Part shown: piece by piece, positions 1 to 64,000 of the stretch
Layout of the letters: the number at the start of each line of letters is the position of its first letter
Position numbering within the stretch: position 1 is the stretch's first letter
NCBI GenBank assembly: GCA_011800805.1
Contig: MPNW01000488.1
Span: forward strand, 37,461-101,460
DNA length: 64,000 nt
Direction of reading: 5' to 3'
Source: Hirudo medicinalis
Lineage: Eukaryota; Annelida; Clitellata; Hirudinida; Hirudinidae
Program-made: the position numbers and the translations under genes
Notes under the pieces: model-generated
What the model was told of the DNA's origin: nothing
Databases searched by the model: none
The model's input: only the letters and a program-made list of their open reading frames with translations

Positions 1-39
1 ACTTTTGCTTTTGGCTGCCAAATCACAGAAAGTGTGATG

Positions 40-219
40 GCTGATGGCAATTATTACACCCAAAGAAAATTCTGGTATTTTATGTGCTGAATGGTTAGAT
101 GAACATTATGTCAATTTATCTGATTTATCAGTTCAACAAAATGATGAATCTGATACTATGCCTGTTGTTACGATAGATGAACATTTGACTTTCCCATGGG
201 AAGATGATAGCTGCTAAAA
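40..219 (+). CDS. 3' coding tail of an unidentified gene or transposon
   Basis: An open frame runs from near the left edge to a TAA at 217-219. The encoded tail is acidic and contains the stretches CAEWLDEHYVNLSDL and EHLTFPWEDDSC before the stop. I do not recognise the family. The composition and position would fit the C-terminus of a transposase-like protein, but no catalytic motif is in the window. Nothing upstream is available to fix exon boundaries. Confidence 0.3.
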
Positions 220-439
220 AACAATTGACAGTAATATTTAGTTTAGCAATTATTTTATTTATTTTCGATATGATATAGTCACAAATTGAGATCAAAACTT
301 TAACAGGAACGGCTTCGTTGAATTCGGGAACATTATTGAAAATTATTCATCGTTTTAAAACAAATTAAAATGATATAAATAACTTTATTTGTTATTAACA
401 AACAAACAAACCAAAATTTTTATTTGTAAATAAACAAAC

Positions 440-709
440 CTGCACAAGATGGGCACCTTCTCCTGCCGATTCAAGAGACTGACGTTGGAGTGCTGACAAT
501 TAGTGATTGAAATTATTAATGTACAATAAATAATAAATAATTAAACCATTAAATCATCTTACGTCAAAATACAGACTTCCAACAAAGTATGTGCTGAGGA
601 CTTTCAATGAAAGTTGCTTCTTGTTCGGCATGTTGACGTTGACACGTTCGTGATAGTCGTTGTAGAGACGGAAGTATTGCGACAGAGTCTTCAATGAGAC
701 ATGTGAGTC
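440..709 (-). CDS. Two orphan exons, possibly from a thioester-domain end
   Basis: The exon at 563-709 is a 49-codon open frame with a good acceptor (ATCTTAG) and donor (GTAAGA), phase 0 at both ends. The next exon, 440-492, is also bounded by AG and GT and joins in frame. The peptide has VSLKTLSQYFRLYNDYHERV followed by a strand-rich stretch and then NVSLLNRQEKVPILC. This weakly resembles the last helix of an alpha-2-macroglobulin thioester domain running into the second half of the CUB domain. No matching 5' exons exist between here and 8.6 kb on this strand. It could be an unrelated gene whose 3' part lies off the left edge, a gene fragment, or an assembly misjoin. The splice-bounded open frames are what I see; the family is inference. 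Confidence 0.4.
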
Positions 710-719
710 CTAAGATTGA

Positions 720-1304
720 CAAAACATTCTTTAATACTTTATAATTCTCAAACGACTACTGTAAAATTTTAAATTTGGGATGCTTCATGAAGCTTCTCAC
801 ACCAGTCAATAATAGCTAATATATTTTAGAAATATCGGTTGAACGTATTTTCTAATTTTGAAATTTTATACAGATTTTAATATTGATGTTTCTTATATTA
901 TATTATTTTATTTATTTGAATAAAGTCCGTTGCATGACTAAGATGATTTGGACTGATGTTTCTTAGAGTAACATTTTAACATTTTAAGTACCAACTGGCG
1001 GTAAACAGGTGAATTCTGGTGCGGCTTTCGTTTCAAGAAAAAATATATTTAACATTAAAACCACGAACAAATAATAGTGATAAACTCCAAGCAATTTGAA
1101 ATAAATTGAGAAGTGGTTGTAAAATAATCACAATCCATCCATATTCCCAATCAGTACAGGTTGAACCGGATCAGAGCGGATTCTAACAGCATCGTTTCAT
1201 TGTTGTTATTGTTGGATTATAACAATAATCTTTTCAACCTTTGAATCTTATAAATGTGAGATTTTTGAAGAACTGACCACCTAAGCACTACTGTTGGGAG
1301 TAGA
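720..1304. other. Intergenic stretch upstream of the metalloprotease
   Basis: AT-rich sequence with no supported coding exon on either strand. It must hold the promoter of the metalloprotease that starts at 1305, but I see no distinctive core-promoter motif. A single N at 1325 lies just inside the first intron. Confidence 0.3.
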
Positions 1305-4300
1305 ATGGTAATTACAGTGCAGTANGCTAGTGACGCAAACACGGAAATAATTTATCGCTTAATTATTTCAACTTATTTTGAATTTAGTTGATTATTTCAT
1401 GCATTTCATTTAATTTTCAGAGTTTCGGAACAATACAATTACTACTGCTGATTGCTTGTTTTCATCAATCTATAACTGAAGAAATACAAGAAGGTAATAC
1501 TCTGTCACCTTAACTTTCAAATACTCATCCGTTTTGTAATTTCGATTCCAAGTCATTACGACAAGATTTACAAAATAGAGGCGGGTGTGATGTAATGATA
1601 TTGTAGTATCAAATGTTCACCTGCGAAATGATAGATTTGAAATCGATTGCAGTAAAAACACGATGGATCTACAATAACAAGAACAACAAAGCAAAGTCAT
1701 TGCCAGACATCATCGAATTCGACCTTGAACTTGAAAGTGGTAAAATAACCTTGAATCTCCTCAAACAATCGACGGGGTTAACTAAGCCGCCTTTGATAAT
1801 AGCCGAGTCAGAAGGTCAAAGTTCACTTTGGAAACAACCCGAAGACGAAGTTAGTAATTGTATTATGAAATAAAATGTGATTTTTAAGCATAATATATTG
1901 TTATTTATTAATGCAATGCTCGATCGAACTAACATTCGAATTTCGTCTTAAATAGATTTGAGGGATGTCCCAGCATTTGAAATATGAAAACTTTGTTTAA
2001 GATCGAAATTTGATTATTGATTTAAGTTCTTGGGCAATTATAAAGATTCCTCCCTCGAAGCCTTTGCTACAGTGATCACCAAGAATGTCGACGGAAATGA
2101 AGAAACCCTTTACGTGAGTCAATCACAACATTCGAATTCACCCCTAATAAGACCACCTGAATGAATATTTTTACTAAATTATTTTTTACATGTAGCTTTT
2201 ATTTTAAAAATTATTTTTATTAAATACGAACCTTTATTAATTTTTTTAAAACCTTTTTAAAACCTTTATTACCAATATTTAATTAACTCATTCAGCTGAT
2301 CACATTTACTCATGATGAGAAAACGGTTTCTTTGGGACCTAGCACGATCTTTTCAAAAGATCATTTTATGGACAATACAGAGCAAGTTGCAATTGCAGAA
2401 AACATCAAGAAGGGTGGTGAGAGCAATAACAACAAAGATAATAAGGACAAAATTCTCAAAATTGATGGCATACTTCACTCACTCCATGAAACCAAATCAA
2501 TCAAGTCAAAGCATAATATTCTCCAAGGTGAAGTTAGCTTTAATTGCCATGATGTTATTAATGACTAATAAACACACATGAAACAAATACGTTGATAAAT
2601 AAGTGAAAATGGCAAAAATATGCAATGTATTATTACGTTATATTTCATTTTGATGTCATATTATAACAAATATCATTTTAATAAGGAAACTCAATTTCAA
2701 TTACTAATAACCGGAGTATACATTCTGATAAATATTTTGGTTCGTAACTATTGCAGCATTTGTGATTATCACTTTATAATGTAATATCCAATATTGTAAC
2801 AATTGTTTCAGATTATGCGAATGGCATGATGAATGAATCGAGAATTATGAAAAGAGCGATTAAAAATAAGAAGAGACTGATGACAATTGAAATATTCACA
2901 GTCATAGATCATACCATTATTGAAAGGTGAATATTTTAATTGATTGTTGCTTGAGGAACACACAGACTTAATAAATTTGATAACTTGTTAAATTATTTTA
3001 TCCATAAAGTCAATATAATTCGACCTTGTTTAAGGTTATCCAAATTAAGTGAGGCCACTTCTAAAGAAGAAAAAATTCAAAATTAAAAAAAAACTGCACG
3101 ATATCTTTTCACTCACATCATGGAAGGAGTACGTTTTGAATGGAATCAAAGGATAATACCAAAGCTAATATCACTAGTCTAACAGTGATATTTGAGATTC
3201 CTATTGATATCGATGCCATTTTATTTATGAATAAAACCGTATAACAGCAAGAGAAGTATTATGAAAAATATCGGTTTTATCGGTGCTAGATGTTAAAATT
3301 CTTATTTACAAAAAAATTAATCATTTATTTGAATGTATAAAGGTGAAAAATATTTACGAGAAAATCGATATCGATGGTTTAAAGTTCACCACAAAGTGGG
3401 TCGGAGCATATTTCGCTTCAGTAAGTGTTGATGATTGTGCTATTAATAACTAAATAGTTATTATTTTAGTTGTGTTATGTGATTATGATTGCCCATACTT
3501 TGAAGAGTTTGTTAACGTTGAATCTAATTATTTTTGTTTAACCAATAAAACCATCAAATGATTAATTCATAAATTCAATCTGATGGAGTTCATTAAAATT
3601 TGAATTCTCCATTTTCAGAATTCTTCATATTCACGATTCATAGAAAGATCATTGTATGAAAATGGCACCATTAATTCTGCTATAATTTTAAATCGTTTAG
3701 ACGATTGGGTTTCAAGTCGAAATCAAAAAAAAATGGCCGAAGTACGATTTCCTTGCTGCTTTCACAAGGTTAATGATTATTGATTTGATAATCACAGCTA
3801 TTCCATACTATTACTAGTCGAAAAAATATTACATATAAATGTGATTCAAAAGCTCACGCATTATTGCATTTTCCAAATATCATCTTTTTAGCCTTGGTAT
3901 GTCATCTGGATGGAAGCATTTCGTTGGCCTTGCATATCTGGACGCCATTTGCCGCTCCTCAAGCCTTGGAATCATCCGATATAAAACATTCTACGATACA
4001 ATAAAAGTGACAGCGCATGAGCTTGGACACTCGTGAGTTTGAGTATTTATTCATGATAATTTATTTGAAAGTTATGTGAAGTTTCTTAATTGGAATGAAT
4101 TAACGTTTCTTTAATTTCAAAAATAAAATAAAATCTATTTCTCAAAAGCCTGGGTATGATTCACGATGGTGAAAACGAGTGCAAAGAAGACGATAAATTC
4201 ATCATGGCAACTTTCATAGGCTCATATGCAAGCGATGACATCCACAATTCTTTTTTATTTTCAAATTGTTCACTCGGAACATTAAATTTCACTATTCAAA

Positions 4301-7300
4301 ATCTGGCTGACATGGTAGATGATATGTAAGTGAAGAATTTATTTCTTGCATAAGGCAGATTGTTTGGCCTTGAGAATTATGAAACATTAATTGCCTTTTA
4401 AATAGAATATATAGAACAACCAAATATTCTCTTGCCCAATTATAAATAGGACGATAATTAAAACTATTGTCAAAGTACTGATAATTTACAAATAATTAGC
4501 AAAATGGTTTCGGTAAATTAAGTAATAATGCTTCTTATCCTCACATGGTTTTTATCTTTTTATCAGAAGTCCTGAAGAAACTGCTCGTCGTTTAGCAAAA
4601 CGGAAATACAATTGTTTGATAAAAGGCAATGACGATTTTAACAGTGGTCGAGAGAAAGACATCTTTCTACGTTTATATCTAGGACGAATATTTGATCTTG
4701 ATGATCAATGCAAGTTGGCATTCGGCCCAAAGTCTCTCCATATAGGCGTATCTATTCATTATATTTTTATATTTATTTTAAACTTAATTGCATTGTTTCG
4801 ATAAAAAATCGAAATAAATCACATTTGATAATCGGATGGTCAGTGTAGATTTTCGAATGATTATCTAAATTTTTATAATGATAAATTATGAAAGTTTACC
4901 AATTGCATTACTAATCAAATTAAGGGCTATGAAGTTGGCCAGGGAGTATGCCAGGAGCTTAAATGCACAAACAGTACTCACTTCATGAAGACAATGGATG
5001 GAACCACCTGTTCAAATGGGGCTTGGTGTCAAATGGGGAAATGTGTACTTGACATTAGGGCTCCACGAGCTCCAGGTAAATAAAAGTAATATTATTGGCA
5101 TTTCCTGTAGTAATTGGCAAAATGGATCAACAATAAACTATAGGTTTACCTCAGCTAATTGGTGATAATACTTAATTACGATTATCATTACTAAATAACA
5201 AACAATTAAATAAAATGAGGATTTTTATTAGGACGTTGGAAAAGTTTTAATAAGTGACTTTATCTGCTATCCAGTTATCATTTTGTAATTTGTCAACTGT
5301 CAACTGTCGCTATTGTAAAAGTAACAACGTTGTCCACATATTCACTATCTGATTTTATAGAGCACTGCGTTAACGGTGACAACGTAGTACCACATCTAAA
5401 CAAGACGTGCAAAGATGAAGTCAACGACGACCCAAACAGGTGCGAGGTGAAATCAAACAAGGACAGATGCTGTGCATCATGTGCAGGAAAGCGGAAAAGA
5501 AACGGAGGTGAAATTTTTTCCTCGTAGATTTATTAAACAGAAAATTTATGCAGTTACAAAACCCTCATGATTACAAGCATAATCACAAATTTTGTAAAAA
5601 AAAAAAAAGGACAGCCCGAAGGGATAGACTCCCTTCCTGTTGCCTGTTCCAATGTAAGAATTAAAGCCGAATCTCACAAAAAATACCTAAATCAGCAATT
5701 CAACAAATGAAAATTGACGCCAGAAAATCCACATGAGACGATTTTACTTATTTAAAATATTTGTAAATATGATTTGTAAGTATGTTTGAATATAGATATG
5801 GACTTAGAGGATGTAATGGTGACGGGAATTTAAGAAAATATACGAAGACCAGAGCACTTCAATGAACATTTTTTGAGCATAGTTCAAAAAGCTTCAGGTC
5901 TATATTTATCAGCGGACCGCAAACAGTAAGAATGAATATCAGATGAACATAAGTCCAATTTTCTTAAGAGAATGGCGTGATTAACAGTGTCGAACGCTTT
6001 CAACAAGTCCAGGAACATACCGACGGAAAATTTATTTTGGTCGATTGATTCAACAATTTTGGTATGAAGATGTATCAGCGCCATGGAAGTTGAGTGACCT
6101 TTTCTGAATCAGAATTGGTCGTCAGATATCATGGAAAATTTACTGAGGTATTCGTAGAGCCTTGTATGCATTACTTTCTCAAAGAACTTTGAAAAGTAGA
6201 TCCTGATGTAATGGTAACAGCGTTAATTGGCGTGCAGGTTGGCCGAATGGGTTGCGTTCCTGCATGCGGTCGTAATAGCAACAGTCGCTATGTGTCGCGT
6301 TCGCACCCCACCCTGCACCGCCAGGGAGCGCCCTCGGGTAGGGGCGCTATATAAATGGTAGATCGATTAAGAAAGTGCCTTCACATCCTGTTGGGGATAC
6401 GTAGGGCACTCAAAAAATCGGCTAAATACAAATAACAATTTTATATTCAACCTTAACAGCATTTTTAAGCCCGTGCATTGTCATTAAAATATATTTACTT
6501 TTCAACAACTGATAAAAAACATTTAATTCGACAAACAGGTTGTCAAGACACCTTAGATGTATGTTCCAGGATTGTGCCGAGGGACTGCTACAGCAAATAT
6601 TATGCTACCACGTGCTGCAGAACCTGTCGTGTTCTTATTGAGAATCCATGGGATGCCAACTGTCTCTATGGAGACAAAGGTGATGGCTGCTCAGACCTGG
6701 TACCCGAAGTGTGTCGCCTCTCCACTCGATATTGTTGTCAAACATGTGCTGTTCATCTAACACCAACAAAAACAACTTACAACACTTCTGTCTCATCTTC
6801 CAAAAAAAGGACAAATAATGCTTCACTCACAAGTTTGACTTGAATATTTCATTTTGACTCATAGCTAAATCAATCACATGAGAATTCTTGCAGATTCCTG
6901 TGACCAAGGAGACTTCAACGGCACTTTGGATTACTTCACCCTTTCGGACGAAAATTTGTCCTTAACTTGCAAGGAATTGGTTGAACGTGATTCCCATCTC
7001 TGTCATTACGATGTTGTGCGGAAGCATTGCTGCGCTTCTTGCAAGAATGTAGAAATTATTAAAGGTGAATCTATACGTTTTTACCGAGATCTAAGCATTA
7101 ATAAAAATGGTTTCAATTTTATTAAAACAAAACAACATCTTTTAACTCTGCAGTATAATGAATACTTAATTAAAACAGTAATTTGAATCTGTTGGATTTA
7201 TTTTAAGGTTACTGCGAACGTGATGATGACAAGAAAGAGCTGACCTACCTCTACAAGAAATTCAATTGCAGACAATTGGTGGATTATAATCCTCGCCTAT

Positions 7301-7374
7301 GCGAGATTAACGCAAAAGTTAAAATTCAGTGCTGTAAATCATGTGGACGGTTTATCATTACAGCGAAAAACTGA
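1305..7374 (+). CDS. Secreted ADAMTS-like zinc metalloprotease with five PLAC-like modules
   Basis: Seventeen exons in consistent phase give about 819 residues: 1305-1307, 1421-1493, 1653-1849, 2027-2113, 2296-2527, 2812-2926, 3035-3132, 3343-3420, 3619-3768, 3892-4032, 4149-4325, 4567-4747, 4925-5075, 5361-5507, 6539-6832, 6894-7064 and 7208-7374. Exon 1 is only the ATG; exon 2 gives the signal-peptide core (TIQLLLLIACF). A propeptide ends in a basic site (MKRAIKNKKR), followed by the M12B catalytic domain with the zinc motif HELGHSLGMIHDG split between exons 10 and 11 and an IMAT Met-turn. An ADAMTS-type cysteine-rich region follows (exon 4925-5075), then five six-cysteine modules of the form C..C..C..CCxxC. 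No thrombospondin type 1 repeat is visible. The likely role is a secreted extracellular protease; substrate unknown. Two exons (3035-3132 and 3619-3768) need one base removed from an A run to stay in frame, so the gene is either mis-sequenced or damaged. AATAAA lies at 7459-7464. Confidence 0.8.
5884..6084 (-). mobile_element. LINE reverse-transcriptase fragment in an intron
   Basis: On the minus strand, inside the metalloprotease intron 5508-6538, an open frame carries the reverse-transcriptase signature FLDLLKAFDTVNHAILLRKL, typical of non-LTR retrotransposons (F-D-L-K-A-F-D-x-V-x-H block). Only about 65 residues remain, with no flanking RT blocks in frame, so this is a truncated dead copy inserted antisense to the host gene. 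Confidence 0.75.
6230..6365 (+). mobile_element. tRNA-derived SINE
   Basis: The stretch has a Pol III A box (TGGCCGAATGG, 6240-6250) and, about 50 bases on, a B-box-like GTTCGCACCC (from 6299). A short body ends in GGGGCGCTATATAAATGG (6341-6358). That terminal motif, as its reverse complement, recurs at 49.4 kb and in a degraded form at 37.3 kb, which supports a dispersed family. Confidence 0.6.
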
Positions 7375-7458
7375 TTAAGTCATCTTGATAAAAAACAATT
7401 TTAAGTAATTATTGAGTAAATTTCATCCTGAAATCGTATAATGGACATGTATTTATTA

Positions 7459-7464
7459 AATAAA
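7459..7464 (+). terminator. Poly(A) signal of the metalloprotease gene
   Basis: A canonical AATAAA lies 85 bases past the TGA stop at 7372-7374, in AT-rich 3' UTR-like sequence. Confidence 0.6.
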
Positions 7465-7474
7465 AGAAAAGTAT

Positions 7475-8517
7475 AAGAATGTATGGGCTTCAAATGCATT
7501 GTAATGATAATGAAAATTTTATAAATGTAATAATTTTAACGAAACTAGGATTTTAAAGTTGTCGCACAAACTCAAAGTAAACGAAGCTTCTCATTAATTG
7601 GTTTAGAAGACGGTGTGAATGATGACCACTTATTCCTTTCACCGCTTGATCAATGATGCTTCATTTTATTTCAGGAAACTTTCTCATAACAGTCAACCAT
7701 TCACAAATACAAAGGAAATCGTTTGTTTCAAGAACACGTGAAATAAATTAAGTTTAATAGAATGTGAAATATAGTCAGGACGGAAACCATGAGGACACCC
7801 CATTATTTCGTGATAACTCGCTAAACAAAAATTTGATTGTGAGGAAATTGTAGCATGTTGTGTAATTATATATTTGCGATTATCTCTTAAATTTTCGTTA
7901 AGTTATTTTCACTGCATTCATTTAAAAATTCAGAAAACGTGATTTCCAATAACCATGAAAGACACTTTCAAAAATCATCGTAAATGACTAAAATCTCGCG
8001 TAAAACAAGAAAAAAAAATTATTAATAAGAAATAATGTTTTCTTTATTCTCAATAACTTTGAAACATCTGTTATCCAATATATAATATTTGTTATCAGAA
8101 ATCCCCTCTCAACTCATCGAGTCTAAATATCATATCCGATCTTCTCAATTTTTCATTAACAATTTCATATTGTTGCAATCACATTTTAAAACTTTGTCAC
8201 TAACTGTGACTTGTTAATGGGAAACTTACAATAAAAAATTGAGAAAATTGAAAAGAAAATTAAGATATAAAGGCATGAATATAATTATATTTGATTATAA
8301 ATTATGCGACGATATTATATTGTGTATATATATATATATAGTTAGTTTTAGTTTTTCAATTCATTTTTCAATTCCTTTTAGTTTTCAATTCATGGGTCTT
8401 CATCCTCACAACTCGTAATCTCATCATTTTTTTCCACTCATTTCACCACTTTTAGTCTCGATCCTTCCAATGTTTTGTCGATGCAATCAAGCAAGAAAGT
8501 AGTTTGCAGATGAAATG
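7475..8517. other. Intergenic space between two convergent genes
   Basis: AT-rich, with a short TA repeat around 8324-8340 and no supported exon. It separates the 3' end of the metalloprotease (+) from the 3' end of the macroglobulin-family gene (-). Confidence 0.4.
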
Positions 8518-8523
8518 TTTTAT
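8518..8523 (-). terminator. Poly(A) signal of the macroglobulin-family gene
   Basis: TTTATT on the plus strand reads AATAAA on the minus strand, about 110 bases past the stop codon at 8631-8633. Confidence 0.55.
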
Positions 8524-8630
8524 TGCAGTAAATTTAAAGAAATTAATTTAATTCAATGTCAAGTAAATGAAATTTAAGCCAAAATTCAAGGAGCTTAATC
8601 AACATTTTCATTGGATTTCTTGCTCATTGG

Positions 8631-11600
8631 TTACTTCTGCTTGATTTTGTGGATGACCTTCTACAATAAAAGAAACCAATCAATAAAATATTATAATAAT
8701 ATTATAATATATGCAGATAATATATATTTGTACTTCTTGCATTTCTTGATCAGCTTTTACAACAAAATGAGTCAAATATAACAGTTATAAAAATATTTTT
8801 AAAAAAACATTTGAGCAATTTATTTTCAGGAAATATTCAATTTCTTACTGCATAATTAGCACTTATTAATTTCACTAAGGAAAGTATTTATTGCTCACCT
8901 GGACCACAAACCCAACCACGACCAGGAGGGTGATGACAGAGGCGAGGTTTCCCATCAAATCCATCCACACACGACCATCTTCTGGGTCTTCAGGCTTGCT
9001 GGTGGTTGCTGAACATAAGTCCAGCGACGGTGGTGCTGTTGACCCATCTGAACCTGCGGCAACAATACATGTTTTTAGTTATCGAAATATTTGTGAAAAT
9101 GTATTCAACCAGAAGTTAGTAACCCAACAATTGTGGATAAAAACCTTATAACAATTAATGCAAAACAAATTAAATTTAGGAAAAAATAAGCAAATGCTGC
9201 TGATAAACTTATTACTTCCGCTCAATCATCATCATGCTTGACAATTACTTAACCTTACTTATTAATAACAGGTAACTTATAAATAACCTAACCTTTTTTC
9301 ATTAATAGGGACAAACTAACCATTTGTTGTCGTGCTTAAAAGTGCCTTAAACATTGCTTAACCAAAATTATAAATATTACTTCTATTAATTTTTTTTCCA
9401 TAAAAATAGATTTAAGAAAATTCACCTGTAACGATCTCCACTTTGTATTGGAAATGAAGAATGTGATTAATGATGTACGTAGCTGTCCTTTTGTAGATCA
9501 GTTCCTTGCTTCTTTCTTCCGCTTCAACTGTTGTCAAATAATCTTGGGCTGGTTCCAGGATCTGACTCTCACCTTGACAGTCGTATTGTACATACTGATG
9601 AGACGTTAATTGATTTATCATTAACATTTAACCACAAGTATTTCTTTATGCATTCCTTAGCAAAATGAAAATGACGACTCACGTAAATTTTCTCTTTGAA
9701 TTCATTAAGCTTCATCTCGGAGACGAGAGTTGTGATTCCATTGTCACTTTCAAAGTGTCCAACAACCTTTAAAAATAAATTATAAATTAAATAAATTGTT
9801 TACATTTTATTTTAAATAGAGTCACAATTAAATGTGTCATGCAATAGTAACTTTAAAAGAGAACTTGATTTAAATTCATTCGAGTCAAAAATTTAAAATT
9901 TCACGTAAAATTCTCAACCAAGTGTGACACCCGACTGAAATTCCAACATTCAAACCAAACGTGCATTCCATGATAACTGCGCAATACCTCCTCTGTTGAA
10001 TGAAGCCAAGTTCTTCCTTGTCCCCTGAGGGGAGTTTCTCTTGTCATTTTTAGCCAGTTCTTGTGTGTTCTTTGAAGTGTAATTTTAAGCTCTGACTCCT
10101 TGCACTGTAGGGGCAGGCTGATTATATCAGGGAGCGAGCTTGTAGTTTTACGTATGTAGGTGAAGGAAGGAACTACTGTAATTAAGTTTTAATTAATGTA
10201 TTATAATTCAATTTTAAAGTTTTCAATGGTTTCATGTTGTTAATGTTTGGCATACAAAAATCTGTCATTAAGCTTGATCTACTTTTAATCTACTAACCGT
10301 TAATTGCATTCAGCAAACCATCATTTTCAACATTTTCAACATTTTCTTCATTTTCTTCCGTTTCATCATCTTCTTCCTGCTCTTCATGAATTTCCTCAGT
10401 CACTTTGAAAAAAGATACGTGACAATTTTAGTTAACTTCGATTGTTTGCAAAATTAATCAATTTGTCAACAACAACAGCAATAACAAAATTAATGAAGAT
10501 TTTAAAAAAGGCAAGTTACCGTTCTTCATGTGAGCTCTTTCCGACTTTTCGATTGGGATTGTGATGTCGAGGACTTGTTCTAAGTTGAAATTGTCCAGTA
10601 ACAAACTTTTTGATGGCACCACTTCATATCTTTGGTACTACGACAAACATTTAATTTTATTTTTAATTGAATTAATTTCAACATTTAGTTATTTAAACTG
10701 TCATTTAAAATAAATAAAAAATGTCAAAGCCTACTTTAAGTTCGACAGACGAGTTGAGTTTGTGGTGAACTTCGTCGGAGATGACTTCCACTTGAAACTG
10801 AAGAAGTTCTTGTGCTGCTGGTGATGTCTTCAATGGAACTGTTACCACTTCCAACTTCATAGGTTTCAACTAAAGCGATCGATTAGTTGTTTAATTATTT
10901 AAGTTAATTATTTTGCATGAAATATTCGTAAAACCCACAACTACTTCTTTGCCCAAATGACTGCTTTCAATTTCCTTTTCTTCCATGCTTTGCATTCCAT
11001 GACGTTCTTTCACAGTCAATTGAACCTACAAACATTGTAAGATGATGCAATGTAGGATTTGTCTCTGTTTTCATCAAGTGTAATTTAAAACTTACTCTGG
11101 CTTCCTTATCCTGGTTGTTGAACAGGTGAACTTCCAAAACAACTTCCTCACCAAGTACCACGGATTCCGGATGTTTCAGTGAAGCCATAACTTTAGATGT
11201 GGACAGCAACTGAAAAACAAAATATAAAGTACTTTTAGTGCAATTTTTTTCTAATTTTCTGTATCACGGGAAATGTTAAAAGTTAACAAAATATTAAAAT
11301 GCCATACCTGCGCAGGTGTATCGGCGACAACGAGTCCTTTTCCAGGTGTGAGACCAAAAGCAGCAAGAGTGTAAAGTCTTGCTTCCTCGGGAAGTACAAC
11401 ATGAAGTTTCTCTTCGCCAGATGGTCTGAACAATTTTGTTCATTTTATTAAAAAAAAATTAATAAGAACAATTTAAAATAATTCTACAAATGATAATTAT
11501 TAGCTCAATGATACTCAATAAAAAAAACACGAAGAACTTACCCAACAGTGACATTGAGTTTCCACAGGTTCAAATCAAATTCTTCCACGGTATCCAAACC

Positions 11601-14600
11601 CGATGGTTCAAGGTCGTCCAGTGTTCCATTTTTGCGAATGGGAGTTGGCCATGGTTTGCCTGAAAGTTTTCAAAATCATTTTGAAATAATAATTATTATA
11701 AATTTAAGTTATGTTTAAGTATTTTTATTGTGCGTTGCACAAACGAATTGAAATCAACTCACTCGGGTCAACGAATAGGAGTCCGTCACTGAGCAGGAGA
11801 CTTCCCGATTCCTGTAAAATAATTAAAATATATAAAATTATTTATTTGTTTTAAATTGGTCACTTTATTTCAGTGATTCAACATCAACTCACATTGTGCA
11901 CTCTTTGAGAATCAGGAGCCAAGGAAGGAATGGTTGGAGTACTTTCACCAAACTCATCCATTGTTTGAGAGAATTGTGAAGAATTCAAGCTGCGAAGGTA
12001 TCTCAGCATTTTCTCATGAGTCTTGAAATAAAAATGTCAACAAATATGTCAAAAGAAATGATTATTGTTGATAACTGTCCAGCTAACCATAAGTTTGTGA
12101 AGTTGCTGTTCTTTTGGCTCAAAGACGAGAAGATCCGAAGTAGTGAGCAGATAAACACTGGTGAAGGGTTTTGCTTTTACAACCACTTCAACAACCTCTC
12201 CTGGTTCAGCAACTTCTGGTTTTACCAACACTTCCAGCTGAATTGAGTACGAATGATATGAAATTGTAATTAGGAAACAATTAAAAAAACACGATTATTC
12301 CTTACTGGACGTTCCTTTTCTTGCTCAACAACAAATCGGAGACTGTCAGAAAGGATTTCGTTGCTTGGACTGAGAACTTCAACAACGAGACTAGGATTGG
12401 ACAAAAGATGGCTGACATTTTGTGGGAGGACCAGAGAGAGATTGTGTTTTGTTGCTGGAGATGGAGCCACCAACTTTCCCGAGAGAACCAACCCTGATTG
12501 ACAGAAAATCTGGTAGAGGACCTCACTGGTGGGAAACGATGATTCGACTTTGACTTTCAGTGTATCACCGACCTGAAGTTAATATTCAGTAACTTAAATG
12601 ACTCTTGAAATAAATTTATAACAAAACTAATTTCACTCAGAACGACTTTTGGTGGTTTTGGATCCATCAAGACCTGCAGGAAGTGTCCATCTTTGTTTTT
12701 AGTGGAGAATGGCAGGATCTCTTCCAAGTGAGCTGTGACAACCTTACCAGATTCTTTGTCCTCAAATTGAGCCTGAAATATGATAGAAAAAAGGTTACCG
12801 CAAATAATTTTACGTATTTGCTAATATTCGGAAGACATCAAAATTTAAAAATTAATTTTACTTCGAGTACTAGTTGGTTGTCTTCCTTGGGAACCTTGAA
12901 TGAAAACTCGCCGAGGGAGTTTGGTTTGAGTTTCAGAGTGAGTTTCTCTTCTCTTGGACTTTCTGATGATGGAGTGTAGTGCTTGACCTTGACTGTCACC
13001 TCTTTCTCCTCAGAACTGAGTGGAAGAACTTCATCGACTGGTTTCAGAAAGACCTGATGTGAAATTTATGGATATGATCAAAGAACGTATAAACTTAAAA
13101 GCAAACATTCATTCTCTCACTTGTCCAACGTACGACAGACCAGGCTTGAAGATGACAGGAGTGAATTGGCTGAAGAACAAAACGTGAGATTGGTCGACGA
13201 AGGTGACAAGGACATTTTTGGTGACAGGAACCACCAGGTTTGATTTCTTTCCACCTTTACTTTCTTCCTCCTTCTCACCATCACTTTTTCTTATTTCTTC
13301 ACATAGAGGACGCGTTTCTTCCACCTTAACTGAGACTTTGATCTTGTGTCCTACCAGGGGTTCTTCTGTTTTCATGTTCAAAGCTTGTTTGATTTCATCA
13401 GGTTTCAATGAAAACTTTTTGTGACCAGCTTCGAGCTGTTGAAAATGCGGTTATCATTCAGTATCACCAAGTTTCAACATTTTGTAAGTGAATAAAATGC
13501 TTAGTTTCCTTCTACAGATAGCATCGTGATAGTCTCACCTCGACTGGAGGCAATGATCCTGCTTTTGAAGTGTTTCCAAGAGAAAGTTGCAGTTCCACTT
13601 TTCCTTTCAAAGGAACTCCAGAAGGAAGGCTAAATAATTCAAAATATAATATTATTAAGTAATAAATTGTGTATATTGCAACGATAAGAAGGACGGGAGA
13701 ACGAAACAATTACCTGGCTACCACACTGAAAACCAAGCTATGACTTTTGCTCTCATCACCTGAGAGAAGAGTGTGATACCTCGGAGATCTCACTTCAACA
13801 AGGAAGCATTCTTTATCTGAAAACATTTTGTGTTAATGTAGAATATATTGTACAAGAAAGCTGAAAATGCATCATAGTTCTAAGTATAGTATGTCCATGT
13901 GTATCCTTTAAATAATTTTCATACCGTAGGGTCCGACAGGTTTTTCAACTTTGAAGGTGCGGTTGACCATCTGGCCCTGAAATATAAAATATTAATCAGA
14001 TTATTAAGGTAACTGTGGCTTATTAAGTAATATCAATGCAATTGTGGACAACTGCTGATATTAATATAATATCTTAAAATTATTATAATAAAATTAATTA
14101 ACATAATAATGTAATTTTTGTCCTCACATGACTTTCCAAGGTGAGAGTCCATTCGTCTGACTGAGCAAGAAGAGGGACGAAGTATTCTTTTCTGAGGAGA
14201 CCTGAGAATCAAAAATAAAAATAAATAAATTTCACATAAATAGAGTATTTCACATTAAAATATTCGTATACAACCTTCTTTAGCGGTGACATTCGGCCAT
14301 TCGACCAGCAGCACGTGTTTTGGGTTCTTAAAAATTAAATGAAATTAATTTTAACAATTTGATATTTCTTATTTAATTGTGTTTTAAATTATGTACTTAT
14401 ATCTTACGTGGATTGAGAGGTTGACAGGTTTCAGGTGTGGTTTCAAATCTTGAGTGTGAACGAGAGACTCAACCATCACTGAAAGAAATATTTAATTATT
14501 CTTTACACACAAATTAAATTACTTTAATATTTAACAAACCAAGTTCTCCAGGGCGGTACTTCGGTTTATTAGTGCGCAAGGAAACCAGCAACTCCTTTCT

Positions 14601-16055
14601 TCCAGTTGAAACTTCGACTGAACGAGAGAACTTGAAGCAGGAACTTGACTCGACTTTCAAGACTGATTTGTTTCCTAACGACCTCTCTTCAGATGGTACC
14701 TGATCATCGAATTAGTAGGAATAAACGACAATTTCATGGGAAATAATGTGTAAAATAGAAATTTTATACTAACCAAGAATCTCAGTGTTTTGAAGAAGCC
14801 TGCAAAGTTAATTATGAATAGTTCAGAAGAACGTCATAATTCAGAGAAAAATTCACTTTTGGAGGTTTTGTCCAGTTCAATCTTCCAGGTAGAACGATGC
14901 CACAGATGGTCGTCAGCTGAAACACTGAGATCGAGGACGCATTCATACTTTTCCTTGTCTTCTTCCTTTATGTCAGATCGGACGAGATCGAGCAGGTGCA
15001 GGTCAATCAGGAATTCAGAGCCAGGTACGAGAACGTCGCTTGTAACGACGACGTAGGACCTGAAAAATTTATAAAGACATTAAAACTGTCACCTCAATNN
15101 NNNNNNNNNNNNNNNNNNNNNNNNNNNNNNNNNNNNNNNNNNNNNNNNNNNNNNNNNNNNNNNNNNNNNNNNNNNNNNNNNNNNNNNNNNNNNNNNNNNN
15201 NNNNNNNNNNNNNNNNNNNNNNNNNNNNNNNNNNNNNNNNNNNNNNNNNNNNNNNNNNNNNNNNNNNNNNNNNNNNNNNNNNNNNNNNNNNNNNNNNNNN
15301 NNNNNNNNNNNNNNNNNNNNNNNNNNNNNNNNNNNNNNNNNNNNNNNNNNNNNNNNNNNNNNNNNNNNNNNNNNNNNNNNNNNNNNNNNNNNNNNNNNNN
15401 NNNNNNNNNNNNNNNNNNNNNNNNNNNNNNNNNNNNNNNNNNNNNNNNNNNNNNNNNNNNNNNNNNNNNNNNNNNNNNNNNNNNNNNNNNNNNNNNNNNN
15501 NNNNNNNNNNNNNNNNNNNNNNNNNNNNNNNNNNNNNNNNNNNNNNNNNNNNNNNNNNNNNNNNNNNNNNNNNNNNNNNNNNNNNNNNNNNNNNNNNNNN
15601 NNNNNNNNNNNNNNNNNNNNNNNNNNNNNNNNNNNNNNNNNNNNNNNNNNNNNNNNNNNNNNNNNNNNNNNNNNNNNNNNNNNNNNNNNNNNNNNNNNNN
15701 NNNNNNNNNNNNNNNNNNNNNNNNNNNNNNNNNNNNNNNNNNNNNNNNNNNNNNNNNNNNNNNNNNNNNNNNNNNNNNNNNNNNNNNNNNNNNNNNNNNN
15801 NNNNNNNNNNNNNNNNNNNNNNNNNNNNNNNNNNNNNNNNNNNNNNNNNNNNNNNNNNNNNNNNNNNNNNNNNNNNNNNNNNNNNNNNNNNNNNACGACG
15901 TAGGACCTGAAAAATTTATAAAGACATTAAAACTGTCACCTCAATTATCAAAACACACTTTCAACATACGTGTTGGACGTTGGGACAGCATGGAAGGCCA
16001 AACTGGAAGCCACGAACGCTGACAGCAAGAAAAGGCACAAAGGACTTCGTCCCAT
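8631..16055 (-). CDS. Alpha-2-macroglobulin/TEP-family membrane protein lacking a thioester domain
   Basis: About 29 exons, roughly 1190 residues. Exon 1 (15970-16055) encodes a signal peptide (MGRSPLCLFLLSAFVASSLA). The next (14857-15059) opens SYVVVTSDVLVPGS, the classic first macroglobulin (MG) strand. Further MG hallmarks follow in order: TNKPKYRPGEL (14540-14699), FKPGLSYVGQ (about 13.1 kb), SVYLLTTSDLLVF (12.1 kb), ESGSLLLSDGLLF (11.8 kb) and the LAAFGLTPGKGLVVADTPAQ block (11.3 kb). After the segment preceding the thioester domain (LDITIPIEKSERAHMKN, 10.5-10.6 kb) the family would normally show GCGEQ and about 300 residues of alpha/alpha barrel. Here an exon at about 10.3-10.4 kb encodes only an acidic linker, and later exons look beta-rich. 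The last exons give a hydrophobic segment (ASVITLLVVVGFVVQ, 8899-9053) and a basic tail, KVIHKIKQK, ending at 8631. I infer a type I membrane protein without thioester chemistry. The N gap at 15099-15894 lies in intron 1 and looks artefactual. Confidence 0.8.
10300..10402 (-). other. Acidic linker exon at the expected thioester-domain position
   Basis: This exon lies between the pre-thioester segment and the C-terminal part of the macroglobulin-family gene. Its ~35 residues are dominated by Glu, Asp and Asn (for example EEQEEDDETEENEENVENV). The introns on each side are only about 120 bases, too short to hide a thioester domain. Confidence 0.7.
15048..15945. other. Assembly gap with identical 51-bp flanks
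   Basis: The bases at 15048-15098 and 15895-15945 are identical and lie directly against the two edges of a 796-N run (15099-15894). This is the signature of two contigs that overlap but were scaffolded with an estimated gap. Collapsing the repeat joins macroglobulin exon 1 to exon 2 through a short intron, in frame. Confidence 0.85.
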
Positions 16056-16115
16056 CTGTGAATAAAAACAACAATTTATTTAAAATAGAAGAATTCAATG
16101 CAAGGAAAACCTCAC

Positions 16116-16192
16116 CTTTGAATGTAACAAGAAATCGCAAGGAGCAATTTTTGTTACAGCCTGCCAATGGTCTCCTCTGGCTCTCTTTTATA
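16116..16192 (-). promoter_or_regulatory. TATA box and 5' UTR exon of the macroglobulin-family gene
   Basis: CTTTTATA at 16185-16192 reads TATAAAAG on the minus strand. Downstream, a donor (GTGAGG after 16116) can splice to the acceptor CACAG directly in front of the ATG at 16053-16055, giving a non-coding first exon. A TATCGATA palindrome lies further upstream at 16256-16263. Position and splice logic support this; no transcript evidence is available. Confidence 0.5.
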
Positions 16193-16263
16193 GACGGTAC
16201 GATCGATATCAAATTGATTTTGAACTTCCTAATTAAAACTTGCCTTGGAGCTCACTATCGATA

Positions 16264-17330
16264 CGCTGCACGTGGAAACGCCCATAATAATATTTTATAA
16301 TTTATTATGTAATTATGTATTGTGCCTCAAAGAGCATATTAATCAACTTAAACTTGTCTATTTATCTTTTATTTCAATTTGTGTCGTTATGCTACGGATT
16401 TTATGCTCCAAAAAATGAAAATATGAGAAATTATCATGTTGTCAGGTGATAATTTAACAAAAAAATATTAATAATAGTGACAACGGAATTTCATTGCAGT
16501 TCAGAAGGAAGCCAATCTGAACATGTTAAGTAATTATAGTCATAATTATACATAACACTAATTTGTATCGTTATAAATTTTAATATAATTAATGTTATAA
16601 TTTAGAATTTTATTATATTTCGATATAATATTATTATTAGTATATTGTCATAATTATGTAAATATGTAATGTGCAATTATATATATATATATTATTATAT
16701 AAAATTATTAAATATATTTATTTATATATATATATTGTTATCATTGCAATTTTTATTATTGTTTCATAAATAATCATAATCATAACAACAATATTGATTT
16801 TTAATAAATTGTTATTTTATTATAGCCTTTATTTTTTTGATAATTTCATAAATCATAAAATTATTAACATAATTGTTATTATTGTCATTTAAGTATGCAT
16901 ATTTATTGTTAAACTCAAGTCCGAGTAACGTGATATATTATAAGTTTCAGATTTTAATATTTGATCAGAGGAGAGTCGGGGCCAATAATTTACAACAGAA
17001 CAGCAATGTATAATTATTAAAATATTTATTAATAAACAACAATATTAACTATAATAATATAATATAATTGCAACTTGTAGATTGACTTTTAATCAATACA
17101 TTGCAGCTGGAAACGCCACTGAACATTGATATCGAACACCAGTCGCCGACTTTTAATGAGAGTTCATCAAAATTTCGTTTTGATGGTTGTTATTGAATTT
17201 TAAACTTCTACCCGCCAAGAACATAATTTATAATTTTTTTTTAATATGTACATAATTTGTTTCATTGTTTCAAATTTAAAATAATAAAATAAAGCTTAAA
17301 ATTCGAAAAATGAGCCCTCTGCTTAAAAAA
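16264..17330. other. AT-rich intergenic region
   Basis: Very AT-rich, with short TA runs near 16680 and 16725. No coding exon or RNA gene recognised. Confidence 0.4.
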
Positions 17331-17760
17331 AAAATTGCTAAAGCGGAGTTATTGCTGACGACTTTCGTGGCAGAACACAACACTTTTTGGAGTGAAATGG
17401 GACTGCATTGTGATGATTTTGAACATATCCAGGAGATGGGGATCACCTGCATTCTGGATTGAATTGCTGCAAATGAAAGACGCCAATGACTTGAAAAAAT
17501 ATGGTATTTTGGCCGAATTCATGAGCATGTTGATGGCGTTGCCTCATTCCTCGGCGAGTGTCGAAAGAGTGTTTTCGCAGGTGAAGTTGATAAAAACCAA
17601 ACAGGCAAATAAACTCTTATGTGAAAAAGTTAAATCTCGATTGTTAGCCAAACAAGCAATTGCTAGCGATGGAGCATGTTATGAGTTCAATCCCAGCAAG
17701 AGCATGGTTGATGATGTCATTGAGAGACGTTGTTGCCAACAATGTGAGACTTCATAATAA
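17330..17760 (+). mobile_element. Internally deleted hAT-type transposase relic
   Basis: Two transposase ends are fused. From about 17330 one frame reads KAELLLTTFVAEHNTFW, like the N-terminal part of hAT/BED-finger transposases that follows the zinc finger. From about 17515 another frame has LPHSSASVERVFSQVK followed by a Leu- and Lys-rich helix, which is the hAT C-terminal dimerisation domain. The catalytic core between them is missing and the frames differ, so this copy is inactive. Confidence 0.65.
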
Positions 17761-18028
17761 GGATTCTCAGTTAATTTTAGATACATGTGATCTTCATGAT
17801 GCAATCGTTGACACAGACTCTGACTCACTGAAATTTTTTAACTGAAATAAATTGTTTGGCTCATATAATTTATCATTATTTAATAACGAAATCTTTATTT
17901 AATTGTGAATTCGTGATTATAAAGAATAAAATGAAGACATAAATTAAGAAATAATAATTAGTGATGATAAAAATCAGCTTAAAATATAATTTGGGTTTTT
18001 CTTATTCAAAAAGTCCACTGGCAACACT

Positions 18029-18714
18029 GTACTTAGAAACTCCTACCACGGAGCGTACCGACAGGGAATCATCAGAGGAGTTTCCCCGTCACCGAACGTT
18101 TCGGCCCAAACTTCTTACGTTTTCGGGGGGTGGGCCACACCCGTTTGATCAGGCGGGTATCCCTGTCGGTTATTACCCATCTTCTGAACATCACCCTTTA
18201 ATATGGTTATCGACTACAGACTCGCGGCGACCTTTACACATCGACACCATATAATGCAAACTGAGCGTTGTATTTTCTTTGTAGCGGTCGCCTTTCACTG
18301 AAAATTACGCTCACCGACCGCGCGCATATGTCGCATCAAACGCTCATTCGCGTTCTACGTCCTTTGCCAATGCGCGCGCCATCACCTCAACATCCAAAAC
18401 GCACAATTTCATTTCCTCGAGGGAANGAATCCGATGGAAATCCGGCCGTTAATCGTAGGGTCTTTGATGGGTCCGTCATCCTCCCCCTCCTTTCGGCAGG
18501 GACCCGGGGGGCATATTCCTTTTTCCAAATTGCCAGCAATTGAACTTTATCGCTATCCCAATCGCGAAACTCGTCTCTCCGAGCCGACACCTCTCTGCCC
18601 AGGTCGTCACCCGTCTGTCCAGGTTGTCACCAGTCTTTCCCGGTTGTCACCCGGTCTATTCCCGAATGCCAAATGGCCAATGCCTCGGTGAAGTACTTAG
18701 AAACTCCTACCACG
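18029..18714. mobile_element. GC-rich insert bounded by a perfect 22-bp direct repeat
   Basis: The same 22 bases (GTACTTAGAAACTCCTACCACG, cited by position 18029-18050) recur at 18693-18714. They enclose 642 bp that are distinctly more GC-rich than either side. Near its right end are about three imperfect copies of a ~20-bp unit built on AGGTTGTCACC (18595-18660). No terminal inverted repeats or transposase are evident. A second repeat, CTGGCAACACTG, lies just outside at 18018-18029 and 18723-18734. Most simply this is a non-autonomous insertion with a long target-site duplication. Confidence 0.45.
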
Positions 18715-18889
18715 TAGCAACACTGGCAACACTGATTCCGGATAGTTTGCATCGTTCTCACCAGTTGAGCATCGAAAAAGTTTATATATTGAAGCTGATA
18801 AACACATCTTTGGCATGGCTACTTTAGCGGCTTAAATAGAGCAACGACATTTTTCAAAAAGCCTTTTTCTTCGATATCATATCTTCAAG

Positions 18890-20475
18890 ATGAGTTTATC
18901 ACCTTACGATGCAGAGAGCACTAAAAGACATAAACTATCTAATCGTTTAATTCTTCCTTTCAATGATGGGTTTGTTGCTCTCCCATAATACGATAGTAAA
19001 GTAATGTTGCATGTGTTGTACCATAATATTCTTGAAAATTAATTGAAATAAATGATTATTTCAGAAAAATTAATGTTGAGCTCGAAAATGCGAAAGAACT
19101 TGGTTATTTGCCATGGATTTGGTATCATTCATAAAAATGTTGTTTCATACAATATTGAATGTAAATTCAAACAATATTGTTTACAGAACTATGAAGATGG
19201 TAGATTCACGTAGTGTTGAAGAATTTGCTTCATTGAAACTACAGTATGCCTATTTGAACATGTCATGAATACATTTATCAAATACATTTTTTTAAATATT
19301 CCGATTTATGTCAAGATGTTAGTCCTATTTTGTTGTCTTAAGTCAATCCTTCGTAACTTGTTAAGTGTTACTTGATTAACAAATAAAAAGTATAAATTAT
19401 ACAGAAAACCAAAATAAATAAGCCCTTTCAAAATAATTTCAATTTGATCAATAATAGTAATCCCCATTAGTTCATCACCTTTAAGATTCAATCCCCTTTA
19501 CATCACTCATCTCAATCATTTCAATCCACATTACATGACTTGTCTCTGTCATTTCATTCCCCATGACCTCAGCTGTCTTCCAAAGTATCAATTTCTAATA
19601 CATTTGGTTAATTAAGATTATAATAATAATAATATAATATATTTATTTGTAGAGTGCCATAAGCGTAACCATCAGGGGCACTTAAATATAATACTGTCAA
19701 TTAAATTCATGTTCATTCTTGATATGTTCTTTCAATACAGATTCGGAGAAGGCAGTTAGCCAGTTAATCAGGTGTCGGGAAATTATGAAGAGAATATTAC
19801 ATATGTTACGCAGAACTGTACAAAGCAAGCAGAAAAGCAATGTTAATGATGATGTCGATGTTCCTGAAGGAACACATTTACCAATCAGCAATGATTATAA
19901 ATTTTTAATCATTGAGGGATGTTTAAAAGGTGTTGCAACAAAAAAAATTGTTTCTTATAAAATTAATATGTTTTCATTTGTTTAAAAACGTTTAAACAAA
20001 CGTTTAATATACGTATTTCAGATTTCTGCTTGGGCACCCAATGGAGGGATCAATATAGGGAACACAACTAGGAGAATCATGAAATGTATAATGATGAATG
20101 ACATGGCAAGACAATAGTCTGACAAGGCAATATGCCAAAAAGACCTTTGCAATCGGAGACAATGAATGTTGTGTTTGGTCAGTCAAATGGCTTCCATTTT
20201 GTAATTTTTGAGATTAACTAACAATTTTTGCTTTAGTTGCTATGCATTGAATTTTAATTTATCTTTTTAATAAACTGTTGCTACAAGCTATTAACAGTAT
20301 TATTATTCTTTTAACCTGGATAATTCCAGGTGTGGTAAAAAAGAACTCAAACACATCAGCCACCGTGCAAGATTTGGAGATTGAGCTTCATAAGTGGTTT
20401 GGAAATGCTAGAGACAGGGGAGCTGGTCAAAAAAGAAGACAAACTCAACTTATTAACATAAAGGATTTTTTATAA
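18890..20475 (+). CDS. Unrecognised small multi-exon gene
   Basis: Exons I can support: 18890-18969 (ATG start, phase 2 out), 19065-19121, 19187-19243, 19741-19929 and 20330-20475. The last two join cleanly in phase 1, giving a basic helix (IRCREIMKRILHMLRRTVQ), an acidic patch, then DLEIELHKWFGNARDRG and a Lys/Arg-rich C-terminus ending at TAA 20473-20475. The join from the second to the third exon creates a stop as sequenced, and the third exon does not phase with the fourth, so an exon is missing from my model or the sequence has an error. Family not recognised. The basic C-terminus suggests a nuclear protein, which is only a guess. Confidence 0.45.
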
Positions 20476-20559
20476 CATGATCATTAAAAACATTTACTTT
20501 TTTGTATCAAAAATAATGTAATAAACCACTTTTGTGTTTTTCGATATTATATATAATGT

Positions 20560-20840
20560 ATACATTCCCTTGGGCAACCCTTGATTAGTGAAGATAGGAT
20601 TCGGCTGGGCACCCTGCAGAGTACCCGAGCTCAGCCCCGCTCAATCCCAGTGGGAACCCAACAGGCCGCCCTTGCGAGACCCTCATTTCATTCCATATTG
20701 GACCCAGGTGGATCCCGACAGCTTGTGTTCACTGGGTTGTAGCAGAAAAATGCTCTGGTGTGACTAGTAATCAAACCTGGGGTATCACACAACCAGAGGG
20801 GCCAATTACTAACCACAGCATGGCCATGGTACCTCACCAA
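20560..20840 (-). mobile_element. Probable SINE, minus strand
   Basis: A GC-richer island in AT-rich intergenic DNA. Reading on the minus strand from about 20840 there is a tRNA-like start with a B-box-like GGTTTGATTAC, followed by an unrelated body. No coding frame. The tRNA relationship is weak and no second copy is visible in this window. Confidence 0.35.
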
Positions 20841-20961
20841 AAACATTTCAAAGATATAATTTCAAAAGATTCATGTTAAACCTTCTATGGAGGAGACATA
20901 ATAAAGTCATGAATATTTCATTTACAATTTCTGACACAACCATGATATGAACTTCAAAAAA

Positions 20962-22080
20962 TCATAATTCATCCATCAAAAGCAGTCTTTTCTGGATTCT
21001 TTGGTATTCCAACAGCAAATGTTTTGCATTAGGTCTCTTCTTTGGCAAAACATCCTTACAAAGTTTGTTTATTTCAAACAAATAGAATGATAAAATGTTT
21101 CCATCTCTTACATTGCTTATGAAAAACTGGCACACATCAGGGACTTTCCAAATGTCTATTTTTTCATCATAGGATGGCATGTCGTTGTCCTCAAAGGTTT
21201 TGTTTGTATAGGGCCATAGTTGTTCAGGAGCTACAAAATTTCCAAAGATTTGTTTTTTCCCACATTTGATGCCATTTCCTTCAACTATTGGAAGAGCATC
21301 CAAGTCATTTGCAATCAATTGAAAATCATCTGTGATAAGAAACTGACTGAGCATTTTATCCAAACTATTTGCATCACACATCACAGCTTTACCCACAGGA
21401 CTGTTATGCAAAAAATTCAGCACTTCAATAAAATTGATGCACATGTTGAACCTGGTAAAAAGGTTATTGTGCTCTTCATAACTCTTGATAATTTTGTGAA
21501 AATTTCCAGCAGAACCAAGTTTATGGTATTCAGTTAAGTATTGGTCTCCACAAACTCCAACCAATTGGGTGACATAATTTGAAGGCTGGAATAAAGAAAT
21601 CATTTTCAGGCCATGGAAAAAATCAGTTGCAAACTGCTCATTTTTCAGAATATTTAGTGCAAATGATTGATCCATCCAATCCACAAGAAACACCTTGATT
21701 CGAAAACAATTCTAAAGTGTTGAAAGGGCATAACTTAATTAAAAAACAAAATATTTTGCGAAACATACCTGCTTAATGTATCCCTCCCCCAAAATGTGCC
21801 GTAGCTTAAAGTTTTTCCAATCACTGCAGTTCAAATAAGGCATACATGATTCTAAGGTCGGCAACTTAAAGTGTCCAATATCGCAAACGTTTCCTTCTTT
21901 TGTAAATGCTGCTGCGCGAAGTGGGTCGTGATATAGACACATAATCCACCAAAAGAAGGTGCCAAAAGATAGTTTTGCAAAGGTAATTTTTTTAATCATG
22001 AGATAAAGTTTGAAATCATAGACAGAAATCACTCTCCTCAAAATAAACCATCGATTTGTATTTGACACATGTCGCACCAT
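20962..22080 (-). CDS. POMK: Protein O-mannose kinase
   Basis: Two coding exons, 21769-22080 and 20962-21693, joined in phase 0, give 347 residues; vertebrate POMK is about 350. It phosphorylates the 6-position of O-mannose on the alpha-dystroglycan core M3 glycan in the ER/Golgi lumen. Residues about 33-50 are a single hydrophobic anchor of a type II membrane protein. The family's cysteine-bearing motif follows (GHFKLPTLESCMPYLNC), then a glycine-loop region GEGYIKQ (about 98-104). The second exon carries the kinase body, with NDLDAL in place of the usual DFG and the POMK-typical FVAPEQLWPY near residue 257 plus YDEKIDIWKVPDV. The start at 22080 is the first ATG of the open frame; a later Met before the anchor (MIKKITF) is an alternative. 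Confidence 0.85.
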
Positions 22081-22592
22081 CGATAAGCACTCAAATAGTA
22101 AATAATATTATGCCCAGTTATGAGCATGATCATGTTTGACAGTTAGTGCTCCCGCATGGCCTAATAGTTCGAACCACTCTCCATTGAGAATCTGAGGTCC
22201 GCAACCACTACCTTCGTAACCTTCTAGAGACTGTCGCCTATGGCCTTATCTTGTTGAAAACGAGTTGCTATGACCTAGAGATGTCTATATCAGTAAATGT
22301 TCAAAATTAAACCACAAAATTTGACAGATTTTAAAAGTACCATAACTGTCAAATTGTGCTCCATATCCATATCTATGGCCGATCATGTGAACATGAATCA
22401 TGCAGCAGAATGATGCCACAATGTAATATTCAGCAATTCTTATGTTATTTCCCAGAAGACAAATTGCACAGTCTCACTCAAAGCAGTCTTGGGTAAACAC
22501 TGCAAGATGCATAGATACCACAACAATGACAGAGCAGCATATCAGATAAAAAAATTTAAAAAAGAGCAAAACAAATTCAATACAAAATTAAT

Positions 22593-23764
22593 TTATTTTG
22601 CTAGAGTGCTTCTATGGAATATATTGACAGTCGTTTCATGGCACTTCCGATGAGCAGTGTCAAAGGAGCCAATGGTAAAATTTCCCTCGGGAGCTTTGAA
22701 GTAGTCCAACCCTCTACCAATTTTTATTGTCCAGCCATTGTTCAATCTAAAGTAGAGACAGCAAATATAAGAAATTATTGAGATGAAGTATCACATATCG
22801 CTATGAATTTTAAATATAATAATCAGTACGAATAAGTGACTAAAAATCTTCATTCAAGCATTCTGACCTTATTTCTCTGTCATGAAGGGTGGGTGAATAT
22901 TCAATCTTTAAGTCAATTCCTTTTGAGTTGAGACTTCTTGACAATTCAGCCAATTTCTGAGCCTGTATTGACTGAGATTTGTGATCCTGAAATGTTAATA
23001 AATCATTAACTAAATTTAAAATGGAGTAAATCATATAAAACGCTTTCGCCACCAGATAAACAAATATAATTACCTGTTCCTGTCCTGTAGTCAACTTTAT
23101 GGCCTTGACTGCTGTTGTTGTATACAAAAGTTCACAAAATCTCACAAAATTTGTGATCTAAAAATGACAGTAACTAAAATTACATTTAAAGCTAAATTCA
23201 CAAAATTTGTCATAAAACAGACCTGGTGACTACTACGAATATATGGATCAAGGACCTCTACATCAGTTACTCTCTCATCCAAATATTTACCAAAAACTTG
23301 TGAATAACTATTTCCAACAGAATCTGCATCAATTTGCTTCACTTCTGATTGGAAATTATTATCTGTTTTAAAATTACATTTTGAATAAACACGTCATAAA
23401 TGTCATATTGCCAGATGGCACAGATCTAAATTTTTGTCACCTTTCTGTAGCAGGTCTTTCAGCAATTCAGCCCTAACCAAATACTTATCAAATTTCTCTC
23501 TTAATGAAATCTTTTTGTTTTCATCTTTGAGATCTTAATTAAAAATGTATATATATAACTTTGTACCGCTGTAACTTCCCCGTGTAACTCACCTTTCATA
23601 ACTTTCAACATCAATTCAAGTCCATGTTCGTAATTTATAAGCGATTCGGCGTACCTACCCTCACCGTCAAGTTCAACCGCTCTTTTCAATATAGCTACGG
23701 CTCCCGATTCTTGCAAAGACGCTGAGACATCCATATTATGTTCATGCTTAAGGTAAAGCACCAT
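22593..23764 (-). CDS. MITD1: MIT domain-containing protein 1
   Basis: Six exons in consistent phase (23593-23764, 23441-23533, 23223-23362, 23074-23157, 22868-22986, 22593-22746) give 253 residues, matching the usual ~250. The N-terminal MIT domain ([20 protein letters not shown], then two more helices in exon 2) binds ESCRT-III tails. The C-terminal part ([34 protein letters not shown]) is the phospholipase D-like membrane-binding domain of MITD1. In animals the protein acts at the midbody in the abscission step of cytokinesis. It is transcribed in the same direction as POMK, about 500 bp upstream of it. The start at 23764 is the first [11 protein letters not shown] slightly downstream is also possible. 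Confidence 0.85.
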
Positions 23765-23939
23765 CGAACACTACTTGAGTGTTTTGAAACTTTTAAAAGT
23801 ATCGAGGATTAATTTTGATTATTAAGGACTAGTTTTATATGAAATATATCTAGATGATTAGAGAAATTAAATAGTGCAACTTTTAATAAAATTATTTCTT
23901 GGTCTTCCGGAACTAATATAACTAATTATAAGGCCTTAA

Positions 23940-25250
23940 CAAAGACATGGCTTCACCAGGAACAGATCGTGTCTGACAAACCTGTTGGAGTTCTTTGAGG
24001 AAGTGTTTGACTGGGTTGATAAGGAGAAAGCAGTAGATGTTGTATATTCAGGTTTTTCTAAGGCATTTGATAAGGTACCACACCAAAGATTAGAAAAAAG
24101 CTCATTGCGTATGGTATAAGTGGTAAACTTTTAAGATAGCTTGCAAGTTGGCTAAGCAATAGAAGGCAAAAGGTAGGAACGGGAGGAACTTGCTCTGGAT
24201 GACTACCCGCTCTGAGTGTTCCACAAGGATCTGTATTGGGCCCCCTACTTTTTAGTGCCTACATGATCTTGGTGATCGAATATCATCAAACATATCTAAA
24301 TTCGCAGATGACACAAATATCAGCAGGAAAGTTAGAGGACTAATTTCGGGCAGGTTTAAATAAATTATATTATGCCACAGGAATGGCAGTTGCTATTTAA
24401 AGTGAACAGGTGCTCAGTCATTCACATGGGGAGTACGAATATGATGGTGGAATATAAATTTGGGGACAGGTGTTAAACCAGTCAGAACAAGAAAGAGATC
24501 TGGGAGTGATTACGCACAAGAGTGGAAAATCAACGACACAATGTGCAGAAGCTACTAAGAGAGCAAACAGGCATTGGTGAGACCCCATCCGTAGTAACGC
24601 AAACAAGTATGGAAGGACTTAAAGGACATTGAAACCTTGGAAAAGGCGCAGAGAAGAGCAACAAGGATGATTAAAGGGTCTAGGAAATTTTAGTTATTAG
24701 GAGAGATTAAGAAGGTGCAAATTAACAAACCTAGAAATAAGTAGAGGTGATCTCATAGAAATGTTCAAGATATTAACAGGAAGAGAAGATTTACCACCTG
24801 AACATTCCTTTGAGGCCATCAAAAGCAGTTCCACAAGAGGGCATGAATGTAAGCTGTATAGGAAAGCAACAGGTACTCTGAAGAATAATTACCTCAGCAA
24901 GATAGTAGTTAATCTGTGGAACAAGCTTAATGAGGGGACAATATATTCAGATTCAGTGGAACTATTTAAAATAAGACTATCGAAATCAGATTATCAACCT
25001 CAAAACCAAAAGATCCCAACGAAAATGCTACCCCCACCTCACAATTTTGGAAAACACGTAGCTCCACCAACTTTATTGGACATCTCCATACATGGATGTC
25101 GTTTGGCAGAGTGGGAAGGCCACTCCTCCTCCAACCTGGAGGGCAAAAAATCTCACCTCGTCATATGGTGCCAGATCCTCCCCAGAAGAAAGACATTCAT
25201 CTCTACCATCATTCCTCAACCACTTAGACAACCTAAGACTTAGGGCCTTT
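23940..25250 (+). mobile_element. Decayed non-LTR retrotransposon (reverse transcriptase)
   Basis: Broken frames carry consecutive RT blocks in order: GFSKAFDKVPHQRL, then SVPQGSVLGPLLFSAY, then SKFADDTN around 24300. An open stretch at 24761-25010 has the C-terminal block MFKILTGREDLPPEHSF, RGHECKLYR and VVNLWNKLNEG seen at the ends of CR1/Jockey-like ORF2 proteins. Stops and frameshifts throughout show that it is dead. No endonuclease part is visible, so it is 5'-truncated. Confidence 0.75.
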
Positions 25251-25625
25251 CATGCACAAGCAAAGGGTTGAAATAGTCACTGGTCTACTTCAAAATATGC
25301 TTAAGTCACCTTTAAATTTCACCTAAGATATAATAATAATCCACTCAATTCCCTAAGAAGATTAAATCCAACTATGGAAGTTCCACGAGGGCTGAATCAA
25401 CAGAACAACAGAGGTTTCATTTTGGCCTTCACAACAACTTAAACAATGAGTACATTCCATCCACGATGAAAACTTATGGTCACAAAACAGCCTATTTACA
25501 AGAATAGACCACGATGATTATAATTAACTACAAATCTCTTCATATGCACTGACTCTACAACAAAAACGTAGCTTAACAGTGCAGCAGTTTGAAGCCATTT
25601 ACAAAAACATAAACATGACATCAGT

Positions 25626-28600
25626 TTACATCATTTTAAGTTCAATAAGCTTTACATTAGCATCCACTAATGACTGAATTTTTATGAAAGTGTCGTCATC
25701 ATACACAGCCCTCCCCCTCGAATCACGAGGCAGGTAATTAAACAATTTATCTGGTAGAGCCAGCAATATGTGCCTAGCAGCCACAGGTGACAGTTGACCT
25801 GCATTGATGTAGAAGGTTAATCGTGCATCAACATCATATTTTAGTCTCTGGTAAACTTCTGAATCTGCCCAAGAATTGATTTCTAAAACAGAAAAGAATC
25901 AAGATTAATTGCAAAAATTTCTTTATAAAATGAAATACCATTACACTGACTGGTTTTTGTGAACAATGGAACTACTTCGGCACATCTCGACCTTACGTGA
26001 GTGTTCATGGTTCTACTGAATAAGGCCTTTTGAGCATGTAGCCATCTTCCTTCTTCGAACTCATTGCAAACCTCGGGTGTTTCAAAATTGCAAGTGGAAT
26101 GTCATTCGGGGACTGTAAGCTGAGATTAAGAGCCAATTTGTTAGAGTCACCTGTTTTCAAGGGCGATTGACTGGCCCATGCTGCTTTTTGAGAAGTGACA
26201 AAATTTTTGTGTTCTTTGCAAAATGGAGGAGCAAGTGGGATGCTCATCAATGGAGGTACTCTCTTACAGAGTTGTCTCACTAAGTAAACACTTTTACCAG
26301 CATAAGACCACTTCAAGTAGTGGAATTGCCTCTTTAGAACATTTTGCAAACGTTGGTTTGCCTCGTGGAACCCAACAAAGGTGATTTCCTTGTTAATCAA
26401 ATGTATAGTCCAACGCACCTGCCTTGCTTCAGATGTCTAATTGCAGACGAGGCAAACAAAGAAAGAAACAGCTTCATTTCATTTTGTCCATGGAACTGAA
26501 TAAATTCAATACTTTTGCATCCTCCTTGTACTCAATACAAAGAGGTAGAGGCACAAAGCCTTCACCATGTAGAATTTTGAGATAAGTCATTGCACATTTG
26601 TACACTTTACCTATTTCTTTAGAATACTTTGAGAAGAACAACAACATAGACCTATAGTTAAAGGAGCTCCAAGTAATTAAATCTGGATGTCTTGCTGATA
26701 AATTCACCAAGATCACAATTTCTTTGATCATGTTCCCTGAAATAAACATTTTACAGAGGAGCCACACCTTCTTTGGAAGATCTAATTAAAAAACAAAATA
26801 CTTCATCACTGACTGAATCAAATAATCTTAAGAATATATTCTACACAACCTTGAATACCACTAAACATCTGCTCGGGCTGAACTTTTAGATCTGTAGAGC
26901 AAATGTTGCTATAAGCACAATGCAGCAAAAATAAATTTGAATGCAAACGAACAAAAGCCATACCATTAGCATTGGTCTCCAGCATTATCTTTAAGATGTT
27001 CAAACATGCAGAAGCAATTTGTAGGACTGGTTTTGTGCAATCTTCATCTTGAGAACTCAATGCGTTCATGGTGTGTTGGAAAAAGACACTAAGATTCAGC
27101 ATACGAGTGGAAATCAAATCCTTTGAATCAGAGTCTTCAAGGCCTGATTTATGACTAGCAAAGCTGAACAATTTTGTTATAAACTTGGAGAGCAGCAAAT
27201 GGTTGTTGTCTTGCATGCAGCACTGTGGAGCAGTACAATTAATGACATTAATTAATTAACATAAACTATAAAAAAAAATGAATAAGTTTATTAAAAATCC
27301 CTCAAAGGTAACCTGTACGGCTGCTTTCATCACATCCTCCGTTGGGAACATTTTTATCTTCAGATTGTGAAACCAAATATCAGCATCCACCAACATCTTT
27401 AAGATCAATGTGCCTGCCTTGAAATTCGAACACAGGTCAGAATTTACCAATAATTTGCTGCCAATCATGGCCACATCTTGTTGATGATCTCCATTCTGAT
27501 AACACTTTAAAATGCCAAGGAATTCTGTAGGTGATCTCAGCATATCAGCACAGAAAAAGCACAACTGCTCTCTAATGTTTGGATTACATTTCCCAAAGAC
27601 ATCACTCAATGTATTCCATTGCTTAGATTTCACAGATGACTGAAATTTAGAAAGAGTTGAACAAACCAAATATGAACCATGCCACTGGAGATCAAATAAA
27701 TGAAGCAATCAAATAGTCAATATTAAAAATGTATATTAAATATATATGTGTAATAGCAATATTAAAATATGCACCTTTAACTTATCTTCAAAAGATTTCC
27801 ATGACTCATTTTCAGTCTTTACTGTAACAAAATTAGAACTGCTAGGTTGTAAACAATCCATTTGAACATCTTCATCCTCCAAAAAGACCCTGTTGACAAT
27901 GATTCCGTAAAGTCGATCGAACTCGAATCAACAATCACAAAAATCACAGACCCATCTCCCTCCAGTTCCTCATCATCAACGTTGATAATGCTGTTATTAA
28001 TTGAGGGTATCACTTTATTCTGGACACTCAAACCTTCACCAGAACAAACTTCAGAGTTTGCATTAACTTTTATCTCATCACTTCCTACTGGAAAGGGAGG
28101 ATAGCATTCCAACTCCTGCAAAGTGAAATCAAAGAATAAATTCGAATAAAAAGTCTATCCTCGGTCATGTCTCAAGTCACCTCTATCCAAATTTCTAAAT
28201 CATCAGAGTCCATTTTTTCAAAGCTAGCTGAATTTTCGAGATCTTCAAAGTAATCTGGCTCAAATGCTTCTTCACCATCCATTTCCAATAGTTCAACTGC
28301 TGACTGCCAGAAATGGTTTTGTTAAGATGTAGCTAAAAGATTTGATGCAGTCATTTCAAATGACCACTTATGGAGGCTCAGGCCCGAGCGCATCAAACAT
28401 CCACAAGGTTCGCAGATTAACGAAAATGAAAGAATTTTGACAACACCAACTTCAGGCATCAACCAAAATTGACAAAATTCAACATTTTAGGCAAAAATAC
28501 ATGCAAGCATGGAAAGTTAATATTCTCAAAGTTTTAAGAAGTGCATATTCCATCGACAAATTGAGTCATCAAACCCCTGATTTCGTGAAATGTTAGTAAA

Positions 28601-28982
28601 TAAAATTACATTTTTACGTCAATTATGATGGGTTTCGCGAGATGCATCCGAATTCAGTTACCACTTGAAGTTTTCAAGTGCAAAGATGTTCTTGCAGTTT
28701 TAGGTTCATCATAACCAACCTTTGGCCAAATGCCTTAAGAACAATTTTTGAAGCACTGCTCCACGTTAGTGGTTTCTGGTCAATAAAGATGATCAATGCT
28801 TCCAATTCTGCCTCCAAAACTGAAAGGTATTTTAGAAATGCATTGATTGTGCAATCGAAGTTGTTGGGCGACAACTTTACAGAACATCCAGTTAGGCTAC
28901 CGAAATAAAGAATGCCGGCTCTGATGGAGAAGTGCATCATCATTTGACTACTTTGTTGCTTATAACTTAAATGGATATCACT
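25626..28982 (-). CDS. Large unrecognised protein gene with four frame breaks
   Basis: Seven exons with good splice sites: 28716-28982, 28181-28303, 27775-28115, 27313-27684, 26850-27222, 25939-26781 and 25626-25882. They encode at least 859 residues; upstream exons probably exist. The N-terminal third is acidic, with a SUMO-interaction-like stretch (GSVIFVIVDSSSIDF). The middle is helical and Cys/Leu-rich, suggesting a HEAT/ARM-like fold. The C-terminus is well conserved in character (EVCNEFEEGRWLHAQKALFS, then SWADSEVYQRLKYDVDARL and ARHILLALPDKLFNYL). Frame is lost by one base at a C run 27888-27890, a T run 26513-26516, CC 26418-26419 and an A run 26084-26087. Adding one base at each makes the total exactly 860 codons. 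I do not recognise the family. Confidence 0.6.
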
Positions 28983-31900
28983 CTGTCATTCTGATGAAGT
29001 TACTCATTGTTTGACTTCAATTGCATTGTAATTTTTTAATTCTGGAACTACATTTTTATATCGAACTAAAGGATCCTTTGATACAAACGAGGACAATCAA
29101 ATAATAAAAACACTAGTTGTTGCTTTCTGAATGGTGTTAGTGGCCCCTAAACACATCTGTTTGAGATATGTTTTCAATAATGAAATGAATAAAATTAGGC
29201 ACAAAAAATGCAAGACATGTCCCAAAGAAATGAACCAAAATAAAGGTTTCTGAAAGACTCCTTTGTGATGAGGAATACAAAAAAGTTAAAACTTTTACCA
29301 TTCTATCTTGCTCTTTATGCATTTTGCAATGTAACATTTAATGCAATCTAAAATGAAGATAAAGCTGGAAAATCCCCAAAGGGCAACGAGCCTATCCACT
29401 CAATATGTATTTCAAATGTTGAGATGAAACACGGATTTTGTAACTCCGTTACTTACGTTTGGTTAAATGAAAAACCCATTGGTGTCACTTACATAATTAC
29501 CACAACTTCACTTATACATCAAGACTATTGGCCATTTATCGTGTACATAGGAATGCTAATGTTGGTGAAGTGATGGTGACGATAAATTAAAGATCCAAAA
29601 TGTCCGTGTATAAAATTAGAATGTGAGTCACCTGGTTTGAAACTCAGTTCATTAAAAGACAATCAAAGATAATCTTTAGCATGTTTGAGCTCATTATTCC
29701 ATTGTCTCATTATCATTGCAAAAGTTAAGCATAAGACTTCTCGCTCGAATGATGGTTGAAAGTAGAGACAGATAGGATGCCCATCATTTCCGAGTACAGG
29801 TTCAAGTTTTATTTAGCTTAATTAATTTTTAATTTTTTCCCAACTAATTCCATTCCATATTTGTTAGCTATAATTTATATTACTTGTTTCAATTTTCAAA
29901 TTCAATGCATTCATTAGAAAAATTACTATGTTCTGATTTGTTGCACTTTTAAATAAAACTTTAGCTACCAATTACAAAAATTGAAATGTTTAGAGCACCT
30001 TTTCATGTAACATTAAAAAGGAGACATATTTAGGGAAGTACACTGTGTCACTCAATGAGAACCACCACAAAAGTTTTCTCCAAGAGCACACCACATCCTC
30101 TGAACATACGAACAAGGGTAAAGAAGCTTGTCTGAGAAAGATAGGTTTGACAGTTCAGAGTATTTTCTTGAATCATACAAATTTTGGGATATTTACTTGA
30201 ATAGTTAATAAATTATGTACTCATTGCAAGGTCTTGCCATGCAGTAATAGATAGCATGTGCAAGCTTGGAATCACCCCGATTCCTTTGGGGAGTCCCTTT
30301 GACTCTGTTGTGCCTTCTTCATGATGTTATTCAGTTGCTCAGGAGTTGTGCTCTCATTTTTTCCGCACAAATATTTAATTGTACAAATGATTTTTTTGTT
30401 GGCTTTAGAAGCATTAAATTTCTTGGGGATTTACATAATGTTTTTCTTTTGTTAATAAATGATTTTTCATGAAGTTCAAATTAAACTACCTGTCTATTTT
30501 GTTTTTAATGTGTGAGCACATAAAATGCAGAGACTCAAATAAGAAATGTTGAGAAAATTTATGGGTTAGAGAATGTTTAAAACCAGACCTTTGTGGGATT
30601 AGCAAATTAAAAACATTATGTTAAATAAATCTGATTTATCAAAAAACAAGACATTTCATGAAAAGACAGGCTTATAGAATTAAATAAGCCTTGTGATACA
30701 AAAGATGTTGAGAAAAATTGTGAATGGCTGATTGCTCTATAAAATATCAAACTAATTAGATATTTCAAAAATTTGATTGAATTATTAATGAAATGCATGA
30801 AAAGACTATTAGTCCTCCTATTTCAGCTGGAGAGCTAAGAAAGATATGAAGTTTAAACAAGATTACTTATATAAGGGTGCATTGCTACCATTTGAAAACC
30901 AGTACAGCTTCTCCAACAAAATCCATCACCTGCATGATGGAAGAGGAGAATCTGACAAAGATAGCTTTCCTCAGTTTAATTCTAAACCCAAGGTTAAAAA
31001 TGCCTTGCTCTGCATTTCACCTTCAACAATTTTATGTTGCTTAGGCAAACCAAACTAAGCTCTTAGTATGCATACATAAGTTGCCAGTTGACTACTTACG
31101 TATCATTGTGACCAACCTCGCTCGAATCTATTAATCATTTCTCAAACTGAAGAGAAAATATTAGAATTTTCATGCATACATGAAACTCTTGAAGGGAGAG
31201 ATGGTGTTTAAGATGCAAGAAAATCGTTACGTACTAATAGTATTATTTTAATGTCCTCAGTATAACTTGATGACATAACAGGACAAGAAAATCATTGACA
31301 ACGAAGATGCACTTATACATGTCAAGCACCATCCAAGGAATTCAAAAGCCAAATGTCATTTCAGATCATCGAATTTCAATCGAAAACGACCAGCACTTTT
31401 TTCTCAATTTGAAAATTCAAGTGACACAAATATTAAATAACATTTGAAAGAATACCTCAAGGGCAAACACGGCCGACGGCTCCAAAAAATATCAATAAAA
31501 TTTACCGCGAAAATTTACAATAGCGTAATGAATCACAAATATGGTCAAGTAACTAAACTATTTTAATGCTTATATGAAAACAAAAAAAACAAATAAAACG
31601 GTTTTGGCTTTAATTAATTCAATGCACCACTGCATTTTACAAAAGAAAACACCAAAAAATAGTAATTTTTATCAAAATTAAAAAATTAAATATTGTTATG
31701 TTGTTGTTGCAAATTAAATTAAGTTAGTGTAAGTCTAAATAAACTGTATAATTGAAAATTTCAAAATATTTTAAATTTACTGATATTTTTAAAGTATTTA
31801 AATAACCATTAAAAGTATAAATTTTGTATAAAGAATTTGAAAGGAATGACTAATTTGTTATTATATTATTATTATTTTTTTTTGGTACGTAGGCTATTTA

Positions 31901-32233
31901 CTTTTATGTTTGCATTTTTAAGCGGACTCTGCAAAACTGATATAGAATTGTGTTATCTAGATTGCGGTTTGTAAGATTTTCGATGTTCAGATTATTTTAT
32001 ACTCCCGTCTTCAAAACTTTTGGCACGATACGTACATTTGAATATTACCCAAAGTTCGTTTTGTGACATGTCCCTTATTATCCCTATGATAGGTGACTTA
32101 GAAAGTGGTCATGATGCTATACATGATGATACTTGTACATGTTTTGAACCTCGTTTTGGCTTGTTTGAAAACTATTTTGAAAATAGTGATTCAATATTAC
32201 TATTATTGACAAATGACTACTTAAATTTTTTAG
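28983..32233. other. Intergenic region between divergent genes
   Basis: No exon I can support with splice sites and a meaningful frame. It presumably holds the 5' end of the unrecognised minus-strand gene and the promoter and 5' UTR of the IDE gene. An acceptor at 32232-32233 (TTTTTTAG) shows that IDE has an upstream non-coding exon somewhere here. Confidence 0.35.
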
Positions 32234-32246
32234 GAACTTTATCAAG

Positions 32247-35200
32247 ATGAATTCGACATCCAAAATAAAAGTTATGGTTAATGATGTCTTGAAGCCAAGT
32301 GAGGATAAAAGATCATATCGAGGAATTGAGTTAAGCAATGGACTGAAAGCACTACTCATCAGTGATCCAAGCACGGACAAGTCTTCCGCAGCCCTTGATG
32401 TGAACATAGGTCTTTTGTACATTTATTATTTTTCTTTTACTATATTTCTTTTGTTATTAATGAGTGTAAAAGTTTTATTATGTATGATTTTTTCTGATAA
32501 AGGTCATATGTCAGATCCGGATGATATACCAGGATTGGCACACTTCTGTGAACATATGTTATTTTTGGGAACAGCCAAGGTAGGTAGCATAGTTACATAT
32601 GATTTTGAATCTCAAATATACCCAAGTTATTGTTTTTCAGTACCCTGAAGAAAATGATTACAATAAGGTTTGGTTTATTAAAAATGTTCTCATGAATATT
32701 GACTTTGATGGATGACTTGATACATTTTTCAGTTCCTCAGTGAACATGGAGGGTCAAGCAATGCCTACACTTCAGCTGAAAATACAAATTATTATTTTGA
32801 TGTGTCTCCAGAATTTCTTAGTCAGGCTTTAGACAGGTTTGGCTAACCTACACTTGTTTTAGCTGTAAAGCTCAATTTTTGAACTTTTCTGATTGAGGCA
32901 AATGCTTCTAAAAATAGATATTTATGATTAACTTCATTTGCTATTTCAGATTCTCTCAGTTTTTCGTTTGCCCATTGTTCACTGAGAGTGCTACTAGCAG
33001 AGAACTGAATGCTGTCAACTCGGAAAATGACAAGAACTTGCAGAATGATTCCTGGAGGATACATCAGTTGGAGAACTCGACTTGCAATCCATCCCATCCA
33101 TTCAACAAGTTTGGCACCGGTAAGCTTGTCCAACAATAAATTATGAATAATTAATTCATTAATTTTATGCCCCATTGATTTTCACATGGGAAAGTTATTT
33201 TTGTACCAAGGAAACAAGGAAACTCTTGAGCTTATTCCAAAGCAGAAAGGCCTGGACTTGAGGCAAGAGTTGTTGAAGTTCCATGACAAATATTATTCAT
33301 CCAACATCATGTCACTTGCAGTACTTGGCAAAGGTTGGTTCTTGTTTTTTTTCAATAACTTTGAGTTATTGGTCTTATCATCAGTGGTGCCTCATCACGA
33401 TCAGATAAACTGAGTTTATGGCTCGGACGGACTTCATGAATAACGTGATGGACTTGAATACGTCATTGCAGTGCTAACTGTATTTAGGAGGCATCTGACT
33501 ATTTTAAGCTGATTATTGATTGAACAGGCCATTTGCCTAAGTTTTTGGATAACTTGTTACTCATGCAAGCTGTTTCAGCAATCATTATTTGTAAGTATTG
33601 TTTGAAAAATACATCCCCTCATTTGTGAATATGCATTAATTCTGAAATTTGATTTATTTTAAATTATTTCCATGAAATTTGATGGTTTTATAATGGTTCC
33701 ATTGTACATATCTCTTCCATTTTGTGATTAATAACCCAACAATAACGGAGCACTTTACGTTTATCCTGGCTCCTGAGAACCTCCTTGTCGTAGTGATTGT
33801 GATAGTTTCACATGAAATTGATTCCACGCAGAAAGTGTCGACGAGTTGACTGAAATGGTGACGGAGTTGTTTGCCGAAGTGAAGAACAAAAACGTCGCAC
33901 CTCCCGAATGGTTGGACCATCCTTTGGGCAAGAATGAATTGAAGGTGAATCAAAATTGGATCCATTGTGATCCCTTGCAACACTTCGATAACAAATTGTC
34001 CAATTTCAGAAAAAACTCAATGTACTTCCAATCAAAGATCTCAGGATGCTCAATGTCACCTGGCCAATACCTGACCTGCATCAGTATTACAAAACTAGTG
34101 TCAGTTCAATATTTATTGTTGATAGATGATTTAAATCCACACACCTGTTTCATGAGTCATGCAAGATACGAATTGATTTTGCAGCCCGGCCATTACCTCG
34201 GTCACCTCATCGGCCACGAAGGACCTGGAAGTCTCTTGTCGGAGTTGAAGAAACGAGGTCTCTTGTTGTCTGAATGCACTTACTTTCAGTTTCAGGAGGA
34301 TTGTGTACCTCTTATTAGCATCAACAGTTCACATGCATACTTGAACAAATTAATCTCTCCGGACATTAATGTTGCGTTCATTATCTCAGTCATTCTAGAT
34401 GATGACTCGACACAATATAAGTTATTATCATAAATTCATCATAAGTTTGTTGTTTTGATGTCAGCTCCATTTATTTCTGCCTTTTAGTTTTTTATGATCA
34501 TTCCAGTCTTCAAAATTGCCTGATGTACAATACAAATATATACATAAAATTGTATGACTTTTATTACAAATATATGTACAAAATACAAATGAAAACTTCA
34601 AAATATATCTGGCATTCAAGCAATTCAAACCACTAACATCATTCACGCCTGCGTTCCTGCTGATGTTATTGCTATTATTATTATGTTGTTATTGTTGAGG
34701 TTGAGGATCTTATTTCAGGATGGACAAACAGCCTAATGGCAGGCGAAAACACGGGAGCAAAAGGATTCATGTTCTTCAATGTCAATGTTGACCTCACAGA
34801 GGAAGGAATAGGTTCGGAGAAATAATCCCTTCCAATGACTGGCATTAATTTTGAACATTGTTAATTATCTTAAGAGAACTGCTTAATGTATACATAATAT
34901 AAATTGTCAATAATAATAATATATTAGTAATTGTAATTTTTTCTAAATATATTTTCAGAGCATGTGGAGGACATTGTCTTTCTCATATTTCAATATCTCA
35001 ACATGCTGAAGAACGAAGGACCTAAGAAGTGGATTTTTAAGGAATGCCAGGTGATCCTCAGAATTATGGATTTCTTCTTATAAATTTCAATGCAGTGGCT
35101 GGTAAAATTATGTAAAACAGCACTAAGGAAATGTGATGCTGGTATTAAAAATTATGTTAGAATGATGAAATATAAAACAAAAATCTCGGTTCCACTTGCA

Positions 35201-38200
35201 TGATGTCTGCATGATTGCAGTGTGTTTATTCTGTATATAAAATCTGTTTGGACCTCCAGTTCACGAATGTAGCTCGTTAATCGCGACATTTACAAATATA
35301 ATAACCTTAGAGTCATTAATTTACTGCTCAGGAATTGAGTGAAATGGCATTCAGGTTCAAGGACAAGGAAAGACCGAGCAGCTACACCTGCAAATTAGCT
35401 TTTGCTCTCCAGGTGAGAAAGCAGCAGTTCTCTATTTAGTTTGAATGGCATAATTTTGTAAATCTACATTACCAAGCATAATCATGCAACAAGGATGACT
35501 TGTTACATTAATAACATTGCAGGTAAAATAACATTAATTTCTAATATTTAATCACTCCACCTGATGTACTTGTGCAATGTTTGGACAACACTGATAGTTT
35601 TTTGGTACTTTTGTAAACAGATGTTTCCTATCAAAGAGGTTTTGTCAGGTCCGTATCTCTACGATGATTACAAGCCCGAGTTAATGGACATGGTATTGAA
35701 TAAGCTCGATGCAGATTCTATTAGGTTAGACACCAGTTTGCAATGTTTTACTAAGTATCTAATTTGCTTGTTCAACTGTCCTAAAGTCATAATCTTACCT
35801 TATTATTATTTGTATTATTATTACAGAGTTTATGTTATTGGGAAAAAGTTTGAAGATCAGGCGAATCTGACGGAAAAGTGGTACGGAACAAAATATTCCA
35901 TCGAGCAGATACCCGAGGAACAAATCAAGGTAGAACATGTTTATAATGTAATCATCACTTAGCATATATTGCATTATTATCGATAAACTGCATTATGTAA
36001 TTAATTAAGTTCATAATTTGACAATTAGTCGGTTAATTATTAATTAAACACAACAATTTTTTGCTCAGAAATGGAAAGAATCAGGAGTCATTGAATCATT
36101 CAAACTTCCTGAAGTCAATGATTTCATCCCTACAAACTTTGACATTTTGCCAGTTGATGTAGGATAAAATGTTAATTACTTTAAAAAATTAATTGCTCCT
36201 TAATCAGTATCGTGACCATTTTTCTGCCAGTCTTCGGTGCTACCGACAATTATTCACGAGAGTGCGACGTCACGGCTTTGGTACTGTCAGGATGATGTGT
36301 TCAAACTTCCAAAAGCATGCTTCACAGTCCAATTGAATAGGTTCTAATATTTGCATGTTTGCACTCACATTCATTGCATAGCAAAAGTTTTATTGTTAAA
36401 CCATAGTTCGTACAGGTCCTAAAAATCCTACATTTCTGAAACTTGGATTTTTTTAGTACTAAATAGATAAAAAAAATAATGAGGGATGATTTAAAGAAGA
36501 TTAAAAAGGTCCTAAAATCTTATTAGAATTTATTTAAAAAAGATTTATTGAGGAATCAAAAATAGCAGGAATTCTCTTTGTTCTAGCCGTGCACTCAAGT
36601 GTCATTATGTTTGCTTGTCTCTTTGATCTCTTAAAGTTTCGATGACACTGCTAATTATTCCTGGAGTTTGTTCTTTCAATAATAACTCCACCAGGCTAAT
36701 TCTTGGTACCTGCAAAAGGAACCAAAGAATGTCTTTGTATTTAAGGAGCACATGGGGAGTCATGATGATTACAAGTTCCTGTGGAGAGATAATCAGAAAG
36801 ATGCTAACATTAAGCCATGGTTAGGCATATCTGAAAGGGGCTTTTCCATAAACAAGAGATTGATTTGTGAAAATCAGAAAGAAGCTTAACTGCAAGAAGG
36901 ATAATACGAGACCACATCCACAGTGTTGGAGGTGCTAGTAATTTCAAAATTGAAAAATGTGTTGTTGATCATTGCAAAGCATCAAGTCAGAGTCATCACT
37001 TTTATTTGGACACTTTAGATCAGGAAGGAAGGTAGCTGCAGCTAAAAATGAGAAGTAGAAGATGAAATGATGGAATTGAGAAAGAAACTGAACATCTTGA
37101 AGTGTGACTGAGATTTATGTGATGAAGAATTTCACAGATTGATGGTGGAAAGTGTTAAGACCAGGAATGTGGGTCTTTTATTCTTGTGGTTGTTATTCTT
37201 ACAACAACTTAAGAATATTATATTGAGGCAAAAGATGCAGAAATTGCAAATTTAGAAAGAGACCTTAAGAATTGAATTTTGTGTAAAATGCAAATGTGCT
37301 TCATTTATATAGAGCCATATGCATAGCATCAGAGGTGCTCCTTGTTAACTATTTATATAGTATATCCGAGTCTCCAAATTCCCATACGAACCATGTTAAA
37401 CTCTTCTTTTCGTGTTGTAAAGAATTTAGCTTAATCTTAATGTGGTTGACTTTACTTTAGTGTTTGTTTTGTTTCAGTCCCATGGCTTTTGCAGATCCGT
37501 TGTCTGCTAATCTGACGTACATGTACATCGAGCTGCTCAAGGATATGCTCAATGAATTCACATATGCTGCTGAGCTGGCAGGAATTAGATACGACTTACT
37601 GAACAACATTTATGGCCTGCAGGTTTGTGATTCTGATTTCAGTCAATTATTTATGTAGCAAATTCTACTTGCACTATTCAAGGCATAATTTGTCTGAAGT
37701 TAAACATTAAAGATTGAATATTTATAGCTGAGCATCTCGGGCTACAATGATAAGCAAGAAAACCTGCTGAAGAAAGTCATGGAGAAAATGTTGAATTATG
37801 ACATTGACGAGCAGAGATTTGCAATCCTGAAGGAGGCGGTTGGATTCACTATTTTCACTATTTTTTAGGTTGTCTCAATCACCCTGTTCCCTTTAAAGAT
37901 TGTAACGTGCAGCTCGAAGGCATGAACTTGACCTTAGAACTGCGAATATGTGGTGATGACATTAGCAACGAATAGAAATTAATTATTTAACTAATTATTA
38001 GTTATAAAATTTTGTTCTCTCAGTACATCAGGGGTCTTAAGAACTTCAGAGCTGAGCAGCCTCATCAGCATGCCACTTACTACACCAGCATGCTCATCTC
38101 AGAGCTACAGTGGACAAAGGAGGAACTTCTCGATGCTGCTCACGGTCGTTCCGCCGACATTTTCTAGCTTCCAGCTTGTTATTCGCGAGTTGATAATTAT

Positions 38201-40443
38201 CCGACATAAGATATATAATTGTGGTTCATCAATTAATATGATCATTGTTACTCATAAATGTCATATATGGGATGTTATATGCAAATGGATGAGAGACTCT
38301 GAATGGATAAAATGGTTTTAATCATTTCATCATTGCAGAAATGACCACCTCAAGGTTAGCATCCTTCTTGCCTCTACTTTTCTCTCAGATGTTCATGGAG
38401 TGCCTTGTCTATGGGAATGCGTCCAAAGATGTGAGTGGAATAATTCTTCCCTATCCTTGAATATTCTTGTAGGGACAATATTTGGACATTATTATTACGT
38501 AGTGTATTATTGGGACGATGACTTTGTATTTAAATGTTTTTATCTGAAAAATACTTAATTACAGAAAGCAAAACTGATGCTGGAGATGTTGGAGAAACCT
38601 CTCATTGAGAAGTACAAGATTCGACCACTTCTTCCGAGCCAACACAAGAGGCTGAGAGAGGTTCAACTTCCTGACGGTCAGTTTTGAAACTTTCTTCCGG
38701 CTTCACTGAAGTGTTGCGATTCAGTTGTTTCGTTGATCTGAAAATTGTAGAAACACCATAAAAATGACTTTTTTGTTAAGATTACATTCAGTAATCTTTT
38801 TACATGGTTTTATAATTTACATTTGAAGTCTCCATCAATACATACTAAGCAGTTAAAATGGCCTTCTGATTTTACAACATTGTTCATTCTGCAGGCTGTT
38901 GTTACCAGTATAGGCGTGAGAATGATGTTCACAAGAGTTCTTCACTCGAGATTTATTATCAATGCTGCCTCCAGGAGACGCATTCCAACATGTTGCTCGA
39001 GCTCTTCTGTCAGATCATCAGCGAACCATGCTTTGACATTCTCAGGACTCAGGAACAACTGGGCAAGTGACAATGAATTCTTGCAGACAACTGATAAACA
39101 CTTTAGGAATGTGAATATTATTCAATTATTCATTTTGTAGGTTTCATATTAACATGCATATTAACTAAATATTTTATAGGTTACATCGTCTTCAGTGGAA
39201 TAAGGAGGTCGCATGGAGTTCAGGGTCTCCGAATCATAATTCAGTCCGACAAGTCACCTTCGTACGTCGAACAAAGGGTTGAAGTCTTTATGAAGAAGAT
39301 GAGGGTCAGATACAAGAACTACAATTCATTATTAACGTTTTTGCTTTGTTGGTGATACAGCCGCTCGCAAGAGTTTCTATGGCCAACCAATTTTCATCTC
39401 TTGTTCCTTTGCTATTTTTTTATCAGGATTACATTGAGGATATGTCCGATGAGATTTTCAACAAACATGTTGGTGCACTCTCCATAAAGAGATTGGAGAA
39501 GCCCAAGAAGTTGAGCAGTCAGAACAACAGATATTGGATGGAAATTATCAATCAATTCTTCAGCTTCCAAAGAGGTTTGCATTTATTCAACTTGGTTTAA
39601 ATAAACCTGCTATGGCTAACTTATTCTGAATGAATGAAATATTTGATATACCCCACTTTTCAGATGAAATTGAGGTTGAACACTTAAAGACTTTGAAGAA
39701 ATCTGATGTACTGCAGTTTTACCAGGTTGAGCAAATTTCTTTCTGCTCGTGATTAGTTGAGGATTGATTGACATGTTTGACATTTTCAGGAACTCTTGGC
39801 CCACGATGCTCCGAAGCGTCACAAGCTCACGGTTCACGTGGTGTCCACGGCGCCGCCGTCCCCGACCCCGGAAAACAATGTCGCTGCCGAACACATTTCT
39901 CCACTCCAAGCGTCCATCGAACAAGCGGAGAAGAATGGTTTCGAGAATGAGGTGGCAAATGATGTGTATGATTTTAAGGATCTCAAGGTGAGTAACTTAA
40001 GGGCAGACCTTATTTTAGAAATCTAGATTTTTAGCCTCGGTACTTTAATATTTTCTAGGGTGTGATTTTAAAAATATAATTTAAATAATAAAACTTCAAG
40101 AAAGCTCAGTATAATGTGTTCTGGGTTTATCTAAATTTACTTTTTTTGAAGCTGCATGTCTGAAACAACTGCAAAAAGTGGTGGCAACACATTTTCATCT
40201 ATTTTCATCATCATCTTAGTTTTGAACATAGTATTGATGTCAATGACAATTGAATTATTATATTTTAAATTATTTCCTGAAATCTTACACGTTACACTGT
40301 TTATTTTATTCTTTATCAATTACTAATACAGTTTTGATTTATTACAGTGGAGTGAAATTGATGATGTCACATCCTTCAAGAGACAACTTGGTTTGTTTCC
40401 TCTTCCAAAGCCTCTGGTCCCCATCAACAAGTCGAAGCTTTAG
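32247..40443 (+). CDS. IDE: Insulin-degrading enzyme (insulysin), complete
   Basis: Twenty-seven coding exons, all phases consistent, give 996 residues; human IDE is 1019. First exon 32247-32409, last 40348-40443. An M16A zinc endopeptidase that encloses and cleaves small amyloid-prone peptides such as insulin, mainly in the cytosol. The inverted zinc motif HFCEH is at residues 68-72 (exon 32503-32579); the third ligand, Glu149, lies in ELNAVNSEN, 77 residues on as in human [45 protein letters not shown] and [12 protein letters not shown] match the later M16 domains. The N-terminus starts directly with the mature-like region and lacks the long mitochondrial presequence of the mammalian long isoform. 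Intron 36341-37477 is the largest and holds repeat debris. The intron after 39062 begins with GC (GCAAGT). AATAAA lies at 40652-40657. Confidence 0.95.
36660..36890 (+). pseudogene. Coding-like relic inside an IDE intron
   Basis: One frame reads [18 protein letters not shown] and continues without a stop to [11 protein letters not shown], then a stop near 36888. It has no splice signals that would place it in IDE and would not fit the IDE alignment between flanking exons. Probably a fragment of an inserted element or processed gene; family not recognised. Confidence 0.3.
37296..37360. repeat. Dispersed repeat copy with TTTATATAG core
   Basis: About 65 bases match 49347-49418 with roughly 85% identity by eye, including TTCATTTATATAGAGCCATA and a second TATTTATATAG. 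It lies in the IDE intron. The core resembles the reverse complement of the SINE end at 6341-6358. Confidence 0.55.
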
Positions 40444-40651
40444 AGAATTTTTGCTGGCTTTTTCTTTTGAGCATGAGCATTTGTTGCATGCAAACAAGTA
40501 GTTTATGCTTAATTTTGAGGCCCCACTTTCTCTGCTGTCATCTGAGGCTGTAGTGTTGCATAATTGTCTCTGTGATTTCATATCTGGAACATATATCTTT
40601 CTGTGCAAGCCCTTTAATGAAATATTATTGTACTGGTTTTTAGAAACTTAA

Positions 40652-40657
40652 ATAAAC
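40652..40657 (+). terminator. Poly(A) signal of IDE
   Basis: AATAAA about 210 bases after the TAG stop, within plausible 3' UTR. Confidence 0.6.
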
Positions 40658-40924
40658 ACATCACATAGTTTGTATTGTCTTGTGGTAACATCACACATAA
40701 GGGTCTTAATATCGGCGCCTCTGACACTACGCATGTGGGGCCATATAGATTTGTTGTTCGTGGGGGTCACTACCGGGTCAGCATTCACTTGCGGCGCCAA
40801 TGCACGCCACTGAACCTCTTATGGGAGGTTGAGTTAAATTTCGTTTGCCGGTTCCTATGTCTTGGCTTTTCCAGTTTGTGGGAATCAAGCGAAAAGAAGT
40901 CTACAGAAAATTAAGTTTAAAATA

Positions 40925-41351
40925 AGTAAATTCTTTACGTATTTTACTTTACGCCTATGGTCATGACTAGTCTCAACTTTCGTCTCCAATATTAATAGAC
41001 TGAGTATAGGCACTGCTCCACAGCCTTAACTTACGACGAAACAACGGGGCAATCAATAAGAGATGTTAGCTCCTTATTCTATCTGGCGAAGAGGTTTTGA
41101 AGCAATAACCAATCGCCTGGACTTATCGTAGTTATGAAATTTATCAGAAATTATTCTGGGGTGGAAACTTCAACCAATTCTATGGCCCGATGACTTATCC
41201 AAAGCATGCTATCAGTTTGCTTGCTTAGTAAATTCTTTACGTATTTTACTTTACGCCGATGATCATGACTAGTCTCAACTTTCGTCTCCAATATTAATAG
41301 ACTGATTATAGGCACTGCTCCACAGCCTTAACTTACGACGAAACAACGGGG
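40925..41351. repeat. Direct repeat of 125 bp, two copies
   Basis: 40925-41049 and 41227-41351 are the same 125 bases with about three substitutions and no indels. The 177 bases between them are unrelated. There is no coding frame. Such high identity suggests a recent duplication, or a pair of long terminal or structural repeats of an unclassified element. Confidence 0.7.
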
Positions 41352-41932
41352 TATCAATTTTCATACAGTTGTAGGACTATGTGCCCCAGCGAGTTTTATA
41401 AAGTACTTATCAGAGCAATAGGAGAGAATTTAAAACATGAACCAATTCGTGACGAAATAAAGTATGGAAATTTTTCAAGAAGCCTCGATATGAAATAATT
41501 CTAAACTCTATATCCATTCTTTATAATTTTAAGAAAAAAGTCAGACTAAATGAATAATTTTTAATTATATTTCAGTAAATTTAATTTTAAAGAAATTAAA
41601 ATGAATTAATGTGAATTGAGGACACACAATGTAAACATACCTTCGTAGCATCAGCGGGAAGTATGATCAGCTGATTGAATTCGTTTCCTTGACTGAGAAC
41701 TGAGGCGGAATTATCTAAGACTGGCCGACTATAGTAACCCCCTCGCAGGTAACCCCGGCACTTTCACTATTTATTTGTTGCATTATGGGCGATATCACAG
41801 CACTTAATTACTTATGTGAAATTAATCGGTGCACTCGCAGGATTTATTTCGAAATAAGTTATTCCCCCCGAATCGTCGGAGTAGCTTCATGCACCAACCA
41901 GACCTAACGAAAAACAAATTATTGCTTCAGCT

Positions 41933-42673
41933 ATGGTTTATAAGTGCAGTGCCTCAGGTTGCAAGAGTGGATACGACGGACGTCCAAAAGATGCCTCGGT
42001 CACATTCCACTCCTTTCCTCTAAAGAATCCTGAGCTTCTTCTTAGATGGATGGTGGCTGTAAGAAACAAAACTTTCTCGCCAACAAAGTACTCCAGACTG
42101 TGTTCTCTGCATTTTCAGCCAGATGATTTCATCCAGGAAAGTTCAGACACAAATGTCACAAGGAGGAGGTCCATGGGCTCAAGAAGACTCATCCTGAGGA
42201 GGTTAAAGAAAGATGCCTACCCAACCATGAAACTCCCTGCATCCTCAACTAGCCAGGAGCCAACAATCAAAGAAGAACCACAAAGTCCACCCCCAGAACA
42301 AAATTCTATGTTCGAAATCCAATTTTTTGATCAGTCCGATTCTCCGAAGGTAAGTTCTGACGAATCCAGTGAGACGACACTCAGCGACATCAACAACTTC
42401 CTCAACACCTGCCCGCCGCCCGAAGGCTTCTACAAAATCTCGACACAAGACGAGCTGGTCATATACGCATTGAGTGTCAACAAGGGCATACCCCAAGTAA
42501 GATGTGCACTGACAGTGAAGTCGGACCTCACGCCGATCATGTCGATGGGCGGAAGTATCATCGCCAAGGAATCTTTCAAGAACATTGTCAGCGGGAAGAT
42601 AAACAAAATCACAGAAATCATGAACTTGCTTCGTCAATTGGAGACGTGGTTGTCGAACTTTCCGATGCCGTGA
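41933..42673 (+). CDS. THAP-domain DNA-binding protein, intronless
   Basis: Single open frame of 246 residues. Residues 1-90 form a THAP zinc finger: the C2CH ligands fit Cys5, Cys10, Cys57 and His60 (CSLH), with the FHSFP and RW (38-39) landmarks and a DAYPT variant of the AVPTIF box near residue 90. A proline/acid-rich linker (PTIKEEPQSPPPEQN) follows, then a C-terminal domain I do not recognise. No RNase H-like transposase core follows, so it is not an intact P-element transposase; it may be a host factor or a domesticated end. It ends 38 bp short of the RNASEH2A stop codon on the other strand. Confidence 0.85.
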   Translation: MVYKCSASGCKSGYDGRPKDASVTFHSFPLKNPELLLRWMVAVRNKTFSPTKYSRLCSLHFQPDDFIQESSDTNVTRRRSMGSRRLILRRLKKDAYPTMKLPASSTSQEPTIKEEPQSPPPEQNSMFEIQFFDQSDSPKVSSDESSETTLSDINNFLNTCPPPEGFYKISTQDELVIYALSVNKGIPQVRCALTVKSDLTPIMSMGGSIIAKESFKNIVSGKINKITEIMNLLRQLETWLSNFPMP

Positions 42674-42711
42674 ACGACGAAGGTTTTATATTTCAAGGTT
42701 ATTGGATACTT

Positions 42712-44441
42712 TTAAAGAAAACTGTCAGCTGCTTTTAGGCTGTGGTGAGTGAAGAAGCTGCTTGAAGCCCTTTGTGTATCTTTTGTGCCAGCGACCGTGC
42801 CTCCAGACCGAAAGAATTTCGATATTGAAACTTTTGAATGCTTTTCTGATGCTTCTTCATCCTCCCTGAAAACGTTTTGTTTTAAGAATTATTGTGGCTA
42901 ATAAAAATTATTCTGAATAATATTGATAAAAAAGTTTGATAGTCATTAAACTAAGCTATAGTTTTAAAAAAAATGCAATTAGAACTACTAGAAAGTAGTT
43001 TACCATCTCTAACACTGGCAAAAGTGGTAACATTGTTGCTTAAGACAGAAGGAAATTTTGATTCAAAAGCAAACAAACCACGCGATGGAAATTCCGTCCT
43101 CACGGAGTATCGAAGCGGCTGTCGACCAACTGAACCTCACAATTTGCGGGAATCCAAATACAGGGTTAAAGCAGTCCCTCAAAAATTTCTTTGTTTTTGG
43201 GTCTAAAATTTGCAATTTATGCAAATCAAATAAAGTGGTAAGCAGAGCTTTATTTTGTTTAAACATTGCTTTACTACAGCATCTTATCATCAAAAGATCA
43301 ATATCATTCCCCCAATCACTCGTGGGTAGTAACGTGTGCTCTCGCCAATTAAGATTAATTGTCCAAAGAAAAAAAAACAAGAAAAACCACGGAACGATCG
43401 AACACCTCCCGGATATCCCGACCCGTAGTCCATGCCTTCGAAGGAATCACTTTCCAGGAACTTCCACTCCCTTAGAGCCTTGTCTCTTGCAACCTGTAAT
43501 CATCAGCAACAACCATCACTAACCAACTACCTTCTCACCAACACTTTCTTTGAACCGACCTTAGCGCAAATACTTGCAGCACTGACGATCGGGTACAAAG
43601 AATCTGCTTTCTTTGAAACGGTGATTTTTAGTTTCGGAAATAAGTACTGCAACTTCCTCTGGTAGCTGTTGGCATCTCCGACGGTGTCCACGTAGACCTT
43701 CGTTGACGATATAAAGTTTTTGCTTCATTTTGTCTCATTAATTTTTAATGTAATTTAAGATTTCAAGTAAATACGATGCAAACATACCTCCTGAAGGTTG
43801 ACTCCAAGTTCTATGACTCTTGCAATGAGGTTGATGGCTGTGTCGTGTGACAGCAAATTTAAGTTGTACTTTGCTCTGTAATTAAGAATTAGCCATTTTG
43901 ATATATAACTATATTTTAATGTAAGATAATTAGTAACAAGACACTGAATTAGTTACTTTTTGAGCATGCTGTTTGAAATGAAATTTGGCGAAAGGATGTC
44001 CACAACCCATCCAAGTGTATTTTTCTCTTCATTGAGATTTGCAAACAACTCATCTCTCTGTTCTTCTTTCAGTGTTTTTGAGTCTAATAAAGAAAGTTTA
44101 ATTTTACTTGTCAGTCCAATTAATATAATTTTAGTTTTTATATAACAAATAACAAAATCTTCAGCAAAAAAACAATTAACCTGCGAATCCAATCGTCTTT
44201 AGAATTTCGGCCTTTGATATAGGACAGTAGCAAGTCCCATAAACCATAGGTCCTAAAACAGAAAAAAAAAAGGTTTCTTCATTTAATCACAGTGGAATTG
44301 TAATGTTTACGAACCTAAAACAGGTCCTCTGCCGGCCTCATCGATGCCCATCAAGCAGCCCTCCTTTTTGGTAATATCTGGAACAACTCCCTCAACCCGA
44401 TGGTTTTTCCTGTTGTCATAAGTTCCAAAATCCATAGTCAT
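42712..44441 (-). CDS. RNASEH2A: Ribonuclease H2 catalytic subunit A
   Basis: Eight exons in consistent phase (44315-44441, 44181-44252, 43957-44083, 43788-43875, 43560-43697, 43406-43493, 43079-43202, 42712-42865) give 305 residues; human is 299. It cleaves RNA-DNA hybrids and single ribonucleotides embedded in DNA, in the nucleus. Motif [12 protein letters not shown] supplies the first two catalytic acids; [56 protein letters not shown] and DYGSGYPG follow in the family's order. The C-terminal exon contains VSISKFF, which resembles the PCNA-binding (PIP) motif at the same place in vertebrate RNASEH2A. In-frame intron read-through would give a shorter tail ending WFVCF. Confidence 0.93.
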
Positions 44442-47400
44442 AGCAGGAATTGGTGACGAATTCTATGTATTTTGTCGTTTTCCGCAACAACTCTAAATAA
44501 AAGAAGACCGAGTTTTCCCGGCAGAGCGCTTTTAAAAGTGATCATTCAAATAATTCTAAAAATTCAAGCAGCATTCATACTCATTCCAACATCCAAAACA
44601 TTATGTAAATAAATGTCAAAATGGCATTTGGAATTTTGTCATCGGGAGACAATTGATGGTTGGATAATGTTGAGACATACCCGAAACAACATTTGACGGA
44701 TTTCAGCATCTGTAGACCAGAGACTTAACAAATGGAACCTGTCCTACTTATTTAATGCGTCAGTAATTTCTAATTCCGAGCAACAATTTTCCGGGCTCCG
44801 TCGAATGCGCTCCTGTGCCATTATTTCAATGTACAGCTGCCGCAATACGATTCTCATTCGATCTTGCAGCGATGTATTTGACCGCATACTTAGACAACGG
44901 GGATAATTGCGAGTAGATTTAATAGAGTTTTGCTGGCAAGTAATTTGAAACTAAGTCGAAGGACGAGAAAAGTGGACGAATAATAGAAATTCGCTAGCAA
45001 TGTTGCATGAATTGCAGGAGCATTCAACATTCATCGAGGCAACACCGTCTGGATCGCGAAAGCCTCAGCACCAATTTAAATCGAAACGTCGCCTTGAATA
45101 CCAAACAAAGTTTTACTGCCATCGAGTAAGAAAATCTACGTCGTAACTGGCGCTGACTTGCTCTCTCGAAAGCAGCAAAATACGCAAGATGCGCCGATAA
45201 TTTCCTAACACAAATTATGGTACTAAATCTCTTTCCCTACAGAGTGCTATCATTGAGAAGATGGGTGCACAAAAGATCTTAGACTTGCAGAATGTAATGA
45301 GAGTCCCTTCTGGAATCGAAAATTTTCCTCGCGGAAATCTGTTGTTTTTTGACGGCTTGGCGAAATTGAGAAGACGATAAAAGTCGTTGCTTCTCGCATT
45401 TGTTTTTAAACGTTTGCTACACGATTTCTATATTTTACTTCGTTTCGTCAACGTAGGTTGCAGCAAGAGAAAAAATTGATTGTCACGCGGCACAATCAAT
45501 CGCGCTTACTCCTTTCAATCTTTTGAAATCGCTCAGGACGAATCATTTAAGATTGATGATCAAATTCTTTTTAATTGCTAGTACGCTGCCTTGAATGAAC
45601 CATTGCTTGGAACCGAGTGAAAATAAACAAAAAAAAGCAAAATGATTTGATGCATCACCTCAAGATTTGGAATTTGATATGATTTTTATGTTAGAAATTC
45701 TTGTGGAGCGGCGTTCACTTGCTCGCCTGAATTTGCGGTGGTCAACTCCAATTCCGTGCTATTAGTGGCTGTTTGTGTCGTAAAAGGAAACTTGGACGGA
45801 CACCTAATTGTCAGTTGTAAATGCGAGCCAATTTCCATTCAGCCACGCCCAGTTGATGACGGATCAAGAAAATAGTTTTTAAAAAAGGACAAATACTGCT
45901 GCTTACTTGATCACTTGATCAACCAACAATCTAACGACATTGATGGATTAAATGGATGATTAATGCATTAAAATATGCAGACTCAATTCTCTTGAATTAA
46001 TGGATGCAATAATGTTTTGAAATGTTTCACCGGACACATGTGTCTTGGTCAACATCTGGAGAAAGTATTCAACATCCCTCAGGACGAGTCATCAACACGC
46101 GTAACTCGGAGGCAAATAGAACTTCAATTTCAATCCAGCAGTCCACGTGAACCTTCAAACGTCTCATCGAAACCGAACACGGTTCGATTCAGTAGAATTC
46201 TGAAAATCTATAAAAATCGATCCAAACAATTATTTATATTTAAGGGAATATTTAAAATTAATTATTTAAAACAACTTGTAAGATATTTTCTTCCAAATAT
46301 TTTCGAGCGTCCGTATGGACCTGGACGTGTGCCTCTGGTTAGCAGCCTGCAGACGGATGACTATAAAAGGCCAAGATTATCGGAGAAGTGTTCAAGTCTC
46401 AAACAAGATGGCGAATTTTCCCGCCTTCCTTTGTAACGTGTTTTAGTGACGTCATCACCTTGAAGCCACGTGACTAGAAATTAGACAGCCAATGAAAAGC
46501 TGGTGAGTTTCTAATTAATTAATTTAACCAAGTAAAAGTTTACTTTTAATATTTGTTAATTATTAAAATAATTGAAGCGGCAGTCACGTTCTCTATAATC
46601 GACAATTTAATCTAGAAGAGCAAATGCATTTAACAATTACTTAAACAAGATCTGCAAATACGTCCATCAATCTCATTTCATTGGATTCGTGGACCAATTA
46701 GAAGCTCCTGGAATAAATTCCAACGTATTTTTGAAACGTAACTTGGCTCATAATGTTTTATTTTAATAAAAAAAATAAACATTTTGCAAGAATTGTAAGA
46801 AAATTTTGTGAATGGGAGTAGCGTAAAAATTATTGAAAAGAGTGGCGAGCATGCCAACCTAACTTTGTGGTCCTAATTTGAAGCTTGAAAATGTTTTACG
46901 GGTTAGTTTCCCTTTTAAAGGGATCGTAAAATGGAACGTAAATAAAGTGAAATGTTGCAAATAATTGCACAGAATTACAACATCGGATGGCATTTTAGGC
47001 TCCCGTGAAGGAAATGAGAATTGAACGGACATGCTTTGTGCCACGTATTTTTCCTCAGGATAGAATTTATATAGCGCCAGGCTTTGAGCCTCACCCCTCC
47101 AGCACATGGGCACCACCTGGTTCGATGTGGGTTTCGAACATGTCACTTTACGAACAGAGACTCTTGAACTGGTCTGAAATTCAAATTTGAAACCAAATAT
47201 AGACCTTTTTCAACACATTAAACAAGCAATGTTTTCAAAGCAATCTTTCCTTATCTCCCCCTTCACACCCCAGCATCCCTGCAGGTCAAATTTTCTCCCG
47301 ACAATCCTAGGTGTCGCGCGTCGAGATTTGGCGCGTCTCTTGCGCCCTTGAGATTACGTCTGACAACAATGGGACATCTAAAAATACAAAAGAAATATTC

Positions 47401-47905
47401 TCTCGGGAGTTTTCAAATCCACTCTCCAACTGCTCACGAAAAATATTTTTATGAAGTTCGTAATTTCTTGATAAATTCATTAATGTTTCTATACAGAAAT
47501 TTCTTCAGTTTCAACAATTTTCTGTAACAAATTCGCGAAAATGCGTTTATTGACTCGGACACCTCGCAAAAGTCAGTGGAGCGTGTGGTGTTGTGAGCGG
47601 ACTCCATCATTCTTAAGCCGACAAGTTGTCTCTGAGTCACGTGATTAATAATTCCAGGCGTGTTTTCCAGTCATTATAGGCTGGATTTGCTGCTGGAAAG
47701 TTTAAACTAAAATCTCCGATGACAGGATTCTCTTTTTATTGTCGTTGCCCAGCAACACATCCATGAAATTGTTGTTTTATTTATTAGATGTCGTCAAAAT
47801 TATTGTGATTAATTACGGTTGATAATTATGTTTTATTCTTGCGACTTCGTAATGCTTTTCTTCATGCAGCTTCCTGTGCGTGGTTTCGGAGTTCAACGTG
47901 AGAGG
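44442..47905. other. Gene-free region upstream of ROBO exon 1
   Basis: No supported exon. The open frame at 46017-46436 shows no domain and looks fortuitous. The region contains the promoter candidate annotated at 46447-46493 and may hold non-coding first exons of ROBO and the RNASEH2A promoter. Confidence 0.35.
46447..46493. promoter_or_regulatory. Cluster of CRE, E-box and CCAAT motifs
   Basis: Within 47 bases lie a full palindromic CRE (TGACGTCA, 46447-46454), a CACGTG E-box (46467-46472) and CCAAT (46489-46493). This density suggests a promoter or enhancer about 1.4 kb upstream of the ROBO start codon. Motif matches only. Confidence 0.35.
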
Positions 47906-47987
47906 ATGATGATGACGATGATGATGATGATGATGACGACGACGAAGATCCTGAGGTTCTGTTGCACTCTCGGGTTTTTACTTCCAA
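47906..47987 (+). CDS. ROBO: ROBO first coding exon (signal peptide)
   Basis: The exon starts inside an ATG/GATGAT tract, giving a run of Met residues, then TTTKILRFCCTLGFLLP, a basic-then-hydrophobic signal peptide. It ends at 47987 with a GTGAGT donor in phase 1. The next Ig exon at 56455 begins in phase 1 and the join creates a serine, giving a continuous signal peptide plus Ig1. Several in-frame ATGs at 47906-47931 could serve as start. Assignment to ROBO rests on the phase match and on the downstream Ig1. Confidence 0.6.
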
Positions 47988-48424
47988 GTGAGTCCACAAC
48001 TTTCATTAATTGCGTCCATTTTTGAATCTTTAACTAATTGTTCTCGAGAAGACGACTGTTGAAATGTTGTTGAAAATTTAAATGCACGAAATTGAGATTC
48101 TAAAACTTATTTGAAAAAGCGTTTTGAAATCTTGTAAGACCCAAATATTATCTGCAATATCGTTGAAAATATCCTCAAAATCCATCATTACGAAATAAAT
48201 CTCAGAATTAATTTTTTTCCATAAAACGAAGTTTTTTAAAATTAAAAAAAAAATAATTTTAAAATCAATTAAAAAGTCCCCATCAAATATTTCCCTCGCT
48301 TCAAGCTCATATTTAATGGTTTGCCGCCATTTTTGTCCCAAGGCAATTCGATGATGTTTGCATTTGAAGTATTCATAATTTCCCGGCATTTTTCAAGGGA
48401 ACCTTGTGACGTAATTATGAAATC

Positions 48425-48426
<2 letters not shown>

Positions 48427-48505
<79 letters not shown>
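48427..48505. repeat. (TAA)n microsatellite
   Basis: About 26 uninterrupted TAA units. Confidence 0.95.
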
Positions 48506-48506
<1 letters not shown>

Positions 48507-49297
48507 CCGTTATGTTTGGAAACCGTAGAAATATAAAGTGAATAAACAGAGCATAATTACAAGAAAGCAGAATAGAATGAGGTTTCTGTGATTCCATGCA
48601 AAACCGTGTTGATTGACGCTCTGATGAAGCATTGACAATCACCTGAGGGAAAGAGCGGCACACGGATATATTAAGCGAACGAACGAACGAACGAACGAAT
48701 TAATGAATGAACGATTGAACGAACGAACGAATGAACGATCGAATGAATGAATGGATGAATTGAGATGGAGTAATGAATCATCGAATCAATGTGAAGGTTG
48801 TTGCTTGTTGGAAATGATCCCGAAGTCAGATTCTCACAAATTTCCACGTGTTGCACTCCGTGGCTTTTCCATTCCTAATTTGAATATGCAAATATGCACA
48901 TGAATATGCAAATGAGGACTCCTCCAAGCATTGAAAGCAGGAAGTGGCCACTCATTTTGATGCAGACATTCGTTTGAATTCGAAGGTTCTGAGTTCAAAC
49001 CTAGGAGACAGGACAAGAAAGGAAACATCCCTTGATTGATGTCGGACGATTTTTAAGGAATTTTATTTTTGTGACTTTATATTTTTATTTACTGCTGGAG
49101 TAATTTTTAAAATGCGATATTGAAATAAATGCAGCTTCAATTGTTTCTTCTCGATTGAACAACTTATTTTATTAATAATTTAATAATTAATAATATTAAT
49201 AATTCATTTAAGTTTAATTAAAAATCGGAAAGTTAAAGTTTTTGGTCCAACAACTTTTCAATGAACAAACTTTCAAAGAAAATGTCAACACTAAGAA

Positions 49298-49331
<34 letters not shown>

Positions 49332-49346
49332 GATGTATGTACTTAT

Positions 49347-49418
49347 GTACTTCATTTATATAGCGCCATATGCATAGCGTCAGAGGCTCTTCTTGTCAAC
49401 CATTTATATAGCGCTCCT
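49347..49418. repeat. Dispersed repeat copy with TTTATATAGCGC core
   Basis: Partner of 37296-37360. Contains TTCATTTATATAGCGCCATA and, 40 bases on, CATTTATATAGCGCTCC. The second motif is the reverse complement of the SINE tail at 6341-6358, tying the three loci together. Confidence 0.55.
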
Positions 49419-50243
49419 TCCCAAGGGTGCTGTTGTTGTTGATGTCGATGTTGTTGTTGTTGTTGTTGTTGTTGTCGATGTTCATTGTGGGAATCCTAAT
49501 AATGACACGGAAGATCTCCACACTCAAACAACAGCAACAACAACAACTTCCCTCTTTTATTCTCGCATGTGATCGAGTGGCAAACCACGTGACTCGGAAT
49601 AAATATCCATCAGTTGTTAATTTCCTCTAAACCTGGTCGGAGGCAGGTCTTGTTTACTTCTGGCGGTTCATCCAGCAGACGAGTTTTACATTTTATCCGA
49701 GCTGTGCCCGCAAATGCCGAGTGACGTGGAAATGGAGTGCTGCATTACTTTCCAATTTCTCTTCTGCCAATCAACGTTGCAAGTCGATCACGGACACTTA
49801 CATCTCCCTCTTAATTGAAAAGGCGCACTACCACAGAAGCCACCAGAAATGTGTTCAAAGTTCCCGAGACAAAACATCTCGACAGGAAATCTGCGATGAA
49901 AGTTTTATCTCTTTTATTGACTTTTCGATGAAAAGAATGCTCCCCTTGTTTAAATCTCCCTTCGAAGTTAACACCCGAGAATGCCGAGGTCACAAGGTCA
50001 CCACCCTTCAAGTCTACGACATTTTCAGGGCTTACAGGGCGGTGAACCGAGCACCGGGACGAGGTCAGCCGTGAAATTGGAGAGAGGTTCGAAGGATTCT
50101 ATCGAGGCGTTAATTGTGGATATTCATCTTTCTCACGTCAAGGTGGACGTCAGGAGGTCCGCTTATATTGCGTGCCAGGTAGGTGTCGATTAAATTGGGC
50201 GTCAAAACCTTTCCAGGGAGAGTGGGGGGCGGCTTTGCTTCTC

Positions 50244-50292
<49 letters not shown>

Positions 50293-50741
50293 GTGTGTGT
50301 GGTCTTCCAACTCGTCACCGTTCGTCCTGAGATTTTATTCTGACGATAATGAAAACGGATGATTTAATCACGGATCTTGTGTCCGTTCGACCGTGTACTC
50401 GCTCTTCATGAATCACGGAATGAAGGATGGAGTGAGGAATGACTGAAGGATGGATGGAGTGAGGGATGACTGAAGGATGGACGGAGTGAGGAATGACTGA
50501 AGGAGGGAAGGAGTGAGGGATGACTGAAGGATGGACGGAGTGAGAGAGTATTAAGTGAGGATGTATTAAGTGTCTCTAAAAACTCGTCACAGGAGTTATG
50601 CAGGAATTATGGTTGCCATGGTTGCGATGAAATCCTTCTTCATTCCGTGGATTAGGAATGAACAGCTTCAGTGGAACTACTTCACTCCTTGAGACGGTTT
50701 CGCATTCCTCACCTTCGCATTCACTTCTCGAAATGAACTTC

Positions 50742-50771
50742 TTAGTGGAATGATTAATTATTAACCTCAGA

Positions 50772-50812
<41 letters not shown>

Positions 50813-50849
50813 ATATATGACAGTGGAATGATTAATTATTAACCTCAGA

Positions 50850-50886
<37 letters not shown>

Positions 50887-50945
50887 ATATATGACAGTGG
50901 AATGATTAATTATTAACCTCAGATGAATAAATTAATAAATAAATA
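50742..50945. repeat. Three tandem ~75-bp units with internal (TAAA)n
   Basis: The stretch AGTGGAATGATTAATTATTA begins at 50742, 50822 and 50894, each followed by CCTCAG and a TAAA run; the first two end in TTATATATGA. Unit length varies with TAAA copy number. Confidence 0.85.
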
Positions 50946-53900
50946 TACACAAACATACTTAAATAGTCTCATTGATTAAGGTTTTGCATTCTCACCAATA
51001 AGATTCGTCTCCGACCTTAATATGAAATTGTAACTAAATTCCACGATGACAACAGAAATTCTACGACCGAACAGATAGCACCACAATTTCCTACTCATGA
51101 ATGCATGGATTAGTCTGGGTGAGTGGTTGTCACGGATGGGTGAAAGTAGTGGTGACAGGTGAGTTGGTGCTCGTTGACATCAACGGTTTTGAAAACTGAA
51201 ACTCCCTCTTGAGGAAGGTGTGGAAATAAAATCCATCCGACACGAAGGAACAACTCCAAGGAAGCAGCAGATGGAAGAGTCGATGTCGTCGTCGTCGTCG
51301 TTGTTGTTGTGTTGTGTTGTTGTGTTGTGTGCAGTTGCACGGAGCATCTTCCAAGTTGTTGTTGGAGGGGACTTCATCTCAGACAGACGTGTGTCACGTG
51401 ACCGATGACAATAAAAGCAACGATGCGTGGATGCCGACGCACAGGAAGTTGTCTGATCAAAATCACGGCAATTTACAAATCACTCTTTATTATTTCGCAT
51501 TATATTTTCTTTATTCCATTGAATAATTGGAAATAATCAAAATATTTCAACTGGTTCTACTTTCTAAATATGAAGATCTTACTGAAGGTGAAGATGACTA
51601 ATATGAAAATGCATCAATGCTTTATTTTCTGAAAGACAAGAAAGAAAGCAAGCCACGACACCGACATCGAAATGCGCAAATCAAAGTCTTGTGTTGATGT
51701 AAGAAGCATTAGTATAGTTTTGGTTTGTCTTAACAATGGTAACTAAATGCTACGTGACTAATTAATTTTGGTTAATCGTATTCCTGTCCTCAGTTTGTAG
51801 TTCACGATGTCGAATTGTTTTGAAGGTTCATTCTAGGCGTTGGAAGAAAAGTAAAAGCTTCAGAAATTTGAAAATGAATGCGACATTTCCGCTGATGTTG
51901 CTAAGTCAGAAAGCTGAATTCGATCGAATTTGCGATAAAATTGAATGAAAACAGGAGGTTATGAATTGACTTGTTGTCGAAACAAATGTTAATTATGTTA
52001 GCAATCAAAATAATTAATTGCGTAAGTAATATCAAGGTATGTAATAGTACTCAAGTGAGCAAGGAAGGATGGTTTTCCCTTTCCGCTAGGGAAGAACGTT
52101 CTGACATCGTGGGAGACGACGTTGATGAAACGATGTGAATCATCGTTTCAATCTGGATGAATGAAGATGCGTGGTTGATGCAATCATCAGTTGTTCAACC
52201 AGTCGTTCAATCAAATCAACCGGTTGACGTTGTTTTACGCCTGAGACGGCAATTGCAAGGAAATCCTAAATTCCAATGTCGCTTGAGCGTCAATACATCA
52301 TTTATTTGCGGGCAGTTCGGAATTACTTATTTGTTAATAAATCCTTGTTTGTCTTTTATATTTATCCATTATGTAATTTATACATCATTTACATTTGTTT
52401 TATATATTATTTACACTTATTAGTTCATATATTTCTTATGATGGCGATCCGGTCACAAATTAGAATTTAAAGTGGCACCTGTCATCAGGCAGGAGTAAAA
52501 CCACAAGCATCGTGAAGAAAGAGAGGCAAACGTCGTTTCATCAGTTCGATGAAAAGCAGAGGAAAACAAATAATTGCTTTAAAAGTACAAAGTCAAATTC
52601 ATTTTTTTGTGCTAAAAATAAACAAAAAATATTCACTTGCTATCTCCAGCTACGGTTCCAAAAAGCAGGCGAAGTTTAGTGGTGTGACCTTGACCTGCAT
52701 TATGCACGGGGGTCAAGGGTGAAATGCTCCCCGATAAAAAATATTGTCAACGTTATGATGCGAGAAATGACGCGGGATGTTTCCTCTGAAATTCTCATCA
52801 TTTCATTCACTTGCAGAGTTTTCGGAACTTGAATGCTAATTTATTTATTTAGTTGAGAACGGTGATGATTATTAATAATACTGAGGTTATTGAAAATGCT
52901 GATGTCTTGTGATCGACGAAGTCTCGTTAGAATTCATGAGATTAATTGGCTTATTGGCATTATGTTTCAAATTCGTTCCCGATTGAGTGCCAATAATACA
53001 ACCTCGTGATGTCCTTTCAATTTCCATTATATTGATTTCTTTTGTATTTTTCGAACTCTTATATTTCAAAATTATTAATATAAATTATATTAATAACATT
53101 AATGATGATGTATCACCATCATCACCACATCTTCACCGTCATAACTTCCACAAGAGTATTATTAAATAAATTGATTTGGCCTTTAGACCGTGAACTAGAT
53201 TAAAATTGAGGAGTTGAAAACATTTCTTCAGCGATGGGAGATGAATCCATTTGATCCAACCTTAACTCACCTCGCTGTTGAGAGACTTTTGTATGCAGAC
53301 TGGAACTTCTTCAAATGTTTCTCCTCGAAAAAACAAATTTGAAGAATTTCTTGCATGGCTGCTAATGGACGCGCACCAACGGCATTTAAATATTTTTTTT
53401 ATATTTTAAATTCAATGTTTTTAATTTCAATTGTTTGCTTTTAAAGATAAGAACATAAATAAAATAAAAAGCTTTAAGCGCAGTCCGATAAGAGAAGCCA
53501 TTGATGCTATTTACTTTTTAGAGCAGAAAGGACCTAAAAGTTAACTTAGATTAAGACCATGCTGGGAAGTCGATTTGTTTACAAAGCGTTCGTGCCAACC
53601 CCTCCTCGTGGCCTTTGCCGGGGGGTCTGATGGTCCTCGAAGAGAAATTCTCAAGCAATAAATCCGAGCACCTTTCCAGTTAATTTCAATCGAATCGATC
53701 CGCTTTCGATTTCAATCACAAGAACCTCGCTGGAAGATGCAACATTTCCGGAAAAAACGGAATGACAACTCAATGAAGTCTGAACTTCTTGCTTTTGTCG
53801 TTTAATGTTTGTTTGTTTGTTTGTTGTTTTTAGATCATTTTTTTTATTTGTTTGTTTTCCTAAAGAAATTTCTTTCACCGAAAATTCAAGCAGCTTTTCT

Positions 53901-55327
53901 TGAAATTCTAAAATCTTGAAGTGTTTTCGAGAACTCAGCAAATTTACGTGTTCAAAAAAACGTCAGAAACAAATTTCTCAAGTGAAAAGCAAAATTCGCC
54001 AGTTCCGCCATGATGGAGAAGTTTGACATCATTCTTCTTTTCAATGCAGTGAGACGCTATTCTGCGAAAGAAATTCATTCCCGCATTTCGTGATTTCACT
54101 TCTCACTCCTCGCACGAAGGAGTGAATGCGATCCCATCCAAATTGCAATCCAATACTTCTTGTCATGCCTCGTCCTCAAGAATGCTCAGATCCTCAAAAC
54201 AACCGGACGACCTCGTCGTCACAATCCAGAGCCATCATCATCGCCATCCATCCATCACCCAACCCATCACCACCCACGTTGTCACCACCATCTCATCACC
54301 ATCTCATCACCATGCGTCACTCCTCCTCTTGATGACCTACTAGTCCATGCACATTTCAGAGCCTCTTTTAAGGGCATAATTTTCAGACATCCTGTGGGGT
54401 CGTTACTTCATCCATTTTCCTTGAGATGCACACTGTCATCGTGTCACCACTCAACATTAACTCTTGTAATGCTGCTGTCAGCGTTACTATCAATGCAACT
54501 ACCTCCACCACCATCATCGTCGTCGTCATCATCATCATCATCATCATCATCATCTTCGCAATCTCGACTACATTCAATCAATGCATTCATTCCCATTCTT
54601 GGACTACAAAGATGAAATTGTCAACCACCGCTGACATGTTCTTTAAAATTGAAGGTTCCACCAAAAGAGAAGGATTTTATCGGAGTGACAAATAAATTAA
54701 GTGGCAATAATTTAGTTAAATAATATTAATAATAGTAATAATAATTTAATAATTAACAATTAATGATTAATGATTAATAATATTTACAACGGATTGAGAA
54801 ATATTAAAAAGTATTTAAAAATTCCAATTCCTCTACCAACCGAGTTAGAGGCAGACGACTTTGTGCCAGGAGATTGTTGATGTTGTTGTCATCTCGCGGA
54901 AACAGTGTTCTGAATTTATCGAAGGGGGTGGTCGGTGATCCGTGGTCGGTGGTCGGTTCCTCCCCGAATGAAATTTGCATCCAGCTCCGAGTAGGGATTT
55001 GATGGACGATTCTCACCAGTCCTCCCCCTTCTACTGTTTCACAACGAAACATCAATCAGAATCAAAGAATAAGTAAAACGATTGTGTTAATATGTTTTCA
55101 AATAAATGTTTATGTTTGTGCTGTCAGTATTTGTGCTGTCAGTGTTTGTGATTGTGTATGTGTTTGTGTTTGTGTTTGTGTTTGTGTTTGTGATTGTGTT
55201 TGTGTTTGTGTTTGTGTTTGTGATTGTGTTTGTGAATGCTACACAAACAAGAGCTCGTTTTAATAGCACTTTGTCGGTATTTCCTTTAAAACACTTCATT
55301 GTATCCATGCTAACGTTGTTGTAGTCG

Positions 55328-55374
<47 letters not shown>

Positions 55375-55671
55375 CGTCGTCGTCATCATCATCATCACCA
55401 CTACTATTACAATTGTTGTTTTTGTTGTTGTTGTTGCGTTATTTTTCCAGCACCGAGGATTCCGTCACAGGAGACGGAAGTGGTTTTCCAATTGCGTTTA
55501 ATTTGCAAATGAAAACTTCATCCACGAGTTCTTTCTTCCTCCTTCCATCCATCGCTGCTGATGAAGATGTTCCAGGAAGGAATTACGAGGATGCTTCTCA
55601 GCGGTCACTGAAAGTCATATTAAACAAATAAAATAATATTAATTACATTAATAGCAATAATGATAATGATA

Positions 55672-55705
<34 letters not shown>

Positions 55706-55904
55706 GTATAAGAAGCTATAATTATCATTAGAAATGATAATAAATAGATGAATAGTATAATTATATAAGACGAATATTATAAATTTATCGTAATAAGAAT
55801 AGCAAGTCATAATCTTTACAATTGGCAGTACATTTGCGATGGTTATGTAATTGTGAATACATGCGAGGGTATTGGTATAAGTTACGAAGCGTTAGAAAAT
55901 CATG

Positions 55905-56105
55905 CAACATGGCAACATTGCAACATGGCAACATGGCAAAATTGTAACATGACAACATTGCAACATGACAACATTGCAACATGACAACATTGCAACATGG
56001 CACAGTGCAACATGGCAACATTGCAACATGGCAACATTGCAACATGACAACATTGCAACATGACAACATTGCAACATGACAACATTGCAACATGGCACAG
56101 TGCAG
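55905..56105. repeat. 16-bp minisatellite (CATGGCAACATTGCAA type)
   Basis: About 12 copies alternating CATGGCAACATTGCAA and CATGACAACATTGCAA, with one CATGGCACAGTGCAA variant in the middle and another at the right end. It translates to open frames on the minus strand but is not coding. Confidence 0.9.
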
Positions 56106-56454
56106 CGTGGCACAGGTGTCCAGCGGAATGCAATTACTCGGTGTGGATTCAACTCATCGAGCGAAAGATACTCGAATCAAACGCGTGGTCCCCTAATCAC
56201 ATCCACTTCCTCTCACGTGGCCACCTGCCTTTCCGAAGAAAATTATTTTATTTCGACATTAAATTTCAATTCTCTCGGCGAAATTATTCCGGTCTTAAAT
56301 CATAATTTTTAGCTGATTAATAAATATTGTTTCCTCATTAATAATGTAGCGCTTTCTTTTATTTTATGCGATCGAATGAATCACCCTTTTTGAGTGGAAC
56401 TTAAATTTTAATAACTCAGATAAATAACTAGAATAAATTTTCTTCCCGCCAAAG

Positions 56455-56790
56455 GTTCCACCCCCTTCCGAATAGTGGAGCATCCGGAGGACACCTTCGT
56501 GCACCGGAACGATCCTGCTACCCTCAACTGCAGGGCGGAGGGAGAGCAGAACCCCACCATCACGTGGTACAGGAATGGGGAGAAGATCGAAAAGTCGAGC
56601 GCCTACAAGATTCTGCGTTCAAACGGCCAGTTGTACTTTCCCAGCGTCAACTACCTCCACCACTTCTTTGCCTCGAGCAACAACAAACTCTCGAAGGCCG
56701 CACCGGACACCGGGGTGTACTACTGCAACGCCACCGACCCAAAAAGCGGATTGAGCGTCATCAGCCGGAATGCCACCCTCCAACTAAAAG
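56455..56790 (+). CDS. ROBO: ROBO exon encoding immunoglobulin domain 1
   Basis: The exon is bounded by AAAG acceptor and GTTCC donor, phase 1 at both ends. It encodes FRIVEHPEDTFVHRNDPATL, the Ig1 opening typical of Roundabout receptors, then the first Ig cysteine (LNCRAEG), the core tryptophan (ITWYRNGEK) and DTGVYYCNA with the second cysteine. Ig1 of ROBO is the main Slit-binding domain in axon guidance. An insert of about 15 residues (around YLHHFFASSNNKLSK) before the D-x-G-x-Y-x-C motif is longer than usual. Ig2 and later exons are not found before 64000. Confidence 0.8.
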
Positions 56791-57660
56791 GTTCCACTTT
56801 TTTCGATTTCCTCTGCTTTTTCTAATTAAGCCAAGACGTATCGAGTGATAAATGGACTTCTCTTGTTAATTCAAGATTCGTATCAGTGCCACTCTATTCT
56901 GCGATAACATTAAAACTTCTTGAAATTCGAAAAATCGAAAAGACAAAAAAAATTTCAAACTTCCCATGACAAACAGTTGTCTCTCAGATGTTCATATCTC
57001 CTCAGAATGATTGATTCAAATCATTTCTATTTTGATCCAAATCATTCGAGTTTATCACAGATCTCCATCTCCCTTCGTTTGTGTTCTCATTGAAATCCCG
57101 AAGAATTCCAATCATTTTTTACGGGAATATCCGTTAAAAGTGATTATAAAAAAAAAAAAAACAACAACAAACAAAACAAAAACACAAAAACTTGTAATTT
57201 CTCTTCACATTAAAGAGATTCGTTGGCTGCGTCCATTTAAGGATCAGAGCTTAGTTCTCTAATTGAACGAGTGATTGATCCTTCCTGCTCACAATGCCTG
57301 GAGACCATTGGATTGAATTAACTTCAACCGTTCAATCGATAAACATTTCATTTCTGATTCTCAGTTGACAGGGAAGTGAAACGGATGCGACCGGTCCGTA
57401 AATGGAATACTGCATTCCATCCATGTCGTCACTTTGTGCCATTTGTCAACACTCACCTGTTCGACATCTCACCTGAGCTGATTGCTGTAATGCTAATTAC
57501 AACAATGATGTGATAATCATTCCTGCATCTTGTTGTTGTTGTTGTTGTTGTTGATGCTATTGCCGCTATACTTATTGTTCATGTTGTTTTACAAGGATTC
57601 AATGTTGATCTTGAAAAATATTTTACAATCATCGGCAAAAGAAGCATTTAGGTCAGATAA

Positions 57661-57770
57661 TATTAATCACTATGCTAATCATTATGTTAATCATTATGCT
57701 AATCATTATGCTAATCATTATGCTAATCATTATGCTAATCATTATGTTAATCATTACTTTATGCTAATCA
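57661..57770. repeat. 12-bp tandem repeat (AATCATTATGCT)
   Basis: About nine units of CATTATGCTAAT with C/T variants. Confidence 0.85.
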
Positions 57771-58493
57771 CTATCTTAATCAAAGACAATTAAGTCACCA
57801 ATTAAGAATGTAATTGTTACATTACGAGGCTTCCATCAAAACAAATCACACTAAAAACCGGACTCAGCCACTCACACTTAGAAGCTCCTCAACCGGGTAA
57901 TGGAGGGTCAATAGGGAGGGTGATTGGTGGACCCTGAGGACCGAACGATTTATTTATAATTTAGATTATTTATATGTAGATATTTATTCATTTTTTAAAT
58001 TAATGCAAATCTAAAATAATTTTTCAATATAATGGAGGAGTTTTAAATCAACAAAAATCTTAAATTTATTGAAGTCTCGAGGAAATGATGAGAATAAAGA
58101 TGAAATTTCGATGAACTTTTTGTTGACTTTTTAAATGAAGGAGTCAGGTTGAAGAATTCATTTACATTCATAAATTAATTACAAGTATTATGTTAATATT
58201 TACATTGAATAAATAATTTACAATTAGTATTATTATTATTATTGCACTTTGTAATTATATTTATTAATAATTTATGTTTATTAAAATAAGGAACATTTTG
58301 TTGCAATCCACGTGAAAACCGATGTGGATCGTTCATTCTCTTCCAACTTATCCAGGCTCTCCCGAGGTCAGATCAACTAAACATTTTGAAATGAAAAATT
58401 AATTATTCATAACCCCTCCCTCCATGTCTATCGGGGCAGATGTTCAACAGGAAGCCAGCGAGGATTGCGTTACTACATCATGTCGTAAATGTG

Positions 58494-59092
58494 CTATTGT
58501 ATCGTGTTGTTGTATCATTGTATCATGATGTTGTATCATTGCATCGTGTTGTTGTATCATTGTATCGTGTTGTTGTATCATTGTATCATGTTGTTGTATC
58601 ATTGTATCATGTTGTTGTATCATTGCATCGTGTTGTTGTATAATTGTATCATGTTGTTGTATCATTGTATCATGTTGTTATATCATTGTATCATGTTGTT
58701 GTATCATTGTATCGTGTTGTTGTATCATTGTATCATGTTGTTGTATAATTGTATCATGTTGTTGTATCATTGTATCATGTTGTTATATCATTGTATCATG
58801 TTGTTGTATCATTGTATCGTGTTGTTGTATCATTGTATCATGTTGTTGTATAATTGTATCATGTTGTTGTATCATTGTATCGTGTTGTTGTATCATTGTA
58901 TCATGTTGTTGTATCATTGCATCGTGTTGTTGTATAATTGTATCATGTTGTTGTATCATTGTATCATGTTGTTGTATCATTGTATCGTGTTGTTGTATCA
59001 TTGTATCGTGTTGTTGTATCATTGTATCATGTTGTTGTATCATTGCATCGTGTTGTTGTATCATTGCATCGTGTTGTTGTATCATTGTATCA
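58494..59092. repeat. 21-bp minisatellite, about 28 units
   Basis: Units of the form TGTATCATTGTATCATGTTGT, with variants CATTGCATCG, CATTGTATCG, TTATATC and TATAATTG arranged in a higher-order pattern. Since 21 is divisible by 3, several frames on both strands are open and read as heptapeptide repeats (for example LLYHCIM). There are no flanking splice or coding signals, so it is not annotated as a gene. Confidence 0.9.
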
Positions 59093-60159
59093 TTCTCATG
59101 CTGTCGTAACTGTGTTGCTGTATTACTACTGTTGCGTAAGTATGGAATGTTGTTGTACTTGATATTGTGTTATTTATGTTAATCATTAAAGTCACTGTAT
59201 CAACTCCATTGACGTTGTTTTCCACTGTTCAATGACTGATCTTTAGTCACATCTACCTTAGTTGCCAGGCATGATGAATGTTTTGCTCACTTCAGTTTAA
59301 GTGATTAAATTGAAATCCACGCGAAGAAGTGGATGGAAGAAAGAGTTAAAAGTTTCAATTGAGCAGAGGTTGTATGTCATTTATTTGAATCATGTTGGAG
59401 AATTTTTCCAATAAAAGCAGAGTTCGTTGGCTTCCAAATGGGTGGAGAAAATTCCTGTTTCTTTCTCGATTTGCGAAATGAGGGCATAAATTTGACACCG
59501 AGATGAATGGAAGTTAATCAAGCAACTTTGTTAAAAATTTTCGATATTCACGGGCAATAAATTCCATTTCGTGTCAGAACTTCTCAGCAAAAAGCTTTTG
59601 AAATTCTCAACAGCAGCACGACATTTTCAATCACTTTTCCTCGGCAAAGAATGCAATAAGATCTTTTGTCAAATATTTCATTTATTTATTTCCCACCTTC
59701 GGCTTTCAATTTAAATTTAATTTTAAATAAAAAATTGCAATCCGAAAGAATAAATTTATTTTTTCATAATTTCTCACAAAAAAAAAATTATTAAAACATT
59801 TCTCCGGGCTGTTGAGAATTTGTCGAGGAAGGCCTTTGAAACAAGTTATGAGGTGTTTGCACCGAATAACCAGAGCGCCTGGCCAGTGGAAAAGAGAATC
59901 ACGGATTGATGGAAAGAATGGAAATAAAGGAAGGAGGGTTATTTGTGGTTCAGAGGATATTGGAGGTGGCTCTTTCTCTGGCCTCTTTATAGCTTCGAGC
60001 AGGGAGGCTTATCAAAGTTTAATCACAGACTCCAAATTGATTTATTTAATCCCCTTTTACCTTTTTTATTTTTTCGCTAAAATTCCCGCTATTTTAGCCG
60101 ATATTCTTGTTATTTCTGCCTAAAGCCCTGATGGAAGTCATGTGGACGTGCATCAATAA

Positions 60160-60252
60160 TTTGTGCTTTAATAATTTGTGCTTTAATAATTTGTGCTTTA
60201 ATAATTTGTGCTTTAATAATTTGTGCTTTAATAATTTGTGCTTTAATAATTT
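60160..60252. repeat. 15-bp tandem repeat (TTTAATAATTTGTGC)
   Basis: Six near-identical units in a row. Confidence 0.9.
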
Positions 60253-61899
60253 TTGCTGCACATAAAATTAGTATTTATTTAATATTGAAAGGCTAAAACG
60301 TGCATCTTTTTTAACTGGATTACGAAATAACTGGACCAATATTCAACATTTTCTGTCATTTCATTGAATTTAACAAATGCTTAAAAAAATTGGAAAAGTT
60401 TTGGAACATGGAAATGATTTCAGCCTGAGGGAACATTCCGTCCTCAGAATGTATTGACAAAAACAACACCATCATCTTTTTCTTCATCGTCATCTCCTCA
60501 CATTCTTTGTCCCAGACATTCAATAAGTCCAAACGCCATAGATTTTAATTCTCACCTCTTCGACCACTCAAAAAGGCTCGTGTATCCAACACGGTCCACA
60601 CAGGTGGACTGCAAATTACGCAGCACTTCGTGGGAGGTAAAAGCAACAATGAAATGTCGGATGATTGGACATGAAACCAACTTTCATTCGTCTTAAATGG
60701 TAAAGCAGCACGTTCACGTCTGAATCACGACAGCAGCAGATCTTCTGCTGAAGAACCCTTCGCCATCGTCCGGTAAAACTTTCAGAAACCGATCATGTTT
60801 CCGGGTACTTCCAGCAGAAATGCGATCCCTCTTAATTGACTTCCAAGAAGTTCAACTAATACCTGACAGTTTCTTTCGTGTCAGAATTTGAAACGACACG
60901 ACACCATCCTCAGTGCTCCGAAGAAGGTCGTAAAGATTCGATTAGCTTCCCGACTCAACACGGATACCTTGCGACACATCTGTTTGTGTTCTTTTCAACT
61001 TGGCACATTTGTATATTTGAATTCCTGGCTGAATCTTCTTTCACTGAAACTTGCATCTTGCTCGAGTTTCATTTGCCTTTGCATCTCGAAACACGAAAGG
61101 AGCCGCTCCCCGGCATTCCATTACTCTTCGTTTGCAGCACATTATCCGCTCATATCGGAGGATGGCCTCTCATCCGCCATTCCTTCCGCTCTTCAAATAT
61201 GTGGGCGATTCCAGGTCCGGACCTCTGAAGCGTGAAAAGTTTTCTTGAATGGTTTCCGCTAATCCGATCTGACATTTGTGCAGAAGTCCGGAAGAGAGGA
61301 AGCAACTGGCAGAAGATGAACATTGTCCCATCCACCGCCCATCTTCAATTGTTCTCCATCTGTTCTTCCTCGAGATCGCTATCAACACCGTCCCCTCCCG
61401 ATCTCCACATAAGCACTCACCGGAGTGGTCTTCATCCTCATCTTCCTCCTCGTCTTCGTCGTCGTCATCAGCGCGCGGTCATTGTTCGTGCGCTCTTTGG
61501 AAGAGGTTATTATTAAAATAGATGACTCCGTGTTAGGAGTGTCTGGAAAATGGACCCCCGAGATTGGCAGTTATAATGTGCAGGCCTGTTAGCAGAAAAG
61601 ATTTTTAAAGCAGGATTTAATGGGACACACTGAGCAGAAGTTCAGAGTTCCCGCATGTAAGAGCACTTTGCCGATCGCGGAGAATTGCAGACGTCACATC
61701 TCCGAGAGCATGCTTTCTGTTTTCCGGCCATGTGGAAAACACGCCGGACTATGTTATGACCGCATTCATTGGCAAGACTTTTATGTGACCCTTAAAATGT
61801 CATACTATCGTCATCATCACCACCAACACCTTTACCACTTTTTAAGACAGGTATTACAAGCGCATAACTGCACTCACTCGATAGCCGCAACATCATCAC

Positions 61900-62030
61900 C
61901 GTCATCGTCATCTTCATCATCATCATTATCATCACCACCATCATCATCATCATCATCATCATCATCACCACCACCACCATCATCATCATCATCACCACCA
62001 CGATCATCATCATCATCATATAAGCATCAT
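61900..62030. repeat. (ATC/ACC)n microsatellite tract
   Basis: Impure ATC repeats interspersed with ACC triplets; a similar tract occurs at 63030-63290. Confidence 0.85.
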
Positions 62031-63187
62031 CATCACAGTCGTCACCAACATCCACACCATCACCTCGCATCACTTTTTTTTATCCCCAAAAAATCTTTTC
62101 CATCTCGGGTCCTGGCACAAATGCAAATGAATTCCAAGGAAAGGAGCAGCACTTTTGTGGCTTCGACCAAATAAGACGCATTCCCTGCTAATCTCCAAAC
62201 CACATTTTTTGAACTCGGCAAAGATCCGATTTTTAAATTCCAACCTTTCAACTCTCCAGTCTTTAAGTCATTCACAAGTTCAGAATTCATTTGCAGACGA
62301 TTTTGATTACAAAACTGCAAAAAATAGTTTTCAAAAATCATCATCGCAGACGCGGAGTTATAGCTTTGAAATCACTGAATATTCATGACTCAAAAACCCC
62401 TGAGAGAAAATATGGAGGTATTTGAAAGACAAGAACCAATGAGGTGGAATGCTTCGTGTTTGAAAGTGAAGGCTCCGATCGCTTGATTTTATACAAATTA
62501 GCTTCCACCGAGAAGGATTATCGAGGATAAAATGGAAGTGCCTAAGATGGAGATGGAAGCTCTCAATTGATGGGATCATTCAATTTCACGATGGGTGATT
62601 CTCGCTACCCACCCTGTCCATCCGAGGACCCCGTAATTGAGTGCTGGCTTTGATCGATGGCTACTCCAACACACCAAGTCCGTTCCTGATTTAGCGACCC
62701 GTGAAGAACTCGTCAGGGTTTCAGTTTTTTTCTTCTGGTTTTTTTTTCTTCTTGGAGCTCCGAGACATGACGTTTCTCCAAAATCGAAATTTTCCGATTT
62801 CCAGGTAAATTAGAAGCAACATTCACGCAATTATCGCATTTTCTTAAAAGTTACAAATACTTCAATCGGGTTGAAAACAGTTTTCGAATGCTTTCTATGT
62901 TACGTGATTCTTGTCGGAATAATATCAAACACATCTTCTTAACTTCTTCATCGAAAATGTGTTTGTTAGGAAATATTAACGATCTTTGACAAACCTATTC
63001 TTCATTTTTTCAGATATGGTTGTCGCCATCACCATCGGCACCAACATCATCATCATCATCATCATCATCATCGCGCAATCAGCATCCACCGATGATAGAA
63101 ATACAATGGACGGCTGATTTGTAACAGGGAATTGCCACATACTAGGAAATCATCAATCCACCCAAAAATGATCACCACTTCATCATA

Positions 63188-63220
<33 letters not shown>

Positions 63221-63867
63221 GTCGTCATCATCATCATCATCATAATCACCATCGTCATCACGATCATCATCGTCGTCGTCATCACCACCACCTATTCCTG
63301 GTCATCGCCATTCACGCCGGTGTGTGCTCATGAGATGAAAAGAGAGGTCTGCAGGCGTTAAGTGGAGGTGCTGGGGGCAGAGGCACGACCAGGTCCTTCG
63401 AACGATTAAATTCTGCAGGCGAGCATTCAAATGGATGGGAAATATTAATTTGCCTTTCTTCGGAACACGTTGCAATAGCTCCGTGGAGTGAAGGATGGAG
63501 GAACGGTTCTGTTCTCCCTCATCAGGGCCGTCTTCTGCTGCCACGGTCTTTATGAAGGCCCCTTTTACCGTGGAGTTTTAACGGTAATTCGGATGGACAG
63601 ACAGATGAGTGGATGAGAGGCGTGAAAAATGCATGGAGACGTCTGCCCGCTAAACGGTTAATCCAAATTTATGGATGCTTATAAATGGCTAATTCTTATT
63701 TATGCATTTGGAATCTTACTGATTGAGGCTTTTAACTCATCTTAATTCGACTTTTAAATCGTTTTATTTCAACGCTTTTTTGGTCCACAATTTTATTTCG
63801 CTTTAAAATGGTGTGCCTTTTTCATTTGTTTTCTATAAATGAAAATAAGTTTGGAATAATTATATTG

Positions 63868-64000
63868 TGTGTAATTATATTATATTGTACGTTATTATAT
63901 TATATTGTACGTTATTATATTATATTGTACGTTATTATATTATATTGTACGTTATTATATTATATTGTACGTTATTATATTATATTGTACGTTATTATAT
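63868..64000. repeat. 20-bp tandem repeat running off the right edge
   Basis: Units of TATATTGTACGTTATTATAT, about six copies, truncated by the window end. Confidence 0.9.

Follow-up and report, generated by a model that had tools for sequence, protein, structure and literature searches.

A TEP-family gene of the leech Hirudo medicinalis that appears to carry an M12B-prodomain-like module and a membrane anchor in place of its thioester domain

A thioester and the domain that holds it define the TEPs. Some odd members of the family, such as Mcr, C5 and ovostatin, have lost the thioester motif or its cysteine but keep the domain; Mcr retains the thioester domain (TED), and CD109 retains a TED together with its thioester. 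In PMC7016707, MCR is described as carrying a transmembrane helix, a mutated thioester site and an LDLa domain, the title of a reference cited there calls it essential for septate junctions, and CD109 is described as GPI-anchored. Among the literature matches listed, and in a text term search of PMC7016707 and PMC5969219, no report of a TED-less TEP or of a TEP/M12B fusion was found. Protein-library searches, which scored the 7991 and 7992 best-sharing candidates, gave 2 relatives in one case and 17 in the other; local identities were 19-32%, and the aligned share of the query was 6-80%.

The window analysed here is a stretch of 64,000 nucleotides. A leech as the probable host agrees with Rab18, which matches that of Helobdella at 78%. 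On its minus strand (16055..8631), 29 exons join in frame to encode 1187 amino acids followed by a stop codon, in agreement with the approximately 1190 residues predicted in a preliminary description of this DNA. A spliced aligner that was fed the 1187-aa protein gave back the identical 29-exon structure. The splice donor after 12644 (GTTCTG) is weak, but the frame is kept nonetheless. Judged from its sequence, this is very probably a TEP gene in which everything after MG7 and the first part of CUB was replaced by an acidic linker, an M12B-prodomain-like module and a transmembrane exon, with the TEP 3′ UTR kept. Its features are as follows.

15970..16055, minus strand: exon 1, signal peptide MGRSPLCLFLLSAFVASSLA, assigned without a cleavage prediction; like the start in paralogs C538, C544 and C240
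15099..15894, no strand: assembly gap of 796 N within intron 1, probably an artefact, with an identical 51-bp stretch on either flank
10735..15059, minus strand: exons 2-22, MG1-MG7 and the A2M bait-region domain, from Pfam, PDB sequence matches and exon plan
10520..10637, minus strand: exon 23, segment preceding the TED and holding the start of CUB, with 7 residues fewer than its C538 counterpart
10403..10519, minus strand: intron 23, 117 bp, site where TED, CUB-C and MG8 are absent
10298..10402, minus strand: exon 24, acidic linker of 35 aa (16 D/E), phase 1 at both ends; the C240 counterpart has 102 bp
9988..10175, minus strand: exon 25, M12B-prodomain-like module, exon 1 of 3, phase 1 to 0
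9683..9766, minus strand: exon 26, M12B-prodomain-like module, exon 2 of 3, phase 0 to 0
9426..9594, minus strand: exon 27, M12B-prodomain-like module, exon 3 of 3, phase 0 to 1
8899..9053, minus strand: exon 28, stalk and predicted transmembrane helix (LMGNLASVITLLVVVGFVV), from hydropathy
8631..8660, minus strand: exon 29, predicted cytosolic tail KVIHKIKQK and stop
8416..8592, minus strand: 3′ UTR, homologous to that of the full-length TEP C538, from local alignment
440..709, minus strand: relic with the TED end and CUB of another TEP copy; its 147-bp exon is open but shortened, and the next, of 53 bp, is out of frame

The A2M/TEP scaffold that had been proposed from the exon order was recovered. 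Pfam reports MG2 (residues 148-234), the A2M bait domain (514-635) and A2M/MG7 (748-837) above the cut-off and MG4 below it; MG1 and MG3, which Pfam does not name in this protein, are placed by alignment and exon plan only. The superfamily features present, MG domains and bait domain, occur in order, and PDB sequence matches are to CD109, mosquito TEP1 and A2ML1, and weakly to C4. An exon hidden in the N gap was rejected as unnecessary, since the 51-bp flanks are duplicated and paralog C544 has an intron of only 65 bp at this position. The preliminary description was also right about the retained segment just before the TED, the acidic linker of about 35 residues, the short clean introns of about 120 bp around it (117 and 122 bp) and the membrane anchor, for which the most hydrophobic 19-residue stretch of the protein starts at residue 1159.

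The absence of GCGEQ and of the TED was confirmed as well. No GCGEQ-like motif occurs in six frames of the whole window, and a broader pattern met only a cysteine-free GPGEQ in an unused frame. The profile search with A2M models that had been suggested found the MG and bait domains, but Pfam matched neither a TED nor the A2M receptor domain in the window protein, and of 40 TED matches across the genome (E<=0.01), 0 fall on the window's contig C488. The claim of a clean loss holds for the TED and fails in so far as the TED did not go alone: the absent block comprises TED, second half of CUB and MG8, equal to 519 residues of paralog C538, and neither Pfam nor the C538 alignment shows a complete CUB plus MG8 (receptor-binding domain) in the window protein. 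A deletion breakpoint was sought in the intron spanning the join, where the sequence is too diverged to show one.

The relic lies about 8 kb downstream and is the sole TED-related match on C488, which could suggest that TED exons of the gene were omitted or misplaced in the assembly; the relic is itself shortened, however, with its second exon out of frame. The scaffold also contains the N gap with its duplicated flanks and two single-N positions, and C544 may show mixing of paralogous blocks. On the other hand, the stretch 10300-10640 and all of exons 22 to 29 are free of N, in the damaged paralog C240 the exons are joined likewise, with an equal entry phase, and the tail finishes on a TEP 3′ UTR. 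Such an artefact is most improbable. That a contig was left out between 10300 and 10640, which had been named as a possible objection, is likewise unlikely because this stretch is N-free, C240 repeats the join and only the relic is TED-related on C488.

Both the TEP and the M12B family have many copies in this genome, and loss of the thioester motif is ordinary in its TEPs: each of five paralogs read has lost GCGEQ but retains the TED. The paralogs C538, C560 and C508 are full-length and thioester-less and share exon plan and signal peptide with the window gene, 20 of whose first 23 exons equal those of C538 in length. Over aligned residues, tail included, their identity to the window protein is 66.9%, 64.1% and 37.0%, respectively. 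They keep CUB, MG8 and the TED, whose motif region reads GHPLGP[SA]IEHVCQ, and have no anchor at their ends, whereas the window gene lacks TED, full CUB and MG8 and has one. The 3′ UTR, compared with those of C538 and C560, is common to all three genes; window and C538 align locally with a score of 117, against 46 for the best of 200 shuffles.

C240 is a second copy with the TED-less order, so that the full loss, which had been considered unusual, is not unique to this locus. This copy is damaged by frameshifts and by the absence of MG7 exons. Its 3′ end was considered as the same UTR and rejected: it aligns to the 3′ end of the window gene with a score of 79, shuffles reach up to 63, and the AT-rich sequence is not clearly homologous. 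In C544, a TED stands ahead of a tail homologous to that of the window, with a TAG inside the module. The C544 TED block probably arrived through gene conversion, unless it is a chimera of the assembly, because it is near-identical to C538 (14 of 15 windows of 150 columns at 86-99% identity, introns included, and one at 75%), unlike the preceding part, which is mostly 62-87% identical. As its TED block suggests recent conversion from a C538-type gene, C544 is silent on the order of events, and TED loss from a C544-like ancestor was dropped. The tree of the MG part does not resolve the copies (supports 59-66), as expected with gene conversion among paralogs.

The C-terminal exons, which had been described as beta-rich, are not the rest of a TEP. 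In hhalign, exons 25-27 matched M12B (ADAMTS-like) prodomains with a probability of 95.8 and an E of 7e-9. In control runs, the score of 56.6 was reached in 0 of 200 column shuffles (maximum 18.7), the reversed profile gave 12.0, and 24 slices of TEP paralogs gave at most 13.7, by which the tail was rejected as a divergent MG8 or CUB. The prodomain profile comes from three loci of the same genome (window, C467 and C21); those of the window and C467 precede metalloprotease sequence, and C21 was included with no catalytic domain read. The window locus belongs to a gene neighbouring the TEP gene.

1305..7371, plus strand: metalloprotease gene of the M12B type (reprolysin, ADAMTS-like), facing the TEP gene 3′ end to 3′ end; Reprolysin_5 2.2e-10, ADAMTS_CR_2 1.5e-13
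1653..2527, plus strand: prodomain exons of this metalloprotease (1653-1849, 2027-2113 and 2296-2527), with phases as in TEP exons 25-27

The first ATG of the metalloprotease is at 1305, its gene model is incomplete in the middle, and its cysteine repeats are presumably ShKT-like. Both inner introns of the TEP module lie at paired residues (63/64 with 66/67; 91/92 with 95/96), its intron phases equal those of the neighbouring prodomain exons, and its three exons form a symmetrical phase 1-1 unit. By profile and intron comparison, the C-terminal exons form a module of three exons that is homologous to the M12B prodomain and of non-TEP origin. Pfam PF01562 (M12B propeptide) failed to match the TEP tail and the neighbouring protease's prodomain alike, and gave no match across the genome in a search where controls were silent too; the M12B name rests on position and within-genome profile similarity because PF01562 matches nothing here. 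Searches of solved structures with two module profiles gave chance-level matches only (best E 0.77 and 0.47).

Read-through of exon 23 (ORF 10458-10637) finishes in a hydrophobic tail, LILLLLLLLTN, and intron retention of this kind might express the MG part and the tail as separate products. Two products are very unlikely, since this hydrophobic run stems from a T-rich intron, exons 24-29 have by eye neither a start nor a signal peptide, and the phases match across intron 23 at a join kept in C240.

The 1187 codons contain 0 stops and 0 frameshifts. Over the first 936 codons, a neutral branch of 0.2 would give 21 stops on average, with 11 as the lowest count of 200 runs, and a neutral branch of 0.05 would still give a mean of 6. 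These numbers speak against a dying duplicate, in which one member of a birth-and-death family lost the TED-MG8 block by deletion and would have an intact frame only for the time being. The same holds for the tail exons: their dN/dS is about 0.23-0.26 despite a far greater divergence (dS 1.6-2.2) than in the MG part (0.5-0.6); between window and C544, dS is 1.6 and dN 0.36 over 91 codons, with dS above 1.5 being rough under the simple method used. A dying copy would fit the damage to C240, the stop in C544 and the TEP pieces that, by match pattern, are strewn at C893, C41, C55 and the window relic. It would also fit the branch dN/dS of the window gene, 0.24-0.30 over 751 codons, which is equalled by the damaged C240 (0.26-0.29), both values being blurred by gene conversion among paralogs. 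Because of this equality, recent death is compatible with the dN/dS, and constraint on the window gene is probable, not proven. We regard the dying duplicate as improbable.

Overall, we consider a TED-less membrane TEP with a prodomain-like module, proposed to control M12B proteases in trans, the best explanation, with a rough probability of 0.45. The product would be a type I membrane protein, with the MG1-MG7 scaffold outside the cell or in the lumen and the module beside the membrane. As the TED is absent, it could not bond covalently to targets, and the absence of MG8 leaves it with no receptor-binding domain. Free prodomains are able to bind a catalytic domain in trans; the module would do so with one or more of the worm's many M12B proteases, which would thereby be inhibited, folded or retained; the MG scaffold would supply reach or decoy bait. 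Targets may exist, since the first prodomain exon has 25 matching sites across the genome, that of the window among them. PMC8275829 states that ADAMTS9 and ADAMTS17 fail to be secreted when the propeptide is absent, suggests a chaperone role for that of ADAMTS9 and treats alpha-2-macroglobulin as an ADAMTS inhibitor; it also gives exceptions, pro-ADAMTS9 being active despite its propeptide and the ADAMTS13 propeptide being no chaperone. PMC4609913 describes the use of a recombinant ADAM12 prodomain to inhibit ADAM12 specifically, and PMC7191736 reports the macroglobulin and metalloprotease families alike from leech salivary secretion. Trans-acting control by the module is possible, at somewhat less than even odds.

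The end of the tail, KIKQK, may direct action to the ER or cis-Golgi because it fits KxKxx. This is a form of ER-retrieval motif, which the composition of the lysine-rich nine-residue tail would yield by chance in about one case of six; ER retrieval is unlikely. Equally speculative is a membrane-tethered macroglobulin whose covalent trap was swapped for a prodomain of the protease family it controls, possibly ER-retrieved by KxKxx, and which would guard or fold the expanded leech M12B set. A structural role, in which a membrane MG protein would serve adhesion or a barrier as Mcr does and the module would be a mere spacer, is doubtful. Membrane-anchored TEPs without a working thioester do exist, MCR being one according to PMC7016707; however, Pfam finds no LDLa domain in the window protein, and the module, whose dN is well below its dS, has a protease prodomain as its relative and is no random spacer.

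That a member lacking TED, CUB-C and MG8 has an intact frame points to a possible function of the MG1-MG7 scaffold in its own right. Its fusion to an M12B prodomain would bring together macroglobulin inhibitors and the metalloproteases that they oppose, and the combination could be a new way of controlling proteases; it makes testable whether an MG scaffold can be retargeted by exchanging a trap for a docking domain. With M12B (ADAM/ADAMTS) prodomains the module shares homology, intron places and phases, but here it is C-terminal, fused to MG domains, without a catalytic domain and silent to PF01562. Mcr of insects and molluscs, as described in PMC7016707, and the window protein are both TEP-family members with no intact thioester site and with a C-terminal transmembrane helix, predicted from hydropathy in the latter; Mcr has an LDLa domain, whereas the window protein lacks LDLa, TED, CUB-C and MG8. 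CD109, a membrane-bound TEP, gives the strongest PDB match to the MG part (9fx2, E 3.6e-14). It is GPI-anchored according to PMC7016707, whereas in the window protein a hydrophobic stretch is followed by a basic nine-residue tail with four lysines, which speaks for a helix with a cytosolic tail.

The following model and two associated stretches of the window form the basis of the analysis (TED, thioester domain):

16055-8631, minus strand: TEP/macroglobulin-family gene, 29 exons with GT-AG joins
8592-8416: sequence after the stop codon of this gene
734-358, minus strand: TEP relic (end of a TED, CUB, beginning of MG8), some 8 kb beyond the 3′ end of the gene

The gene is intact and encodes 1187 residues with zero stops. 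A spliced aligner queried with this protein reproduced the 29-exon model unchanged; the donor after 12644 is weak but preserves the frame. At the N-terminus of the protein is a signal-like stretch, followed by Pfam domains in the order MG2, MG4 (below cut-off), A2M bait domain and A2M/MG7, and its solved-structure matches include CD109 and mosquito TEP1. A Pfam domain search of the protein found neither a TED nor an A2M receptor domain, and a motif search for GCGEQ in the gene was negative. Exon 24, next after exon 23, encodes a linker of 35 residues, 16 of them acidic, and is followed by three more exons (25-27, the module). Hydropathy predicts a transmembrane helix from about residue 1159, ahead of a nine-residue tail with four lysines. 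A length of about 1190 residues, the absence of GCGEQ and TED, an acidic linker of about 35 residues and a membrane anchor had all been put forward in the preliminary description and are borne out. If intron 23 were retained, the read-through frame (10458-10637, minus strand) would let the protein terminate in the hydrophobic run LILLLLLLLTN.

The genome was searched for relatives (133 Mb, 1557 contigs; the window is C488:37461-101460). The Pfam TED model gave 40 matches on many contigs, and the TED-MG8 block of the paralog on C538 at least 107 (83 of 105 candidates scored). Scanning 66 loci for the thioester motif revealed two groups. TEPs with GCGEQ lie on C634 and C926, with GSGEQ on C1266; in the latter (L019, C1266:18075) serine replaces the thioester cysteine in an otherwise normal motif region. 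In the second group, read on five contigs (C433, C508, C538, C544, C560), the TED begins GHPLGP[SA]IEHVCQ and GCGEQ is missing. Gene models open from signal peptide to MG8 were obtained for C538 (1475 aa), C560 (1468 aa) and C508 (1435 aa), all ending without a membrane anchor. Identity of the window protein over aligned residues is 66.9%, 64.1% and 37.0%, respectively, in an alignment that takes in the unrelated tail. Exon lengths agree with C538 for 20 of the first 23 exons. Match patterns also showed TEP pieces at C893:34521-35217 (shortened first TED exon beside an MG8 end) and C41:311991-313207 (TED end to MG8, little upstream). L071, on C459, carries a bacterial-looking cytochrome oxidase gene cluster without stops under code 11; this contig looks bacterial, as from a symbiont or contaminant in the assembly.

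In C538, 519 residues lie between the start of the TED and the C-terminus; the window gene has none of this stretch, which comprises TED, the latter half of CUB, and MG8. The observation of a missing TED is confirmed and its interpretation partly supported; the loss is not confined to the TED, since MG8 and part of CUB are absent too. On C488, the Pfam TED model and the C538 block found no TED match except the relic. There, a shortened 147-bp TED-end exon (709-563) is followed, out of frame, by a 53-bp CUB exon (492-440); the relic derives from another TEP copy. Single N bases at 1325 and 18426 resemble scaffold joins, the former making the placement of 1-1324 relative to the rest less certain.

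The exons described earlier as beta-rich and C-terminal are not the remainder of a TEP: the module shares homology with the exons for the prodomain of the M12B metalloprotease encoded next to it on the plus strand, which has an HExxHxxGxxH site (by eye) and an ADAMTS cysteine-rich domain. Aligning a TEP-tail profile (window, C544, C240) with a prodomain profile (window protease, C467, and C21, included without a catalytic domain read there) by hhalign gave a probability of 95.8 (E 7e-9, 100 columns). In rerun controls, none of 200 column shuffles reached the score of 56.6 (maximum 18.7), the reversed profile scored 12.0 and the best of 24 TEP-paralog slices 13.7. The two inner introns each lie between residues that pair in the alignment, with equal phases, and the module has phase 1 at each end, as is usual for exon cassettes spread by shuffling. 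Neither protein is matched by the Pfam propeptide model; the name 'prodomain' is used because the homologous stretch stands in front of a catalytic domain.

Exons 24-29 show no start of their own (by eye), and their splice phases fit the TEP exons. The post-stop sequence aligns with the C538 3′ UTR (117, best of 200 shuffles 46) and matches C560 (86 versus 47), but the C240 3′ end only weakly (79 versus 63). Together, these results assign exons 24-29 to the TEP gene, which is TEP-derived at both ends.

Two further copies carry the module. C240 repeats the order of the window gene (MG1-6, CUB-N, a 102-bp acidic exon entered in phase 1, module, and a hydrophobic end in another frame), but is damaged: its MG7 exons are missing and it has frameshifts, including one in module exon 1 (189 versus 188 bp). 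Where these MG7 exons were lost lies a stretch resembling, by eye, a short dispersed SINE-like repeat, which occurs at window 6201-6360, at 6680-6805 of L067 (the stretch just left of the window) and in the stretches L012, L008, L063 and L065. In C544, a TED precedes the homologous module, which contains a TAG followed by an N run. With introns included, 14 of 15 150-column windows of this TED block (about 18022-16040) are 86-99% identical to C538 and one 75%; upstream, identity is mostly 62-87%, except two 5′-end windows above 93%, and after the block below 60%. This block is explained by conversion from a gene resembling C538, or by a chimera in the assembly. An approximately 250-bp element, 80% identical, lies 3′ of the window gene (7775-8022) and 5′ of C544 (L058, 8852-9096).

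The window gene is probably under constraint. Its terminal branch has a dS of about 0.20 and a dN/dS of 0.24-0.30 (751 codons common to six genes). In simulations over 936 codons, neutral branches of 0.2 acquired 21 stops on average (never fewer than 11 in 200 runs) and branches of 0.05 an average of 6, against 0 observed. However, damaged C240 has an own-branch dN/dS of 0.26-0.29, so that dN/dS alone cannot separate a living gene from a recently dead one, and the C544 stop codon counts against constraint. In the tail exons, dS and dN are 1.6 and 0.36 against C544 (91 codons) and 2.2 and 0.59 against C240 (89 codons), dS above 1.5 by this simple method being rough. This much larger divergence indicates an old tail with low dN/dS and an MG part made uniform by conversion. 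The tree of the MG part was not resolved (supports 59-66).

As to function, we can only infer. Receptor clearance of alpha-2-macroglobulin needs MG8. Covalent capture would need a TED and clearance MG8, and the window protein has neither. The juxtamembrane prodomain-like module suggests contact with M12B proteases, which are numerous in this genome. The first prodomain exon occurs in at least 25 places, including the window's own (87 of 168 candidates scored), on contigs including C498, C155, C1000, C285, C1043 and C8. The protein end, KIKQK, fits the KxKxx motif, which would put the protein in the ER; this sign is weak because four of nine tail residues are lysines. According to review passages in PMC8275829, ADAMTS9 and ADAMTS17 are not secreted when the propeptide is missing, and named ADAMTS inhibitors include alpha-2-macroglobulin; as exceptions, pro-ADAMTS9 is active and the ADAMTS13 propeptide is no chaperone. 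Recombinant ADAM12 prodomain has been used as an ADAM12 inhibitor (PMC4609913, part consulted). At C433:147498-157879, M12B prodomain exons (minus) adjoin a thioester-less TEP gene (plus) about 5 kb apart, so the window is not the only place with such neighbours. A Rab18-like gene that adjoins the window on the left (spliced by eye from L067) is 78% identical to a Helobdella robusta protein; its closest library match is 97%, and besides Helobdella no other named protein exceeds 73% among the best 120 of 1036. The animal is accordingly most likely a leech.

In the literature searched, mostly outside subscription journals, we found among the papers listed no TEP lacking the whole TED, no TEP fused to an M12B prodomain, and no match to this domain order. 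MCR retains its TED. The part of PMC7016707 consulted describes a helix in MCR and a thioester site that is mutated. Passages of PMC5969219 state that every TEP sequence of Glossina m. morsitans contains A2M_comp and A2M_recep. In medicinal-leech salivary secretion, M12B proteases and alpha-2-macroglobulin are both reported (PMC7191736, in the portion seen).
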